From Mitsuokella jalaludinii DSM 13811 (GTDB lineage Bacteria > Bacillota > Negativicutes > Selenomonadales > Selenomonadaceae): 64,000 nucleotides of DNA. Below are positions 1 through 64,000 of the stretch, in pieces. Under the pieces are notes generated by a model. That model had not been told where the DNA came from, did no database searches, and saw nothing but the letters and a program-made list of their open reading frames with translations. Both the position numbers and the translations under genes were made by a program. Position 1 is the stretch's first letter, and every line of letters begins with the position of its first letter. The stretch spans positions 310,001 to 374,000 of the forward strand of contig NZ_JNKR01000001.1 in NCBI RefSeq assembly GCF_000702905.1, written 5' to 3'.

Positions 1-611
1 GTGCAGTCCTCGTAGTTGCTCGGGCGCGCGAGGACGTGGAAGCCCGCATCGTTGACGGCCTTCATCTCGTCAGTCGGCATGCCGAGGTTCATCTTGAGGA
101 AGGAATCGTAGTGCGCCTTTACGGCGAGGACTTCCTCCCCGCCGACCTGCAGGGCCGTCACGCGGTCGCTGCCGAGGCGGCGCAAGAGATCTTCCTTGAC
201 TTCTCGATAGGTCTGTGGATCGTGACCGACGACGTAGACTTCCTTGCCGTCAATCTTGCCAGAGGCCACGAGCTGGCGCCAGGCAGGGTCCTCGAGCGTC
301 CCAGCATGGTAACTCTCGAGGATCTTGCTGCCGTCGATTGCCGCAGCCTTGCCGTTGTCGTTGAGCTTCTTGAAGGTTGTCTCGTAGACAGCCAGCGAAG
401 TGATGCCCGCCTCTTTCGCCTTCTCGAGCACGACGCGCTCCGGCAGTCCCTCGCGCTGCGCAAGCTCCTGCAGTCCCTCGTAATCGATGGCGAGGTCGAC
501 CTGGCGGTTCGCGCGCTCCACAGCATGGCGCTGGAAGCCGATGGCCAGTGCCGCCAGGAGGCCGATCACGATGACCAGCACGAGCCAGCGATTGTACTTG
601 AATCCCTTCAT
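1..611 (-). CDS. DUF5693 family membrane protein, N-terminal part
   Basis: The frame opens with ATG at 609-611 and runs off the left edge, so only about 203 residues are visible. The protein starts with a short basic stretch and one hydrophobic helix (residues about 9-26, WLVLVIVIGLLAALAIGF), followed by a soluble region with alternating Glu/Lys. This arrangement fits the N-terminal domain of DUF5693 proteins, whose C-terminal half is usually polytopic; that half would lie outside the window. The function of the family is unknown. It lies just downstream of a DUF2993 gene on the same strand, so the two may be cotranscribed. Confidence 0.7.
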   Translation of the reverse strand, partial: MKGFKYNRWLVLVIVIGLLAALAIGFQRHAVERANRQVDLAIDYEGLQELAQREGLPERVVLEKAKEAGITSLAVYETTFKKLNDNGKAAAIDGSKILESYHAGTLEDPAWRQLVASGKIDGKEVYVVGHDPQTYREVKEDLLRRLGSDRVTALQVGGEEVLAVKAHYDSFLKMNLGMPTDEMKAVNDAGFHVLARPSNYEDC

Positions 612-636
612 CTAATCCACCTTATCTCAAAAACCA

Positions 637-1326
637 TTATTCTTCACCAGCACGGACGATGACACTGCCCTCCTGCTGGTCCACCGAGACGACGCGCATC
701 TTGAGCGGCAGCTGCTCCGGCTTCACGAGCGCGATGCGCCCGAGACTATCACCGAGGCGCGCCGTGCCGAAAGGCGAGTTCTGTATGTCGAACTGGTCCG
801 TGTCGAAGTACAGCGTCCCGTCATCCGCCACGATGTGGCCGACGAGCGAGAGCTGCGCCTTGTGCCCCAAGAGGTTCGTATCAGCCGTCACGAGGACGTT
901 GTCATCCGTGATGTGCACCTCGACATTGTCCGCTTTGTTGATCTTGCGGGCCAGCGCTTCGCGCAGGCCGTTCTCGTCAAACATGGCCGTCAGGTCGAGT
1001 GCCTCGGCCTGCTCGAGCGCGAGCCGTCCCGCCGTGAAGGAGCTCATGTCGAGCACGGCCTTGCGGCCGGAAAGCGCCATCTCGTGGACGCGCAGCTGGC
1101 CGACCTGGCCATCCTTGACCGTGACCGAGAGGCTGTCCGTCCGCCCGAGCAGCAGCATGAGCCGCGGCGAGGCGGAGAGCTCCACATCGACATGCGGCGT
1201 CGAGAACTTCTGGGAGAGCCTGCTCTCTAGGGCGCTCTCGACGACCGTCGGCAGCAAGAGCTCTCCGAGCACGATTAATATTATGAAGAACAAGCCCGTA
1301 ATAGTCAAGGCTTTTCGCAATTTCAT
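637..1326 (-). CDS. DUF2993 (LmeA-like) lipid-binding protein
   Basis: A 229-residue protein with an N-terminal membrane anchor (hydrophobic residues about 9-24) followed by an all-beta soluble domain. The pattern fits DUF2993/LmeA phospholipid-binding proteins of the cell envelope. The frame can be extended to a TTG at 1342-1344, but that codon falls inside the strong terminator that follows prfB, so I place the start at the ATG at 1324-1326, preceded by a GGCAGG-like sequence. It ends 25 bases before the DUF5693 gene. A role in envelope lipid handling is known only for distant actinobacterial relatives and is inference here. Confidence 0.65.
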   Translation of the reverse strand: MKLRKALTITGLFFIILIVLGELLLPTVVESALESRLSQKFSTPHVDVELSASPRLMLLLGRTDSLSVTVKDGQVGQLRVHEMALSGRKAVLDMSSFTAGRLALEQAEALDLTAMFDENGLREALARKINKADNVEVHITDDNVLVTADTNLLGHKAQLSLVGHIVADDGTLYFDTDQFDIQNSPFGTARLGDSLGRIALVKPEQLPLKMRVVSVDQQEGSVIVRAGEE

Positions 1327-1343
1327 CACCTGCCAATGGAACA

Positions 1344-1372
1344 AGGAGTCAGAAGCACTGCTCCTGACTCCT
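1344..1372 (-). terminator. Rho-independent terminator of prfB
   Basis: A 13-bp inverted repeat (one G-T wobble) with a 3-nt loop, followed on the minus strand by TTGTT. It begins 13 bases past the prfB stop codon. Confidence 0.8.
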
Positions 1373-1385
1373 CTGCAAACAAGAC

Positions 1386-2492
1386 TCAGATTTCATGATT
1401 CGCTTTCGCTGCGAGGAAGGCGCGGATGAACATATCGATATCGCCATCCATGACGGCCTGGACATTGCCCGTCTCGACGTTCGTGCGGTGGTCCTTGACC
1501 ATCGTGTACGGCTGGAAGACGTAGGAGCGAATCTGGCTGCCCCACTCGATCTTCTGCTGGTCGCCCTCGAGCTTCGCGAGCTCAGCTTCCTTCTTCTCCA
1601 TCTCGAGCTCAAAGAGCTTCGCGCGCAGCATCTTGAGGCACTGCTCGCGGTTCTGGAGCTGGGAGCGCTCATTCTGGCACTGCACGACGATGCCCGTCGG
1701 CTCGTGCGTCATGCGGACGGCCGACGACGTTTTGTTGATGTGCTGGCCGCCAGCGCCCGACGCGCGGTACGTGTCGACGCGGACATCCGACATGTTGATG
1801 TTGACCTCGACATTGTCATCGATCTCCGGCATGATGTCGCAGGCCGCGAACGACGTGTGGCGGCGCGCCTGCGCGTCAAACGGAGAGATGCGCACGAGGC
1901 GATGGATGCCCTTCTCCGACTTGAGGAAGCCGTAGGCATTATGGCCCTTGATGAAGAGCGTTGCGCTCTTGACGCCGGCCTCATCGCCCGGCAGCAGGTC
2001 AGCCGTCTCGACCGTGAAGCCGTGGCGCTCCGCCCAGCGGCCGTACATGCGCAGGAGCATCTGCGTCCAGTCCTGTGCTTCCGTTCCGCCCGCACCAGCG
2101 TGCAGCGTCAGAATGGCATTGTTGGCATCGTACGGGCCGGAGAGCAGGACCTCAAGCTGCAGAGCCTCGAGGCCTTCAGCAACAGATGCGAGCTCCGCCT
2201 TGACGTCATCTTCCATGCTCTCATCCTGCTCTTCCATGCCCATCTCCCAGAGTGTCTGGGCATCCTCGAACTTGCTGACGAGGTTCTTGTACTTGTCGAC
2301 GCTGATCTTGACGTCATTGAGTTCCTGGTTGATCTTCTGGGCCTTCTCTGCATCGTCCCAGAACGTCGGTTCACCCATCTTGTATTCGAGCTCGGCAATC
2401 TTCTCTTCCTTCGCCGGGACCTCGAGCGATTCGCCCATCTGGTCCAGCTTCGTCTTGAGTTCGCCAAGCTGCGGTTTGATATCTTCGAGCAT
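1386..2492 (-). CDS. prfB: peptide chain release factor 2 (RF2)
   Basis: RF2 recognises UGA and UAA stop codons and triggers peptide release on the ribosome. The 368-residue protein carries the SPF stop-codon anticodon motif at residues 203-205 and the catalytic GGQ at 248-250. The start ATG has the ribosome site GAGGAAAGGA upstream. In many bacteria prfB contains an in-frame UGA near codon 25 that requires a +1 shift and gives autoregulation. Here codons 22-25 read Ser-Leu-Glu-Val (CTC GAG in place of CTT TGA C), so the gene is uninterrupted. It lies just downstream of secA, a common arrangement, and ends at a strong terminator. Confidence 0.97.
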   Translation of the reverse strand: MLEDIKPQLGELKTKLDQMGESLEVPAKEEKIAELEYKMGEPTFWDDAEKAQKINQELNDVKISVDKYKNLVSKFEDAQTLWEMGMEEQDESMEDDVKAELASVAEGLEALQLEVLLSGPYDANNAILTLHAGAGGTEAQDWTQMLLRMYGRWAERHGFTVETADLLPGDEAGVKSATLFIKGHNAYGFLKSEKGIHRLVRISPFDAQARRHTSFAACDIMPEIDDNVEVNINMSDVRVDTYRASGAGGQHINKTSSAVRMTHEPTGIVVQCQNERSQLQNREQCLKMLRAKLFELEMEKKEAELAKLEGDQQKIEWGSQIRSYVFQPYTMVKDHRTNVETGNVQAVMDGDIDMFIRAFLAAKANHEI

Positions 2493-2573
2493 AATATCCT
2501 TTCCTCTTCGTGATCTATATCCATCGCGATGCGCTGCATTCGCTGCATTGCATCATTCCCCTATCATTTATCG

Positions 2574-5225
<2,652 letters not shown>

Positions 5226-5287
5226 TCCTTACTGCGTATAGGAACGCCTCTTGCGCGCCCAGTCCCCGATAGTTAACCTACCTTACA

Positions 5288-5316
5288 ATATTATCAGACT
5301 GACCTTTAGAAGTCAA
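5288..5316 (-). promoter_or_regulatory. secA promoter
   Basis: On the minus strand TTGACT (5311-5316), a 17-base spacer and TAATAT (5288-5293). The -35 overlaps the stop codon of the upstream deacetylase gene. Confidence 0.65.
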
Positions 5317-6179
5317 TTTCCCCTTTGCGCCGCCGCGCCTTTGAGATGACGGAAGTTGACTGGCTCGATCTCTTCTTCCCGCAAGGCCGCCATGACGCGC
5401 GGCGAGGTGATGGCGCGCAGCTCTTCTTCAAAGTCATGCTGCCATCCGCTGTCTTCCTGCAGCACTTCATTGCAGGTGCCCGGATGCATCATGACCTCCG
5501 TCGTGCCCTGCGGCAGATGCGCGATGAGCTTGAGTAGCTCCGCCTCACTGACGGCCTCGCCCGCCACGATGCCCGCAAAGTGCTCCGTCACCGCGAGCCC
5601 CCGGCGATGCGCCTTAACGGCGGCGAGCTGTGCCAGCGTGCTGAGCCCGAGCCGTCCGACAAGCTGCCCGAGGCCGCCGAACGCACCGGCAAAGAGCGGC
5701 GTGCGCGGCGCGCGCACCGCCCCGATGCGCGCGCTTACCGCGAGGTCCAGCACGATGTCGATGATGCCGGGCAGCGTGTGCATATGCTGATGGCTGTCCA
5801 CATGCGAGATGGGCACGCCCGTCGCCTCGACCTTCCGAAGCTGTGCAGCGAGTTCCCGGCGCACCTCTTCGAGGTTGACGCCGCCCTTCAGGTAGCGCCT
5901 CAAAAGCGCTGTGTGGTCGGGCAGGAAGCGGCCATCCTCTGCCACGAGCGAAGGGATCTCTGACGGCGGCAGGATGGGATTGCCGTCTACGAGCGTGAAG
6001 TGCACACCGAGCCCGAGCGCTTCGTGGCGGCGCGCGATGTCGATGGCCCCCGCAAAGGCGGCGCCGCCCGGCATGACGGTCGCCGAGCGCAGGCAGCCAT
6101 GCACAAGCCCCTGCTCCACCGCCCGGTTGATCTCCGCATGGCGGCCAAAGTCGTCGGCATTGATGATGATGTATCGCAA
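5313..6179 (-). CDS. YdjC/ChbG-family carbohydrate deacetylase
   Basis: A 288-residue protein of the YdjC (ChbG/HpnK-like) family, metal-dependent deacetylases acting on N-acetylated sugars. The metal-site signatures are visible: the N-terminal NADDFG motif and the HVDSHQHMHT motif near the middle. I place the start at TTG 6177-6179, seven bases after AGAGGTG and directly before the conserved beta-strand; an in-frame ATG lies 8 codons upstream without a clear ribosome site. The substrate cannot be told from sequence; chito-oligosaccharides or glycolipid head groups are the family precedents. It lies between secA and hpf without evident functional linkage. Confidence 0.8.
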   Translation of the reverse strand: MRYIIINADDFGRHAEINRAVEQGLVHGCLRSATVMPGGAAFAGAIDIARRHEALGLGVHFTLVDGNPILPPSEIPSLVAEDGRFLPDHTALLRRYLKGGVNLEEVRRELAAQLRKVEATGVPISHVDSHQHMHTLPGIIDIVLDLAVSARIGAVRAPRTPLFAGAFGGLGQLVGRLGLSTLAQLAAVKAHRRGLAVTEHFAGIVAGEAVSEAELLKLIAHLPQGTTEVMMHPGTCNEVLQEDSGWQHDFEEELRAITSPRVMAALREEEIEPVNFRHLKGAAAQRGN

Positions 6180-6283
6180 GACAGGCACCTCTTTCTTGTA
6201 CATTCGTCCTTATCTCTCTGTGAATGGCATGGAAAAAGGAGCCTGTGAACAGGCTCCTCTCGTTTCAGTCTCGCTGCATGCAA

Positions 6284-6829
6284 TCAGTTATTCGACTCAA
6301 TGAGGCCGTAATTGCCATCATTGCGGCGGTAGACAACATTGACAGCCTCTGTCTCCGAATCGCGGAAAACGAAGAAATTGTGGTTCAGGAGGTTCATCTC
6401 CATGATGGCTTCCTGGACATCCATCGGCTTGACGATGAAGTGTTTCGTCTTAACGACCTTATAGGTATCGCTCTCATCGTGTACATCCGGCAGCGGGCTC
6501 GACTTGAGCTCCTCCGTCTTAAACTGACCGGAACGCAGGCGGCGCGAGAGTTTCGTCTTCTGTTTATGGATCTGACGCTCGAGTTTCTCGACGACAAGGT
6601 CGATGGACGTGTACATATCCATCGTCGACTCCTCGCCGCGCAGCAGGATGCCACCGGGGATCGGGACAGTGACTTCTACGATGTGACGCCCCTTCGAAAC
6701 GGTCAGCAGAACCTTGATGTCGCCGACGGACTCAAAGTATTTCGTGACTTTGCCAACGCGTTTCTCCACGTACTCACGCAGGGAAGGAGTGATCTCGATG
6801 TTCTTGCCTCTTACAGTGAATGTTGCCAT
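6284..6829 (-). CDS. hpf: long-form ribosome hibernation promoting factor
   Basis: HPF binds the 30S subunit in stationary phase and drives formation of inactive 100S ribosome dimers. The 181-residue length and two-domain layout (RaiA-like N-terminal domain at about 1-100, C-terminal dimerisation domain at about 120-178 with the FIVKPMDVQEAIMEMNLL core) mark the long form of Gram-positive-type bacteria. The start ATG at 6827-6829 follows AAAGGGGA; the frame is open 14 codons further but without a ribosome site. It is likely monocistronic. Confidence 0.95.
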   Translation of the reverse strand: MATFTVRGKNIEITPSLREYVEKRVGKVTKYFESVGDIKVLLTVSKGRHIVEVTVPIPGGILLRGEESTMDMYTSIDLVVEKLERQIHKQKTKLSRRLRSGQFKTEELKSSPLPDVHDESDTYKVVKTKHFIVKPMDVQEAIMEMNLLNHNFFVFRDSETEAVNVVYRRNDGNYGLIESNN

Positions 6830-7061
6830 ACGACACATCCCCTTTCTTATTTCTATGCCGACGAACGGCACAAGTGATCGAGTAAAGCAGAGCGCTGGAT
6901 GTTACACTTTCTTCAGATAATCCATTCATCCTGACGTCTTCTGTTTATATTGATAGTATTCGCCAAAGCCGCAGGAAACCCTTCTTCCAAATCAGGAAAA
7001 TCGAATTATTTTATTGAGGATCTGGCCGCAAGGGAAGGCGAACATGCCAGGATACAAGAAA

Positions 7062-7088
7062 AGCCAGGTCCTTTACCGGGACCTGGCT
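7062..7088 (-). terminator. terminator of the cold-shock gene
   Basis: A perfect 10-bp stem AGCCAGGTCC with a 7-nt loop, followed on the minus strand by TTTCTT. It lies 15 bases after the csp stop codon. Confidence 0.85.
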
Positions 7089-7103
7089 CCTTTTCATCCG
7101 TTC

Positions 7104-7304
7104 TTATGCCGTCTTGATGACGTTGGCAGCCTGCGGGCCACGCGCACCTTCGACAATCTCGAACTCGACATCCTGACCCTCATTGAGCGTCTTGAACCCT
7201 TCGTCCTGGATTGCAGAGAAGTGAACGAAAACATCATCCCCGCCTTCGCGAGCGATGAAGCCGTAGCCTTTCTCAGGACTGAACCATTTTACCTTGCCAA
7301 CCAT
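7104..7304 (-). CDS. cold-shock domain protein, CspA family
   Basis: A 66-residue single-OB-fold RNA chaperone with both nucleic-acid-binding signatures, KGYGFI (RNP1 region) and VFVHFSAI (RNP2 region). Such proteins melt mRNA secondary structure. AGGAGG lies eight bases upstream of the ATG. A perfect-spacing consensus promoter and its own terminator make it a single-gene unit with a roughly 55-nt leader, typical of cold-shock genes. Confidence 0.96.
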
Positions 7305-7366
7305 AATGATTCCTCCTAGCGTAACGAAAACCTATCAGGTTGCTAAAACATCCTGACTCACTCTCG

Positions 7367-7395
7367 ATTATACTGAGTCGCTACGAGGTTGTCAA
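7367..7395 (-). promoter_or_regulatory. consensus promoter of the cold-shock gene
   Basis: On the minus strand an exact TTGACA (7390-7395), a 17-base spacer and an exact TATAAT (7367-7372). It is one of the strongest housekeeping-sigma promoters in the window. Confidence 0.85.
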
Positions 7396-7501
7396 TGAGA
7401 TTGTTCCCTGTTAACACAACTGTACTGGGAGAAGACTATCATCCCTCCAACTTGATGGGACGGGGTTGCCAAAGGCCATCGCACACCATAGGAATCCGAG
7501 A

Positions 7502-8221
7502 TCAGAGGACTTTCGAGAGGAAGAGGCGCGTGCGTTCCTCCTGCGGATGCTCGAAGACTTCCTTCGGATCGCCCTGCTCGATGATGCGTCCATCATCGAC
7601 GAAGAGCAGGCGGTCGCCGACTTCGCGGGCAAAGCCCATCTCGTGCGTGACGATGACCATCGTCATGCCCTCTTCGGCGAGCTTGCGCATGACGTCGAGT
7701 ACCTCGCCGACCATCTCCGGGTCGAGAGCCGACGTCGGCTCATCGAACAGCATGACCTTCGGCTTCATCGCCAGAGCGCGTGCGATGGCGACGCGCTGCT
7801 GCTGGCCGCCTGAGAGCTGGCTCGGGTATGCATCCGCCTTGTCGGCCAGGCCGACGCGCGCGAGCAGCTTGCGCGCCGTGTCCTCGGCCTCCGCCTTCGT
7901 GATGTGGCGCACCTTGATTGGCGCCAGCATGATGTTGTCGAGGACCGTCATGTGCGGGAAGAGGTTGAAGCGCTGGAAGACCATGCCAACTTCCTCGCGC
8001 ACCTTGTTGATGTTGGCCTCGCCGTCAAGCACGATGCCATCGACGCTGACCTTGCCGGACGTCGGCTCCTCGAGGTAGTTCATGCAGCGCAGCAGCGTGC
8101 TCTTGCCCGAACCGGACGGGCCGATGATGACGACGACTTCCTTCTCCTTGATCGTGAGGTCGATGCCCTTGAGCACCTCGACGTCGCCAAATGATTTTCT
8201 CAGATTCTCAATGTCGATCAT
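7502..8221 (-). CDS. polar amino-acid ABC transporter, ATP-binding protein
   Basis: A 239-residue GlnQ-type ATPase powering import of a polar amino acid. Walker A is GPSGSGKST (residues about 33-41), the signature is LSGGQQQR, and Walker B is [12 protein letters not shown]. It overlaps the permease gene by 14 bases, showing translational coupling. With the upstream permease and lipoprotein it makes a complete PAAT-family importer. Glutamine, glutamate, cystine or histidine are all possible; sequence alone does not settle the substrate. No clear terminator follows before the csp promoter. Confidence 0.93.
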
Positions 8222-8873
8222 CCGTCTTGTATCTCCTCTCCAGATATGCTACGAAGCGGGAAATCGTCAGCGTCATGGCCAGGTAGATGACCGCAACGCT
8301 GATCCAGATCTCCAGCGAACCATACGTCTTAGCGATGATCAGCTGGCCGCGGCGCGTGAGTTCCTCGAAGCCGATGACGGAGACGAGGGACGAGTCCTTC
8401 AACAGGGCGATGAACTCATTGCCGAGCGGCGGGATGACGCGCTTGAAAGCCTGCGGCACGATGATGTAGCGCATCGTCTGCACCCAGGTCATGCCGAGGG
8501 AGCGGCCGGCCTCCATCTGGCCCTTGTCAATCGACTGAATGCCAGCGCGGAAGATCTCCGCCACGTAAGCACCCGAGTTGATGCCGCAGGAGCCGATGGC
8601 CGCGACGAACGGGTCGACACGCTGGCCCGTGATGACCGGCAGCGCGAAGTAGACCAGGAAGATCTGCACGAGGAGCGGCGTGCCGCGGAAGAAATCGACG
8701 TAGATTGCCGCGAGGACGCGCAGGATCTTGATGCGCGAGATGCGCGCGATGCCGACAAAGAGGCCGATGACCACACCGAGGGCTACCGAGAGGGCTGTGA
8801 TCTTGATCGTGACGCCCGCGCCCACGAGCAGGAGCGGGAAGGAATTCACGACCAAATCGAAGTTAAACTGCAT
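8208..8873 (-). CDS. polar amino-acid ABC transporter, permease
   Basis: A 221-residue GlnP-like (HisM-type) inner-membrane permease with about five membrane segments and the EAA-loop sequence [33 protein letters not shown], which docks the ATPase. It lies between the substrate-binding lipoprotein gene (174-nt gap containing a hairpin) and the ATPase gene (overlap). Confidence 0.93.
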
Positions 8874-9000
8874 TTGCTTTCACCTTACCATTGGGATTCA
8901 TAATTATTCATCATCATCAATTGGAAAAACCTGTCTACTATTATATTTCCTGCCCCTGTTCCTGTCAACGGATTGTCGGTGCATTGTCAGCAGGAAAGCA

Positions 9001-9027
9001 AAACACCACGCCGAAAGCGTGGTGTTT
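9001..9027 (-). terminator. intra-operon hairpin after the binding-protein gene
   Basis: A perfect 11-bp stem AAACACCACGC with a 5-nt loop, followed on the minus strand by TGCTTT. It sits 20 bases past the binding-protein stop. Since the permease and ATPase continue on the same strand, it probably acts as a partial terminator or an RNA-end stabiliser, giving more binding protein than membrane complex. Confidence 0.7.
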
Positions 9028-9046
9028 CTTTATGCAGGTTCCGTGA

Positions 9047-9832
9047 TTATTTCTGACCACCGAACCATTTTGCGTAGATCTTGTCGTACTCGCCGTTCTC
9101 TTTGAGCTTCTTGAGTGCTTCGTTGATCTTGGACTGCAGTTCCGTGTTGTCCTTCGCCATGGCGATGCCGTAATCCTCAGCCGTCAGCTTCTCTTCGAGT
9201 GCCTTGACACCCGTCTCGCCGCTCTTCGTGATGTAGTAGTCATTGACCGGGCGGTCGTTGACGACGGCATCGACACCGTTGCCCTTGAGCTCCATGAAGC
9301 AGTCAGCCGGCGTGTTGAGTTCCTTAACCTCTACGCCGCCGAGCTTCTTGACAGCCTCAGCGCTCGTCGTGCCAATCTGGACAGCGACCTTGTGGCCCTT
9401 GAGGTCCTGGAAGCTCTTGATGGCCTGCTCATCCGAGCGGACGACCATCGTCAGGCCGGACTGGTAGTACGGGTCAGAGAAGAGCACATTTTCCTTGCGC
9501 TCGTCGTTGATCGTCATGCCCGAGATGATGACATCGATGTTCTTGGCCTGCATAGCCGGGATCAGGCCATCAAAGCCGATGTTCTGGATCTCGACCTCAT
9601 AGCCCATCTCCTTGCCGATGGCACGGATCAGGTCCATATCGAAGCCCTGGTATTCCTTCTGGCCTTCATCCTGGAACTCGAACGGCGCAAAGTCGATGGA
9701 CGAACCGACCTTGAGCACCTTGGCACTCGAGCCGCTGCCCGACGATGCCGAGTTGCTGCCGCCGCAGCCAGCCAGTGCAAACGTCGCAAAGACGCAGGCT
9801 GCCAGAAGGACGAATAACTTCTTGAATTTCAT
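9047..9832 (-). CDS. polar amino-acid ABC transporter, substrate-binding lipoprotein
   Basis: A 261-residue extracytoplasmic binding protein (SBP_bac_3 family). A lipoprotein signal peptide ends in LAGC followed by a Ser/Gly linker. The DFAPFEF motif and the ISGMTINDERKENVLFSDPYY stretch are typical of family 3 amino-acid binders. I place the start at ATG 9830-9832 behind GGAGGGAGAGGAA; 13 upstream codons are open but lack a site. The gene heads the transporter operon and has an operator-like palindrome over its -10. Confidence 0.92.
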   Translation of the reverse strand: MKFKKLFVLLAACVFATFALAGCGGSNSASSGSGSSAKVLKVGSSIDFAPFEFQDEGQKEYQGFDMDLIRAIGKEMGYEVEIQNIGFDGLIPAMQAKNIDVIISGMTINDERKENVLFSDPYYQSGLTMVVRSDEQAIKSFQDLKGHKVAVQIGTTSAEAVKKLGGVEVKELNTPADCFMELKGNGVDAVVNDRPVNDYYITKSGETGVKALEEKLTAEDYGIAMAKDNTELQSKINEALKKLKENGEYDKIYAKWFGGQK

Positions 9833-9898
9833 AAAGATTCCTCTCCCTCCATAGCTTTTCAAGCTTTTCATAACTCTTCATGGATTCTTTCAGAGAAT

Positions 9899-9924
9899 GA
9901 GGCCCGGAAATGGATCCGGGCCTC
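9899..9924 (-). other. GC-rich hairpin in the binding-protein leader
   Basis: A perfect 9-bp stem GAGGCCCGG with an 8-nt loop. It lies downstream of the TATAAT at 9943-9948, so it would be in the 5' leader of the amino-acid transporter mRNA. No T-run follows on the minus strand, so it may be a leader structure and not a terminator of the zinc-ribbon gene. Confidence 0.5.
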
Positions 9925-9933
9925 GTCGCTCTC

Positions 9934-9960
9934 ACGCGATTCATTATACCATAATCGCGT
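9934..9960 (-). promoter_or_regulatory. promoter core with palindromic operator for the amino-acid transporter
   Basis: An 8-bp inverted repeat ACGCGATT (9934-9941) and AATCGCGT (9953-9960) brackets a minus-strand TATAAT (9943-9948). This geometry fits a repressor site overlapping the -10. The -35 is poor. Confidence 0.45.
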
Positions 9961-10002
9961 ATATCATGCCAGTCTCACGAAAAAATTTCGACCGACTGCC
10001 TC

Positions 10003-10290
10003 TCAGTGCTGTGCCTTTCTCTTGCTGAAGCAATCGCGGCAGTACACCGGGCGGTCGTTCTTCGGTTCGAACGGAACTTCCGTCTCTTTACCGCACTCTG
10101 CACAGACGACCTTGTACATCTGGCGCTGCTCGCCGCCCTCGCGGCTGCGGCGGCGCTTGTCGCGACAATCACGGCAGCGAGCCGGTTCGTTCTCGAAGCC
10201 CTTCTCAGCGTAGAATTCCTGTTCACCGGCGGTGAAGATGAACTCCTTGCCACATTCTTTGCACGTGAGTGTCTTGTCCTGGAAAGCCAT
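10003..10290 (-). CDS. zinc-ribbon protein
   Basis: A 95-residue basic protein with four CxxC knuckles (CKEC at 10, CRDC at about 39, CAEC at about 63, CRDC at about 83), enough for two zinc-ribbon units. The second half is linked by an Arg-rich segment. The family is common in Clostridia and Negativicutes and has no defined role; nucleic-acid or ribosome binding is plausible from the basic charge. AAGGGGAT precedes the ATG. It appears monocistronic. Confidence 0.75.
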   Translation of the reverse strand: MAFQDKTLTCKECGKEFIFTAGEQEFYAEKGFENEPARCRDCRDKRRRSREGGEQRQMYKVVCAECGKETEVPFEPKNDRPVYCRDCFSKRKAQH

Positions 10291-10462
10291 AAGATAATCC
10301 CCTTACTGAAAAATAGAATAACGCATCAGATGTCCGGTTCCCTCAATGCAGTCAATGCAGATATACGAAGAAAATAGAACGTCTATAAGATAGTATATAG
10401 GCAAAGTCCGTAAAGTGCAAGTAATTTTTATTTCAAGAGTTTTCTGCCAGTATCGCGCAACA

Positions 10463-10488
10463 AAAAAGCTGGGGAATCCCAGCTTTTT
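10463..10488 (-). terminator. terminator of the P-type ATPase operon
   Basis: A perfect 11-bp stem AAAAAGCTGGG with a GAAT loop, followed by minus-strand T residues. It begins one base after the ATPase stop codon. Confidence 0.88.
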
Positions 10489-10489
10489 G

Positions 10490-12589
10490 TCAGGCAGCCC
10501 TGCGGCGCAGCCGGCTCTTTCTCTGCGGACGCAGGATCCGGCAGCTGTTGAGCACAACGGCCAGGGTTGCCGTGTTGTGGATGACAGCCGCCCAGAGCGG
10601 ATTGATCTTGCCAAGCGCACCGAGCAGCATGGCGCCGCTGTTGACGAGGATCGTCGCCATGAAGTTCTGCTGGACGAGATCCATCGTGCGGCGGCCGAGC
10701 TGCAGCGCCTCCATGAGGCGCGACGGATCTTCCGAGTGGATCGTGACGGCCGACGATTCCGCCGCGATATCCGTCTGGCGCCCGCCCAGCGACACGCCGA
10801 CATCCGCAAAGGCCAGCGCCGGCGCATCGTTGATGCCGTCGCCGACCATCATGACCGTGCCGCGCTGCTTGAGCTTATTGACGTAGCTCGACTTGTCCTC
10901 CGGCAGGATCTCCGCATGGTACGAGTCGATATCCATGCTGCGCGCGACTTCCTGTGCCACGGCCTTGCTATCGCCCGTCAGCATGACGATCTCGTCGATG
11001 CCATAACGGCGCATCTGGTTGAGTGTCTTCTTCATCTTCGGGCGGATTGGGTCCTCAATGCCGATGACGCCGATGAGCTTCTCGTCGCGGGCGACGTAGA
11101 GGAGGTTCTTGCCGAGCAGTCCCGCATCGAGCTGCGCATCATCCGCGATGCCGTTCTCCCGCAGGAATTTCTTGCTGCCGACGCGGATGACGCCTCCCGG
11201 GAAGCCGTCAAAATCAGGGACTTCCGCCTGCATGCCGCGCGCCACGATGGTCTTGGAGCTTTTGTGGTGCGGCGTCTGCCAATCGTGCTCCTTGACGTAC
11301 TTCTGGATGGCGACAGCCAGCGGGTGGACCGAGTGCAGTTCCGCCGAAGCGGCGAGCAACACCGTTTCCTTCTCCGTCACGCCGCCCGCCGTCTTGACGA
11401 AAGCGATCTGCGGCACGCCGACCGTCAGTGTGCCCGTCTTGTCGAGCACGACCGTATCCGTCTCGGCCAGGGCTTCAATGTAATTGCCGCCCTTGACCAG
11501 GATGCCGCGCTTGGCCGCAGCGCCGATGGCCGCCGAGATGGCCGTCGCCGTCGAGAGCTTGAGGCCGCAGGAGAAGTCGATGAACAGGAGGTTCAGCACA
11601 CGCTGCCAGTCTCTCGTCGCGCCGTAGACGATGGCCGCACCTAGGAATGAGATTGGCACGAGAAAGTTCGCCATCTGGTCGGCGAAGTTCTGCACGGGTG
11701 CCTTGCGCGTCTGTGCCTCCTCGACGAGGTGGACGATATGCGCGAGGCTTGTATCCTTGCCCACCTTCTCGACCGCGATGACGAGCTCGCCCGCCTCAAC
11801 GACGGAGCCCGCATAGACGGGCATCCCCTTGTGCTTCATGGCCGGATTCGATTCACCCGTGATCGATGACTGGTTGATGGCGGCATCGCCGCGGATAATG
11901 CGGCCGTCGATAACGATCTTCTCGCCCGTATGCGCGGCGATGATGTCGCCGGCCTTGACCTGCTCGACCGGCACCTTGCGCTCCACCTCGCCATCGACGA
12001 GCCAGACATAGCGCTGGTCGAGGGACAACAAGCCAGAGATCTGCGTGCGGGCGCGCTCGGCCGCATAGCTCGTGAGCATCTCCGCACCATTCGAGATGGC
12101 GAGCAGCGTCAGGCTCGATTCCGGCTTGCCGGCGAGCACCGAGGCGATGACGGCCGTAGCCGTCAGTGTGTCGGCATTCGGGCGGTGTTCCTTGACCATG
12201 CCCTGCACGCCGTTCTGGATGAACTTGCGCGCGATGGCGAGCACCAGCAGGCTGCGCACGACCTTCATGCTCCAGAAGAGCTGCGGCGACGTGCGCTTCA
12301 AGACCTCCATGCCGGCAAAGCTGGCTAGTGAGAAGATCGCATCACGGCGGTATCCCGCCAGGCGTTCCGAAGGCGTCACAGCGGCTTCCTGCACGCGCCG
12401 CACTGTCGCGATGGCCAGCTTCTGGATCTCGCGGATGGGCAGTGCCTCCCGATACCATATCTGGACGCGCTTATCCGCAACTGTCACCGCCCGGACCGCG
12501 CGGAACCGGCGGATCTTTGCAGCCAGCATCGCGCTCTCTTCGCGCGGCAATGCGGTCTGCAGATGAAGATAACAGCTCCCATACATCAT
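10490..12589 (-). CDS. P1B-type heavy-metal ATPase, likely FezB-like (P1B-6)
   Basis: A 699-residue P-type metal pump. Visible motifs are the actuator TGES, the phosphorylation site DKTGTLTVG, the SVHPLA motif of P1B ATPases and the hinge GDGINDAPALA. The N-terminal HMA-like domain lacks CxxC, and the membrane metal site reads DFSCGLKLST where copper and zinc pumps have CPC. These deviations and the gene context resemble the P1B-6 ATPase FezB, which loads iron into ferrosomes; a manganese or other pump cannot be excluded. The start is ATG 12587-12589, overlapping the previous stop by 4 bases (ATGA), with AGAGGA upstream. It is the last gene of a four-gene operon. Confidence 0.85.
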   Translation of the reverse strand: MMYGSCYLHLQTALPREESAMLAAKIRRFRAVRAVTVADKRVQIWYREALPIREIQKLAIATVRRVQEAAVTPSERLAGYRRDAIFSLASFAGMEVLKRTSPQLFWSMKVVRSLLVLAIARKFIQNGVQGMVKEHRPNADTLTATAVIASVLAGKPESSLTLLAISNGAEMLTSYAAERARTQISGLLSLDQRYVWLVDGEVERKVPVEQVKAGDIIAAHTGEKIVIDGRIIRGDAAINQSSITGESNPAMKHKGMPVYAGSVVEAGELVIAVEKVGKDTSLAHIVHLVEEAQTRKAPVQNFADQMANFLVPISFLGAAIVYGATRDWQRVLNLLFIDFSCGLKLSTATAISAAIGAAAKRGILVKGGNYIEALAETDTVVLDKTGTLTVGVPQIAFVKTAGGVTEKETVLLAASAELHSVHPLAVAIQKYVKEHDWQTPHHKSSKTIVARGMQAEVPDFDGFPGGVIRVGSKKFLRENGIADDAQLDAGLLGKNLLYVARDEKLIGVIGIEDPIRPKMKKTLNQMRRYGIDEIVMLTGDSKAVAQEVARSMDIDSYHAEILPEDKSSYVNKLKQRGTVMMVGDGINDAPALAFADVGVSLGGRQTDIAAESSAVTIHSEDPSRLMEALQLGRRTMDLVQQNFMATILVNSGAMLLGALGKINPLWAAVIHNTATLAVVLNSCRILRPQRKSRLRRRAA

Positions 12590-13239
12590 ACTGTACGCCA
12601 TCCTCTCATCAACGACAGAGCCCACCAGAGCATCTGCGCTCCCGATGGGGAAGAATACGTCATGAGCACCTTGCGCAGGCCGCGCAGCGCAAAGAGCAGC
12701 GAGACGAGCGAGCTCATGTCGAACCAGCCAGCCGTGTGGCGGTTGATCCAGGCCGAGAACGCGCGGCCGGTATTGCGCACGCTGCGCGTGACCCTGCCGG
12801 CATGCGACTCATCCGGCGACGAAGCGGCCTCATCCTCCTCCAAGGCGGAAGAAGCGAAAAGGTGTTCTTTCATCCAGGCAGCCAGGCCATCGACGCGCAA
12901 ATTGTCTTTCTCATCGAACTCGATGAGGATGCTGCCACTCACCGCATTGACTTTGACGCACTTGACAAAATCCATCGCCGCGAGGCGCTCTTCCAGTAGA
13001 GACGCAATCGACGGCGCGATGCGGGCCGCACGGTAGCGGCGGCGCCCCGGCAGCGTCGACACGAGCGCAAAGGACGGCGCGCCTCCAACGGCCGCCGCCT
13101 GTCGCGGCAGATTAGCTGCCCTGCCGCGACGTCCCACAGCAGGATTGTCGGATGGAGCTGCAGCGGAAGAGCCGCCGAACATCTGCCGGATGCTCTTGCC
13201 GATTGCCGCCCCCATCATGAAACCAGATACGTATGACAT
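12586..13239 (-). CDS. HMA-like membrane protein of the candidate ferrosome operon
   Basis: A 217-residue protein. The N-terminus is a glycine-rich hydrophobic segment (GFMMGAAIGKSIRQMFGG, residues about 6-23). The middle (about 50-120) is an HMA-like ferredoxin fold with LPGRRRYR at its first strand and VSGSILIEFD later, and no CxxC. The C-terminus has another hydrophobic stretch. AAGGAGG lies seven bases before the start ATG (13237-13239), which rules out the longer open frame. The domain is clearly a paralogue of the one in the preceding gene. It overlaps the ATPase start, so the two are translationally coupled. Confidence 0.75.
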   Translation of the reverse strand: MSYVSGFMMGAAIGKSIRQMFGGSSAAAPSDNPAVGRRGRAANLPRQAAAVGGAPSFALVSTLPGRRRYRAARIAPSIASLLEERLAAMDFVKCVKVNAVSGSILIEFDEKDNLRVDGLAAWMKEHLFASSALEEDEAASSPDESHAGRVTRSVRNTGRAFSAWINRHTAGWFDMSSLVSLLFALRGLRKVLMTYSSPSGAQMLWWALSLMRGWRTV

Positions 13240-13243
13240 TAAG

Positions 13244-13540
13244 TTACCTCCTTGCATGCGCCATGATATATTCTTCGACCTTGCGCAGGTCGGGATTCCG
13301 CCTGAGCGTCTCCGGCTCATAGTGGATGAGGATCGAGCCTGTGACGATGCTCGTCTCCACGCGCGTGAGCTCTGGGAACGCACAAAGCTCACGCTGCACC
13401 TGGCGCTCGAGCTCCAGGTTGCCCCGGAGCTTCTGGCTGCGCAGGCGGATGCGCCCAGGCAGATATGAAGCGATCTCGACAGAACGGATGAATAGGTCCA
13501 GTTTATTCGTAGGGATCTGCAGACTTCCCATGAGATTCAA
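13244..13540 (-). CDS. small HMA_2-like protein of the candidate ferrosome operon
   Basis: A 98-residue protein with a heavy-metal-associated-like fold: YLPGRIRLR at the first strand and VTGSILIHYE near the end, without metal-binding cysteines of the CxxC type. The start is TTG at 13538-13540, seven bases after GGGAGG; the next ATG, 3 codons on, is too far from that site. It ends 4 bases before the next gene. Such stand-alone GRxR-type HMA proteins are partners of P1B-6 ATPases in ferrosome clusters as I recall them; the function here is inference. Confidence 0.72.
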   Translation of the reverse strand: MNLMGSLQIPTNKLDLFIRSVEIASYLPGRIRLRSQKLRGNLELERQVQRELCAFPELTRVETSIVTGSILIHYEPETLRRNPDLRKVEEYIMAHARR

Positions 13541-13631
13541 GATAGTTCCTCCCTTGACGTATGACAGAATATCATTTACAGAAAGAGACTGCCAAAAGTC
13601 TTGGCAGTCTCCCCCCTCATTCTGCAAGAAA

Positions 13632-13838
13632 TCAGTTCTTCTTTGCCTGCTGGGCTGCGATGAGGTCCTCGAGTTCTTCTTTCTGGCGCTGGAGCTCAGC
13701 AAGAGGAATCTCGCCTGCCGGTGCAGCCGGCTGCATAGCTGCCATCTGCTGCTCGCGCTCCTGCATGAAGCGGTAGCCAAAGATGCCAGCCACAGCACCT
13801 ACTGCGAGGCCAATCCAAAAGTCGGTTTTCTGGAACAT
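13632..13838 (-). CDS. small single-pass membrane protein, first gene of the candidate ferrosome operon
   Basis: A 68-residue protein with one glycine-rich membrane helix (WIGLAVGAVAGIFGYRF, residues about 8-24), an Ala/Pro linker and a C-terminal coiled-coil (LAELQRQKEELEDLIAAQQ). The start is ATG 13836-13838, nine bases after AAGGAGG; an ATG three codons upstream abuts the ribosome site. The 91-base gap to the next gene contains a short inverted repeat of AAGACTGCC... type but no T-run. The Gly-rich helix and coiled coil would suit a scaffold or membrane-shaping protein. Confidence 0.7.
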   Translation of the reverse strand: MFQKTDFWIGLAVGAVAGIFGYRFMQEREQQMAAMQPAAPAGEIPLAELQRQKEELEDLIAAQQAKKN

Positions 13839-13913
13839 CGTATCCATCCTCCTTTTCGTTTCTGATAGGCTGTGCTGCCCATCGCTGGAACAAGACAGAT
13901 GTCTTGCTTTTTT

Positions 13914-13942
13914 ATCTTATCACTAATGGGAATCATTGTCAA
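13914..13942 (-). promoter_or_regulatory. promoter with Fur-box-like site for the candidate ferrosome operon
   Basis: On the minus strand an exact TTGACA (13937-13942), a 17-base spacer and TAAGAT (13914-13919). The -35 and spacer contain GACAATGATTCCCATTAGT, which matches 13 of 19 positions of the Fur consensus (GATAATGATAATCATTATC). This is the position expected for iron-dependent repression. Confidence 0.65.
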
Positions 13943-13953
13943 AGAATATAAAA

Positions 13954-13985
13954 ATCACGCATGCCTCAGATGAAGCATGCGTGAT
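13954..13985 (-). terminator. terminator of ilvBN
   Basis: A perfect 11-bp stem ATCACGCATGC with a 10-nt loop, followed on the minus strand by TTTTA. It lies 28 bases after the ilvN stop. Confidence 0.88.
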
Positions 13986-14013
13986 CTTTATCCTGAATGG
14001 CTTTCTCAGCCAA

Positions 14014-14514
14014 TCACATCTTCTTGACAGGGATTGGGCCGCGGGAGAGCGCAATGGCTCCCGTGCGGGCAATCTCGATGATGCCGTACTCCTGCAGGAC
14101 CTCGCAGAGCGCGTCGATCTTGCTCTGTGCGCCTGTGAGCTCGATGACGATGTCTTCCGGCGTGACATCGACGATGTTCGCGCGGAAGATGTTGACAACG
14201 TTGATGATATCGCTGCGCGTCTCGCGCGTTGCCGCGACCTTGATGAGCACGAGCTCGCGCTCGATCGCATCCTCCTCACTGAGGTTGACGATCTTGATGA
14301 CGTCGATGAGCTTGCTGAGCTGCTGGATGACCTGGTCCAGCTCGCCCTCCGACTCAACAGAGACGACGATGTTGATGCGCGTGACATCCGGCTCTTCCGT
14401 ATAGCCGGCCGAGATGCTCTCGATATTGAAGGCACGCCGGCTGATGAGGCCCGACACATGCGTCAGGACGCCCGGTTTGTTGTCGACCAGCACGGCAAGC
14501 AGGTATTTCTTCAT
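14014..14514 (-). CDS. ilvN: acetolactate synthase small (regulatory) subunit
   Basis: A 166-residue subunit that activates the catalytic subunit and mediates valine feedback. An N-terminal ACT domain (NKPGVLTHVSGLISRRAFNIESISAG, about 11-36) is followed by the ALS_ss C-terminal domain. The start ATG at 14512-14514 follows AGGAGG; 7 codons upstream are open. The gene follows ilvB after a short gap and ends at a strong terminator. The name ilvH would be equally valid. Confidence 0.96.
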   Translation of the reverse strand: MKKYLLAVLVDNKPGVLTHVSGLISRRAFNIESISAGYTEEPDVTRINIVVSVESEGELDQVIQQLSKLIDVIKIVNLSEEDAIERELVLIKVAATRETRSDIINVVNIFRANIVDVTPEDIVIELTGAQSKIDALCEVLQEYGIIEIARTGAIALSRGPIPVKKM

Positions 14515-14547
14515 CTTTTTTCCTCCTACACCCAACTACGCGAAATC

Positions 14548-16239
14548 TCAGAGATAGCCGAGAACCATCTGGTCCAGGCGCTTGCCGCCCGGCACCATCG
14601 GCAGGACGTCTTCCTCCTCGGGGATGACGACATCGATGAGCACGGCGCCCTTTTCCGCCAGGATCTCCGGCAGGCGCGTCTCGAGTTCCTCTTTCTTCGT
14701 CAGGCGGTAGCCCTTGACGCCCATGGCCTCCGCGAGCTTGACGAGATCCGTCTTGCCCTTGAGCTCCGACTGCGAGTAGTGGTGGTTGTAGAAGAGGCGC
14801 TGCCACTGGCCGACCATGCCGAGGATCTCGTTGCGGATGACGACGACCTTGACGTCGATGTCGTTGTCAGCAAGCGTCGCGAATTCCTGGCAGTTCATCA
14901 TGATGCTGCCGTCGCCCGTGAAGAGGACGACAGGGGAATCCGGACAGCCGATCTTGGCACCCATCGCGGCCGGCAGGCCGTAGCCCATCGTGCCCTGGCC
15001 GCCGGACGTCAGGAAGTGGCGCGGCTTGTAGACCTTGAAGAACTGTGCCGCCCACATCTGGTGCTGGCCGACATCCGTCACGCCGATTGCATCGCGGCCC
15101 ATGAGGCTGCTGACCTTGCTGATGAGTGCGCCCGGCTTGATGGCATCGCCTTCCTCGCGATAGCCGAACGGATGCTTTGCCTCGAGCTCGAGCGCATGCT
15201 CGAGCCACGGAGCGAACTTAGAGGCAAAGTCATCCTCGCACGCATTGAGCTTGTCGCGCAGGAGGGGCAGCGACCAGCTGAGGTCGCCGAGCACGCTGTA
15301 GTCGGCCTTGACGTTCTTGTTGATCTCAGCGCGGTCAATCTCGAAGTGGACGACCTTCGCGTGCGGCGCGAACTCATCGACCTTGCCCGTCACACGGTCG
15401 CTGAAGCGCATGCCGATGCAGAGTAGAAGGTCGCATTCCTGAATGGCCATGTTGGCACCGTACGAGCCGTGCATGCCCGCAAAGCTCAGATAGCCCTTCT
15501 CGTCGGCCGGGATGGCGCCAAGGCCGAGCAGCGTTGTCGTGCTCGGCACACCGAGGCGGCGCACGATGTCGCGCATTGGCTCTGAGGTATCCGAGAGGAT
15601 GATGCCGCCGCCCGCAAAGACGAGCGGCTTCTTGGCCGCGCGGATGGCCTCGACGACAGCGTCAATCTCGCTCTCGTCGCCGATGTTCTCACCGCTGTAG
15701 CCGCGCAGGTGCACCGCCTCCGGATACGAGTAGTCGAATTTCGTGTCAAAGACATCCTTGGCCACGTCGACGACGACCGGGCCAGGACGGCCTGTGCGGG
15801 CGATGTAGAACGCCTCCTTGAGCACGCGCGGCAGGTCCTCGACCTTCTTGACGAGATAATTGTGCTTCGTGATTGGCGTCGTGATGCCGCAAACATCGGC
15901 CTCCTGGAACGAGTCCTTGCCGATATAGGGATTCGCCACCTGTCCCGTGATGCAGACGAGCGGGACCGAATCCGTGTAAGCCGTCGAGATGCCCGTGGCG
16001 AGGTTTGTCGCACCAGGGCCGGACGTCGCAAAGACGACACCGACCTTGCCCGTCGCGCGCGCATAGCCGTCCGCCGCATGGACAGCGCCCTGCTCATGGC
16101 GCGTCAGGATGTGCGGGAATTTCATTTTATAGACAGCATCGTAGAGCGTGAGCACCGCGCCGCCGGGGTAACCGAATACGACGTCCACGCCTTCATTCTT
16201 CAGGCTCGTGAGCACAGCCTCTGCACCATTCATCAACAA
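14548..16239 (-). CDS. ilvB: acetolactate synthase large (catalytic) subunit
   Basis: A thiamine-diphosphate enzyme that condenses two pyruvates, or pyruvate and 2-oxobutyrate, in valine, leucine and isoleucine synthesis. The 563-residue protein has the catalytic Glu in RHEQGA (E49) and the ThDP/Mg motif GDGS...N in the last third. The best start by spacing is TTG 16237-16239, seven bases from AAGGGGG, with an ATG two codons inside. The promoter is at 16299-16328; I see no T-box in the leader. Confidence 0.96.
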   Translation of the reverse strand: MLMNGAEAVLTSLKNEGVDVVFGYPGGAVLTLYDAVYKMKFPHILTRHEQGAVHAADGYARATGKVGVVFATSGPGATNLATGISTAYTDSVPLVCITGQVANPYIGKDSFQEADVCGITTPITKHNYLVKKVEDLPRVLKEAFYIARTGRPGPVVVDVAKDVFDTKFDYSYPEAVHLRGYSGENIGDESEIDAVVEAIRAAKKPLVFAGGGIILSDTSEPMRDIVRRLGVPSTTTLLGLGAIPADEKGYLSFAGMHGSYGANMAIQECDLLLCIGMRFSDRVTGKVDEFAPHAKVVHFEIDRAEINKNVKADYSVLGDLSWSLPLLRDKLNACEDDFASKFAPWLEHALELEAKHPFGYREEGDAIKPGALISKVSSLMGRDAIGVTDVGQHQMWAAQFFKVYKPRHFLTSGGQGTMGYGLPAAMGAKIGCPDSPVVLFTGDGSIMMNCQEFATLADNDIDVKVVVIRNEILGMVGQWQRLFYNHHYSQSELKGKTDLVKLAEAMGVKGYRLTKKEELETRLPEILAEKGAVLIDVVIPEEEDVLPMVPGGKRLDQMVLGYL

Positions 16240-16298
16240 GTGAAAGCCCCCTTATATCTTGAATTCAACAAATGACCAATTGAAAATGGGATTCTTTA

Positions 16299-16328
16299 AT
16301 TATACAACAGGAGTATACAATATTACAA
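16299..16328 (-). promoter_or_regulatory. ilvBN promoter
   Basis: On the minus strand TTGTAA (16323-16328), an 18-base spacer and an exact TATAAT (16299-16304), about 60 bases before the ilvB start. Confidence 0.55.
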
Positions 16329-16369
16329 CCGAAATAGCCAAGTTTTCTCAGAATGGAATCCCATGCCAC

Positions 16370-17026
16370 TCAGCGATGGTCGCTGGCAAAGACGAGCGCA
16401 TCGACGCGCGCAGCCCCGGCTTGGCACAGGACAGCAGCACAGCCAGAGAGCGTCGCGCCCGTCGTCAGGATGTCGTCGAGCAGCAGGATGTGCTTCCCCC
16501 GGACGTCTGCGCCTGAGGCCAGAGAGAACGCGCCCTGAAGACTCTTCCTCCGCTCCTGCCGCGCCATCTTGTAGAGTGGCTCCGTCTTGCGCGTGCGCAC
16601 GAGGGCCTGCTCCATGGTGATGCCGTGTGCGCTGAGCCATTCCCCGAAAATCAGCTCGACCTGATTGAAGCCGCGCTGGCGATAGCGCGCTTCATGCAGC
16701 GGCACCGGCACAGCGACGTCGACGCCCTCAGGCAGCACGAAGCTGCTCGCCTGCAGGAACGAAGCAATGCACGGCAGGGCGCTGCGCTTCTTCCTGTACT
16801 TGAGCGCATGGATCAGGCTGCGCAGGCCGCCGCGGTAAATGCCGAGCGCCCATACCGCCCCGATGAACCGCTGCGATAGAGCGGGCAGCAGGATGGCATG
16901 AGGCTGCTGCGCCTCCTTCATGCAGGCGGGGCACCAGTCGCCGAGCTGCTCGACGTAAGCGCGGCAGACCGGGCAGCGCGGCGGGAAGAGAAAGTCCAGG
17001 ACAGACTGGATAACACCCTTTCCCAT
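16370..17026 (-). CDS. comF: ComF-family phosphoribosyltransferase-like protein
   Basis: A 218-residue ComF-type protein. The N-terminus has a CxxC zinc pair repeated (CPVC and CPAC at about 18-34), and the C-terminal phosphoribosyltransferase domain has the PRPP-binding loop LLLDDILTTGATL. ComF takes part in uptake of DNA during competence in Bacillus and Haemophilus; no other competence gene is visible here. GAGGAG precedes the ATG. It follows yqeB by 33 bases and probably shares its transcript. Confidence 0.85.
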   Translation of the reverse strand: MGKGVIQSVLDFLFPPRCPVCRAYVEQLGDWCPACMKEAQQPHAILLPALSQRFIGAVWALGIYRGGLRSLIHALKYRKKRSALPCIASFLQASSFVLPEGVDVAVPVPLHEARYRQRGFNQVELIFGEWLSAHGITMEQALVRTRKTEPLYKMARQERRKSLQGAFSLASGADVRGKHILLLDDILTTGATLSGCAAVLCQAGAARVDALVFASDHR

Positions 17027-17059
17027 CGCATCATCTCCTCATCTGCTAACCGGCAGGAA

Positions 17060-17899
17060 TCAGTGGCCAAAGAAGCGATGCTTCGGCTTCTCGCTCTCCC
17101 AGGCCATGACGGCCTCAAGGACAGAGCCGCCGATGCAGCGCGCCTTGTCCGAGATCGTGTAGCACTCTTCCTGCCCCATCGTCGGGTGGATGTCAGCGAT
17201 CTTCTGACCGGCCTCGACCTTGCTGCCATCGTAGATGGCGCCGCGCAGGACGCCGTCGATCGTCGCCTTGATCTCGACGGCCTCGCCGTCCTTGACGTGG
17301 AGCTGTCCGATGACCTCGCCCTGCTTGACCATCAGTGAGATCGTGCGCAGCATCTCGACGCGTCCGTCGGCCGGGGCAAAGACGAGATGCTCGATGTTCG
17401 GGTTCTCTCCGACCGTGCCATTGCCGTGGTCGAGGTCCTTCGAAGAATAGCCTTCGTAGATCAGGCGGCCGAGATTGTGACCGCGTCCCGTCTCCACGAC
17501 GGTATCGACATCGCGGCCCGCGCAGAAGCCCGGCCCGAGCGCTATCGTGTGCTCAGCCAGGCCCTTCTCCTTGCCGTGGTTCTTGTGGGCGACGATGGCG
17601 TCGATGAGCACATCCGGCTTGAGGGCAGCCACGCACTTGGCCTCCGGATCGGCGATCATCATGATCTCCCCCTTCTTCAGTCGCTTCTGCGCATCCTCGA
17701 TGCTCTTGGCCCGATAGCATTTGACGCGCTCAACCTCCGACTCACCGCGGTACATGGCATCCGAGAACGTGACCTTGCGCCGCGTCGCCGTCGGCTTCTT
17801 CTGTTCGAGGATCAGAACGCGGAATCCCGCGCGATGAAGGCAGTGCGCAATGCCGCTGCCCAGTTCGCCGCCGCCGCGGACAATGATCAGGTGTTTCAT
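17060..17899 (-). CDS. yqeB: YqeB-type selenium-dependent molybdenum hydroxylase system protein
   Basis: A 279-residue protein starting with a Rossmann-like RGGGELGSGIAHCLHRAGF glycine motif, followed by two regions typical of the EF2563/YqeB family. The family co-occurs with selenium-dependent molybdenum hydroxylases and is thought to help mature their cofactor. No hydroxylase, selD or yqeC gene is visible in the window, so this copy is away from partners. A purine or xanthine degradation role would be inference. Confidence 0.75.
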   Translation of the reverse strand: MKHLIIVRGGGELGSGIAHCLHRAGFRVLILEQKKPTATRRKVTFSDAMYRGESEVERVKCYRAKSIEDAQKRLKKGEIMMIADPEAKCVAALKPDVLIDAIVAHKNHGKEKGLAEHTIALGPGFCAGRDVDTVVETGRGHNLGRLIYEGYSSKDLDHGNGTVGENPNIEHLVFAPADGRVEMLRTISLMVKQGEVIGQLHVKDGEAVEIKATIDGVLRGAIYDGSKVEAGQKIADIHPTMGQEECYTISDKARCIGGSVLEAVMAWESEKPKHRFFGH

Positions 17900-17997
17900 A
17901 GATGGAACCTTCTTTCCCTAAAGTCTTTCCTCTATTATACTATAAATTGACACAATCTACCTGAAATAATTTATTTTTGTCAGCCTTGTGTAAAGCA

Positions 17998-18026
17998 TTG
18001 CAATTGTCTGACACACGTGTTATAAT
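17998..18026 (+). promoter_or_regulatory. promoter of an orphan plus-strand transcription unit
   Basis: TTGCAA (17998-18003), a 17-base spacer and an exact TATAAT (18021-18026). The genes on both sides run on the minus strand, so this promoter serves only the roughly 560-nt unit ending at 18597. Confidence 0.6.
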
Positions 18027-18032
18027 ATAACT

Positions 18033-18125
18033 GTAAAGAGGAGATGGACAAGCAAACCACCGCCGAGTAGTCCTGGAGGTCGAAAGATAGAAGGTGCATG
18101 TCCTGCCGAAAAAGGCGCTCTTCAA
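18033..18125 (+). ncRNA. candidate structured RNA (three-way junction)
   Basis: Starting just past the TATAAT, the sequence can fold with an outer helix AAGAG (18036-18040) to CTCTT (18118-18122) that encloses two arms. One arm is GGACA (18046-18050) with TGTCC (18099-18103), continued by CACC (18058-18061) with GGTG (18093-18096). The other is a GCC-GGC hairpin (18105-18107 with 18114-18116). It does not match any riboswitch consensus I can recall. It contains a start-like AGAGGAGATGG followed by only 8 codons. Confidence 0.4.
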
Positions 18126-18558
18126 AACCTTACACGAAAGGATGTGGATGGTTATTGAAGATTATGATGAGCAGAACTTCTCTCCATCCTGACTAGCAAG
18201 CGCACTGGTGAAGTACAAGAATATCCATAGCGCGGGGAATGCACGTAATGATGGCCAGGGGCCGCCAGTCGTGCTCGATGCCAATGGAAGTCTGGAGCGC
18301 AACGTCAGTAACTGGATTGAAGGAACGCAACCCTGGGTAACGGTAAATCATCGAGAATCCATCGAGAAGTAGTCGGTATCTCCTATGTTATCGGTAACGG
18401 ACCAAGATGAACCAGATGTGCACAACGTGATTTTGAGATCACAACTGTTTCAGCTGAGCATGATGAGATATTTGCAAAGTTCCTGTTCGCGAGGGAAATT
18501 TGCTAGATGACAACAGAATATTGAAGAAGGATTACATTATTTATGGTTAACTACGTAT
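18126..18558 (+). other. non-coding or degenerate stretch of the orphan unit
   Basis: No intact gene is present. Several open stretches appear in different plus frames: about 60 codons from 18194 and about 45 codons around 18370-18500. They are broken by stops and would need frameshifts to be joined, which is what a decayed gene looks like. I could not recognise a protein family in any frame. Minus frames are also closed. Together with the promoter and terminator it forms a transcribed unit of unknown role. Confidence 0.35.
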
Positions 18559-18597
18559 AAAGCGGCTTACATTTACGAGAGAAATGTAAGCCGCTTT
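18559..18597 (+). terminator. terminator of the orphan plus-strand unit
   Basis: A perfect 16-bp stem (AAAGCGGCTTACATTT and its complement) with a 7-nt loop, running into TTTTGTTGT on the plus strand. The T-run is better on plus than on minus. Confidence 0.8.
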
Positions 18598-18661
18598 TGT
18601 TGTGCCGATTCGGTTGTATTGCCAGGATATCTGCTCAGGCACTCAAGATCGTAACGACGCC

Positions 18662-19324
18662 TCAAGAATCTTCATACGGGCGCACGCGCAGCGTCAGGCC
18701 GCGTTCCTCGCAGATTTTTCGGCACTTCTCGATCTCCTCCGGCCCCTCGACGTGGTCGACGATCGTCAGGACGACATTCGGCACGTAGGGCTTGCAGTGC
18801 TGCGCAAAGGTCAGCATCGCGTCGTACGACTGGACGCCGAACTTCGCGCGCGTGAGCTCGAAGTAGCGCTCAGCGTTCGACGCGTTGAGGCTGATGGAGA
18901 CTGTGTCGAGGATGCCTTGGAATTCCGAAGCAAACTCGCGGCCGTTCTCCAATTCGCCGAGGCCGTTCGTGTTGAGACGCGTCGGCAGTTCCGGATGATG
19001 CTGCTTGACGTAGCGCAGGAGCTCTAAGAGCACATCAAGGCGCATCGTCGGCTCGCCGAAGCCGCAGAAGACGACCTCCTTGATGTAATCCCAGGGAACT
19101 GTATCGAGTGCGGCCTTGACCTCCTCGACCGTCGGCTCCTTGCCCTTGAACCACAGCGAGGACTGCTCGGCCATGTGCTTCATCGTGCGCAGGCAGAACG
19201 TGCAGGCGCAGTTGCAGTGGTTCGTGATGTTGATGTAAAGGTTGCGCTTGCCTTTCGGCTGCACGCGCAAGGATTCATCGAGCGGCAGGTACTTGCCGCC
19301 GGCATGCGTTGCATAGACAATCAT
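18662..19324 (-). CDS. radical SAM protein, TatD-linked family
   Basis: A 220-residue radical SAM enzyme. The CxxxCxxC cluster site is CNCACTFC at about residues 36-43, followed by GFGEPT, an SAM-contact motif. The length and the KGKRNLYINITNHCNC start match the family often found beside or fused near tatD; here tatD lies about 41 kb away. The substrate is unknown. The start ATG at 19322-19324 follows GGGAGGGA. The gene ends next to the orphan terminator. Confidence 0.75.
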   Translation of the reverse strand: MIVYATHAGGKYLPLDESLRVQPKGKRNLYINITNHCNCACTFCLRTMKHMAEQSSLWFKGKEPTVEEVKAALDTVPWDYIKEVVFCGFGEPTMRLDVLLELLRYVKQHHPELPTRLNTNGLGELENGREFASEFQGILDTVSISLNASNAERYFELTRAKFGVQSYDAMLTFAQHCKPYVPNVVLTIVDHVEGPEEIEKCRKICEERGLTLRVRPYEDS

Positions 19325-19356
19325 GGAAATCCCTCCCAAAAACAAAAGAAAACGCC

Positions 19357-20181
19357 TCAGCGAAGCTCGGTCAGGTACTCCTCAAACGGCAGGCCGTAAT
19401 TCCATGGCAAGTCGAGCTCCAGCGCATAGGCGAGACAGCGGCTGATGAAGGAAGCGGCCTTCTGGACGGCTGCCTCCAGCTCCTCGCCGCGGATCAGGCT
19501 CGCCGCAACGATGGCGGCGAAGGCATCGCCGCTGCCGCTGCGGTCGCCGCCAATCTTCGGCGCGCGCACGATGGCGATTTTGCCCTCCTCGTAGAGAAAG
19601 TTCTTGATGGTGTCACCCTCGTGGAGCCCCGTGATGACGACCTGCTTCGGTCCGCGCGCCGCTAGGGCCTCTGCCATCTCGCAAAGCTCATCGTCCGTGA
19701 CAATCCCGTCCGTGGGATACGGGATGTCGAGCAGCTGGCAGGCCTCTGTGAGGTTCGGCGTGACGAGGTCCGCTACGCCGAGCAGGCTGCGCATCTTGTC
19801 GCACATCTCCTGCGTGTACGACGGGTAGAGCTTGCCGTAGTCGCCCATGACAGGGTCGACCATGACGCGCGTCCCCGCCCCCTTGAAGCGCCGGATGAAG
19901 TCGAGCACGATGGCTATCTGCTCGGCCGACCCCAGAAAGCCCGTGCAGATGCCGTCGAATGCGAGCCCATTCTTCTCCCAGCTCGCGATGTACGGCGCCA
20001 TGCGCTCCGTGTAATCGTCGAGGTAATGGTCGGGAAAGCCCGTGTGGACCGAGAGGATGGCTGTCGGCAAGGGACAGGCCTGTATCTTCATGGCCGATAT
20101 GAGCGGCAGTTCCACCGTGACAGAACAGCGCCCGAAGCCAGTGATGTCGTTGACGAGCGCAATTCGCTTTTGTCGTTTCAT
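19357..20181 (-). CDS. pyridoxal/pyridoxamine kinase
   Basis: A 274-residue ribokinase-superfamily enzyme that phosphorylates vitamin B6 vitamers (PdxY/PdxK type). The N-terminal NDITGFGRCS motif is typical of the family; the phosphate loop and base GGDRSGSGDAFAA is near residues 222-234. It salvages pyridoxal for the PLP pool. It is 32 bases upstream of the radical SAM gene and 29 bases downstream of queF on the same strand, so the three could be one transcript. Confidence 0.88.
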   Translation of the reverse strand: MKRQKRIALVNDITGFGRCSVTVELPLISAMKIQACPLPTAILSVHTGFPDHYLDDYTERMAPYIASWEKNGLAFDGICTGFLGSAEQIAIVLDFIRRFKGAGTRVMVDPVMGDYGKLYPSYTQEMCDKMRSLLGVADLVTPNLTEACQLLDIPYPTDGIVTDDELCEMAEALAARGPKQVVITGLHEGDTIKNFLYEEGKIAIVRAPKIGGDRSGSGDAFAAIVAASLIRGEELEAAVQKAASFISRCLAYALELDLPWNYGLPFEEYLTELR

Positions 20182-20210
20182 TTCTCTATCTGCGTCCTCC
20201 CCTGCCTGTT

Positions 20211-20720
20211 TCAGCGGTTGTCGACCTTATCCATGGCGACGAGGTCGTGCTCCATGAAGCGGTGCTCCGCCAGCCGCTCGTACTTCGTATCCGGACGGCC
20301 ATAGTTGGCGTACGGGTCAATCGAGATGCCGCCGCGCGGCAGGAACTTGCCCCAGACCTCGATGTACTTCGGATCCATGAGGCGGATGAGGTCCTTCATG
20401 ATGACATTGACGACGTCCTCGTGGAAATCGCCGTGGTTGCGGAAACTCACGAGGTAGAGCTTCAGCGACTTGCTCTCGACCATCCGGCGGCCCGGGATGT
20501 ACGAGATATAGATGGTCGCATAGTCCGGCTGACCCGTGATGGGGCAGAGCGCCGTGAACTCCGGGCAGTTGAACTTGACCCAGTAATCATTGTCCGGATG
20601 ACGGTTCTCGAACGTCTCGAGGATCTCCGGACAGTAATCGTAGTGGTATTTGACATTTTTCTTGCCGAGGAGCGTGATGTCCTCCTGGGATTTATCGCGT
20701 GACAATGAGCGTCCCTCCAT
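20211..20720 (-). CDS. queF: NADPH-dependent 7-cyano-7-deazaguanine reductase
   Basis: Reduces preQ0 to preQ1 in queuosine tRNA-modification synthesis. The 169-residue length is the short (YkvM, type I) form. The QueF motif ESKSLKLYL is present (about residues 82-90), and the catalytic Cys lies in [15 protein letters not shown]. No other queuosine genes are adjacent. Confidence 0.95.
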
Positions 20721-20807
20721 ATATCCATTGAATCGTAATCAGTAACGTCTGAATCTATAACTCCTATCATAGCGAATCCTAAAAAAATAATCAAGCATGC
20801 TCGTCAC

Positions 20808-20851
20808 ACCGAGCATACGCCGAGCGTACACCGAGCATACACCGAGCATAC
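20808..20851. repeat. four tandem 11-bp units
   Basis: Units ACCGAGCATAC, GCCGAGCGTAC, ACCGAGCATAC and ACCGAGCATAC follow without gaps between queF's upstream region and the frd terminator. Three units are identical. Copy number could vary by slippage. Confidence 0.85.
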
Positions 20852-20853
20852 AA

Positions 20854-20894
20854 AGAGCCCCGCACCCAATCCGAGGATCGTGATGCGGGGCTCT
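20854..20894 (-). terminator. terminator of the frdCAB operon
   Basis: An 11-bp stem AGAGCCCCGCA with a 19-nt loop, then TTTGT on the minus strand. It lies 21 bases after the frdB stop. Confidence 0.78.
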
Positions 20895-20915
20895 CGTTGC
20901 TCAGTCTTATCAGGC

Positions 20916-21668
20916 TCAGTGATTGAAGATATTCTTCAGGGCCTGCTTGTTGACATCGCGGTTGAGCTGTGCGAGATACGTCGTCAGCTTGATGTTCTTC
21001 GGGCAAGCTTCGACACAGTTCTGGCTGTTGCCGCAGCTCGTGATGCCGCCCTTCTCCATCAGTGCGTTCAGGCGCTTCGGAGCGTCGAACTTTCCGAGCG
21101 GATGGAGGTTGAAAAGGTAAGCCTGTACCGTCGGAGCCGGTCCGATGAAGTCGGACTGCGGGCCGACGTTCGGGCAGGCCTCGAGGCAGCAGCCGCAGGT
21201 CATGCAGTGCGAGATCTCGTAGGCCGTCTGTGCCGTGTACGGGTTCTGGATCGGAGCATCCTTGACCTCCCACGTGCCGTCGACTTCGACCCAGCCGTGG
21301 ATGCGCTTGAGGCTCTCGAACATGACGGAGCGGTCGATGAGCAGGTCGCGGATGACCGGGAACGTGCGGGCCGGCTGCAGGTGGATTGGCTGCTTGAGCG
21401 TATCAACGAGCGTGCAGCAAGCCTGGCGAGCCTTGCCGTTGATGACCATCATGCAGGCGCCGCAGACTTTCTCGAGGCAGTTGCATTCCCACGTCACTGG
21501 CGGGACTTTCTTGCCGTCGACCGTTACCGGGTTCTTCTGGATTTCCATCAGGGCAGCAACGATGTTGAGGCCCGGACGATAGTCGATCTCGAACTCCTGG
21601 TTGTACGGCTTCTCTTTCGGGCCGTCCTGGCGCTCGACGATGATTCTGACTTTTTTCTGTTCTGCCAT
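20916..21668 (-). CDS. frdB: fumarate reductase/succinate dehydrogenase iron-sulfur subunit
   Basis: A 250-residue subunit that carries electrons from heme b to the flavoprotein. The [2Fe-2S] cysteines are in the N-terminal half (CNCLEKVCGACMMVINGKARQAC), and the C-terminal half has CGCCLEACP and CVEACP motifs for the [4Fe-4S] and [3Fe-4S] clusters. The enzyme faces the cytoplasm. In a fermenting anaerobe it most probably reduces fumarate. It follows frdA after 18 bases. Confidence 0.95.
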   Translation of the reverse strand: MAEQKKVRIIVERQDGPKEKPYNQEFEIDYRPGLNIVAALMEIQKNPVTVDGKKVPPVTWECNCLEKVCGACMMVINGKARQACCTLVDTLKQPIHLQPARTFPVIRDLLIDRSVMFESLKRIHGWVEVDGTWEVKDAPIQNPYTAQTAYEISHCMTCGCCLEACPNVGPQSDFIGPAPTVQAYLFNLHPLGKFDAPKRLNALMEKGGITSCGNSQNCVEACPKNIKLTTYLAQLNRDVNKQALKNIFNH

Positions 21669-21686
21669 TTCTATTTGTCCTCCCTC

Positions 21687-23594
21687 TTACTCTTTCTTAG
21701 CTACGGCATAGTTGCGCAGACGCGGCTTGATGAGAGAGTGCTCGAATTCACGGTAGGAAACGACCGGCTCTTCCTTCTCCTGGTCGAAGGTAACGATGGT
21801 CGTGCGCATGAACTTCTTATCGTTGCGCTCGAAGAATACGAGGTCGTCGTTGCCGTCATCCGTCGTGCCACGGCCCGTCTCAGCGTCGAAGTGGAACTTG
21901 CCGTACTTCTTCGTGAGGGCTTCCTTGAGCTGGTCGTCCATCTTATCGTAATCGGACTTCAGGACGATCTTCGCATGAGCACCGCGGCTCTCGTCACGCT
22001 GCAGAGCGGACTGCGTGATGGCCATCGCATAGATGATCATGTTGCGCAGCTGGCGGACGAACATCGCTTCCTGGTTTGCCCAAGTGCCGTGGTCCGTAAC
22101 GCCGATGTTGTCCCAGCGCTTGAGGATTTCCTTGAGTTCCTTGACGCATTCTTTGAGGCCGTTGTTGTCGCGCTCGATGGAGACGTACTTGTACATGATG
22201 TCGCCGAGCTCATGATGGAGCTTATGCGCATTCTCCGTGCCGTTCATGTTGCGGATCTTGTCGAACTCTGCGACGCACTCCTGGCGGGCAGCCTCGAGCT
22301 CTTCTGCCGTCAGGGCAGAGCCGAGCTTGCCGCTGCGTGCGAGGCGCAGGGACTCTGGGCCAGAAATCGTGCCCGAGTACGTTGCCGACAGCAGCGAGTT
22401 TGCACCGAGGCGGTTTGCGCCGTGGTACTGGTAATCGCACTCGCCGGAAGCGAGGAGGCCCGGGATGTTCGTGTGATGCTCGCGATCGACCCAGATGCCG
22501 CCCATCGAGTAGTGGATCGACGGGAAGATCTCCATCGGGACCTTGCGCGGATCCTGGCCCATGAAGTCGCTGTACATCTCAAGGATGCCGCCGAGCTTGC
22601 GCTCGAGGTAATCAGCCGGGATGTGCGAGAGGTCGAGGTAGACGCGGTTCGGGTTGTGCATGCCGAGGCCCATGTGGACGACGACCTTGTAGATGGCACG
22701 CGATGCAACGTCACGCGGTACGAGGTTGCCGTATGCCGGGTACATATCCTCGAGGAAGTACCAGCGCTCTTTTTCGCCCGTCTGCGGGTTCTTGCGGTAA
22801 ACCCAGACGCGGCCGCCCTCACCGCGGCAAGCCTCGGACATCAGGCGGTTCTTGTCGGAACCCGGGATAGCCGTCGGATGGATCTGGAGGAACTCCGGGT
22901 TGCCGAGCTCAGCGCCCTGCTGGTAAACAGCGGAAACAGCCGAACCGTTGCAGATCGTCGAAGCCGTGCAGCGGCCGTATACCTGGCCAGGGCCGCCCGT
23001 TGCGAGGATGACAACGTCAGCCGGGAACGAGACGATCTCATTGGAGTTCATGTTCTGCGCGACGATACCGCGGCAGATGCCCTCTTTGTTCTTGATGATC
23101 TTGATGAATTCCCAGAACTCATACTTCTTGACGCCGCCCTTTACTTCCCAACGGCGAACCTGCTCGTCGAGAGCGTAGAGGAGCTGCTGGCCCGTCGTGG
23201 AGCCAGCGAAGACCGTGCGCTTGTTCTTCTGGCCGCCGAAGTTACGGAGGTCGAGAACACCTTCAGCCGTGCGCGTGAACGGCACGCCCATGCGGTCGAA
23301 CATCTTGATGAGCTTCGGTGCAGCTTCGACCATGCCCTTGACAGCGAGCTGGTCAGCGAGGAAGTCGCCGCCGTAGACCGTATCATCGAAATGCTCGTAG
23401 ATCGAGTCATGCTCACCCTTCGTGTCCATGCAGGCGTTGATGCCGCCCTGTGCACAGAGGGAGTGGGAACGCTTGACCGGGCAGTAAGAGAAGAGGTCAA
23501 CCTTGCCGCCGCCTTCGCAGATCTTCAGCGTAGCCATGAGGCCCGAGAGGCCGCCGCCTACGACAATAATCTTATTTTCTGGTTTCTTAGCCAT
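21687..23594 (-). CDS. frdA: fumarate reductase/succinate dehydrogenase flavoprotein subunit
   Basis: A 635-residue catalytic subunit. The FAD dinucleotide fold VVGGGLSGLMATLKICEGG is at about residues 10-28, the covalent-flavin His lies in SHSLCAQGGINA, and the substrate region has HPTAIPG and the REHHTNIPGLLASGECDYQYHGANRLGANSL stretch. There is no signal peptide, so the enzyme is cytoplasmic, unlike the second copy at 47-48.9 kb. The length and context fit the B. subtilis/Wolinella-type enzyme with a diheme cytochrome b. Confidence 0.96.
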   Translation of the reverse strand: MAKKPENKIIVVGGGLSGLMATLKICEGGGKVDLFSYCPVKRSHSLCAQGGINACMDTKGEHDSIYEHFDDTVYGGDFLADQLAVKGMVEAAPKLIKMFDRMGVPFTRTAEGVLDLRNFGGQKNKRTVFAGSTTGQQLLYALDEQVRRWEVKGGVKKYEFWEFIKIIKNKEGICRGIVAQNMNSNEIVSFPADVVILATGGPGQVYGRCTASTICNGSAVSAVYQQGAELGNPEFLQIHPTAIPGSDKNRLMSEACRGEGGRVWVYRKNPQTGEKERWYFLEDMYPAYGNLVPRDVASRAIYKVVVHMGLGMHNPNRVYLDLSHIPADYLERKLGGILEMYSDFMGQDPRKVPMEIFPSIHYSMGGIWVDREHHTNIPGLLASGECDYQYHGANRLGANSLLSATYSGTISGPESLRLARSGKLGSALTAEELEAARQECVAEFDKIRNMNGTENAHKLHHELGDIMYKYVSIERDNNGLKECVKELKEILKRWDNIGVTDHGTWANQEAMFVRQLRNMIIYAMAITQSALQRDESRGAHAKIVLKSDYDKMDDQLKEALTKKYGKFHFDAETGRGTTDDGNDDLVFFERNDKKFMRTTIVTFDQEKEEPVVSYREFEHSLIKPRLRNYAVAKKE

Positions 23595-23629
23595 TTATAT
23601 TCTCCTTTTCTTACACAGCGTATCGGGGC

Positions 23630-24256
23630 TTACATGACAAAGTAGCTTGCCATGAACGCAATCGTGACAAGGCAGAGGAATGCGCAGAGGCACATCGAGA
23701 GAACGTTGATGACGTTCTGGATGCGCGGGCCCTTGGCGATGCCCCAGGTCATGCAGAAAGTCGTGATACCATTGCAGAAATGGAAGATAGCTGCGAACAT
23801 GCCGATCGTGTAGAGCAGCGTCGTGATCGGGCTGCTCGTGAAGAGCGTATGCAGCAGCTCATACGAGATCGGCGTGCCGTTGATGGCCTTCGTGAAGATG
23901 CGCAGGTAGAACACATGCCAGATGAGGAAGATGACGAGGAACCATGCCGTCCAGCGCTGCAGAGCGAACTGCCAGTTGCGGACGTAGCCGTAGCGGCCCG
24001 GGTTGTTCTTCGCCTGAAGGGCGATGTAGATGCCGTAGATGGCATGGAAGAGGATCGGCAGTGCGACACCGAAGATCTCCAGGCCGAGGAAGATCGGATG
24101 CGGGATGAGCTCCATCATGGCCAGAGCACCGTTGAGGGACTCAGCACCGCCGAGTGCACGAGCATTCGTAATGATATGCTCGAAGAGGAAAATGCCGATT
24201 GCCAGCAGGCCGACTAACGAGTGCAGACGGCGCAGATAAAAAGTTGTATGGAACAT
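23630..24256 (-). CDS. frdC: fumarate reductase cytochrome b558 subunit
   Basis: A 208-residue membrane anchor with five helices and conserved His residues (RLHSLVG, FEHI, LFHAIYG, HVFY, HFCNG) able to ligate two hemes b. It exchanges electrons with menaquinone. The start ATG at 24254-24256 follows AGGAGG; a longer open frame exists without a site. It is the first gene of frdCAB, about 80 bases past the fumarase genes. Confidence 0.92.
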   Translation of the reverse strand: MFHTTFYLRRLHSLVGLLAIGIFLFEHIITNARALGGAESLNGALAMMELIPHPIFLGLEIFGVALPILFHAIYGIYIALQAKNNPGRYGYVRNWQFALQRWTAWFLVIFLIWHVFYLRIFTKAINGTPISYELLHTLFTSSPITTLLYTIGMFAAIFHFCNGITTFCMTWGIAKGPRIQNVINVLSMCLCAFLCLVTIAFMASYFVM

Positions 24257-24336
24257 TCTATACCTCCTGTTGATTCTTGAAAAAGAAAGGAAGCCTTCAA
24301 GCGAGCCTCCCAAAAGCTTCCCATCTTCTCTCGTTA

Positions 24337-24903
24337 TCAGTAACCCTTCAGGGTACGATACTTCTCCTGGTTGACATCGTAAAGGTTATTGCCTTCGCAG
24401 TCGATGACAACAATAGCTGGGAAATCCTCAACGGTCAGGCGGGCAAGTGCCTCCGGGCCGAGTTCTGGGTAAGCGAGAACTTCGTACTTCTTGACGGACT
24501 TCGCGATGAGCGCTGCGGCACCGCCGACAGCAGCGAAATACGTAACGCCGTTCTTCTTCATGGAATCGACGACTTCCTTCGAACGGGAGCCCTTGCCGAT
24601 CATGCCCTTGATGCCCTGCTCGAGCATCGTCGGCGTGTAGGCATCCATGCGGCCAGAAGTCGTCGGGCCGCAGGAGCCGATCGGATCACCCGGTTTTGCC
24701 GGAGTCGGTCCGAGGTAATAGACCATCTTGTTGTGCCAGTCGATCGGCAGCTTCTCGCCTTTAGCGAGTGCCTCGCACATCTTCTTGTGCGCAGCATCGC
24801 GTGCAGCGTAGATCTCGCCCGTGATGAGAACGCTGTCGCCGATCTTGAGCTTGTGGGAATCTTCTTCCGTGAACGGGGTATGGATGCGAATAGGTTCTGC
24901 CAT
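24337..24903 (-). CDS. class I fumarate hydratase, beta subunit
   Basis: A 188-residue C-terminal-domain subunit of an oxygen-sensitive [4Fe-4S] fumarase (FumB/TtdB-like). The motif GPTTSGRMD (about 82-90) and the VIDCEGNNLYDV stretch are typical. It follows the alpha subunit after 43 bases. Together they interconvert malate and fumarate, feeding fumarate to the reductase encoded next. L-tartrate dehydratase is the alternative activity; the context favours fumarase. Confidence 0.92.
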   Translation of the reverse strand: MAEPIRIHTPFTEEDSHKLKIGDSVLITGEIYAARDAAHKKMCEALAKGEKLPIDWHNKMVYYLGPTPAKPGDPIGSCGPTTSGRMDAYTPTMLEQGIKGMIGKGSRSKEVVDSMKKNGVTYFAAVGGAAALIAKSVKKYEVLAYPELGPEALARLTVEDFPAIVVIDCEGNNLYDVNQEKYRTLKGY

Positions 24904-24946
24904 GATTATCTCTCCTCCTGATAGTTTTGCTCAGTCTTTCGACAGA

Positions 24947-25789
24947 TCAAAGAACGCGCTTTGCATGACGGCATGCATGGCAGCAGATCGTCACAGCGAC
25001 CGGCAGGCCGGCGATGTGCGTCGGGCCCCACTCGATGTTGACACCGAGGCAGGACGTCGTGCCGCCGAGCTGCGGTCCAATACCCGTTTCATTGATGAGC
25101 TCGAGGAGATCGTCTTCGAGTTTCGCATATTCTGGCATCGGGTTATGCGAGTCGATCGAACGCGTCAGGGCAATCTTGCTCATGACAGCGGCGCGGTCCA
25201 TCGTGCCGCCGATACCGATGCCGACGACCATCGGCGGGCACGGGTTCATGCTGGCATGCAGGATGATCTCCATGACAGCCTTCTTGACGCCCTCAAGGCC
25301 GTCAGCCGGTACGAGCATCTTGATGCCGCCCTTGTTCTCGGAACCGAAGCCCTTCGGCTCAACCGTGATCTTGAGCTTGTCGCCCGGAACGATCTTCGTG
25401 TAGATGACGCCCGGCGTGTTGTTCTGGGTGTTGACGCGGTTGAAGATTGGCTCTGCAACGACCGATTTTCTCAGGTAGCCTTCCGTGTAGCCCTTGGCGA
25501 TACCGTCGTTGACTGCCTCTTCGAGGTCGCCGCCGACGATGTGGAGGTCCTGGCCTACCTCGAGGAAGACGATCGTCATGCCGGTATCCTGGCAGTACGG
25601 GCGATCCTCATCGCGTGCGATTTCCGCATTCTTGATAATCTGGTCGAGTACAGCCTGGCCAACCGGGGACTTCTCCGTCTCGCGGCCCTTCTTGAGGCCC
25701 TCATAGACATCTTTCGGCAGGTAATAAGCCGCCTCCTTGCACAGCTGTGCAACGGTTTCCGTGATTTGTTTTGCGTCGAGTTCTCGCAA
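24947..25789 (-). CDS. class I fumarate hydratase, alpha subunit
   Basis: A 280-residue subunit that holds the catalytic [4Fe-4S] cluster, with cysteines in YCQDTG, the NPCPP stretch and the GGTTSCLGVNIE region. The best start is TTG 25787-25789, seven bases after GGGAGG; an ATG five codons upstream overlaps that ribosome site and gives the MGGIT- start. A good promoter lies at 25834-25862. Confidence 0.93.
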   Translation of the reverse strand: MRELDAKQITETVAQLCKEAAYYLPKDVYEGLKKGRETEKSPVGQAVLDQIIKNAEIARDEDRPYCQDTGMTIVFLEVGQDLHIVGGDLEEAVNDGIAKGYTEGYLRKSVVAEPIFNRVNTQNNTPGVIYTKIVPGDKLKITVEPKGFGSENKGGIKMLVPADGLEGVKKAVMEIILHASMNPCPPMVVGIGIGGTMDRAAVMSKIALTRSIDSHNPMPEYAKLEDDLLELINETGIGPQLGGTTSCLGVNIEWGPTHIAGLPVAVTICCHACRHAKRVL

Positions 25790-25833
25790 AGTGATCCCTC
25801 CCATAAATACAACTTATCACACATCTGTGGTTC

Positions 25834-25862
25834 ATCATAACACATTTTATAGCGGCTTTCAA
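25834..25862 (-). promoter_or_regulatory. promoter of the fumarase-frd cluster
   Basis: On the minus strand TTGAAA (25857-25862), a 17-base spacer and TATGAT (25834-25839), about 45 bases before the fumarase start. Confidence 0.6.
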
Positions 25863-25939
25863 GCATTTCTGAAAGCCCGCGAACCCTTGAAAAAAGCGAA
25901 TCGAGTTCACTTTTTTGCCTCTCTGCGATCAGCCACAAT

Positions 25940-25953
25940 GTGATGCTTGTCAC
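25940..25953. promoter_or_regulatory. CRP/FNR-family-like palindrome
   Basis: GTGATGCTTGTCAC, the GTGA-N6-TCAC pattern bound by CRP-family regulators, lies about 80 bases upstream of the fumarase -35. A redox- or cAMP-type regulator of the succinate branch would fit, but the site is single and short. Confidence 0.35.
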
Positions 25954-26079
25954 TCAGATTTTATATTAGTGATTCGCCTTTAAAATCCTTCTTTCGCGCA
26001 AGAAAAATTTTATTTCGGGAACGATTATCGATAGGATTATGGAATTATTTACTCCATGCATGATGATGTTGCAAAAAAA

Positions 26080-26571
26080 TCATGCAAAGCGGATCAGATG
26101 GCAGGCTGGGGCTTTGCCCTGCTCGAGCTCCATGACGAGGAAGGAACCCTGCATCGCATCGCGCGGGCGCGCGACACTGCCCGGATTGAGCACAGTGATG
26201 TGCCCCGTCGAGATCTCTGCGACATGCGTGTGGCCGTAGACGGCGATATCACAGCCCGATTCGCCGGCTGCATCGCAGAGCATCTTCGTCGTGAAGCGCA
26301 CGCCGTACATGTGGCCATGCGTCAGGAAGATGCGGTGGCCGGCCGCCTCCACGACGTCGTCGTAGCGGGCACCGGGCTCCGGCCAGTCGCTGTTGCCCGC
26401 AACATAGCGGACCTTGGCCTTCCCTTCCGTCACCATGGCCAGGTACTCTGCATCCGGCGTGATGTCGCCCGCATGGAGCCAGAGCGCCACGCCCTCTGCC
26501 GCCGGATGGGAAAGCATCCGGTCGATGGCACGCGTCGAGCCATGACTGTCACTTACGATACCGATCTTCAT
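26080..26571 (-). CDS. YfcE/MJ0936-type phosphodiesterase
   Basis: A 163-residue calcineurin-like metallophosphoesterase. Metal ligands are visible in SDSHGS (residues 7-12), HAGDI, GNSD, THGHMYG and YGHTH. Family members are Mn-dependent phosphodiesterases of uncertain natural substrate. Its start overlaps the rdgB stop by four bases, making rph-rdgB-yfcE one operon. Confidence 0.9.
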   Translation of the reverse strand: MKIGIVSDSHGSTRAIDRMLSHPAAEGVALWLHAGDITPDAEYLAMVTEGKAKVRYVAGNSDWPEPGARYDDVVEAAGHRIFLTHGHMYGVRFTTKMLCDAAGESGCDIAVYGHTHVAEISTGHITVLNPGSVARPRDAMQGSFLVMELEQGKAPACHLIRFA

Positions 26572-27167
26572 CTCAAGCGCTCCTCCAACTCCTCGACCAT
26601 CGCGCGCAGCGCCTTGCCGCGGTGACTGATCGCGTCCTTCTCCTCAAAGCTGATCTCAGCCATCGTGCGGCCCGGGTAGTCTTCGGTGTAGAAGTACGGG
26701 TCGTAACCGAATCCGTTCTCCCCCTTTGCCACCATGCGGACTGTGCCGTCGCAGCGACCCTCCGTCACGAGGCTCGTGCCATCCACATCGACGAAAGCGA
26801 GCGCGCAGCGGTAGTCAGCAGGCGACGACTCGACACCGGCTTTCCTTAGCTCTGCGAGCAATTTCTCGTTGTTCGTCGCATCGTCGGCATGGAAGCCGGC
26901 GAAGCGCGCCGAGAAGATGCCAGGCTTTCCGCCGAGCACCTCGACCTCCAGGCCGGAATCGTCGGCGAGGCAAGCGCAGCCCGTCTGCTGCTGGTAGAAC
27001 GCCGCCTTGATGCGCGCGTTCTCGGCAAACGTCTTGCCGTCCTCCACGGCATCGGGCAGTGCGCCGAATTCCGCCAGGGATACGACCTCAACGGGCAGAT
27101 GCGAGAGCGCCTCGCGCATCTCGCGGACCTTGCCCTTGTTCTTCGTTGCAATCACGATCTTCTTCAT
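26568..27167 (-). CDS. rdgB: XTP/dITP diphosphatase (RdgB/HAM1)
   Basis: A 199-residue nucleotide house-cleaning enzyme that hydrolyses inosine and xanthosine triphosphates. N-terminal IATKNKGKVREM, the DDSGLEVEVLGGKPG motif and the GFGYDPYF/SHRGKAL region are diagnostic. It lies 18 bases downstream of rph, a conserved pairing in Firmicutes. Confidence 0.95.
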   Translation of the reverse strand: MKKIVIATKNKGKVREMREALSHLPVEVVSLAEFGALPDAVEDGKTFAENARIKAAFYQQQTGCACLADDSGLEVEVLGGKPGIFSARFAGFHADDATNNEKLLAELRKAGVESSPADYRCALAFVDVDGTSLVTEGRCDGTVRMVAKGENGFGYDPYFYTEDYPGRTMAEISFEEKDAISHRGKALRAMVEELEERLR

Positions 27168-27185
27168 CTTCTCACCCTCTTTGAA

Positions 27186-27932
27186 TCAGCCTTCCCGGCC
27201 GACGAGCCAGACGAGCTCGCCGCCGAGCACATCCTTCTGATACGAGATGAGCTCCCGGCAGCCCTTCTCACCGAGCGCCAAGAGTGCGCCGAGCTCCTCG
27301 TGCGTGAACGGACGGCCCTCGCCCGTGCCCTGTACCTCGACAAAGCGCCCTGCGCCCGTCATGACGACATTCATATCGACGATGGCCCGCGAGTCCTCCT
27401 CGTAGCAGAGGTCGAGTATCGGCTCGCCCTCGTGGCTGACGCCGACGCTGATGGCCGAGAGGAAGTCCTTGACGGGGAAGATCTTGCCCTTCTCGTAGAA
27501 CGAAGCGCACGCCTCGACGAGCGCAACAAAAGCGCCCGTGATGGAGGCCGTGCGCGTGCCGCCGTCCGCCTGGATGACATCGCAGTCAATCATGATCGTG
27601 CGCTCGCCGAGTGCCTTCGTGTCGACGACGGAGCGCAGGCTTCTGCCAATCAGGCGTTCGATTTCCTGCGTGCGTCCCGACTGCTTGCCGCGCACGGCCT
27701 CGCGCTGCGTGCGCGTCTCCGTGGCACTCGGCAAGAGCGAGTACTCCGCCGCGATCCAGCCCTCGCCCGTACCGCGAAGGAAAAACGGCACGCGGTCCTC
27801 GATGGAGGCCGCGCAGATGACCTTCGTGTTGCCCATCTCGATGAGCACCGAGCCTGCCGGGTACTTCTGGAAATGACGATGTATCTCATACGGGCGCAGG
27901 GCGTCTGCCATGCGCCGATCCGTTCTTGTCAT
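27186..27932 (-). CDS. rph: ribonuclease PH
   Basis: A 248-residue phosphorolytic 3'-to-5' exoribonuclease that trims tRNA 3' ends. N-terminal [12 protein letters not shown], the [19 protein letters not shown] phosphate region and [18 protein letters not shown] are canonical. GAGAGGAAGG precedes the ATG. It is the first gene of rph-rdgB-yfcE. Confidence 0.96.
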
Positions 27933-27974
27933 GATGAACCTTCCTCTCTTTCACATCTTGCACTGGAACAAAAA

Positions 27975-28013
27975 AGAGGTGCCTACCTCGAGTTTTCGCG
28001 GTACAACACCTCT
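27975..28013 (-). terminator. terminator after the F420-ligase-like gene
   Basis: A 7-bp stem AGAGGTG with a 25-nt loop, followed by TTTTT on the minus strand. It lies 22 bases past the stop at 28035. Confidence 0.6.
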
Positions 28014-28034
28014 CCCGCTGCCGGGCAGCGGTCT

Positions 28035-28700
28035 TTATTTCTGCGACTCCTGATACTGTCTGTAGTTCTTGATGATGCAGATCGGCGTCTTCTGGCTCGC
28101 ATTGCCGAACGGGTTGTCGATGAGCAGCTTCGCTGCCATCTGGCCATCAACCTTGTCCGTCACGCCGACGACGCGGGAGCGCTTGAGGTCGTTGACATCC
28201 GCGATCATCGCACCGAAGCAGCCGAGACGCTGCTGGATCTTCTTGACGACCTCATTCGGGTCCTTCGGGCCGTAGACGATGCACTTGTCGAACGGCGGCA
28301 TCGTGCCCGTTACATCATCGATGAGTGCCGTCTGCTCACCGCCCCACTTGTAGAAGAGGCCGCTCTGGCCGACGAGCTTGCCGAGGAAGCCAGCAAACAG
28401 CGCAAAGGCCACACGCCACTTGCCCTCGACGTCCATCAAGGACTGCATGCCGTGCGGCGATGCCAGGCTGCCGTAGTCCGGAATGAAGCGGCAGCAGAAC
28501 TGCGCCACACGCGTGATCTTGAGGTCTTCCGGGCGCACGAAGCGGCCCTGCGTGATGGCGACGACACTCTCTGCCGTGCAGAGCAGGTCATCCGGGCCGA
28601 TCTTGCCCTTCGTATAGCGTTCAATGCTGTCGACAATATCGTCTTTCTCGGTCAGGATGCGCGTCGGGACCGGGATCAAATCGAGTTTTGCTTCTGCCAT
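28035..28700 (-). CDS. coenzyme F420-0:gamma-glutamyl ligase-like protein
   Basis: A 221-residue protein of the CofE-like family that in methanogens and actinobacteria adds glutamates to coenzyme F420. N-terminal [14 protein letters not shown], the [16 protein letters not shown] core and the C-terminal [15 protein letters not shown] stretch match the family. The family also exists in many anaerobes without F420, where its substrate is unknown, so a ligase of another gamma-glutamyl acceptor is possible. GGAGG precedes the ATG. It is 13 bases after a small membrane-anchored protein gene. Confidence 0.7.
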
Positions 28701-28713
28701 GATAATTCCTCCC

Positions 28714-29265
28714 TCAGTCCTTCACGAGTTCCACACCGGCGAGCTTGGCGATCTCCTCAGCGGAGAGCGTCAGACGGACCTTCGTGTAATGCCACGGCGT
28801 GCGGCCCGTCTCCATCCAGATGACATCGAGCGGCAGGTCGACCATGTGCGAGAGCGCTTCCTTGAGCGTCATGCCCTTGCGCGGCGTCAGCTTGACCTTC
28901 GCGAAGATGTTGAGCTTGTCCTCGTGGTTCGGGTCGCCGAGCTTCTGGATCAGCACGGCCTCGAAGTAATCGTCCTCGCGCGGTTCACCCTCGCGCTCCG
29001 CCTTGCCACGTGCCTCGATGCCATCGTACTGCTCATACGGCAGCTGCGGGCGCACGAGTGCGTCCATGATGGTGGCGCACTGCTTGCCTTCATTGACAAA
29101 CGTCAGTTTTTTCGAGATCACGATTGCGTCGTCCGTCTGCGATTCCACCACGAAAGGCGCATCCGTCTTGACGACAATCTTCTCCTTGCCTGCGATGCAG
29201 AGATACAACTTCGCCACGATGACCGCAGCGACGATCAGGGCAATGATTGCATATAATACCGTCAC
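28714..29265 (-). CDS. unknown membrane-anchored protein, partner of the F420-ligase-like gene
   Basis: A 183-residue protein of no family I recognise. The first 27 residues form one membrane helix and the rest is a soluble alpha/beta domain with many charged residues ([22 protein letters not shown] early, [27 protein letters not shown] late). The start is GTG 29263-29265 behind GGAGGAA. Close spacing to the CofE-like gene suggests a common task. Confidence 0.6.
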
Positions 29266-29318
29266 GTTGATTCCTCCTGATTCTTTCTATCCAAAAATAA
29301 AACAAAGTGATGACCGGC

Positions 29319-29789
29319 TCATTTCCGGCGCGATGCAGTTCCTTGTGCCTCTTTTGCCTGCATTTCCTGCCAGTCGGCCTCGTCAGCCATGGCCTGCTGG
29401 AGCTTTGCGTAGTACTTCTCCGGCAGGCGCGTGATCTTGCCGCTCTCGCGATGCGTGAAGACGTTCTGCGTGAAGCCCGTGACCATGAGCTCGCCTGTCG
29501 CCTTGTTGAAGACGCGGTACTGGAAGGCCATCTTCGCTTTGGTCAGTGCCTTCGGGCGCGTCTCGATGCAGATGTCGTCGTCAAAGCGGCCCGGCGACAC
29601 ATACTTGGCCCGCACTTCCGTAATCGGGAAGACATAGCCGTCCTCCATCATCTCCCCCAGCGTGATGCCGTACTTGCGCAGATATGCCACGCGTCCCGTC
29701 TCGAACCAGCGGATATAATTGGAATGATGCACGACAGCCATCGCATCCGTATCGTAAAAATTCACATGATGCTCGGTAATGATGGGCAA
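29319..29789 (-). CDS. acyl-CoA thioesterase, YbgC/4HBT hot-dog family
   Basis: A 156-residue hot-dog-fold thioesterase. The catalytic signature DTDAMAVVHHSNYIRWFETGR (residues 13-33) contains the essential Asp. It hydrolyses acyl- or aryl-CoA; the chain-length preference is unknown. The start is TTG 29787-29789, with AGGAGGGG six bases upstream. It is followed by the unknown membrane protein gene after 53 bases. Confidence 0.85.
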   Translation of the reverse strand: MPIITEHHVNFYDTDAMAVVHHSNYIRWFETGRVAYLRKYGITLGEMMEDGYVFPITEVRAKYVSPGRFDDDICIETRPKALTKAKMAFQYRVFNKATGELMVTGFTQNVFTHRESGKITRLPEKYYAKLQQAMADEADWQEMQAKEAQGTASRRK

Positions 29790-29914
29790 GAGAACCCCTC
29801 CTCCAAATCGACTTTGTGATTTCCTTTACAAACACATTCTATAGCCTAGAACAAAAGAGTGGGAAAGTCAAGATTTTCAGAGGAATATTGCCCATTCCGC
29901 TAAATCCAGTGAAT

Positions 29915-30697
29915 TCAGTGAATCTCGTAGACGAGGTCGAGCCGCTCCATGTAGCGCGCGATGCGCGCAAGCTCTGCCGCATCCTCGACACGACGGCCGG
30001 AGTAATAGTAGTCGACCGTCTGGGGCAGATTCTCGAGCCCATGACGCGCATCGAGCTGGCGCATGAGCTCGCGCACCGTTCCCTCATTGCCGTCGACGAA
30101 GTGCATGTTCTCCGGCATGATCTCGCGCATCGTGTCCTTGAAGTAGTTGAAATGCGTGCAGCCGAGCACGAGCGCCGAGTAATCCGCAAGCGGGAAGCGG
30201 CCGAGCTCCTGCTCAAGGTACGCACGGACCGCCTCCGAGCGGAACTCCTCGCGCTCCGCGAACTCCACGAGGCGCGGCAGTGGCAGCAGGTCGACGAGAT
30301 GGTCCTTATCGAAGCGATCGATGAGGATCTGCATCTTCTTGCCGTGCACCGTGATTGGCGTCGCCGCCACGAGCACGCGGTGCTCGCCGTCGAGGTCCAG
30401 CGCCTTCTTGGCCGCCGGCTCCATGCCGATGATCGGGATATCATAGCGGTGACGCATCTCGCGGACCGCCACCGACGTCGCCGTATTGCAGGCGACGACA
30501 ATTGCCTTGACATCGCAGCCGACGAGAAAGTCGAACGCCTGCTGAACAAAACCCATGACCTCTTCCCTCGTCTTGACGCCATACGGCACGTTGTCCTCAT
30601 CCGCGTAGAAGACGAACTGCTCATTTGGCAGCACGCGCATCGCATGGTGCAGCACCGAAAGCCCGCCAATGCCCGAATCAAAAAACGCAATTTTCAT
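29915..30697 (-). CDS. murI: glutamate racemase
   Basis: Makes D-glutamate for peptidoglycan. The 260-residue protein has the two catalytic cysteines in VACNTATS and LVLGCTHFNYF and the N-terminal FDSGIGGLSVL motif. The start is ATG 30695-30697, nine bases after GGGGG; a TTG two codons upstream is the alternative. The ATG region overlaps the -35 of a plus-strand promoter for a short RNA. Confidence 0.93.
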   Translation of the reverse strand: MKIAFFDSGIGGLSVLHHAMRVLPNEQFVFYADEDNVPYGVKTREEVMGFVQQAFDFLVGCDVKAIVVACNTATSVAVREMRHRYDIPIIGMEPAAKKALDLDGEHRVLVAATPITVHGKKMQILIDRFDKDHLVDLLPLPRLVEFAEREEFRSEAVRAYLEQELGRFPLADYSALVLGCTHFNYFKDTMREIMPENMHFVDGNEGTVRELMRQLDARHGLENLPQTVDYYYSGRRVEDAAELARIARYMERLDLVYEIH

Positions 30698-30725
30698 TGC
30701 CAACAGCCCCCGAATCGATTATAAT
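30697..30725 (+). promoter_or_regulatory. promoter of a short plus-strand RNA divergent from murI
   Basis: TTGCCA (30697-30702), a 17-base spacer and an exact TATAAT (30720-30725). The -35 coincides with the murI start codon on the other strand. Confidence 0.5.
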
Positions 30726-30731
30726 AAAGAT

Positions 30732-30821
30732 AAATAAGGTGGCACCGCCTAGCGGCAGCCCTCTATAGTAGGTTTATCTAAAAAACCGCCTACAGCGTCC
30801 AACTAGAAGGCGGGTCTTTTT
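30732..30821 (+). ncRNA. candidate short attenuator-like RNA with T-box-like motif
   Basis: About 90 nt between a promoter and a terminator. It contains AAGGTGGCACCGCC (30736-30749), close to the T-box antiterminator sequence, but no room for a specifier stem. ACCGCCTA occurs twice, and AGGCGG at 30808-30813 can pair with either copy. GGTTT (30771-30775) with AAACC (30783-30787) competes with the terminator. No gene follows on the plus strand except the tRNAs, which have their own promoter. Confidence 0.4.
30786..30813. terminator. bidirectional terminator between the short RNA and the tRNA promoter
   Basis: CCGCCT (30786-30791) and AGGCGG (30808-30813). It is followed by CTTTTT on plus and by TTTTTT on minus. 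Confidence 0.65.
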
Positions 30822-30883
30822 ATGCCTCAGTTCATTATAGCAGGTCTAGTTTCGTACTGCAATGGCGGACAGCCCGCTTCGAG

Positions 30884-30913
30884 TTGACAGACTTGTGCTG
30901 TTTTTGCTATAAT
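30884..30913 (+). promoter_or_regulatory. promoter of the tRNA-Ser pair
   Basis: Exact TTGACA (30884-30889), an 18-base spacer and an exact TATAAT (30908-30913), 15 bases before the first tRNA. Confidence 0.85.
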
Positions 30914-30928
30914 AGGATTACTGTATAT

Positions 30929-31017
<89 letters not shown>

Positions 31018-31020
31018 TAT

Positions 31021-31111
31021 GGAGTGGTACTCAAGAGGCTGAAGAGGACGGTTTGCTAAATCGTTAGACTGGGTAACCGGTGCGGAGGTTCGAATCCTCT
31101 CCACTCCGCCA
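31021..31111 (+). tRNA. tRNA-Ser (GCU)
   Basis: A 91-nt class II tRNA with acceptor GGAGTGG/CCACTCC and encoded CCA. The anticodon loop TTTGCTAAA gives GCU. It starts 3 bases after the previous tRNA and is cotranscribed with it. Confidence 0.98.
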
Positions 31112-31122
31112 CGAAGAAAAAT

Positions 31123-31146
31123 AAGGACTGCCAGATGGCAGTCCTT
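31123..31146. terminator. terminator of the tRNA-Ser pair, also serving uxaC
   Basis: A perfect 10-bp stem AAGGACTGCC with AGAT loop. T-runs follow on plus (TTTC) and on minus (ATTTTTC), so it can end both converging transcripts. Confidence 0.85.
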
Positions 31147-31187
31147 TTTCTATGCCGGATAGGCCCGGGGCATCCTGCGTGTATGCA

Positions 31188-32588
31188 TCAGATGCCAAAG
31201 TACTTCTTGGTGTTCTCGTAGCAGACATCACGGATCAGGCGGCCCAGCGCGTCCTTGTCGGACGGATAGAGCCCCTCCTCGACGAGCGAGGCGAGCACAT
31301 CGCAGAGAATGCGGCGGTAGTACTCGTGGCGCGGCCAGAACAGGGCGCTGCGCGCATCCGTCGAGAAGCCGATGGCCGTGCCGATGATGCCGAGGCTCGC
31401 CATGTAGCCGAGCTGCGCGCGGATGCCGAGCGGCGTCTGGTTGATCCACCACGACGGGCCGAGCTGCAGATGGCCCTCATCCTCCGTCTGGAAGGCACCG
31501 AGGATCGAGCCGATGACGACCTGGTCCGACGGGTTCATCGAGCTCACGACGGTCTTCGGCAATGCCTCTTCGCGCGAGAGCAGGTCAAGGAGCAAGGCGA
31601 GGCCCTCGCCGTCGCTGCTCGCGCTGATGCAGTCAAAGCCTGCACCGCTGCCGAGCCCTGCCGCCATCTTGCTGTTCATATCGCGCAGGATGCCGTAGTG
31701 AAGCTGCATGACCCAACCGCGCTCCGCGTACTTCTTGCCGAGGAAGCGCAGGACAGCCGTCTGGTACTTCTCGACTTCTTCCTGCGTCGGCGCCCCCTTG
31801 CTGTTGATGACGCGGCCGACGATGTCATCGAGCTCGTACTCCTCCGCCTCGCGGTAGACAATGCGCGGGAAGGCGTGGTCAGCCGTGCGGCAGCCCATGC
31901 TGTCAAAGTAGGCGATGCGCTTCGCGAGCGCCTCGCGCACCTCCGTCATCGTCGAGATCTCGACGCCCGCCGTCTGGCCGAGGTCGTAGAGCATGTAATT
32001 GCCCCACTCCGGATTGGCGATGTCGAGCGCCGCATCGGGATGGAATACCGGCAGCACCTTCACGGGGAATCCCTGTTCCCTGATCTGGCGGTGCCACTTG
32101 AGGTTGTCTTCCGGATGGTCAGCCGTGAAGACCGCCTCGACATTGCCCTGCTCCAGGAGCGAGCGCACTGTCATCGTGCCATCTGCGAACTTCTCCGAGC
32201 AGACCGACCAGACATCGTCTGCCGTCTCTCCGCTGAGCACGTAGTGGCAGTCAAAGACGCGCTTGAGCACGAGATGGACCCACGTGTAGAGCGGATTGCC
32301 CGCCGCCCGTGCGAGCGACTCCGCGAAGTACTGGAAGCGCTCGCGCGCCGGTGCCTCGCCGCCCGTGATGAAGCGCTCCTTGACGCCATTGGCGCGCATG
32401 AGCCGCCGCGCGACGGGATTGTCGACGAGCACCTCCGTCAGATTGTGGTAGACGCGGTTCTCCGCAATGTCCCGCACGGGGATGTGCGTGTGGTAGTCGA
32501 GGATCGGCAGCTTCTCGGCATATTCGTGATACAGGTCTTCCGCAAATTCCGAGTGCAAGAGAAAATCTTCATCCATAAAACGTTTCAT
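31188..32588 (-). CDS. uxaC: glucuronate isomerase
   Basis: Converts D-glucuronate to D-fructuronate (and galacturonate to tagaturonate) in hexuronate use. The 466-residue length and the motifs YHTHIPVRDIAEN (metal-binding HxH near residue 33), FSTDARSALFWPRHEYYRR and LHYG are characteristic. No other hexuronate genes are adjacent, so this is a solitary copy, read toward the tRNA pair. Confidence 0.95.
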   Translation of the reverse strand: MKRFMDEDFLLHSEFAEDLYHEYAEKLPILDYHTHIPVRDIAENRVYHNLTEVLVDNPVARRLMRANGVKERFITGGEAPARERFQYFAESLARAAGNPLYTWVHLVLKRVFDCHYVLSGETADDVWSVCSEKFADGTMTVRSLLEQGNVEAVFTADHPEDNLKWHRQIREQGFPVKVLPVFHPDAALDIANPEWGNYMLYDLGQTAGVEISTMTEVREALAKRIAYFDSMGCRTADHAFPRIVYREAEEYELDDIVGRVINSKGAPTQEEVEKYQTAVLRFLGKKYAERGWVMQLHYGILRDMNSKMAAGLGSGAGFDCISASSDGEGLALLLDLLSREEALPKTVVSSMNPSDQVVIGSILGAFQTEDEGHLQLGPSWWINQTPLGIRAQLGYMASLGIIGTAIGFSTDARSALFWPRHEYYRRILCDVLASLVEEGLYPSDKDALGRLIRDVCYENTKKYFGI

Positions 32589-32802
32589 GATAGCCAGCCT
32601 CGCTTTCCTATATCGTTATCTTGCTAGAATAATTCGCGCTTTGCCCGAAGAATCCCTGCTGAGTGGACAGAAAAGTCGAACAAAAATTTGCATACTGCAC
32701 AGCTATGACTACCATACCGTTTTCGTCCGACCTCCCATCCCATTCTATGGTATAATGGCATCAGCATCACTTCACCACAAAGAAAGAAGGTCTTTTTCCC
32801 AC

Positions 32803-33594
32803 ATGGATATCCTCTTGTTCCTGCTGCTCGGCATCGGTGTCGGCACCTTCGGCACGCTCGTCGGCATCGGCGGCGGCCTCATCTGCGTGCCGATCTTCAT
32901 CCTGTTCCTGTCGGACGGCGGCGTCTACCCCTACTTCCACACGGCGGCCCAGATTGCGGGCACCTCGCTCGTCGTCGTCATGGCCAACGCCATGAGCGGC
33001 ACGCTTGCCTACATCCGCCAGAAGCGTGTGCTCTTCAGCGCCGCCATCCCGTTCGCCATCGCCACGCTCCCCGGCGCCGTGCTCGGCTCGTGGATCGTCA
33101 ACAAGTTCAGCACGACGATGCTTGACCTCTACTTCGGCATCTTCCTGCTGCTGATGTCCATCATCATGTACTGGAACTCCACCCATAAGCCAGTCTCCAA
33201 CGCCATGGATGTGTCGGAAGACTTCCAGTACAACCGCACGCTCGGCATCATCGCCAGCCTCGGCGTCGGCTTCATCTCGAGCATCTTCGGCATCGGCGGT
33301 GGCGTCATCCACGTACCGCTGATGATCTACTTGCTCGGTTTCCCCGTCCACGTCGCGACGGCCACGAGCCACTTCGTGCTGGCCTGCTCCTCCGCCTTCG
33401 GCGTCGTCAGCCACTTCATGCTCGACCACATCATCTGGATTCCCGCCATCTGCATCTCCATCGGCGCCGCCATCGGCGCCCAGATCGGCGCCAAACTCTC
33501 CAAGAAGACAAAGTCGAAAGTCATCCTCATGCTGCTCTCGCTCGCCATGTTCGCGCTCGGCATCCGCCTGATCCTCCTCGGCAGCGCCCACTGA
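32803..33594 (+). CDS. TSUP/TauE-SafE family anion exporter
   Basis: A 263-residue membrane protein with about eight helices and duplicated GIGGG motifs (LVGIGGGLICVP near residue 20 and FGIGGGVIHVPLMIYL near 165) that define the TSUP family. Relatives export sulfite, sulfoacetate or other organosulfur anions; the substrate is unknown here. The start ATG at 32803 follows AGAAGG. A TATAAT lies about 50 bases upstream. It is one of the few plus-strand genes in the first half. Confidence 0.88.
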   Translation: MDILLFLLLGIGVGTFGTLVGIGGGLICVPIFILFLSDGGVYPYFHTAAQIAGTSLVVVMANAMSGTLAYIRQKRVLFSAAIPFAIATLPGAVLGSWIVNKFSTTMLDLYFGIFLLLMSIIMYWNSTHKPVSNAMDVSEDFQYNRTLGIIASLGVGFISSIFGIGGGVIHVPLMIYLLGFPVHVATATSHFVLACSSAFGVVSHFMLDHIIWIPAICISIGAAIGAQIGAKLSKKTKSKVILMLLSLAMFALGIRLILLGSAH

Positions 33595-33622
33595 GTTCCA
33601 CAATCTTACACCCATATACACA

Positions 33623-33654
33623 AAAAAGGAAGTGCTCATCAGCCCTTCCTTTTT
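33623..33654. terminator. bidirectional terminator between convergent genes
   Basis: A 10-bp stem AAAAAGGAAG with a 12-nt loop between the TSUP gene and the convergent unknown gene. Confidence 0.82.
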
Positions 33655-33656
33655 GT

Positions 33657-34358
33657 TTACCATTTCTCCATAGCTTTGACCAAACCGCGCGCCTTCTCGA
33701 GGTCCATGTCCTTGAGCGTCGACGATACGACCGGCGCGCCGAAGATGGAGCAGGCGTACTCGAAGGCGTCCTGCCCGATGTGCAGCGGGAAGTCACGGCT
33801 GCTGCCGATGCTCGTGCCGGTGATGCCGGTAAGCTCGCCGATGAGGCGGTAGCCCTCCGGCGCCTTATGCGACTGGCCCAGATGGTACATGTCGAGGTAG
33901 AGGCGGTCGTAGCGCGTGCCGTCGACGCTGACAAGCTCGAAGATGTCCACCATCGCGTCGAGCACCTGGGACGTTGTCGAGCCGAGGCGGTGGAACGCCA
34001 TGCGGCTCTCCGTGTCCGCCGTCAGCAGCCGTGACAGATACGTGACCTGCCCCGTCGGCCCGTTGACCGGGATAGGATTGTCCGCGCAGCGGCCAAACTC
34101 GCCCACCGCGCCCGGTAGCTCATCCGGCGTCTGCGCGCCATCGTCGAACTCCGCGAACATCATCGGCGGGTAGTCCGCATTCTGCAGCTCCACATCATTC
34201 AGGATATGGTACGAGCGCGAGAACAGCTTCATCACTGCTTTCGGCGACGGATCCGGCCCCAGAGCCTCAAACTCCTCGACTGTCGGCTTGATGCTCTTCT
34301 TCTGCTTCTTCGAGCCAGTGCCCTTCTTGCCTTTAAAAAAGAAATCCTTGATTGTCAT
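33657..34358 (-). CDS. conserved protein of unknown function
   Basis: A 233-residue soluble protein I cannot assign. The N-terminus is lysine-rich (KGKKGTGSKKQKK, about 9-21). The rest is acidic and well folded by composition, with no membrane helix, cysteine cluster or nucleotide motif; it contains one Cys in FGRCADNP and one near the end. It converges on the TSUP gene across a shared terminator and has its own likely promoter upstream. Codon use is like its neighbours. Confidence 0.7.
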   Translation of the reverse strand: MTIKDFFFKGKKGTGSKKQKKSIKPTVEEFEALGPDPSPKAVMKLFSRSYHILNDVELQNADYPPMMFAEFDDGAQTPDELPGAVGEFGRCADNPIPVNGPTGQVTYLSRLLTADTESRMAFHRLGSTTSQVLDAMVDIFELVSVDGTRYDRLYLDMYHLGQSHKAPEGYRLIGELTGITGTSIGSSRDFPLHIGQDAFEYACSIFGAPVVSSTLKDMDLEKARGLVKAMEKW

Positions 34359-34682
34359 ATTATCCTCTCCTCTCTGCGCATCTCCATCATAGCAGAGAGT
34401 GATGCCCGGATCGTGTCAAAAAACATGTGAAGTTTGCGCCGTCATAGATGCTCGCCGATCCTATACCGTGGCAGGCCAAAATCCGCCGCCATCAGCTCCA
34501 CCTTGCCATGCCCGATGATCTTCTGTATCAGACTGTCCTCAGTCTAACACAGGAGGGACGCTCAGAGGTCGTTTGGCAGGCGACAATCGCTCTTGCCATC
34601 TGCAGGCAGATACTGTATCATAATTCATATAAGAATCATATTTTTTAGATAATAATTTTCAAGACAAGAAAGGATGATTGAC
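34359..34682. other. intergenic region without recognisable gene
   Basis: Roughly 320 bases between divergently transcribed genes. A 66-codon plus frame exists at 34448-34648 but has no ribosome site, no recognised similarity and a composition mixing coding and AT-rich sequence. The last 60 bases are AT-rich and hold the likely promoter of the EamA gene. I see no repeats or RNA gene. Confidence 0.5.
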
Positions 34683-35111
34683 ATGGAACCATGGCTTTTC
34701 TACGCACTGCTCTCCGCCGTCAGCGCGGCATTCGTCTCCATCTTCGGCAAGGTCGGCCTGCAGGGCATCGACAGCAACGTCGCGACAGCCGTGCGCGCCG
34801 TCATCATGGCGGTGTTCCTGATTGGTGTCGTCTTCGTGCAGGGTAACTTCTCGCACATGGCAGAGGTGCTGCAGGACAAGAAGGGACTGCTCTTCGTCGC
34901 CCTGAGCGGCATCGCCGGTGCAACCTCGTGGCTCTTCTACTTCCTCGCACTCAAGTACGGGCCCGTCTCCAAGGTCGCACCGATCGACAAGCTCAGCGTC
35001 GTCTTTGCCGTCATCCTGGCCGTCATCCTGTTCGGCGAGAAAGTCAGCCTTGTCCACGCCTGTGCCATCGCGATGATCGCGGCAGGCGGACTCATCCTGG
35101 CCATCTGGTGA
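34683..35111 (+). CDS. half-size EamA-family transporter
   Basis: A 142-residue membrane protein with about five helices, equal to a single EamA repeat; full-length DMT exporters carry two. Single-repeat proteins of this kind (about 140 residues) are known and are thought to dimerise. The conserved start (YALLSAVSAAFVSIFGKVGLQGIDSNVATAVRAVIM) and end (KYGPVSKVAPIDKLSVVFAVILAVILFGEK) are intact, so this is not a truncated pseudogene. The start ATG at 34683 follows AAAGGAT; an in-frame ATG lies 3 codons upstream. Confidence 0.82.
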   Translation: MEPWLFYALLSAVSAAFVSIFGKVGLQGIDSNVATAVRAVIMAVFLIGVVFVQGNFSHMAEVLQDKKGLLFVALSGIAGATSWLFYFLALKYGPVSKVAPIDKLSVVFAVILAVILFGEKVSLVHACAIAMIAAGGLILAIW

Positions 35112-35116
35112 GCAAC

Positions 35117-35164
35117 AGCCCTTGAGATGCATCCTGAATCAACAAGGATGCCACCTCAAGGGCT
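35117..35164 (+). terminator. terminator of the EamA gene
   Basis: A 10-bp outer stem AGCCCTTGAG with an inner CATCCT/AGGATG helix, followed by TTAG. It lies 5 bases past the stop. Confidence 0.8.
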
Positions 35165-35172
35165 TTAGTATA

Positions 35173-35802
35173 TCACCAACGGCCAGGATAGATGCTCATC
35201 CCTGTCCCATCTGCCGAAGGACCTACATGGCCTGTGGTTTTAAAATAGGTCTTCCCATTTCCCTGGGGATCATAATTTCCTTCATCCACATAGATTGTGT
35301 GCGGATACTTAGAGTTTTTTTCTCCGTCCTTATTATAGTAGTACCCCGAATTTCTATTATAGGCAGCTTTCAGCTGATCGAAAGTCGTACCTTTATTATC
35401 CACAGCTGAATAATAAGTCACCACATAGTGACCATTGGGGTGAATCTTGACATACCAGCCATCCCCATCCTTTGTCTGGATATTGAGCTTCCTGGCTATT
35501 TCCCGTCCCTTCTCGCTGTCAGATGAGATTTCTATCTCCTGTCCCTTTTGCTGTGGATCTCCAAGTAAATCGGTCAATTTACCAAATCGTCCATCATGCA
35601 GCCTTTCTATAATCTCACTAGAAGACTGCGCAACGGACAGGCTTTCCTTCCCCAGAAGTTCTGCGGTCTGATTGAAAACAGAACGGATGGATTCCGCCAG
35701 CCCGCCTTGCCCATTGGAAGAATACAAACAAAGGCCTATGCCTGCCACCATGGCCAGTATCAGCGCATATTCAACGATTCCCTGTCCACTCTGCTTTTTC
35801 AT
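35173..35802 (-). CDS. orphan Flp/TadE-like pilin-like protein
   Basis: A 209-residue protein. The N-terminus KKQSGQGIVEYALILAMVAGIGLCLYSS is a short basic leader, a G-x-x-x-E-Y processing-like motif and a hydrophobic helix, as in Flp or TadE prepilins cleaved by a prepilin peptidase. Past the helix follow about 180 polar residues rich in Gly, Tyr, Asn and Lys, much longer than Flp. No secretion ATPase, peptidase or other pilin lies nearby. Its GC is clearly lower than the flanks, suggesting recent acquisition. The start ATG at 35800-35802 follows AAGGAAG. Confidence 0.65.
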   Translation of the reverse strand: MKKQSGQGIVEYALILAMVAGIGLCLYSSNGQGGLAESIRSVFNQTAELLGKESLSVAQSSSEIIERLHDGRFGKLTDLLGDPQQKGQEIEISSDSEKGREIARKLNIQTKDGDGWYVKIHPNGHYVVTYYSAVDNKGTTFDQLKAAYNRNSGYYYNKDGEKNSKYPHTIYVDEGNYDPQGNGKTYFKTTGHVGPSADGTGMSIYPGRW

Positions 35803-35915
35803 CTGTATCACTTCCTTTGTAAAAGGTATAGCAAAAAAACAGGCAATCTGTCACGCTTGTTGGCGTCCCAGGTACTATCGCCCATCTCTGCGCCCGCCAG
35901 CTGCTCGTCACCAGG

Positions 35916-36428
35916 TCAGTGGACCACAACCTGGCACATCTTCATCGCCTGCAACGCATTCTCGTGGCTCTGCGGCATCACGCCAGCACAGCACGACGCG
36001 TCGACAGAGACAGGCACCTCCGGGAACGCCGCCTTGAGGATCATCGCATTCGCAACCACACAGATGTCCGTGCAGAGCCCCACAAGCTCAATCGCATCCG
36101 GCTCCAGCCCCGCGATGACCTTCGGCAGCTCCAGCGAGCCAAAGGTCGGCTTCTCCACGACAGCCGCCGCCTTCTCCACAAAAGGCTTCAGCGACGGCGC
36201 AATCTCCCAACCCTTCTCCGGCTTGATGCAGTGCGGCACCGGCAGGTTCTTCCCCTCCTGCGTCTCAAGGTAGTCCGCGCCGTGCGTGTCCTGCGTAAAC
36301 ACCAGCAGCGCCTCCTCCCGCTCCAACTTCTCCACCAGCCGCGGCAGCATCACCTGCGCCTCCTTCGTCCCCAGCGCTCCATCGATGAAGTCATTCTGCA
36401 TATCAATCACGACAAGTACCTTGCGCAT
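35916..36428 (-). CDS. isochorismatase-family cysteine hydrolase (nicotinamidase-like)
   Basis: A 170-residue cysteine hydrolase. The catalytic triad positions are visible: Asp in VVIDMQNDFIDG (residues 6-17), Lys in VEKPTFGS, and the nucleophile Cys in VSVDASCCAGVMP near residue 150 with the cis-peptide GLCTDICVVANA. Nicotinamidase is the closest activity, but specificity within the family cannot be set from sequence. The start ATG at 36426-36428 follows AAAGGAT; 16 upstream codons are open. Confidence 0.8.
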   Translation of the reverse strand: MRKVLVVIDMQNDFIDGALGTKEAQVMLPRLVEKLEREEALLVFTQDTHGADYLETQEGKNLPVPHCIKPEKGWEIAPSLKPFVEKAAAVVEKPTFGSLELPKVIAGLEPDAIELVGLCTDICVVANAMILKAAFPEVPVSVDASCCAGVMPQSHENALQAMKMCQVVVH

Positions 36429-36527
36429 AACGACCGATCCTTTCAAAAAATCAACTTTTTCTTCATTATCGCACAAGGCAACTGTCTTGACAACGCCAAG
36501 TTGCAGATTGAATGCCGTTTATATCGC

Positions 36528-36550
36528 ATAGGCCTATCTTATGATATAAT
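36528..36550 (+). promoter_or_regulatory. promoter with palindrome for the restriction-modification operon
   Basis: An exact TATAAT at 36545-36550 is preceded in the spacer by the perfect palindrome ATAGGCCTAT (36528-36537). The palindrome could be a site for autoregulation by the methyltransferase or an unlinked factor. There is no controller-protein gene between it and the methyltransferase. Confidence 0.45.
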
Positions 36551-36587
36551 GGAGAAATAGACAACGAACGAACCAAAAGGAGTAACT

Positions 36588-37565
36588 ATGCTGACTTGTG
36601 TCGAGATTTGTGCAGGTGCCGGCGGGCAGGCCCTCGGGCTGGCGATGGCGGGATTTGTACATGTAGCATTAGTAGAATACGAAAAAGAATACTGCGATAT
36701 CTTAAAAGAGAATCGACCAGAGTGGCCTATAATCTGCGCAGATGTCCATGATTTTGACGGCAAGCCATATCACGGCGTCGACCTGTTCGCTGGCGGCGTC
36801 CCTTGTCCGCCTTTTTCTGTTGCAGGCAAGCAACTCGGCGCTGATGATGAGCGCGACCTCTTCCCAGAGGCGCTGCGTCTCGTCCGCGAGATTGAGCCCC
36901 GAGCCATCATGCTGGAGAACGTACGTGGATTCCTTGACCCGTCATTCCGCGAATACCGCGAATACATACTGCGTTCCATCGCCCACATGGGATACGACGT
37001 GCAGATCAAGCTCCTGCAAGCGTCCGACTACGGCGTCTCACAATTGCGGCCGCGGGTTGTCATTGTCGGCATCCGCAATGACGAGCCAGGCCGTTTCACA
37101 TTTTCATATCCAGCGCCTCATCCTGAACAGACACCGACAGTCGGCGCGCTCCTGCAAGACCTCATGGCAGAAGCTGGCTGGAAAGGTGCCAGGAAATGGG
37201 CAAAACAGGCAGACAAGATTGCACCTACCATCGTCGGAGGTTCCAAGAAGCATGGCGGTCCGGACCTGGGGCCTACACGTGCCCGTCGTGCCTGGGCAGA
37301 GATGCAGGTCGAAGGCAAGAGCATCGCGGACAAGGCACCTGATCCTGAATTTACCGGCATGCCACGGCTGACTCCGCGCATGATTGCCCGTATCCAGGGT
37401 TTTCCCGATACATGGGTATTCGGCAAGACCAAAACACGTGCTTGTCGCATGATTGGCAATGCATTCCCACCCCCTGTCGCAAAGGCAGTAGGAGAAAAGA
37501 TAAAGGAGGCCCTCTATGCCAGTAAGCAAGGTTTTACTCTCACACGAGAGGAGTATATTTCATAA
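36588..37565 (+). CDS. DNA (cytosine-5) methyltransferase of an NgoMIV-type system
   Basis: A 325-residue m5C methyltransferase. Motif I is CAGAGGQALGLAMAGF (near 10-25), motif IV with the catalytic Cys is GGVPCPPFS (near 68-76), motif VI is LENVRGF, motif VIII is QLRPRVVIVG, and motif X is MIGNAFPPPVAKAVGEKI. The neighbouring nuclease indicates protection of GCCGGC. The ATG follows GGAGTAACT. It overlaps the nuclease gene by 50 bases. Confidence 0.93.
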   Translation: MLTCVEICAGAGGQALGLAMAGFVHVALVEYEKEYCDILKENRPEWPIICADVHDFDGKPYHGVDLFAGGVPCPPFSVAGKQLGADDERDLFPEALRLVREIEPRAIMLENVRGFLDPSFREYREYILRSIAHMGYDVQIKLLQASDYGVSQLRPRVVIVGIRNDEPGRFTFSYPAPHPEQTPTVGALLQDLMAEAGWKGARKWAKQADKIAPTIVGGSKKHGGPDLGPTRARRAWAEMQVEGKSIADKAPDPEFTGMPRLTPRMIARIQGFPDTWVFGKTKTRACRMIGNAFPPPVAKAVGEKIKEALYASKQGFTLTREEYIS

Positions 37566-38442
37566 GCAACTCTTGGACACAATTCTTTCTGTCGATGCAG
37601 GTGGCATACCGTCCAACGCAGACCGGAGCAACAAGCTATCCGTACAACTCGCACAAGGAATCCACCAGAGAATCTTGCAGGAAGTTACCCTGCACGCGGA
37701 CATTGCCCAGGAACAACCTACAACCTATATGAAACGCCAGAAGGCCCAGGGGCAGACAAGCGGCAGCATCTTTGAAGAGAAGACTATGGAATTCTTGCGT
37801 TCAACCTTTCCAAAACTGCAACATATCCGTCCAGGCAACTGGCATATCCTGAAACTCGGCAATAAGAACGCCATCAAGACCTCAGACTTTGCACAGTACG
37901 AGCACCTGGCCTATCTCAACGCACTAGTCAAGAGAGATTCTCATTTATCTGCCGCTCTCGGCAACGATTACATGGTAGCACCGGACATCATTGTCTATCG
38001 TGATCTCTATACAGACGAAGAGCTCAATACACCAGAAGCTATTGTCGATGACCATACAGCAAAGTCTGCCGCCATCCGTAAAATAAATGGAGGCAAGCCA
38101 ATCTTGCATGCCTCCGTATCCGCAAAATGGACGATGCGAAGCGACCGTGCCCAAAACAGTCGTACCGAAGCCTTGAATCTTATCCGCAATCGCAAGGGCA
38201 GCCTTCCTCATATCGTCGTCGTCACGGGCGAGCCAACACCATCCCGCCTTGCCTCCTTAGCGCTCGGTACTGGTGACATCGACTGTCTCTACCACTTCGC
38301 ACTCTACGAGCTCGTCGATACCGTCAATGAATTAGCCGCCGAGACACCAGCTGCAGAAGATACCCAACAACTCCTTCAAACCCTGATTGAAGGAAAGCGC
38401 CTCAAAGACATTTCCGATTTGCCGCTTGACCTAGGCGTTTAA
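37516..38442 (+). CDS. type II restriction endonuclease, NgoMIV family (predicted GCCGGC)
   Basis: A 308-residue nuclease. From memory of NgoMIV, all key residues align with a constant +17 offset: E87, D157 and K204 (SxK), E218 for the active site (NgoMIV E70, D140, K187, E201), and R208, D210, R211 for site recognition (R191, D193, R194). The flanking RPGNW, PDIIV, RNRKGSLPHIVVVT and GKRLKDISDLPLDL stretches are conserved. A tetrameric IIF enzyme cutting GCCGGC is therefore expected. The start at 37516 lies inside the methyltransferase gene behind AAAGGAGG, a deliberate 50-base overlap. GC and codon use (more AT-ending codons) differ from the flanks. Confidence 0.93.
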   Translation: MPVSKVLLSHERSIFHKQLLDTILSVDAGGIPSNADRSNKLSVQLAQGIHQRILQEVTLHADIAQEQPTTYMKRQKAQGQTSGSIFEEKTMEFLRSTFPKLQHIRPGNWHILKLGNKNAIKTSDFAQYEHLAYLNALVKRDSHLSAALGNDYMVAPDIIVYRDLYTDEELNTPEAIVDDHTAKSAAIRKINGGKPILHASVSAKWTMRSDRAQNSRTEALNLIRNRKGSLPHIVVVTGEPTPSRLASLALGTGDIDCLYHFALYELVDTVNELAAETPAAEDTQQLLQTLIEGKRLKDISDLPLDLGV

Positions 38443-38470
38443 TGGTAAACATATAGGTACAGCCCAATAA

Positions 38471-38503
38471 AAGCGAGCATCCCCACTCACAGGATGCTCG
38501 CTT
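38471..38503. terminator. bidirectional terminator after the restriction system
   Basis: A perfect 12-bp stem AAGCGAGCATCC with a 9-nt loop between the nuclease gene (plus) and the convergent phosphoesterase gene (minus). Confidence 0.85.
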
Positions 38504-38515
38504 TCTTGTACTTTC

Positions 38516-39649
38516 TTATGCATTTGTCAAGGTAAAGTACGCAATCTCCGGCGGGCAGCCGAGGCGGAAGGGGAACCAGCTGCCGTTGCCGCTGTGGACG
38601 TAGCCGTAGGAATCGCCGAGTTTGACGAGGCCGCGGGTGTATTTGAATACGGGGAAGAGCGGCTGACCGAGGATGCCGAACTGGCTGCCGTGGGTGTGGC
38701 CAGTCAGGGTCAGGGCGATGCTATGGGCGGCTCCGTCGTCGATGTATTCGGGGTGATGGGCGAGCAGGATAGAGGGGACGTTTTCGGGCAGATTCTCGAT
38801 GGCCTGTTGCATGTAATTCTTGCGCTGTGCCTCGAAATGGGGACGGTCCATCGGGTAGTCGACGCCGAGCATGTAGAGGTTCTTGCCGGGCACTTTGCGG
38901 CTCTCATTGATGAGGACGTTGATGCGCGTTTTGGCTAGATACTTGCGGATGGTATCGATGCCGCGGAAGTGCTCGTGATTGCCGAACGCAAACCAGATGC
39001 CGTCGGGAAATGCATCGGCGTAGCGATCGAGAATCCTGGCAGCTTCTTCGTTCTGCGTCACGTCGTCAAAGAGGTCGCCGGTGACGGTGAGCATATCGGG
39101 CTTTTGGGCGGCAATGCGGCGCAGCAGGGAATCGAGTTCGGCGACGGAAAAGAAACTGCCGAGATGGACGTCGCTGATCTGCGCGAGGCGGTACCCCTCC
39201 CCCGCTCCGAGCCCTTTGACTGGAATCGTGAAGTTGCGCTCGACAGTCGCCTCACGTTCCCAGAAGCCGCCGTAAATGCTGAGACCAGCGGCCACGGCGG
39301 GATAGACGGCTGCATGACGGAGAAGGCGCCTGCGGCTCTCGTCGACGGGCACGGCCATCATGCGGCGCCAGAAGAAGCGGACGATGACTGCTACAAGAAC
39401 AAAGGCCGTGCAGATGAGCTGCGTCATGAAGCCGACGATGACCGTCTCGATGATGAGGCTCGGCCCTGATATGAGATGGTAGATGATGGCGCGGCCAATG
39501 AACCAGCCCATGCCGATGGCGTCGAACAGCAGCATGACGATGCGCACCCGACGCAATGATCTGCCGGAGAAGAGGTAGCGCGTCGTGAAGAGAAGGCAGG
39601 CGATGACGGAGACGACCATGACGATCATGATGAGTGTGAACCAGGTCAA
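38516..39649 (-). CDS. membrane-anchored metallophosphoesterase (YaeI/YkuE-like)
   Basis: A 377-residue protein. The first 120 residues contain three to four membrane helices. The C-terminal catalytic domain has calcineurin-type ligands in SDVHLGSF, GDLFDD, GNHEHF, LAHHPEY and GHTHGSQFG. Relatives cleave UDP-diacylglucosamine or other lipid phosphates. The best start is TTG 39647-39649, four to five bases after AGGAGGG; upstream codons are open but lie in the preceding terminator. Confidence 0.82.
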   Translation of the reverse strand: MTWFTLIMIVMVVSVIACLLFTTRYLFSGRSLRRVRIVMLLFDAIGMGWFIGRAIIYHLISGPSLIIETVIVGFMTQLICTAFVLVAVIVRFFWRRMMAVPVDESRRRLLRHAAVYPAVAAGLSIYGGFWEREATVERNFTIPVKGLGAGEGYRLAQISDVHLGSFFSVAELDSLLRRIAAQKPDMLTVTGDLFDDVTQNEEAARILDRYADAFPDGIWFAFGNHEHFRGIDTIRKYLAKTRINVLINESRKVPGKNLYMLGVDYPMDRPHFEAQRKNYMQQAIENLPENVPSILLAHHPEYIDDGAAHSIALTLTGHTHGSQFGILGQPLFPVFKYTRGLVKLGDSYGYVHSGNGSWFPFRLGCPPEIAYFTLTNA

Positions 39650-39700
39650 AAGATTCCCTCCTAAATGTAACAACAAAAAGCAAATCTTGCAGAAAAAAAT

Positions 39701-39718
39701 AGACCGGATGACCGGTCT
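39701..39718 (-). terminator. terminator of the small HTH gene
   Basis: A perfect 7-bp stem AGACCGG with ATGA loop, followed on the minus strand by ATTTTTTT. Confidence 0.78.
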
Positions 39719-39766
39719 TTGCCTCAATTGGCCTGAGGTGGGCGTGCCTCCTGGCACGGGCCTGGC

Positions 39767-40006
39767 TCAAGCCAAGCCACGAAGGTGAGCGGATTCGGCC
39801 TGCCGTTCCCGGTAGTACCAGCGGATGGATTTGCCGATTGCACAGCGCACGGCATCGAGCTCTCCGCGTTTCGCTAGTTTCTTGAGCTGATTGACGTCAA
39901 AGCCACTGACGGACAAGTAACTTGCAGAAAGGAAACCTCCTCGTTTCAACATCTTGCGATAGCTCGCACTGTCACGACGGTCCATTTCAATGTTCTTGAT
40001 TGCCAT
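39767..40006 (-). CDS. small protein with excisionase-like fold
   Basis: A 79-residue basic protein. The segment SVSGFDVNQLKKLAKRGELDAVRCAIGKSIRWYYRE (about 33-67) has the layout of an excisionase/MerR-like winged helix (helix, turn, strand ending in RWYYR). GGGGGG precedes the ATG at 40004-40006; 19 upstream codons are open but begin in the divergent promoter region. It is transcribed divergently from the hydrogenase operon. A regulator of that operon is possible but unproven. Confidence 0.6.
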   Translation of the reverse strand: MAIKNIEMDRRDSASYRKMLKRGGFLSASYLSVSGFDVNQLKKLAKRGELDAVRCAIGKSIRWYYRERQAESAHLRGLA

Positions 40007-40197
40007 ATTCAATCCCCCCACAATGTTGGTCTTATTTACAAAGACACCTTCGGGCAAGTACATTATACCACAAAATTGTAAGCCGGGCTACACTTCCAAG
40101 ATACCTTTCCATTTATTTTTGCATAAAAATACGCTATAATGAGGATGTTATCTCTGTGTATTGGTATGTTACCTTTTTGCCTTTTAGGAGGGTTACT

Positions 40198-40704
40198 ATG
40201 CTTACTGCCTTGACGAAGGAATATCCTCTGCCGAGTGAGCTGCAGGAGCGCATCGATCTGGTGCTTGAATCCCACGACTGCGACCCGACGCAGATTGTCG
40301 GCATCCTGCTCGATGTGCAGGCACTAAACGAGCGCCACTATGTGCCGGAGACGACGGCTTACTACATCGCGGACCGCCTCAAGATGCGCGTGACGAATAT
40401 CTTTGACTGCCTGAAGTTCTACAGCGAGCTCTCGCCGGTGCCGCGCGCGAAGTATCCGATCCAGGTCTGCTGTTCGCCGGCCTGCCGCGTCAATCGCGTC
40501 GATTCGCACCGCCTGATCTCGACACTCGAGCAGCTGCTCGACATCAAACTCGGCGAGACGACGTATGACGGGCGCTTCACGCTCGAGCAGGTCACCTGCA
40601 TCGGCGCCTGCGACCGCGCACCGGCCGTGCGCATCAACGGGCACGTCTACGACCATCTCGACACGCAGGAAAAGATTGAAGCGCTGTTGCGCTCCCTGCC
40701 CTGA
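40198..40704 (+). CDS. NuoE/HydC-like 2Fe-2S subunit of the hydrogenase complex
   Basis: A 168-residue thioredoxin-like subunit with [2Fe-2S] cysteines in VCCSPACRV and VTCIGACDRAP, close to the NuoE pattern (Cx4C...Cx3C). In trimeric bifurcating hydrogenases this subunit (HydC/HndA) relays electrons beside the flavoprotein. The start ATG at 40198 follows AGGAGGG. A TATAAT at 40135-40140 is the likely promoter. It is the first of three genes with short gaps. Confidence 0.9.
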   Translation: MLTALTKEYPLPSELQERIDLVLESHDCDPTQIVGILLDVQALNERHYVPETTAYYIADRLKMRVTNIFDCLKFYSELSPVPRAKYPIQVCCSPACRVNRVDSHRLISTLEQLLDIKLGETTYDGRFTLEQVTCIGACDRAPAVRINGHVYDHLDTQEKIEALLRSLP

Positions 40705-40722
40705 GCTGGAGGAGGTTAACAC

Positions 40723-41970
40723 ATGCAAGTACATTTTCTGACCAAGAACTTCGGCAAGTACGACACTTCGTCGATCGGTTCCTACATGAATGTCGGCGGC
40801 TTCGAGGCGCTGCGCAAGGCGGTGACGATGGACCCGGAGAAAATCACAGACCTCTTGACGAAGGTCAAGATCAAGGGGCGCGGCGGCGCGGAGTACCCGC
40901 TCGGCCGCAAGTGGTCGCAGGCGCGCGCCGTCCGCGGCGAACGCAAGGTCGTCATCTGCAATGCCGACGAGGGCGAGACGACGACGTTCAAGGACCGCGA
41001 GCTCATCTGCCACGACCCGTTCAATCTCATCGAGGCCATGATCATCGCGGCCTACGTCGTAGGCGCCTCGGACGGCTTCATCTACATGCGCGCGGAGTAC
41101 GCCTGCTACCGCCCGCTGCTCCTGAACGCAATTCGCCAGGCGAAGAACTACGGCTTCCTCGGCACGAACATCCTCGGCCGCGGCTTTGACTTCGACATCC
41201 ACCTCTACTCAGGCGCCGGCGCCTACGTCTGCGGCGAGGGCACCGCCCTGATCCGCTCGATTGAGGGCAAGGCGGGCCGCCCGCGCATGAAGCCGCCGTT
41301 CATCAAGGTCAGCGGCGTCTTCGCCCGCCCGACCTGCCTCAACAATGTCGAGACGCTGTCGCTCGTGCCGCACCTCTTGCTCGACGATGCGGGCGTCTAC
41401 GCCTCCTGCGGCAGCGGAGAGTCGATCGGCACGAAGCTCATTAGCGTGGCGGGCAATGTCAACCGCCCGGGCGTCTTTGAGATCCCGTTCGGCACGACGG
41501 TGCGCGAGATCCTCTACGACCTCGCCGGCGGCATCCAGCACGACCGCAAGATCCAGCTGATCCAGTTTGGCGGCGCCTCGGGCAAGATTGCGGACGCTTC
41601 CATCCTCGACACGCCGTACACCTACGAGGACCTGCGCGCAGCCGGCGTCATGGTCGGCTCAGGAGGCATGCTCGTCATTGACGAGCGCACAAGCGTGCTC
41701 GATTTCCTGCGCATGAATCAGGAATTCTTCTGGGAGGAAAGCTGCGGCCAGTGCACGCCGTGCCGTGAGGGCAATCTCCACATCAAGATCATCCTCGACA
41801 AGATGGCCGCGGGGACGGCCACGCGCGAGGACATCGCCATCATGATCAAGATTGCCCGCGTCATGAGCATGTCCTCGCTCTGCGGCCTCGGCGAGACGGC
41901 ACAGAACACGCTGATGTCGGCCATGAAGGTTTTCCCGGATCTCTTTGATATTGGAGGAGCGCGCGCATGA
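40723..41970 (+). CDS. NuoF/HydB-like flavoprotein of the hydrogenase complex
   Basis: A 415-residue FMN/[4Fe-4S] subunit. The C-terminal cluster site CGQCTPCREG and a later LCGLGE are kept. The FMN/NADH loops differ from the usual sequence: GRGGAEYPLGRKW (52-64; usual GRGGAGFPTGLKW), NADEGETTTF (80-89; usual NADEGEPGTF) and GEGTAL (171-176; usual GEETAL). The protein also lacks the N-terminal thioredoxin-like and C-terminal ferredoxin domains of full HydB. Stop and the hydA start overlap by 4 bases. Confidence 0.88.
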   Translation: MQVHFLTKNFGKYDTSSIGSYMNVGGFEALRKAVTMDPEKITDLLTKVKIKGRGGAEYPLGRKWSQARAVRGERKVVICNADEGETTTFKDRELICHDPFNLIEAMIIAAYVVGASDGFIYMRAEYACYRPLLLNAIRQAKNYGFLGTNILGRGFDFDIHLYSGAGAYVCGEGTALIRSIEGKAGRPRMKPPFIKVSGVFARPTCLNNVETLSLVPHLLLDDAGVYASCGSGESIGTKLISVAGNVNRPGVFEIPFGTTVREILYDLAGGIQHDRKIQLIQFGGASGKIADASILDTPYTYEDLRAAGVMVGSGGMLVIDERTSVLDFLRMNQEFFWEESCGQCTPCREGNLHIKIILDKMAAGTATREDIAIMIKIARVMSMSSLCGLGETAQNTLMSAMKVFPDLFDIGGARA

Positions 41971-43736
41971 GTACGGAGACTGCAAAAATGACGAATCAAG
42001 AACAAGAGATGGTCCACCTGACCATCAACAACATCCCGCTCGCTGTGCCCAAGGGCACGAAGATCATGCAGGCGGCGCAGGAGCTCGGCATCGATATCCC
42101 GCATCTCTGCTACCACGAGGACCAGCGCATCAAGGCGCGCTGCCGCCTCTGCTCCGTCGAGGTAGTCGGCAAGCGCCGCTTGCTCGCGGCCTGCTCGACA
42201 GAGGTCTGGGAGGGCATGGAAGTCCACACGGACACGCAGATTGTACGCGACACGCAGGTCGCCATCCTGCAGCTCATGCTCGCCAATCACCACAAGGACT
42301 GCCTCTCCTGCCCGCGCAACCAGAACTGCGATCTGCAGCGCCTCTGCAGCCGCTTCAACATCCAGCACTCCTCACTGCCGTCCGTCTGCAAGGAGGAGCC
42401 GCGCATCGTGACGAATCCCGCCATCGTGCGTGACCCGTCGAAGTGCATCCGCTGCGGCCGCTGCATCCGCGCCTGCAAGGATGTGCAGGGCATCGCGGCG
42501 CTGACGTATGCGGGGCGCAGCAGCGACATCATCGTCACGACGGCCTACAACAAGCCGATGGAGACGACGGACTGCATCCTCTGCGGTCAGTGCAGCCTCG
42601 TCTGCCCGACGGGCGCGCTCGTCGAGAAAGACGATACGGAAAAAGTGCTCGACGCGCTGCAGGATCCGAAGAAGCACGTCATCGTGCAGGTCGCGCCGTC
42701 GGTACGCGTCTCCCTCGGCGATGCCTTCGGCATGGAGCCAGGCGCCATCGTGACAGGCCAGATGGTCACGGCGCTGCACCTCCTCGGCTTTGACAAGGTC
42801 TTCGACACGAACTTCGGCGCCGACCTCACGATCATGGAGGAAGGCACGGAATTCCTCGACCGCCTGCAGCATGGCGGGGTGCTGCCGATGATGACCTCGT
42901 GCTGCCCGGGCTGGGTCAGCTACGTCGAGAAGCACTACAGCGACTGCCTGCCCCATCTCTCCTCGACGAAATCGCCGATGAGCATCTTCGGCGCCGTCGC
43001 CAAGACGTACTACCCGAAAGCGGCCGGCATCGACCCCAAGGACATCGTGACGGTGTCCGTCATGCCGTGCACGGCGAAGAAGTTCGAGGCTGCGCGCCCG
43101 GAGATGGGCCGCGAGGGCCGGCAGGATGTCGACATCGTGCTGACGACGCGCGAGCTCATCAAGCTCATCAAATACGTCGGCCTCTCCTTCGGCCAGCTGC
43201 CTGAGACGGACTTCGACAGCCCGCTCGGCACGGCCTCGGGCGCCGGCGCGATTTTCGGCACGACGGGCGGCGTCATGGAGGCCGCCCTGCGCACGGTCTG
43301 CGACAAGCTGACGGGCAAGACGCTCGAGCGGCTCGACTTCCAGGAGGCGCGCGGCTTCCAGGGCATCAAGGAGTGCACGCTCGAGATTGGCGGCCATACG
43401 CTGCACATCGCAATCGCGCACACGCTCAAGAACGCGGAGATTCTCATGGAGCAGGTCCGCAAGGGCATCTCGCCCTATGACTTCATCGAGGTCATGGCCT
43501 GCCCCGGCGGCTGCATCGGCGGCGGCGGCCAGCCCGTCGGCACGACGAACGCCGTCAAGAAGAAGCGCATGCAGGCACTCTACGAGATTGACCGGAATCT
43601 GCCTGTCCGCAAGTCGCACGAGAATCCCGTTCTGCAGGTGCTCTACCGCGACTTCCTCGGCGAACCGGGCCAGGGCAAGGCACACGAACTCCTGCACACG
43701 AGCTATAATGCCGTGCCAAAAGAGTACCGATTCTGA
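41967..43736 (+). CDS. [FeFe]-hydrogenase catalytic subunit (HydA/HndD type)
   Basis: A 589-residue hydrogenase. Domains in order: [2Fe-2S] ferredoxin (C48, C59, C62, C76), His-Cys cluster (H108/H109, C112, C115, C121), two [4Fe-4S] sites (C160-C170 and C203-C213), and the H-cluster domain with L1 TSCCPGW (310-316), L2 MPCTAKK (C368) and L3 ACPGGCIGGG (C512, C516). All cluster ligands are intact. With the upstream NuoE- and NuoF-like genes it makes a trimeric group A hydrogenase, which would make H2 from NADH plus reduced ferredoxin if the flavoprotein uses NADH. Confidence 0.95.
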   Translation: MSTETAKMTNQEQEMVHLTINNIPLAVPKGTKIMQAAQELGIDIPHLCYHEDQRIKARCRLCSVEVVGKRRLLAACSTEVWEGMEVHTDTQIVRDTQVAILQLMLANHHKDCLSCPRNQNCDLQRLCSRFNIQHSSLPSVCKEEPRIVTNPAIVRDPSKCIRCGRCIRACKDVQGIAALTYAGRSSDIIVTTAYNKPMETTDCILCGQCSLVCPTGALVEKDDTEKVLDALQDPKKHVIVQVAPSVRVSLGDAFGMEPGAIVTGQMVTALHLLGFDKVFDTNFGADLTIMEEGTEFLDRLQHGGVLPMMTSCCPGWVSYVEKHYSDCLPHLSSTKSPMSIFGAVAKTYYPKAAGIDPKDIVTVSVMPCTAKKFEAARPEMGREGRQDVDIVLTTRELIKLIKYVGLSFGQLPETDFDSPLGTASGAGAIFGTTGGVMEAALRTVCDKLTGKTLERLDFQEARGFQGIKECTLEIGGHTLHIAIAHTLKNAEILMEQVRKGISPYDFIEVMACPGGCIGGGGQPVGTTNAVKKKRMQALYEIDRNLPVRKSHENPVLQVLYRDFLGEPGQGKAHELLHTSYNAVPKEYRF

Positions 43737-43751
43737 TGCGCTTCCATCCGC

Positions 43752-43780
43752 TTGACAGACAGGGGCCGCAGTGGTATGGT
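43752..43780 (+). promoter_or_regulatory. trpS promoter
   Basis: Exact TTGACA (43752-43757), a 17-base spacer and TATGGT (43775-43780), 16 bases after the hydA stop. Confidence 0.7.
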
Positions 43781-43787
43781 AGAGACA

Positions 43788-44062
43788 ATATGAAACCGTT
43801 GAAGCGAGGATAACGTCAGATGAGCGCCTGCAGAGAGTCCGGGGAGCTGCGATCCGGATGGCATGCAGTCTGGCAAATGGGTCGCTGAGGGCGCACTGAA
43901 CCTCTCGGGAATAGTCCGGGAGCAGTAGGCTGCGACGTCAGGCACGCGTCAGTTGCCGGGAGCATGCCTGTGCTCCGCTAAGTGCATGGCTCGTCCATGA
44001 AACAGGGTGGCACCGCGAGAATTTCGTCCCTGGCAGTATAAGAGATACTGTCAGGGATTTTT
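43788..44062 (+). promoter_or_regulatory. T-box leader of trpS
   Basis: A roughly 275-nt leader. It has a stem I beginning with a K-turn-like AGATGAG and AGAGAG, the antiterminator T-box sequence AGGGTGGCACCGCGAGA (44004-44020), and a terminator CCCTGGCAGTA (44028-44038) with TACTGTCAGGG (44046-44055) and ATTTTTG. Uncharged tRNA-Trp should favour the antiterminator. A UGG at 43878-43880 may be the specifier, though I am not certain. Confidence 0.88.
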
Positions 44063-44106
44063 GTTTTCCTGACAGCTGAGCCGATGAACAGAAAGGAAGC
44101 TTCACC

Positions 44107-45114
44107 ATGGAAAACGAAACCAAGAAAATCATCCTCTCCGGCATCCAGCCGACGGGCGTCTTCACGCTCGGCAACTACCTCGGCGCAGTCCGCAGCTGGA
44201 AGAAGATGCAGGAGGACTACAACTGCTACTACTTCATCGCCGACCTGCATTCCATGACCATCCACATTGACCCGCAGAAACGCCGCCAGCAGACGCGCGA
44301 GGCCTTCGCCCTGCTGCTCGCCTGCGGCATCGACACCGAGAAGAGCCTTGTCTTTGTACAGAGCCACAACAAGTGCCACGCCGAGATGGGCTGGATCATG
44401 GACTGCTGCTCGCAGTTCGGCGAGCTCTCGCGCATGACGCAGTTCAAGGACAAGTCGGCCAAGCATCCGGACAACATCAATGCCGGCCTCTTCACGTATC
44501 CGGCCCTGATGGCAGGCGACATCCTGCTCTATCAGGCGGATTACGTGCCGGTCGGCGCTGACCAGACACAGCACCTCGAGTTCACGCGCGATGTCGCCAC
44601 GCGCTTCAACCACACGTACGGCGAGGTCTTCAAGCTGCCGGAGGGTTACTTCCCGAAGGCCGGCGCGCGTGTCATGAGCCTGCAGGATCCGACGAGCAAG
44701 ATGAGCAAGTCGGACACGAACCCGAAGGCCACGATCTCAATCCTCGATGATGAGAAGACCATCCTCAAGAAATTCAAGAGCGCCGTCACGGACAGCGAGG
44801 CCTGCGTGCGCTTTGACCCGGATAAAAAGCCGGGCGTCAGCAACCTCATGACGATCTACTCGGCCATCACGGGCAAGACCATGGAGGAAATCGAATCCGA
44901 ATTTGCCGGCAAGGGCTACGGTGATTTCAAGGCTGCCGTCGGGCAGGCCGTCGCCGATGAGCTGCGCCCAATCCGCGAGAACTTCGCGCGTCTCATTCAG
45001 GACCGCAGCTACCTCGAAGAAGAGATGAAGAAAGGTGCTGAGCGCGCGACCTACATCGCCAACAAGACGCTGACGAAGGTCAAGAAGCGCGTCGGCCTGC
45101 TGCTCGCAAAATAA
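44107..45114 (+). CDS. trpS: tryptophanyl-tRNA synthetase
   Basis: A 335-residue class I synthetase. The HIGH-like motif is TGVFTLGNYLG (about 17-27) and the KMSKS is SKMSKSD (about 198-204). It charges tRNA-Trp. Expression is set by the T-box leader upstream. AAAGGAAG precedes the ATG, and a very strong terminator follows. Confidence 0.97.
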   Translation: MENETKKIILSGIQPTGVFTLGNYLGAVRSWKKMQEDYNCYYFIADLHSMTIHIDPQKRRQQTREAFALLLACGIDTEKSLVFVQSHNKCHAEMGWIMDCCSQFGELSRMTQFKDKSAKHPDNINAGLFTYPALMAGDILLYQADYVPVGADQTQHLEFTRDVATRFNHTYGEVFKLPEGYFPKAGARVMSLQDPTSKMSKSDTNPKATISILDDEKTILKKFKSAVTDSEACVRFDPDKKPGVSNLMTIYSAITGKTMEEIESEFAGKGYGDFKAAVGQAVADELRPIRENFARLIQDRSYLEEEMKKGAERATYIANKTLTKVKKRVGLLLAK

Positions 45115-45123
45115 TCGTAATAT

Positions 45124-45170
45124 CACACAAAAAGGCATGCCCCGGAATCCGGGGCATGCCTTTTTGTGTG
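45124..45170. terminator. bidirectional terminator between trpS and the mfr operon
   Basis: A perfect 22-bp stem with a 3-nt AAT loop, with T-runs on both strands. Confidence 0.92.
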
Positions 45171-45206
45171 TGATGTTGTTTTATAGGTGTGAGTATAGGT
45201 GCGGGA

Positions 45207-46073
45207 TCAGCCGATCTTGAGTTTCTCCTGCGCCGAGACATGGCGGTCGAAGCCGATGTCTTTCTTACTCATGCCGAGCGCCAGGCCGATGAGCTGCTGC
45301 AGGTGAAGGATTGGGATCTCGACGGACGACTGGACAGCCTGGCGGCCTTCCGGCTCGTACATGTCGAGCTGCATCTGGCAGAGCGGGCACGGTGTGACGA
45401 TGAGGTCGGCATGGGCGCGGCCGGCGCTATCGACGATCTGGCCCGTGACCGTCAGCACATCGTGCTCGGCAGCGAGCTGGGCGTGGAAACCGCAGCACTT
45501 GCGGTGCGCGTCGAACCAGACCGGCGTGCCGCCGAGACGGCGGACAAGGCGCTCCAGCGACTCTGGGTACTTGCCGTCCTCATGGCTCATGATGTCCTGC
45601 GGGCGCAGGATGTGGCAGCCGTAGTAGGCGGCGATCTTCGTGCCCTGCAGGGCGTCCGTGACCTTGCCCTCGAAGAGCTCCGGATGGTCATCGAGTACCC
45701 AGAGGAAGTGCGTGATTTCGCTCGTGCCCTTGTACTCGTACGGATGGCCGGCCTCCTTGAGGATGGCATTGACCTTGTCCTTGAGCGCCGCATCGTGGTC
45801 GAGGCGGTACTTGGCCGTGCGCAGCTGCAGCGTGCAAGTGTTGCAGACCGTCAGGATGGGCAGGCCCATGTTCTCGGCAATCGAGATATTGCGCGCATTG
45901 ACAGCGAGCGCCGCGAGGTCATTGACGCCCTGCGCGTGCGAGGCGCCGCAGCACGTCCAGTTCGGGATCTCCTCCAGCTCGATGCCGAGCGCTTCGCATA
46001 CCTTCTGCATGGAGGTATAGGCTTCGGCTGCAGCCCCCTTGAGGACACAGCCCGGGAAAAATGCAAATTTCAT
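45207..46073 (-). CDS. mfrE: MfrE/SdhE-type membrane-anchor subunit with CCG domains
   Basis: A 288-residue protein of the HdrB/SdhE type. It carries two cysteine-rich CCG-like motifs (PNWTCCGASHA early, HRKCCGFHA later) and CNTCTLQLR and CPLCQMQ stretches that bind noncubane [4Fe-4S] clusters. In type E succinate:quinone reductases this subunit joins the soluble subunits to the membrane and quinone. It starts 3 bases after mfrB. The last gene of the mfrABE operon. Confidence 0.85.
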   Translation of the reverse strand: MKFAFFPGCVLKGAAAEAYTSMQKVCEALGIELEEIPNWTCCGASHAQGVNDLAALAVNARNISIAENMGLPILTVCNTCTLQLRTAKYRLDHDAALKDKVNAILKEAGHPYEYKGTSEITHFLWVLDDHPELFEGKVTDALQGTKIAAYYGCHILRPQDIMSHEDGKYPESLERLVRRLGGTPVWFDAHRKCCGFHAQLAAEHDVLTVTGQIVDSAGRAHADLIVTPCPLCQMQLDMYEPEGRQAVQSSVEIPILHLQQLIGLALGMSKKDIGFDRHVSAQEKLKIG

Positions 46074-46076
46074 CGC

Positions 46077-47021
46077 TTACTCCTCCTCTTTCTCTGCCGC
46101 CTTGACGATGGCTGCGATGGTCTTGACCTCCGGATTGACCGGATGCGACTCCAGCGGGTTCATCTTGCCGACATGCATGAGGCGCAGAGCCATCGGAGCA
46201 CGCAGGCCAGCCATGAAGAAGCCCTCCGACTTGATGTTGAGCTTCGACTCGTCGAGCGTGCCCGACTCCTGGATGTCGTCGTAGATTGCCTTGGCGTGGC
46301 GCGCGCCGACATTGTCGTCGAGGTGGTACTTGAACGTCGCGGCCTTGAGCTTCTCGATGGCACCGGCCGGGTCGAGATGCTTCGGGCACTTCGCCGTGCA
46401 TTCCTGGCAGTTGAAGCAGCGCCAGAGGCCGGCGTCGAGGACAGCCTTGAGGTGTTCCTTCGGGTCCTTGTCGCGCGAGTCAGCCGTGATGCGCTCTGCC
46501 TTGACGAAGGCAAACGGATCGAGGAAGTCCTTCTGGTTCAGCGTGTTCTTGTTGCACTCCGAGACGCACGAGCCGCAGAGGATGCAGCCGGCGTACTTCT
46601 TGTACTTGTCGAAGTCGGCCGGCGACTGGCGGCAGCCATCTTCGGCGCTGAACTCGTCCTTCGGATGGACGACGGGCTTGACTTTCTTAATGCGCGCGTA
46701 CTTCGGATCCCAGTCGACGATGAGGTCGCGGATGACGCGGAAGTTGCCGAGCGGCTCTACTGTCAGCGTCTCGGTCTGGTAGCGCGCGATGAGGTCAGCG
46801 ACGAGCTTCTCGCAAGAGAGCTCGGCATTGCCGTTGACGCGCACGGCGCAAGCGCCGCAGATGCTCGAGCGGCAGGAGCATGTGAAGGAAAGGGTCGGAT
46901 CCTGATGCTCCTTGATGCTGATCAAGGCCTCGAGGACCGTCATGCCCTTCGTGACCTCGACCGTGTAGTCCTGCACCCACTTGCGCCCTTCTACGAAGCG
47001 ATGGATTCTCAGTGTAGCCAT
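46077..47021 (-). CDS. mfrB: MfrB-type iron-sulfur subunit
   Basis: A 314-residue subunit. [2Fe-2S] cysteines are in CSCRSSICGACAVRVNG, and the C-terminal part has CILCGSCVSECN and CFNCQECTAKCP. It is longer than frdB (250 residues), as in periplasmic-type enzymes. The start is ATG 47019-47021, eight bases after AAGGAAG; a TTG two codons upstream is too close to the site. No signal peptide is seen; in known Mfr enzymes it travels with the Tat-bearing flavoprotein. Confidence 0.88.
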   Translation of the reverse strand: MATLRIHRFVEGRKWVQDYTVEVTKGMTVLEALISIKEHQDPTLSFTCSCRSSICGACAVRVNGNAELSCEKLVADLIARYQTETLTVEPLGNFRVIRDLIVDWDPKYARIKKVKPVVHPKDEFSAEDGCRQSPADFDKYKKYAGCILCGSCVSECNKNTLNQKDFLDPFAFVKAERITADSRDKDPKEHLKAVLDAGLWRCFNCQECTAKCPKHLDPAGAIEKLKAATFKYHLDDNVGARHAKAIYDDIQESGTLDESKLNIKSEGFFMAGLRAPMALRLMHVGKMNPLESHPVNPEVKTIAAIVKAAEKEEE

Positions 47022-47023
47022 GA

Positions 47024-48874
47024 TCAATACTTCCTTTCCTTCGGCTCATATTTCGTGACGACGACATCCTTGTATTCAAAGCGGTACTTGCCGTCCTCCT
47101 TGAATACGAGCGTGTGCTTGAGGAAGTTCTTGTCGTCGCGCTTCGGGAAGTCGCGGCGCGTGTGCGCTCCGCGGCTCTCCTTGCGGGCAATGGCGCCCTG
47201 GACGATGGCCTGCGAGATCTGCAGGAGGTTGCCGAGCTCGATGTACTGCTCATAGGCCGTATTGTAGATGTGCGACTGGTCGCCGACGTAGCAGTTCTTG
47301 TACTGGTCTTCGAGGACGGAGAGCTCTTTGGCGGCTGCCTCGAGGTCCGGGCCGTTGCGGAAAACGCCGGCCTTGAACCACATCGTCTTGACCATGTCGT
47401 CGCGGATTTCCGGCACCGTGCGATTGCCGTCATGCGGGCGCGAGGTGACCTCTTCGAAGGAGTCGAGCCACTTCTTGCTGTCCTTCGTCAGCTGGTCCTG
47501 GCTGCCCTCGTACTTGTGCTCCTTGGCGTAGGCTGCGGCGCCGTCGCCGGCCGTGTGGCCGAAAACGAGGACCTCCGAGAGGGAGTTGGCGCCGAGGCGG
47601 TTGGCACCGTGGACCGAGACACAGCTGCACTCGCCGGCCGTGTAGATGCCCGGCACGCGCGTCTCGCCCGTGTGGAAGTCGGCCATCTCGAGGCCACCCA
47701 TCGAGTAGTGGCAGGTCGGGCTGATGAGGACCGGCTCCTTCGTGATGTCAACGCCGGCAAAGCGCTTCGCGAGGTCTGCGACCTGGCCGAGGCGCTGGTG
47801 GATGCGCTCGGGTGGGATCTTCGTGAAGTCGAGATAAACGCCGGCCGTGATACCCTCGCCGATGCCGCGGCCCTGCTCGATCTCCGTCGCGATGCCGCGG
47901 GCGACGATGTCGCGCGTCGCAAGTTCCATCTTCTCTGGCGCATACTTCTTCATGAAGCGCTCGCCGTCCTTGTTGACGAGCAGCGCGCCCTCAGCACGGC
48001 TCGACTCAGAGAGCAGGACGCCGTTGACAGAAAGGCCCGTCGGGTGGAACTGCACCATCTCAGGGTCCTTGAACGGGATGCCGACGTTCATGCCGGCGAC
48101 GATGCCGTCGCCCGTCGAGCTGTACGGGTTCGACGTGCGGACCCAGTAGGCGCGGCCGTAGCCGCCCGTCGCGATGACGATGGTCTTGGCGGGGATGCCG
48201 ATGATGTTGCCGCTGCGCATGTCCATGGCGACGACGCCAGCGAGCTTGTCCTTCTTCTCGCCCGCCATCGAGATCTCGAGCATCTGGCACTCGGAGATGA
48301 AGTCGATGTCGTGCGCAAGGCACTGCTCAAAGAGCGTGTGGACCATCGCGTGGCCGGCGCGGTCCTCGAAGTAAGCGGCGCGTGCATGGGCGTGGCCGCC
48401 CATCTTGCGCTGATGGAAATGGCCGTCATCCTGGCGGTTGTAGGGATAGCCCATGTAGTCCATCTCATAGATGTTCTTGCCGGCGCGCTCGACGAAGTAC
48501 TCGACGGCATCCTGGTCGCAGAGGTAGTCGCCGCCCTTTATGGTATCGAAGGCATGCGACTCGAAGCTGTCGTTCGGGTCCGTGACGCCCGTGACGCCGT
48601 TCATGCCACCCTGTGCCATCGTCGAGGCCGAACGCGTCGGCACGAGCTTCGTCAGCACGGCAACCTTGAGGTCCTTGTTCTCCGCTGCAGCGAGCGCGGC
48701 GCGCATGCCGGCACCACCGCTGCCGATGATCAGAACATCGTATGTGACATCACCCTTCTGGACTTTTTCCGGTATGTTCCGGCCATTCCAGGTGAAGTAC
48801 GATCCCGCTGCCAGGACGACACCGGCTGCCGCTGCGCCCTTGATGAAGGTGCGGCGCGAAATTTCCCTTGACAT
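47024..48874 (-). CDS. mfrA: Tat-exported fumarate reductase flavoprotein (MfrA type)
   Basis: A 616-residue flavoprotein. The N-terminus has a perfect twin-arginine motif SRRTFIK (residues 6-12) and a hydrophobic h-region, so it is probably exported folded. The FAD fold is VLIIGSGGAGMRAALAAAE (about 47-65), with STMAQGGMNG and SVHGANRLGANSL downstream. The gene order mfrA-mfrB-mfrE and the signal match the 8-methylmenaquinol:fumarate reductase of Wolinella. GGGAGG precedes the ATG. Confidence 0.9.
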   Translation of the reverse strand: MSREISRRTFIKGAAAAGVVLAAGSYFTWNGRNIPEKVQKGDVTYDVLIIGSGGAGMRAALAAAENKDLKVAVLTKLVPTRSASTMAQGGMNGVTGVTDPNDSFESHAFDTIKGGDYLCDQDAVEYFVERAGKNIYEMDYMGYPYNRQDDGHFHQRKMGGHAHARAAYFEDRAGHAMVHTLFEQCLAHDIDFISECQMLEISMAGEKKDKLAGVVAMDMRSGNIIGIPAKTIVIATGGYGRAYWVRTSNPYSSTGDGIVAGMNVGIPFKDPEMVQFHPTGLSVNGVLLSESSRAEGALLVNKDGERFMKKYAPEKMELATRDIVARGIATEIEQGRGIGEGITAGVYLDFTKIPPERIHQRLGQVADLAKRFAGVDITKEPVLISPTCHYSMGGLEMADFHTGETRVPGIYTAGECSCVSVHGANRLGANSLSEVLVFGHTAGDGAAAYAKEHKYEGSQDQLTKDSKKWLDSFEEVTSRPHDGNRTVPEIRDDMVKTMWFKAGVFRNGPDLEAAAKELSVLEDQYKNCYVGDQSHIYNTAYEQYIELGNLLQISQAIVQGAIARKESRGAHTRRDFPKRDDKNFLKHTLVFKEDGKYRFEYKDVVVTKYEPKERKY

Positions 48875-49051
48875 TGCTGTCCCCTCCCGATTGTTGACGA
48901 GTAGTGAATAGGAAGCAGGATTCCTGTTTGCTCCAGTTCCCGATAGATGATTCCATGTATGTATTGGATGTTCCTATTCTACCATTAAATACAGCTATCA
49001 AGAAAATACATTCTGCTTATAGTGTCTATTCGAGAAACCTATAGGCTGCTG

Positions 49052-49960
49052 TCAGTCGGCGCGCAGGAAGTCGATAAAGCGCTGTGCGGCAAGGGAGAGC
49101 TGGCGCTGCTTGCTGCAGACGGCGAGCAGCTGGCGGTCCTCCACCTCTTCCTCGAGCTCAAAGAAGAAGGCCTGCTCCTTCCAACGCCAGCTCTGCACGA
49201 GCATGTCGGTCACGAGTGTCGCGCCGAGCCCCGCCGCGCAGAGCTCTGACGCCTCGATGATGCTGTTCGCCTCAAAGATCACCTGCGGCTTTGCGCCCGA
49301 AGACTCGCAGAGCTTCTCGTAGACCTCCGCCATCTGACGCGTCGGCTGCAGGCGGATGAAGGGCTCGCCCGACATGGCGGCAAACGAGATGCGCGGGAAG
49401 CCCGGAGCCTTGTCCTCCGCATGAGCTCTCGCGAGCGGATGCGCCTTCGGCACGGCCAGCATCGTATGCTCGCGGCAGAGCGCGACAGACGTAAAGTCCG
49501 GACGAAGGGAGCTGCCGTAGAGCAGAGCGAAGTCGACGGTACCCGAGGCGACGTAGTCCTCGAGCGTACGCACGGGCGCTTCCTTGATGGCCAGCTGGAT
49601 GCCCGGGTACTGGCGGTGAAAGGCGACGAGCGGATCGATGAGGAAGCAGGCTGTCCGCGTGCGCGAGCTGCCGATCGTCAAGCTGCCCGTGCGCAGCTCC
49701 GAGAGGTCTGCGACTTCCTGCACGAGCGACTGCTGGATGCGCAGGATCTCCTTCGCCTGGCGCACGTAGATGGTGCCGGCCGGCGTCAGCGCAAGCGGTG
49801 TCTGGCTGCGGTCAAAGAGACGCACGCCGAGCTCCGTCTCGACTTTCTTGATGCACTGCGAGAGCGATGGCTGCGAGATGTAGAGATGCTTAGCAGCAGC
49901 CGAGAAAGTCCCGTCTTTGGCGACCTGCAGGACGCTGCGCCATTCGTGTTCATCAATCAT
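49052..49960 (-). CDS. LysR-family transcriptional regulator
   Basis: A 302-residue regulator. An N-terminal HTH (FSAAAKHLYISQPSLSQCIKKVETELGVRLFDR, about 18-50) is followed by a periplasmic-binding-like effector domain. The start ATG at 49958-49960 follows AAGGAT; the longer open frame has no site. It lies between the asparaginase gene and mfrA on the same strand, with 177 bases to mfrA, and could control either. The effector is unknown. Confidence 0.9.
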   Translation of the reverse strand: MIDEHEWRSVLQVAKDGTFSAAAKHLYISQPSLSQCIKKVETELGVRLFDRSQTPLALTPAGTIYVRQAKEILRIQQSLVQEVADLSELRTGSLTIGSSRTRTACFLIDPLVAFHRQYPGIQLAIKEAPVRTLEDYVASGTVDFALLYGSSLRPDFTSVALCREHTMLAVPKAHPLARAHAEDKAPGFPRISFAAMSGEPFIRLQPTRQMAEVYEKLCESSGAKPQVIFEANSIIEASELCAAGLGATLVTDMLVQSWRWKEQAFFFELEEEVEDRQLLAVCSKQRQLSLAAQRFIDFLRAD

Positions 49961-49991
49961 GATATCATCCTTCCCTATCGACCCAATCAAT

Positions 49992-50984
49992 TCAATAAAT
50001 AGAGAACATCGTGCGGATGGAGGCCGTGTCACTCGTCTTCAGCAGAGCGAGCTGCAGCAGGACGCGCGCCTTCGCGGGATTCAGCGTGTCGCTCGCGATG
50101 AAGCCATTTGCCTCGTACGATGCCTCGGCCCTCGTCACGCGGCCGGCCGCGCTGCGCGTGCTGCGCACGACGGCGATGCCCTCTGCGGCGGCCTCGGCAA
50201 GTGCCGTCTCCACGCGCTCGGGGATGCTGCCGTTGCCCATGCCCGCGTAGACGATGCCCTGACAGCCTGCCTTTTGGGCCGCCGCAACGAGGAAGCCGTC
50301 GTCGTCGGCATGCGCGTAGAGTATGGCCACGCGCGGCAGAGCGGTGACGCCTTTGACGGAAAACGCGCTATGGACCGTATGGCGGCGCAGCGGACTCCGG
50401 TAAAAGACAGGCTCGCCGTCCTGCACGCTGCCAAGCGCTCCCATCTCCGGCGAGCGGAATGTATCCAGTGACGTCGTATGCGTCTTGACGGCATCGCGAG
50501 CACTCTCAATGGTGCCATTAAGCACGATCAGGACGCCCTTGCCCGCCGCTTCATCGTCGGCGGCGACGCGCACGGCCTGCAAGAGGTTCATCGGGCCATC
50601 GGCACTCATGGCCGTCGCGGGGCGCATGGCCCCCGTCAGCACGATTGGCTTCTCGCTGTGGACCGTCAGGTGCAAGAAATATGCTGTCTCCTCCATCGTG
50701 TCTGTGCCGTGCGTGATGACGATGCCATCGACATCCTCACGCGAGAGCAGCGCATTGCAACGCGCGGCGAGGCGCAGCCAGATCACTTCCCGCATGTCCT
50801 TGCTGTCAATGGCGGCAATCTGCTCGCCTTCCACCTCTGCATAGCGGCGGATCTCCGGCACAGCCGCCAAGAGATCTGCAACGCCGATGGCACCGGCCTC
50901 ATACCCTGTCGTCGCCTCTTCTGACGCTGCTCTGCCGGCAATCGTCCCGCCCGTCGCGAGGATGTAGATGTGTTTCTTGATCAT
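49992..50984 (-). CDS. L-asparaginase
   Basis: A 330-residue amidohydrolase. The two catalytic threonines are in LATGGTIAG (about 9-17) and THGTDTMEETA (about 91-101). No signal peptide, so probably cytoplasmic. It releases aspartate and ammonia; aspartate can enter fumarate and thus both fumarate reductases nearby. It is followed after 31 bases by the LysR gene. Confidence 0.93.
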   Translation of the reverse strand: MIKKHIYILATGGTIAGRAASEEATTGYEAGAIGVADLLAAVPEIRRYAEVEGEQIAAIDSKDMREVIWLRLAARCNALLSREDVDGIVITHGTDTMEETAYFLHLTVHSEKPIVLTGAMRPATAMSADGPMNLLQAVRVAADDEAAGKGVLIVLNGTIESARDAVKTHTTSLDTFRSPEMGALGSVQDGEPVFYRSPLRRHTVHSAFSVKGVTALPRVAILYAHADDDGFLVAAAQKAGCQGIVYAGMGNGSIPERVETALAEAAAEGIAVVRSTRSAAGRVTRAEASYEANGFIASDTLNPAKARVLLQLALLKTSDTASIRTMFSIY

Positions 50985-51052
50985 GGTCTCCTGTCCTTTC
51001 TCTCTGACGCTTTCTTTATTCTGTCTTAATTATAGCGTACCTGTTACAAAAG

Positions 51053-51090
51053 AAAAGCTCCCACGTGCGCGCAGCACCATGGGAGCTTTT
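51053..51090 (-). terminator. terminator of the BASS-family symporter gene
   Basis: A perfect 11-bp stem AAAAGCTCCCA with a 16-nt loop and TTTTC on the minus strand. Confidence 0.82.
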
Positions 51091-51144
51091 CCTGACTTCG
51101 GTGAATTTATGGGATTATTTACGTTGACTGTGGGGAACAGCAGG

Positions 51145-52104
51145 TCATTCCTGCGTTGCCGGCTCTTTCTCTTGCTCTTTCGTCATGCGGCTGGCGAGGT
51201 AGTTCGCGGCAAGCGAACCAGAGATGTTGTGCCAGACACTGAAGATTGCACCCGGGATTGCTGCTGCTGCGCCGAAGTGCATCATGGCGAGGGAAGTAGC
51301 GAGGCCGGAGTTCTGCATGCCGACTTCGATGGAGATGGCCTTGGCCTTGGCCATGTTCATGTGCAGGGCCTTAGCGATGCCGAAGCCGAGTGCATAGCCG
51401 AGCAGGTTGTGGAGCATGACGACGAGCATGATGAGAGCGCCCGTCTCCATGATGCGCTGCGAGCTGACCGCGACGACGCCGCCGACGATCAGGACAATAG
51501 CGACAACGGAGATCAGCGGCAGGAGCTTGACGTACTTCTGGATGAAGTTGCCGAACAGCGAGTTGACGATGATGCCGCCGACAATCGGTACGATGACGAC
51601 CTTGACGATCGACATCATCATGGCCGAGAGGGAAATCTCAACCCAGGCACCGGCGAGCCACCAGGTTAAAAGCGGCGTGACGACCGGGGCGAGGATTGTC
51701 GTCGTCATCGTCATCGAGACGGACAGCGCGACGTCGCCGCGTGCCAGATACGTCATGACATTCGAAGACGTGCCGCCTGGGCAGGTACCGACGAGGATGA
51801 CGCCAGCGGCGAGCTCCGGCGGAAGGTTAAAGCCCTTGGCGAGCAGCCAGGCAAGGCCCGGCATGATCGTAAACTGTGCCAGAGCACCGACGAATACGTC
51901 GCGCGGACGCTGGAATACCAGGCGGAAATCGCGCAGGCGCAACGTCGTGCCCATGCCGAACATGACGATGCCCAAGAGCATCGCGATATTCGGCGCGGCC
52001 CACTTGAACGTCCACGGCTGGAACAGGGCAATGACAGCGACAATGATGACGAAAGCCGCCATGTACTTCGATATGAAATCACTGAGTTTACCTAAGAACT
52101 TCAT
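51145..52104 (-). CDS. bile-acid:sodium symporter (BASS) family transporter
   Basis: A 319-residue membrane protein with about ten helices. The sodium-site motif GTCPGGTSSNVMTYLARGD (near 108-126) and the EVGMQNSGLAT motif are canonical. Bacterial relatives move bile acids, pantothenate or 2-keto acids; the substrate here is unknown. It is transcribed divergently from an AraC-type regulator, which may control it. Confidence 0.9.
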   Translation of the reverse strand: MKFLGKLSDFISKYMAAFVIIVAVIALFQPWTFKWAAPNIAMLLGIVMFGMGTTLRLRDFRLVFQRPRDVFVGALAQFTIMPGLAWLLAKGFNLPPELAAGVILVGTCPGGTSSNVMTYLARGDVALSVSMTMTTTILAPVVTPLLTWWLAGAWVEISLSAMMMSIVKVVIVPIVGGIIVNSLFGNFIQKYVKLLPLISVVAIVLIVGGVVAVSSQRIMETGALIMLVVMLHNLLGYALGFGIAKALHMNMAKAKAISIEVGMQNSGLATSLAMMHFGAAAAIPGAIFSVWHNISGSLAANYLASRMTKEQEKEPATQE

Positions 52105-52246
52105 AAGTTCGTCCTCCTTTGAGTATTTTGTATACCGTATGATTCCTTGGTAGATTGTTTACAATCATACAACCATCACTGTCCATTGTCAATGGTTTTT
52201 ATAAAAAATATCAGTCGTTTGTCCTTTGCAAATGGATTCCTATCGT

Positions 52247-52275
52247 TTGTTATCTTTTGAGGGATGACGTATAAT
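52247..52275 (+). promoter_or_regulatory. promoter of the AraC-type gene with direct repeats
   Basis: TTGTTA (52247-52252), a 17-base spacer and an exact TATAAT (52270-52275). Upstream, TCGTTTGTCCTTTG and TCGTTTGTTATCTTTTG (starting near 52215 and 52244) are imperfect direct repeats of the sort AraC proteins bind. Confidence 0.5.
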
Positions 52276-52304
52276 AGAAGCAGATTAATCGGGAGGAAGG
52301 AATC

Positions 52305-53147
52305 ATGGAAGATATACAGACCTGCAATACACCCTTCGATGAGACAGGCGACCTCTGCCTGACGACATTCGGCCATTCTGTGACACATCCCGGCCATACG
52401 TACGGCCCGGCCGTGCGTTCCTATTACCTGATCCACTTCATCCTTGCGGGGAAGGGGACGTTCTATGTCAACCAGCACACGTATCACCTGTGTGCCGGAC
52501 AGGGCTTCCTCATTGAGCCGGATTATCAGACCATCTACAAGAGCGACCAAACGGAGCCGTGGACGTACAGCTGGGTCGCGTTCAGCGGCAGGCGCGCTGC
52601 TGAGATGGTCGCATCACTCGGCCTGAGCCAGGATGAGCCCATCTTCTCCTGCACCAAAGAGCAGGGATGGAAGCTCGCCGCCTATGTCCAGGATATGCTG
52701 CAGCACAACAGCTTTACGCAATCCGGCCGCTACTACCGCCTGGGTCTGCTGCTGCAGTTCCTGTCCATCCTCTCAGAGGCGCAGCGCGAGCTGCTCCCGC
52801 AGACAGACGGCAATGCCTACATTGCACACATGACGAAATTCATCCGCCTGCACATCGAAGAGCCCTTCACCATCCAGGACCTCGCCGATTACATGAACCT
52901 TAACCGCAGTTACATGACGACACTCTTCAAGAAACATCTCGGGATCTCCCCGCACGTCTACATCGAGAACTGCCGCATCACCAAGGCAAAGCATCTGCTC
53001 GAGACCACCACGTTTTCCATCGAATCCATCGCCTGCTCGTGCGGCTATGCCAAAAGCGACTCCTTCACGCGCGCCTTCTTGCGCAGGGTCGGCATGAGGC
53101 CAAAGGAATACCGGCAGCGCCAGCGCCGCTATCTTCCCAAAACGTAA
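52305..53147 (+). CDS. AraC-family transcriptional regulator
   Basis: A 280-residue regulator. The N-terminal cupin-like domain (YYLIHFILAGKGTFYVNQHTYHL, about 40-62) resembles sugar-responsive MsmR/RafR proteins. Two HTHs are in the last 100 residues (DLADYMNLNRSYMTTLFKKHLG and SIESIACSCGYAKSDSFTRAFLRRVGMRPKEYR). It converges on the alpha-galactosidase gene and diverges from the BASS gene. Control of the alpha-galactosidase is plausible. Confidence 0.92.
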   Translation: MEDIQTCNTPFDETGDLCLTTFGHSVTHPGHTYGPAVRSYYLIHFILAGKGTFYVNQHTYHLCAGQGFLIEPDYQTIYKSDQTEPWTYSWVAFSGRRAAEMVASLGLSQDEPIFSCTKEQGWKLAAYVQDMLQHNSFTQSGRYYRLGLLLQFLSILSEAQRELLPQTDGNAYIAHMTKFIRLHIEEPFTIQDLADYMNLNRSYMTTLFKKHLGISPHVYIENCRITKAKHLLETTTFSIESIACSCGYAKSDSFTRAFLRRVGMRPKEYRQRQRRYLPKT

Positions 53148-53181
53148 AAGATTCCCCGACAGGATTGTCGGGGAATCTTTT
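53146..53181. terminator. bidirectional terminator between the AraC gene and aga
   Basis: A perfect 16-bp stem AAAAGATTCCCCGACA with a 4-nt loop; T-rich on both strands. Confidence 0.9.
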
Positions 53182-53216
53182 CTCTGTTCATTCTCTCTCT
53201 TTTATCAATGAAGGAA

Positions 53217-55460
53217 TCACTTCGCCTCGACGACAAACAAGCGCGACCAGAAGTCCGTGCAGTGCCTGCCCTCCTCACGGCTCTGCTCGCCAGCAGAAAA
53301 GTCCGTCGTATCGAGTCCGGCGCGCATGAGCTCGGCACCCGTAAACTGTCCCATCTCCTCGCGGTCGTCAATGCGGACCGTGTAGTCAGCCGCTTCATCG
53401 AGGCCGGCAAGCTTCATCCAAGTGTACGGCGTGCACGGGTGTGCGAGCATCTTGTAGTAGCCGACAATTGCCTGACGACGGTCATCCGAGACAACCATCC
53501 AGGCTGCGGCATTGCCCGTGAACGGGTCTTTGAGGCGGTAGAACGTGCCCTGCTGGATCAGCTTGCGGTACTTCTTCATGAAGCGGATCTGCTCGCGGAC
53601 CTCATCGAGCTCCTTTGCTGAGAGCTTGCCGAGGTCGAGCTCATAGCCGAACGTGCCGAAGTAGGCCACGTCGCCGCGCAGTTTGAGGCTCGTATTGCGG
53701 AAGATCTGGTGGTTCGGCGCAATCGAGACGTGCGAGCCCATGAAGGACACCGGGTAGGCGTAACTCGTGCCGTACTGGATGCGCAGGCGCTCGCCGCCGT
53801 CGGAATCATCGCTCGTCCAGCACTGCGGCGCGTAGTAGAACATGCCCGGGTCAAAACGGCCGCCGCCCGAGGCGCAGGACTCGAACAGGATGTTCGGGAA
53901 TTCGCTCGTCAGCCGCTCGTAGAGGCTGTAGACGCCGAGGATGTAACGGTGGAAAATCTCGCCCTGATGCTCAGGACCCCAGCCCGAAGAGCCGCACTCC
54001 GTGATACTGCGGTTCATGTCCCACTTGATGTAGTCGACCTTAGCCGTGCTCAGGACCTTGTAGATGGAGTCGTGAATGTAGTCGACGACTTCCGGACGCG
54101 AGAAGTCGAGCACGTACTGCTTGCGGCCATGCGAAGCGTGGCGGCCTTCCGTGTGCAGGATCCAGTCGGGATGCGCGCGGTAGAGCTCGCTGTCCTTGTT
54201 GACCATTTCGAGCTCGACCCAGAGGCCGAACTTCATGCCGAGGCCATTGATGCGCTCCGCGAGGCCCGTGATGCCGTTCGGCAGGCGATCTGTGTTCGGC
54301 CACCAGTCGCCAAGGCCGCTCGTCTCGCCGCAGCGCGTGGAGAACCAGCCGTCATCGAGGACGAAGAGTTCCACGCCGACATCGTGCGCCGTCTTGGCGA
54401 TGCGCACGAGCTTCTCCTCATCGAAATCGAAGTACGTGGCCTCCCAGTTGTTGATGAGGATGGGGCGCACCTTGTCGCGCCAGACACCGCGCGCCAGGCG
54501 CGTGCGGTAGAGCTTGTGATAGTTCTGGCTCATGCCGTTGAGGCCATGATCCGACCAGACCATGACAGCCTCCGGCGTCTGGAACGAATCCTCAGGCGCA
54601 AGCTGCCAGCAAAATTCCTGCGGATGGATGCCCATCGTCACGCGCGTGACATCGAACGTATCGACCTCTGCCTGCGCGAGGAAATTGCCGCTGTAGACGA
54701 GCGAGAAGCCGATGGCCTCGCCCTGCTGCTCATCCGCCTGCGGGCGCTTGAGGATGAAGAACGGGTTGTGGACATGGCCCGACTGGCCGCGCAGGCTGCC
54801 GATGGACTGGATGCCAGGGCGCAGATGCGTCGCATTCTTCTGGCGCTCACGGCCCCACCAGCCGGAGAACTGGACGAAGTCGTAGTCCGCATCGGGAAGG
54901 TCAATGGCAAGGCTCATCGCGCGCGTGAGCGCCACGGTCTCATTGCCCCTGTTGACGAAACGGGCATTGCGGGCAATCGCATCGAAGTCGCGGAAGATCG
55001 TGTACGAGAGCACGAGCTCGACGCCCGTCTTCTCGTCGCGCAGCGTCACCAGCAGCGTATCTGCCTCCTCATCTTCCTCCACATACGTGGCAGGCAGGCC
55101 CTGCAGCTTCGGCTTGCCTGCGACAATCTCATGCGAGACGTAGCAAAAATCCGTGATATGGCTGCCGTCCGGCTGCGCAATCTCCACCGCGCCCTCGCGG
55201 AAATCCGTCGTACCGTACGACGGGTACTCCTGGCGCAGGTGCTCGCGCGAGAATCCGTACTCGTTGTCAAAGACATAGGCGCTGGTCGGACGGTAGTAAT
55301 CCGTGTGGACGAAATGCCCGTAGTCGCGGTCTTCCGGCAGGCGCGCGCCGAAGTAGAGCTGGCCGAGATGGCCGTCGCGCAGGACCTTCATGATATAGCT
55401 GATCCGATCGTTATAGAGGTGGAATTGCTGATTCGTTGCGTCAAAAGAGATTCCCATCAA
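53217..55460 (-). CDS. alpha-galactosidase, GH36
   Basis: A 747-residue enzyme that hydrolyses terminal alpha-1,6-galactose from melibiose, raffinose and similar sugars. The catalytic nucleophile Asp is in YIKWDMNRS, the acid/base Asp in the SDDSD stretch, and DDGWFSTRCGETSGLGDWWPN is a GH36 signature. No signal peptide, so it acts on imported sugar. The ATG is preceded by AGGAGGG, which sits in one arm of a 15-bp inverted repeat. Confidence 0.96.
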   Translation of the reverse strand: MMGISFDATNQQFHLYNDRISYIMKVLRDGHLGQLYFGARLPEDRDYGHFVHTDYYRPTSAYVFDNEYGFSREHLRQEYPSYGTTDFREGAVEIAQPDGSHITDFCYVSHEIVAGKPKLQGLPATYVEEDEEADTLLVTLRDEKTGVELVLSYTIFRDFDAIARNARFVNRGNETVALTRAMSLAIDLPDADYDFVQFSGWWGRERQKNATHLRPGIQSIGSLRGQSGHVHNPFFILKRPQADEQQGEAIGFSLVYSGNFLAQAEVDTFDVTRVTMGIHPQEFCWQLAPEDSFQTPEAVMVWSDHGLNGMSQNYHKLYRTRLARGVWRDKVRPILINNWEATYFDFDEEKLVRIAKTAHDVGVELFVLDDGWFSTRCGETSGLGDWWPNTDRLPNGITGLAERINGLGMKFGLWVELEMVNKDSELYRAHPDWILHTEGRHASHGRKQYVLDFSRPEVVDYIHDSIYKVLSTAKVDYIKWDMNRSITECGSSGWGPEHQGEIFHRYILGVYSLYERLTSEFPNILFESCASGGGRFDPGMFYYAPQCWTSDDSDGGERLRIQYGTSYAYPVSFMGSHVSIAPNHQIFRNTSLKLRGDVAYFGTFGYELDLGKLSAKELDEVREQIRFMKKYRKLIQQGTFYRLKDPFTGNAAAWMVVSDDRRQAIVGYYKMLAHPCTPYTWMKLAGLDEAADYTVRIDDREEMGQFTGAELMRAGLDTTDFSAGEQSREEGRHCTDFWSRLFVVEAK

Positions 55461-55462
55461 AA

Positions 55463-55522
55463 AACCCTCCTATAATTGTTTCTTAGCGTTTCTACTTGTT
55501 ACGCTTTAATTATAGGAGGGTT
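55463..55522 (-). promoter_or_regulatory. inverted repeat covering the aga promoter and ribosome site
   Basis: AACCCTCCTATAATT (55463-55477 on plus) recurs inverted at 55508-55522, a perfect 15-bp pair 30 bases apart. On the minus strand the upstream arm supplies a TATAAT-type -10 and the downstream arm the AGGAGG ribosome site. An inner AGCGT/ACGCT pair lies between them and could be an operator. Confidence 0.65.
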
Positions 55523-55571
55523 ATTCGTTTTGTACCATCCACATCTGTTAGGAATTAGCGGATTTTTGTTG

Positions 55572-56414
55572 TCACTTAGCCGTCAAACACTCAAAACGCT
55601 CGAGCAGCCAGACGATCAGGTCGTCTTCGGCGCGGCAGCCGGTGAAGTCGGCAAGTGCCTTGAGCTCATCGTGCGCGTTGCCCGAGGCGATGCCGATGTC
55701 GGCGGCCTCCAATAGTTCCCTGTCGTTGAGGTAGTCGCCGAGCGCGATGATCTTTGTCTGCGAAAATTCGGGCATCTGGCGGATTGCCTCGAACATCGAG
55801 CCTTTGGAGACGCCCTTGGCGACGAACTCGTGGTAATTGGCCTCTGAGTAGAAGTGATGCGAGCAGGCGGCCGTGCCGAATGCTTCTGCCTCACGCTCGA
55901 GCTCGCAAAGATCCGCGGGATCAGCGCAGACAAAGAACTTGAGCCATGGCGTCTTCCCGACGTCGGCCACCGCCGCGAGATCGCTGTGACAGTAGCGGTA
56001 GTGCTCGTGCGGCAGGCGCGGGTCATCGTTTGCAGGATTGCTGATGATGTGGCAATCATCCTGCGTGTAGACCTCGATGCAGGCTTTTGGGAAGCGCTCG
56101 AGGCAAAGCGCGGCAAAGCGCGGCCAGAGGTCAGGTTCCCCCTGTGCTGTCAAAGGCTTCGTCACAAGGACGCGCTCGTGCTGCCAGTCGTAGAGCATCG
56201 AACCGTTGAAGAAGACACTCGGTGCCGTGATGGCCACGCCGCCGAGATAGCCCGCCGCCGCTTCCGGCGTGCGGCCCGTCGCGATGCCGAAGTGGCCGCC
56301 TCCCGCGAGGAACGATTCAATCGCCTGCTTGTTCGCCTCCGACACGCAGCCGCCGTGCGGGATGATTGTGCCGTCGAGGTCGCTGATGATCATGTAGGAT
56401 TCGTATGGTTTCAT
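55572..56414 (-). CDS. Cof-type HAD phosphatase
   Basis: A 280-residue haloacid-dehalogenase phosphatase, type IIB cap. The nucleophile motif is ISDLDGTI (about 10-17), with TGRTPE, VSKGSMFEAI (Lys) and GDYLNDRELLEAADIGIASGNA at the end. Relatives dephosphorylate sugar phosphates, FMN or PLP. The start ATG at 56412-56414 follows AAAGAGAGA. It lies just upstream of aga on the same strand and might share regulation. Confidence 0.88.
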   Translation of the reverse strand: MKPYESYMIISDLDGTIIPHGGCVSEANKQAIESFLAGGGHFGIATGRTPEAAAGYLGGVAITAPSVFFNGSMLYDWQHERVLVTKPLTAQGEPDLWPRFAALCLERFPKACIEVYTQDDCHIISNPANDDPRLPHEHYRYCHSDLAAVADVGKTPWLKFFVCADPADLCELEREAEAFGTAACSHHFYSEANYHEFVAKGVSKGSMFEAIRQMPEFSQTKIIALGDYLNDRELLEAADIGIASGNAHDELKALADFTGCRAEDDLIVWLLERFECLTAK

Positions 56415-56487
56415 GAAGTTTTTTCTCTCTTTCCGGTTCATAATATTACTTGCAACGAAACCATTATACCATACATCTTTCCACGAC

Positions 56488-56871
56488 TCACTTCGCCTTC
56501 ACACTGCGGTTCGACTGGCGCCAGTGGCGAAAAAAAGCCACGCGCCCCAGGCGCGTCTGCCAGCCCAGCATCATGTGGCGCAAGGTCATCAGCGGGTGAT
56601 GGAGCAGCATGCGCGGGCCGCCGTAGCGCATGACGGCCTGGATCTCCTGGCGCCGCGCCGGTGCGTAGCAGTGCACGGGGCAGACGCTGCAGAAGCTCTT
56701 GACCGCCATGCGCGGGCAGGCGGCGATGCGCGCTTCTGCATAGCGGGCCAGGGATTCGCACTGCGGGCAGAGCCCTTCTCTCCTGCCATGATGAGCCCGG
56801 CAGTAGATCGCGATGATCTCCGCCACGGTCTCTTGCTCCTGCTGCCGCTTCTTCTCAACATCCATCTTCAA
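56488..56871 (-). CDS. YgbA-family (nitrous oxide-stimulated promoter) protein
   Basis: A 127-residue protein of the YgbA_NO family, with cysteines in CPQCESLARYAEARIAACP and FCSVCPVHCYAPARRQEI that may bind a metal or cluster. E. coli YgbA is induced by nitric oxide and helps recovery from nitrosative stress; the mechanism is unknown. The start TTG at 56869-56871 has GGGGG seven bases upstream, with an ATG two codons inside. Confidence 0.78.
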   Translation of the reverse strand: MKMDVEKKRQQEQETVAEIIAIYCRAHHGRREGLCPQCESLARYAEARIAACPRMAVKSFCSVCPVHCYAPARRQEIQAVMRYGGPRMLLHHPLMTLRHMMLGWQTRLGRVAFFRHWRQSNRSVKAK

Positions 56872-56946
56872 TGTCCATCCCCCGCTTTGCCAGTCGTCGC
56901 CTATCGTACTATCATCATATTCTGATGCAATCGTAACAAAAAAAGA

Positions 56947-56981
56947 GGAGCTACGCGGTGACTTTTGTTACGCGCAGCTCC
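56947..56981 (-). terminator. terminator downstream of brnQ
   Basis: An 11-bp stem GGAGCTACGCG (one mismatch) with a 13-nt loop, followed by TCTTTTTT on the minus strand. It lies about 120 bases past the brnQ stop, on the far side of the DnaA-box cluster. Confidence 0.78.
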
Positions 56982-56982
56982 C

Positions 56983-57056
56983 TGTGGATAAGTTGCCGAT
57001 TTCCGCACAACTTATCCACAGCTCACACAGCAATTATCCACGGAATTTGTGGATAA
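56983..57056. promoter_or_regulatory. cluster of four DnaA boxes
   Basis: Three exact TTATCCACA boxes (56983-56991 minus, 57012-57020 plus, 57048-57056 minus) and one TTATCCACG (57034-57042 plus) fall within 74 bases. The first two are part of a 14-bp inverted repeat CTGTGGATAAGTTG; the last two form a second, 8-bp one. There is no dnaA, dnaN or AT-rich unwinding region nearby, so it is more likely a DnaA-titration or reactivation site than the origin. Confidence 0.7.
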
Positions 57057-57101
57057 CTGCGAACCTGTCAAGGTCAGCCGTCCACTTTTCCAAGAAAAGC
57101 C

Positions 57102-58427
57102 TCACTCGGCCGGTCTTCTCTGGAAAAACGAGAGCACGAGGCCGATGGACGTGCCGCAAAGCGCCGGCACGACCCAGCCCATCGTCAGGCTGTAGAATGG
57201 CAGGTATGCCGTCAACAGCTGGTTGAGCAGATGGAAGTGGATGCCCGCGGCGTTGAGGCCGTCAATCAGGGCGAAAATCAGCGTGAGGTTCAGCGCCCAG
57301 CGGTAGACGCCCTTGCGCCAGCCAATCATGCGGTCGAACAGCGAGAGGATGACGAAGACGATGACGAGCGGGTAGATCGTCACGAGGAACGGCACAGCCA
57401 GCGCGATGATCTGCGTCAGGCCGACGTTCGAGACGGCGAAGCTGAAGAACGTGAAGAAGAGCAGCAGGCGCTCGTACGAGATGCGCTTCTTGAAGAGCTG
57501 GTTGAAGAACCAGGCGCCGCCTGAGAGCATGCCGCAGCTCGTCGTCAGGCAGGCCAGGATGATGATGGCCGCCAAGAGGCCGTTGCCCGCCGTGCTGAAG
57601 AAGATGCTGACGGCGCTCGCCAGCAGTTGGCCGCCGTTTGGCGAGTGGCCGAGCACCATCGTGCTCGTCGCGCCGAGATACGCGAGCGAGCCGTAGACGC
57701 AGGCCATCAGCGAAACCGTGATAAGGCCCGCAATCAGGCAGATGCGCCCGATGGCCCGGTTATCCGTCACGCCGCGCATGCGCACGGCATTGACGACGAG
57801 CGTGCCGATGGCCACTGAGGCCAAGAGGTCCATCGTCTGGTAGCCGTCCTGGAAGCCCTGCGTGAACGGCGCGTCGATGTAATTGCCCGTGGGCGGCAGG
57901 ATCGTGCCCAGCGGCGAGAGGAACGCCTTTGCAAACAGCACGGCCAGCACGACGAGCAGGACAGGCGTCAGCATCTTGCCGACGCGGTCGATGAGCTTGT
58001 TGGGATTCAGCGAGAGGTAGTACGAAGCGCCGAAGAACAGAGCCGTGTAGACAGCCTGCCCAATCTTCAGCGAATCCTCCTGCAGGAATGGGCGAATGCC
58101 AATCTCAAAAGAGACGGCACCCGTGCGCGGCACGGCGAAGACCGGGCCGATGCAGAGATAGAGCACAACGAGCAGCGCCGTCGCGAACCACGGGTACATC
58201 CTGCTGTTGATGAGTTCGAGGTAGCGGCCGCCCTGCAGCGCGATGGCGGTGATGCCCAGAAGCGGCAGGCCGACGCCCGTCGTCAGGAAGCCCAGCATCG
58301 CCAGTGGCGTGCTCGTGCCTGCTGCCTGCCCGAGTGCAGGCGGGAAGATCAGGTTGCCTGCACCGAAGAAGATGGAGAACATCATGAAGCCGATGGTGAG
58401 CAGTTCGCTCTTCTTGAATGAATTCAT
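57102..58427 (-). CDS. brnQ: branched-chain amino-acid:cation symporter
   Basis: A 441-residue LIVCS-family carrier with about twelve membrane helices. The N-terminal KKSELLTIGFMMFSIFFGAGNLIFPP is diagnostic for BrnQ. It imports Ile, Leu and Val with sodium. The 3' untranslated region holds the DnaA-box cluster and a terminator. Confidence 0.94.
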   Translation of the reverse strand: MNSFKKSELLTIGFMMFSIFFGAGNLIFPPALGQAAGTSTPLAMLGFLTTGVGLPLLGITAIALQGGRYLELINSRMYPWFATALLVVLYLCIGPVFAVPRTGAVSFEIGIRPFLQEDSLKIGQAVYTALFFGASYYLSLNPNKLIDRVGKMLTPVLLVVLAVLFAKAFLSPLGTILPPTGNYIDAPFTQGFQDGYQTMDLLASVAIGTLVVNAVRMRGVTDNRAIGRICLIAGLITVSLMACVYGSLAYLGATSTMVLGHSPNGGQLLASAVSIFFSTAGNGLLAAIIILACLTTSCGMLSGGAWFFNQLFKKRISYERLLLFFTFFSFAVSNVGLTQIIALAVPFLVTIYPLVIVFVILSLFDRMIGWRKGVYRWALNLTLIFALIDGLNAAGIHFHLLNQLLTAYLPFYSLTMGWVVPALCGTSIGLVLSFFQRRPAE

Positions 58428-58606
58428 GGATTGATTCCTTTTCCTTTTTCTTGATTTCGCTTAGCTTCTAGCCAGCGATACTTATTTTATCACAGGATGT
58501 ACATCAGTGCAAGACCACGTGTCTCTTTGTAAAGGATAAAGACAAGAACTTCCACCCTGTTCATATGGTATAATAGAGGAAATACAGAGAAAAGGAAGTG
58601 TCTCCC

Positions 58607-59047
58607 ATGGCAGAAGAAGCAGAGAACAACGACAAGAATGCCCCCGTGAGCATCAAGAGAGCCCACGGCCAGGAACAGCAGATCAAGATGGATGTCCTCG
58701 ACATGGTCAACCGCGCGGAGGACCCCTTTGCCATCATCTACCACCTCGTCAAATGGCTCGGCGAGTTCTCCGGCGAGCCAAGCTATGCCAAGTACGTCGA
58801 AGACCAGATTCGCGCAGTCTACGGCCTGGCCCTGCAGCACGTCAAGCCCATGCAAGACGAGCTAGATGAGGTCGAGGCGCGCCTCAAGCGCATCGAAGAC
58901 GCCTACGAGAAGCCTGAGTTCACCGAGGAAGAGCGCATCCGCATCGGCTTCGCGATCCAGCACCACAAGGAGAACATCGAGCGCCTCAAGGTCCTCATCA
59001 AGCAGGCCAAGGCCGACCACACGAAGATGGTCATCAAAAAAGACTGA
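58607..59047 (+). CDS. unknown soluble coiled-coil protein
   Basis: A 146-residue acidic protein I do not recognise. The last 60 residues are strongly helical and heptad-like (MQDELDEVEARLKRIEDAYEKPEFTEEERIRIGFAIQHHKENIERLKVLIKQAK). No membrane segment or cysteine. The start ATG at 58607 is eight bases after AAGGAAG; a GTG three codons earlier touches the site. A TATAAT lies about 40 bases upstream, and a long terminator follows, so it is a single-gene unit. Confidence 0.72.
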   Translation: MAEEAENNDKNAPVSIKRAHGQEQQIKMDVLDMVNRAEDPFAIIYHLVKWLGEFSGEPSYAKYVEDQIRAVYGLALQHVKPMQDELDEVEARLKRIEDAYEKPEFTEEERIRIGFAIQHHKENIERLKVLIKQAKADHTKMVIKKD

Positions 59048-59060
59048 CCCCGTGCAGCAG

Positions 59061-59115
59061 AAATAAAGAGGAGACGGCTCATGAGGAATTCTCATGCGTC
59101 GTCTCCTCTTTATTT
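59061..59115. terminator. bidirectional terminator between convergent genes
   Basis: A perfect 16-bp outer stem AAATAAAGAGGAGACG with an inner ATGAG/CTCAT helix. Confidence 0.88.
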
Positions 59116-59152
59116 ACGAGATGCGCGATGTATCAATGTGCTGTATGCGCTT

Positions 59153-59965
59153 TCAGTCGAGGACGTAGACCGTCACATAGCGGCGGCCGAAGTCCATGGC
59201 CTGGCCGTAGTCCTCCATGCAGAGGTCGATGCGGTCGCCGACGATGGCGCCGCCCGTGTCCGCGGCGATGGCCTCACCGTAGCCGGGGATGTAGAGCCGC
59301 GTCCCGAGCGGGATCACATCCGTATCGACGGCTGCGATGCCGTACTGGGCCGGGAGGCCCGAGGCCGTGATGCCCTCTCCACCGCCGTCCCACGGCAGAT
59401 AAGCTGTCGCTTCCATCGTGTAGACTGCGCTGTAAGGTGCCATGCCATATGAAGTCTCAACTTGTTCTCTTGCTGGTTCCGGTTCGGCAATCTCCAGCGC
59501 TGCTGCGTTGTCCACCACCGATATGTCCATATTGCTGTGAATTTTCGTGTCCATGCCCGGCGATGCTGTCACATCGTCCGGATTGTAGCCCTGTTCAACG
59601 AGGGCGTCTTTTACGGTCTGAGTGCTGGTCAGGACCTCTTTTTTCTGTCCCTGATAGTCAATCGTGACAGGGACCGCTCGATAAATCGTGATGTCTGTGC
59701 TTCTGTCGTCTAATTTCTGTAACTGGTAGGAATCTTTGGCGCTGAGTTTCACGCCAGCTCGTTCGAGTATTGCTTCTGGATTTCTGTGTATCGTGCTGAG
59801 TTCAATCGTGTGTCCATCGACGTGGATCTGTACCTGATGCGCATTGTCGGGTGCGCCTGCGCGCGTGAAGCCCGAAGTCATCATGAGCATGATGACCAGC
59901 GTCATGCATACCAGGACCTTCTTTTCTGCTTTGTTGTGTAAGGAAATGAGTCGTCTTATACTCAT
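59153..59965 (-). CDS. YabE-like 3D-domain cell-wall protein
   Basis: A 270-residue exported protein with an N-terminal membrane/signal segment (about 14-35). Two DUF348-type beta repeats follow (about 44-150), then a C-terminal 3D domain with its three aspartates in VDTDVIPLGTRLYIP, ADTGG and DRIDLCM. The 3D fold belongs to lytic transglycosylases of the MltA/RpfB-like type that remodel peptidoglycan. The gene order metG-tatD-yabE is conserved in Firmicutes; there is no G5 domain here. Confidence 0.88.
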   Translation of the reverse strand: MSIRRLISLHNKAEKKVLVCMTLVIMLMMTSGFTRAGAPDNAHQVQIHVDGHTIELSTIHRNPEAILERAGVKLSAKDSYQLQKLDDRSTDITIYRAVPVTIDYQGQKKEVLTSTQTVKDALVEQGYNPDDVTASPGMDTKIHSNMDISVVDNAAALEIAEPEPAREQVETSYGMAPYSAVYTMEATAYLPWDGGGEGITASGLPAQYGIAAVDTDVIPLGTRLYIPGYGEAIAADTGGAIVGDRIDLCMEDYGQAMDFGRRYVTVYVLD

Positions 59966-60098
59966 TCAATCCCCCCTTTTTCTTTGATGGGAACCCTTTG
60001 AGAACAAGTTCAGTATAGCATAGCAAAAAGAGCAGTGTCAAACTGCATGGTTTTATTGTCCCACTTAAAGCTGAAATCAACCTGAAAAATGGGAACGA

Positions 60099-60141
60099 AA
60101 AAGTGGTGAGCGGCTCTTTCATCGAGCTGCTCACCACTTTT
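60099..60141 (-). terminator. terminator of metG-tatD
   Basis: A perfect 13-bp stem AAAAGTGGTGAGC with a 17-nt loop. It separates tatD from the 3D-domain gene. Confidence 0.82.
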
Positions 60142-60163
60142 CTGTTTCATGTATTTTTCACGC

Positions 60164-60940
60164 TTATAGGCCGTATAACTGGACCGCATTCTCGGTCGTC
60201 TTCTCTGCCACTTCGTCGAGCGTCATGCCGCGGAGCTCTGCGACCTTCTCGGCGACGAACCGCACATACGCAGGTTCGTTCCGCTTGCCGCGCATCGGTA
60301 CGGGGGCCATGTAGGGGGCGTCTGTCTCAACGAGCAGGCGTTCCATCGGCATGGCCTTGACGATCTCCGGCAGCTTGGCTGCGTTCTTAAACGTCAGCGG
60401 GCCGTCGACACCGATGTACCACCCCATCTTGATGAGCTCTCTGGCCATCTCATAGCTGCCCGAGTAGCAGTGCAGGACCCCACGGATGCCCTTGCCCTCT
60501 TTCTTGAGGATGGCGAGCGTATCGCCGTGGGCATCGCGGTCGTGGATGCAGACAGGCATGTGCAGCTCGCGCGCGAGGTCGAGCTGCCGGATGAAGATGC
60601 GGCGCTGCAAGGCGCGACGATCCTCATCCTTCTCCCAGTAATAGTCGAGGCCGATCTCGCCGATGGCAACGACCTTCGGCATGTCCGTCCAGCCCGCAAG
60701 GATATCGTCCTCGCGCGAGGTCATCTCAAAGGCCTCCTCCGGGTGGATGCCGACACCGGCGTAGAGGCCCTCATAGGACTCGGCCAGGTTGACAGCCCGC
60801 TCCGAGGACTCGAGCGTGTCGCCCATGTTGATCATGCGCGTGACGCCAACGGCTCTGGCTCTCTGCACCGTCTCCTTGACATCCGCCTGGAACTTCGCGT
60901 CATTGAGATGCGTGTGCGTGTCGACGAGTTCGATGCTCAT
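60164..60940 (-). CDS. tatD: TatD-family metal-dependent hydrolase
   Basis: A 258-residue TIM-barrel hydrolase with metal ligands in DTHTHLND (residues 7-14), GEIGLDYYWE, CIHDRDA, HCYSGS and ETDAPYMAP. TatD proteins are 3'-to-5' DNases or related deacylases; the physiological substrate is uncertain. The start overlaps the metG stop (TGATG), so it is translated as a couple with metG. Confidence 0.95.
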   Translation of the reverse strand: MSIELVDTHTHLNDAKFQADVKETVQRARAVGVTRMINMGDTLESSERAVNLAESYEGLYAGVGIHPEEAFEMTSREDDILAGWTDMPKVVAIGEIGLDYYWEKDEDRRALQRRIFIRQLDLARELHMPVCIHDRDAHGDTLAILKKEGKGIRGVLHCYSGSYEMARELIKMGWYIGVDGPLTFKNAAKLPEIVKAMPMERLLVETDAPYMAPVPMRGKRNEPAYVRFVAEKVAELRGMTLDEVAEKTTENAVQLYGL

Positions 60941-62892
60941 CAGCGCACCTCGGTGCCGGCTGGCATGTTGACCTCGAGCACCTTGAGGCCCTTGCCGTCG
61001 CTGGCGGCGAGGATCATTCCCTCGGAGACGACGCCGCGGAGTTTGGCCGGCTTGAGGTTGACAACGAGCACGACGTGCTTGCCGACGAGCTCATCCGGCT
61101 GGTAGAACTTAGCGATGCCCGAGACGACCTGACGCTGCGGCTGGCCTTCGCCGAGGCTCAGCTGGAGCTTCAGGAGCTTGTCGGCCTTTGGCACCGGCTC
61201 TGCCGCCACGACTTCTGCTACGCGCAGTGCGACCTTGCCGAAGTCCTCGATACCGATCACGCCCGGCACTTCTTCTTTCTTCTCTGTTTTCTTCTGCTTG
61301 GCAGCTTTCTCCTGCTTTGCCTTCTTGGCAGGCTTCTCCGCCTCTTCCTTCTCTACCTCGATGCGCGGGAAGAGCTGCTCCGGCTCACCGACCTTGAGGC
61401 CGGCCGGCACGCCACCCCACGACTCGATATCCTCGATCTGGACGTCCTTGAAGGCCTGCGGCAGGTTGAGCTGCTTCCAGATGCGCTCCGCCGTGACTGG
61501 CATGAACGGGGAAATCAGCACGCTGATGACGCGCAGGGATTCTGCCAGGTTGTACATGACATTGGCAAGTTCCTGCTTCTTCTCCGAATCTTTGGCCAGC
61601 GCCCACGGCGTCGTCTCGTCGATGTACTTGTTGGCGCGGCTGATGAAGGCCCAGACCTTCTTGATGGTGGCCGAGAGCTGCATATCCTGCATGTTCTTCT
61701 TGAAGAAATCCACCGTCTCCTTGGCGTCAGCCTTGAGCGACTTGTCGACTTCACTCTCGCCTTCCGGTGCGAGCAGGACGCCGTCCTGGAACTTGATCGT
61801 CATGTTGAGCGTGCGGTGCAGCAGGTTGCCGAGGTCGTTCGCGAGGTCGCTGTTGATGCGCTGGATCAGGGCATCACGCGAGAAGTTGCCGTCCTGGCCG
61901 AGGTTGATCTCGCGCAGCAGGAAGTAGCGGATGGCATCGGCGCCGAACTCGTCGATCAGGCCGTTCGGATCGACGACATTGCCCTTGGACTTCGACATCT
62001 TGTCGCCGTCGACGATGAGCCAGCCGTGGCCGTAGACCTTCTTCGGCAGCGGCAGGTCGAGCGCCATGAGGATGCACGGCCAGATGATCGTATGGAAGCG
62101 CACGATCTCCTTGCCGACGAGATGCAGGTCAGCCGGCCAGTACTTCTGGAACTTCTCCGGATCGTCGAGGAAGCCGATCGGCGTCAGGTAGTTCGTCAGC
62201 GCATCAAACCAGACGTAGATGACGTGCTTCGGGTCGATGGGGACCGGGATGCCCCAGTCGAACGACGTGCGCGAGATGCAGAGGTCATCGAGACCCTGCT
62301 TGATGAAGTTGATCATCTCGTTGCGGCGCGAGACTGGCTGGATGAAGTCGGGATGATCCTCGATGTACTGCAGCACGCGGTCAGCGTACTTGCTCATCTT
62401 GAAGAAGTACGCCTCTTCCGATACTTCCTGTACCGGACGGTGGCAGTCCGGGCAGCAGCCGTTCTCGTCGAGCTGATGCTCCGTCCAGTAACTCTCGCAC
62501 GGCGTGCAGTAGAGTCCCTTGTAGGAGCCCTTGTAGATATCGCCCTTCGCGTAGATGCGGTTGAAGATCTCCTGCACGACGCGCTCGTGACGCTTCTGTG
62601 TCGTGCGGATGAAGTCATCGTTGCTGATATTGAGGCGTTTCCAGAGATTCTGGAAGCCTGCGACGATCTTGTCGACGTACTCGATTGGCGTGACGCCTGC
62701 CTCTTCTGCCTTCTGCTGGATCTTCTGGCCGTGCTCGTCGGAGCCCGTCAGGAAGAAGACATCCTCGCCGATGAGGCGATGGAAACGAGCGATCGAGTCC
62801 GCGATCGTCGTGCAGTATGCATGACCGATGTGGAGCTTGGCACTCGGATAGTAGATTGGTGTCGTGATGTAGAATGGTTTCTTTTCCGTCAT
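60940..62892 (-). CDS. metG: methionyl-tRNA synthetase
   Basis: A 650-residue class I synthetase. The HIGH motif is PSAKLHIGHAY (about 16-26), the zinc knuckles are CTPCESYW and CCPDCHRP, and KMSKS is DKMSKSKG (about 300). A Lys-rich linker leads to a C-terminal tRNA-binding OB domain (about 545-650) used for dimerisation. GAGGAAA precedes the ATG. Confidence 0.97.
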   Translation of the reverse strand: MTEKKPFYITTPIYYPSAKLHIGHAYCTTIADSIARFHRLIGEDVFFLTGSDEHGQKIQQKAEEAGVTPIEYVDKIVAGFQNLWKRLNISNDDFIRTTQKRHERVVQEIFNRIYAKGDIYKGSYKGLYCTPCESYWTEHQLDENGCCPDCHRPVQEVSEEAYFFKMSKYADRVLQYIEDHPDFIQPVSRRNEMINFIKQGLDDLCISRTSFDWGIPVPIDPKHVIYVWFDALTNYLTPIGFLDDPEKFQKYWPADLHLVGKEIVRFHTIIWPCILMALDLPLPKKVYGHGWLIVDGDKMSKSKGNVVDPNGLIDEFGADAIRYFLLREINLGQDGNFSRDALIQRINSDLANDLGNLLHRTLNMTIKFQDGVLLAPEGESEVDKSLKADAKETVDFFKKNMQDMQLSATIKKVWAFISRANKYIDETTPWALAKDSEKKQELANVMYNLAESLRVISVLISPFMPVTAERIWKQLNLPQAFKDVQIEDIESWGGVPAGLKVGEPEQLFPRIEVEKEEAEKPAKKAKQEKAAKQKKTEKKEEVPGVIGIEDFGKVALRVAEVVAAEPVPKADKLLKLQLSLGEGQPQRQVVSGIAKFYQPDELVGKHVVLVVNLKPAKLRGVVSEGMILAASDGKGLKVLEVNMPAGTEVR

Positions 62893-63016
62893 GAGATTTC
62901 CTCCCCGTCAGGCGCTAATGGAACGCCTGCGTAAAATTCAGTATCCTTGCGAATCTGTTGTGTCTATTATAGAACAATTTCCCGCAAATGGAAATAAGCG
63001 TGAGAATCAGCGCGGC

Positions 63017-64000
63017 TCACTTGAGGCATGCTTCGAAGATGAACTGGTTGGCCAGCACGTTCATGTTCGCCGAATTGATATCGGCTGCCTCGCCGAGTGC
63101 CTGCCATGCCTTGGCGTAGTCCTTCTGCCGGATGTAGGCGACGGCCTGCGCGTTCTTGGCATCGGCCGTCTGCGGCGTCAGGCGCAGCGCCTCCTGGAAG
63201 TCGGCGAGCGCTTCTTTCTCTTTCTTCTGGTCCAGGGCGATGAGGCCGCGGTTATACCAGGCCTGCATGAACTCCGGGCTGAGCTTCAGCAATGCATCGT
63301 AGCTCTTGAGCGCTGCCTTGTGGTCGCCCTCGCGCTGCTGGGTGATGGCGAGGTTGTAGTGCGCCGCCATCGAGTCCGGCTTTAGGCCTGCTGCCTGCTT
63401 GAAATCTGCCTGAGCCTCCTTGTAGGCGGCGCGGTTGAAGTAGACGATGCCGCGGTAGATGTAGGAGCCCGCCTCGTCCGGCATCTGGCGCACCTTCTTC
63501 TCGGCGGCGGCCAGCGAGGCATCAGAGCCATCCGGAGCCTGTGCCTGCTGCCAGAGGTAGAGTATCTCCTGGCCGTAGCGCGTGCCCGGCACAGCCCAGA
63601 CGCCGTTGAGCCCCGTCCACTTCGTGATGTGGCCGTGGATGTCGGGGCGGTTGACGACGACATGCTTGTAGCGCGGGTCGACGATTGCACCGTGCGGCCG
63701 CTCCTGCGTGGCATAGGCCATAAGGTGCTGGATGTGGGCGCGCACGCCGAGCTGCGGCGTCGCAAAGCTCGCGCCCGGCTCGCGGTTGCCCGTCGCGCCA
63801 AGGCCGCAGAAGTTGTTCTGCTTCGGCGAGACGTCCCCGCCGTAGGCAAAGAAGCCCGTCTCCTTCAAGGCCTGGCACAGGGCGACGTCCGGCCGGATGC
63901 CCTCGCGGCCGGCCTCTTCGTAGTAGTAGCGGACAATGTCCTCGACCGAGCAGTTGAGCTTGGGCTGCGGGTTGCGCTTCTCGATGTAGTGGACCATCTG
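63017..64000 (-). CDS. glucosaminidase-TPR protein, N-terminus outside window
   Basis: At least 327 residues; the frame stays open to the window edge, so the true start and any signal peptide are beyond it. The N-terminal part (about 15-160 of what is seen) is a mannosyl-glycoprotein endo-beta-N-acetylglucosaminidase (GH73-like) domain with the catalytic Glu in QALKETGFF and NNFCGLGATGN. Four TPR repeats follow (about 175-325). A peptidoglycan-cleaving enzyme with protein-protein docking repeats is inferred. Confidence 0.85.
   Translation of the reverse strand, partial: QMVHYIEKRNPQPKLNCSVEDIVRYYYEEAGREGIRPDVALCQALKETGFFAYGGDVSPKQNNFCGLGATGNREPGASFATPQLGVRAHIQHLMAYATQERPHGAIVDPRYKHVVVNRPDIHGHITKWTGLNGVWAVPGTRYGQEILYLWQQAQAPDGSDASLAAAEKKVRQMPDEAGSYIYRGIVYFNRAAYKEAQADFKQAAGLKPDSMAAHYNLAITQQREGDHKAALKSYDALLKLSPEFMQAWYNRGLIALDQKKEKEALADFQEALRLTPQTADAKNAQAVAYIRQKDYAKAWQALGEAADINSANMNVLANQFIFEACLK

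Follow-up and report, generated by a model that had tools for sequence, protein, structure and literature searches.

A single-copy array of DnaA boxes with a conserved layout in Mitsuokella and Selenomonas: a probable DnaA-handling locus outside oriC

The window is a stretch of 64,000 nucleotides of Mitsuokella jalaludinii DSM 13811 (Negativicutes, family Selenomonadaceae), corresponding to positions 310001-374000 of contig C1 in a genome (G000) of 2.41 Mb and 66 contigs. Near one end of it, brnQ and a YgbA_NO-family gene (ygbA) are separated by a non-coding gap that holds a compact array of boxes for DnaA, the initiator protein of chromosome replication. These boxes are named A to D, plus C', along the minus strand, i.e. 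in the direction of both flanking genes. The features of the locus, in window coordinates, are the following:

57102-58427, minus strand: brnQ, branched-chain amino acid transporter; upstream neighbour, replaced by another gene in many relatives
57048-57056, minus strand: DnaA box A, an exact TTATCCACA that faces box B head-to-head; starts 14 bp apart, 5-bp gap
57034-57042, plus strand: DnaA box B, TTATCCACG, one mismatch
57012-57020, plus strand: DnaA box C, exact TTATCCACA; strong half of a double DnaA box
57001-57009, plus strand: DnaA box C', TTCCGCACA, low-affinity; 2 bp from box C
56983-56991, minus strand: DnaA box D, exact TTATCCACA; 29 bp from box C
56983-57020, minus strand: composite core C-C'-D; matched once per genome by a pattern search in 19 of 189 Selenomonadaceae genomes
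about 56940-56981, minus strand: terminator-like hairpin with T run beside the element, from sequence and computed fold
56488-56871, minus strand: ygbA, YgbA_NO-family gene; downstream neighbour, not adjacent to the element in several relatives

The initial annotation, made from the window's sequence, had described three exact boxes and one single-mismatch box within 74 bases, arranged as two inverted pairs in an untranslated region downstream of brnQ. All four boxes are recovered, the inverted pairs are real (14-nt arms at 100%, 12-nt arms at 92%), and the cluster does sit between the brnQ stop (57102) and ygbA. The fifth and weak box, C', had been overlooked; it is kept in relatives. Start-to-start spacings in the window are 14 (A-B), 22 (B-C) and 29 (C-D), and the full array, read along the minus strand, is + 14 - 22 - 11 - 18 +. 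Box B is the least certain of the five. The hairpin and T run at 56940-56981 are probably the end of the brnQ transcript; this hairpin is absent from the output of a hairpin scan that was restricted to loops of 3-8.

The window holds four exact copies of TTATNCACA against 0.49 expected, and 0 of 100 shuffles reach four, which bears out the earlier statement that three exact 9-mers so close together are very unlikely to arise by chance. The fourth exact copy, at 35396, lies away from the cluster. A Poisson estimate, computed by hand from the shuffle-derived rate, gives about 8e-8 for three exact boxes within 74 bases anywhere in the window. When one mismatch is allowed, 19 boxes are found in the whole window against 18.3 expected; there is thus no window-wide excess at this level, and it is the clustering of exact boxes that stands out. 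Genome-wide, exact TTATNCACA occurs 66 times against 11 for the reversed pattern, and 35 of these 66 boxes fall in 11 clusters, oriC included (a cluster being two or more exact boxes within 200 bp, and bipartite oriC entering as a single cluster).

The ten further clusters, oriC among them (loci L009-L018), are located on contigs C1, C3, C4, C6, C12, C16, C21, C25, C30, and C32. In seven of the total of 11, to which the window's cluster belongs, those exact boxes that also occur in Mitsuokella multacida are identically spaced there; in one of the seven, on C16, each genome has an extra box of its own. A head-to-head pair (TTATACACA / TTATCCACA) stands just before the cell-division gene sepF (L010:4036-4060). 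The cluster on contig C4 includes a 29-bp inverted pair and separates a second YgbA-family gene from an Orn/Lys/Arg decarboxylase gene (L011:4034-4107), and the 29-bp pair beside this second gene is also found in genomes G001 and G002. Four exact boxes occur between an MscS channel gene and a short ORF that matches the end of anaerobic ribonucleotide reductase (L012:3904-4131); nrdD of E. coli is reported to be likewise bound by DnaA (PMC11317965). Boxes are also lined up next to a gene for a Rep3-type initiator (L013:3925-3978), which suggests that contig C12 may hold a plasmid or an integrated plasmid.

The dnaA gene is found on another contig, C30, with exact boxes both before it (445-476) and between it and the next gene (2047-2093). 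The element is therefore not oriC, as the initial annotation had held, and the oriC reading was rejected. GC skew, computed within the window only, is weak and uninformative, displaying no clear switch at the element, and carries no weight in this assessment. The distance to dnaA is measurable in two genomes, amounting to 371 kb on the single 2.83-Mb contig of G112 and 398 kb on a 3.00-Mb contig of G199 (ten contigs, 3.6 Mb in total); it is about 13% of the contig in both, two values that are not independent because the local gene order is common to both genomes. No YabA is detected in the M. jalaludinii genome at E 0.001. A second Bac_DnaA match, on contig C27, was not accepted as Hda, its ORF being read by eye as an IstB-type ATPase adjoining a transposase-like ORF. 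A large box cluster of another genus (L084, genome G106, genus g9) would, on a circular contig C1, be about 33 kb away from dnaA.

Conservation of the element was assessed from loci selected by their genes and by a pattern search. The brnQ of the window shares 93% identity with that of M. multacida DSM 20544. Among 48 brnQ loci (50 minus L065, partial, and L068, a distant homologue), seven carry the cluster just downstream, all with a C-D spacing of 29 and an A-C spacing of 36-37, and 41 have no such cluster. In L022, L023 and L047, the downstream sequence is shorter than 350 bp. A tie to ygbA was examined because a second ygbA-like gene adjoins another cluster, the one on contig C4 mentioned above. 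The set comprises 46 loci (30 + 16 genes of the window's subfamily), picked by gene and not by boxes, with no C-D spacing imposed. Eleven carry the cluster upstream, and these are all 11 loci of genera g1 (the window's genus) and g16; the C-D spacing is 29 in each, and 21 of their 22 strong boxes are exact. In the ygbA loci of other genera, the cluster is found in 0 of 35, and none of these has more than one exact box between -700 and +1000 relative to the start of the gene. The cluster is hence tied to the lineage and not to ygbA.

The composite pattern, made of strong box C, weak box C' and strong box D 29 bp from C, was searched in 189 genomes of the family, 99 of them with at least 90% completeness and at most 5% contamination. 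It matches 19 genomes, once each, and the reversed control gives 0 matches. By genus, exact matches are found in 3/3 genomes of g1, in 16/22 of g16, including six of the nine g16 genomes new to the search (G199-G207), and in 0/164 of the other genera, where matching was exact. Slightly degenerate copies are present in four more genomes: G205 has both strong boxes exact and a degenerate weak box, and in G104, G206 and G207 one of the strong boxes carries a single mismatch. The element is thus carried by 23 of the 25 genomes of g1 and g16, which are related genomes and not independent events. In G207, two more matches occur elsewhere (1 and 2 mismatches), and the one examined (L171) is devoid of A, B and C'. 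No core is found in G065 and G120, both of g16, even with up to two mismatches, so that the element is not indispensable. Presence in close relatives, to which the initial annotation had tied its proposal, is seen in the brnQ loci, in the ygbA loci and by pattern search, in two genera; among the family genomes searched by exact pattern, the element is confined to these two. Of 101 family genomes, 57 possess one or more inverted pairs of exact boxes whose gap is 0-30. Their spacing varies by genus, and 29 bp is that of g1 and g16 among the matches listed. At the two loci read in genus g21 (L086 and L087), the layout is comparable, but the boxes of the inverted pair are 38 and not 29 bp apart (+ 21 - 12 - 38 +).

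When 14 elements are aligned on C and D, 17 of the 18 columns of these two boxes are invariant, a figure that is largely built in, given that 13 of the 14 had been retrieved through exact matching to these very boxes and that the alignment allowed at most one mismatch. For this reason, the case rests on the loci chosen by gene. The C-D spacer exhibits 48% pairwise identity over the 14 genomes. The position of box A shows 0-1 mismatch in the 22 other element-carrying genomes (best of five offsets), and box B shows 0-2 mismatches in relatives, at 20-22 bp from C when the best of six offsets is taken. In the Selenomonas loci measured, the first spacing of the array is 16 instead of 14.

Box C' (TGTnnnnAA on the minus strand) is embedded in this spacer, with a 2-bp gap from C, and provides an example of a weak DnaA box made detectable by conservation. 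Its mean over the 14 genomes is 2.07 mismatches; of 300 combinations of offset and strand, only those of C and D score lower. Permuted spacers give a mean of 5.70 (sd 0.34) mismatches at this position, and 0 of 20000 are as low as 2.07, a figure that overstates the case because the genomes are related and the letters had been inspected before the test. C' and C lie on the same strand, 2 bp apart, one of them degenerate, as in the double DnaA box (two boxes on the same strand, 2 or 3 bp apart, one of which may be degenerate). In E. coli, DnaA is reported to prefer in vivo two boxes 2-3 bp apart, and 15 of 16 DnaA-bound regions to contain a close match to two such boxes, one being often degenerate; inserting a base greatly reduces binding, and removing one does not (Stringer et al. 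2024, PMC11317965). The window's sequence, TTCCGCACA-AC-TTATCCACA, follows this weak box-2 bp-exact box order; unlike the E. coli double box, it is embedded in a larger fixed array. Pairs of this kind recur in the M. jalaludinii genome, where 9 of the 11 clusters hold a 2-3-bp pair with at most two mismatches. Counting each pair from both ends, the same tolerance gives 14 pairs at gaps 2-3 versus 1 at gaps 4-10, although gaps of 0, 11 and 12 also account for 5, 4 and 2 pairs, respectively.

The genes around the element differ among its carriers, as shown by a survey of 24 loci of 22 genomes, with the genome's own locus read from the window. It is flanked by brnQ and ygbA in nine genomes, by narI and ygbA in three, by a 221-aa gene without Pfam match and asparaginase in three, and by this 221-aa gene and ygbA in one; in G099, ygbA and then asparaginase follow, with a different upstream side. 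In these 17 genomes, the identified neighbours are codirectional with the element. In five others (G017, G202, G203, G204 and G205), it is located between the 3' ends of two converging genes, on one side molybdopterin-type genes and on the other a Na+/H+ antiporter gene; Pfam was run for G017, G202 and one G204 gene, and the remainder were assigned by ORF length and DNA match to G017, in which a Uma2 gene adjoins the element among the molybdopterin-type genes. The G201 locus is truncated close to the end of its contig. An asparaginase gene occurs on the downstream side of 14 of the 24 loci, at distances from 83 bp to 9.2 kb, and likewise in the window, 6 kb away; its recurrence on that side points to one ancestral place.

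It is conceivable, although unlikely, that DnaA at this site controls transcription, either of the downstream gene (ygbA or asparaginase) or of brnQ, and so couples that gene to the replication cycle. In 17 of 23 carriers, a codirectional gene begins about 80-120 bp after the element, several Selenomonas have a further or last box 50-60 bp before ygbA, and E. coli DnaA is reported to regulate genes through double boxes (PMC11317965). Against this, the genes on both sides differ among carriers, the five convergent loci place the element between gene ends, and 35 of the 46 ygbA-subfamily genes, all in other genera, are devoid of such a cluster. A regulator of a single gene would not be expected to outlive its gene or to sit between gene ends, and the exchange of neighbours together with the convergent 3' ends argues against control of a neighbour and for a locus of its own. 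The site has kept its layout while the surrounding genes changed, as would probably befit a control site for chromosome copying and not a switch of its neighbours.

Control of DnaA outside oriC has been detailed for E. coli and partially described for B. subtilis. In E. coli, the DARS sequences promote ADP release from DnaA, in an IHF- and Fis-dependent manner for DARS2, and datA harbors an IHF site among its DnaA boxes and promotes IHF-dependent ATP hydrolysis. The initial annotation had compared the cluster to these datA- or DARS-type loci. The comparison stands in that the element is neither oriC nor a chance cluster and is kept in relatives; it fails on the geometry of the DARS core. The cores of E. 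coli K-12 DARS1 and DARS2, as measured here, are both + 14 - 12 -, and the E. coli DARS box positions used agree with the double boxes printed in PMC11317965. Like DARS1 and DARS2, the element is non-coding and holds a tandem strong-weak double box, and in Mitsuokella its head-to-head A-B pair has the same 5-bp gap. Like datA, it is a non-coding cluster with a double DnaA box; the arrangement of the boxes is different.

That the element is itself a DARS-type reactivating sequence, in which the head-to-head A-B pair drives ADP release, is slightly less probable still than transcriptional control. Boxes I and II of DARS (+ 14 -) find their equivalent in the A-B spacing of 14 in three genomes of the genus Mitsuokella, and the head-to-head arrangement is reported to be functionally essential in DARS (PMC10380432). 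The spacing is however 16 in the Selenomonas loci where B is seen, and no third box follows in tandem at 12 bp, the next one being at 22 bp in the window; for these two reasons, the element is not filed as a DARS. An extra box, D, is present at 29 bp, and constancy is greatest in C-C'-D rather than in A-B.

The inverted repeats might also act as RNA hairpins in the brnQ 3' untranslated region, in stability or termination, which is improbable. The minus strand of 56930-57110 does fold well (z -6.45, terminator-like hairpin included). Beyond the 9-mers, the 14-nt stem is nevertheless already broken in M. multacida, the loop contains the conserved box C' without a pairing partner, brnQ is adjacent in just 9 of the 23 carriers, and Rfam returns a single sub-threshold miRNA match (26 bits versus a gathering score of 44). 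A chance cluster, oriC or a mobile-repeat copy, for which no supporting observation was made, can be dismissed in view of the shuffles, which rule out the first, of dnaA and its boxes on C30 and of the single match to the core in each matching genome.

Among published loci, those that come nearest are the DnaA-box clusters that B. subtilis carries outside oriC; a strain without six of these clusters is reported to initiate early (PMC13220808). As in B. subtilis, several intergenic DnaA-box clusters are present per chromosome in a Bacillota genome, and the one described here combines several intergenic boxes away from oriC with conservation in related species, within two genera only. What sets it apart is a fixed layout, a single occurrence per genome in two genera, and a distance from dnaA of about 13% of the contig in the two genomes measured; the lack of a detected YabA in the M. 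jalaludinii genome is a further difference.

With a probability of roughly 0.72, region 56983-57056 is, judging from its sequence, a single-copy, non-coding DnaA-handling locus that tunes replication initiation and belongs with the B. subtilis DnaA-box clusters and E. coli datA and DARS as a class. This reading builds on the boxes, their spacing, the one copy per genome, the conservation in two genera, and the independence from neighbouring genes. DnaA would be expected to bind the element in vivo and thereby to affect initiation. A DnaA dimer may load on the double box C'-C, and further DnaA would then occupy D, A and B, yielding a compact DnaA complex away from oriC. The most likely job of such a complex would be to hold and/or convert DnaA, so that initiation is neither too early nor too frequent, much as the B. 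subtilis clusters hold initiation back; titration, ATP hydrolysis as in datA and ADP release as in DARS are candidate actions. More speculatively, the element might be a clade-specific DnaA control element with a fixed architecture of its own, combining a strong-weak double box, a box at 29 bp and a head-to-head pair, by which one step of the DnaA cycle is catalysed or timed in diderm Bacillota. Taken in full, this tentative idea would make it a functional counterpart of datA and DARS that arose separately and was kept while the neighbouring genes were exchanged.

A term search of a limited set of papers found none on DnaA boxes in the Mitsuokella/Selenomonas group, and none pairing the DnaA box with Selenomonas ruminantium. 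Being compact, recognisable by one pattern and carried by 23 of 25 genomes searched of this group, the element offers a precise experimental target in diderm Bacillota.
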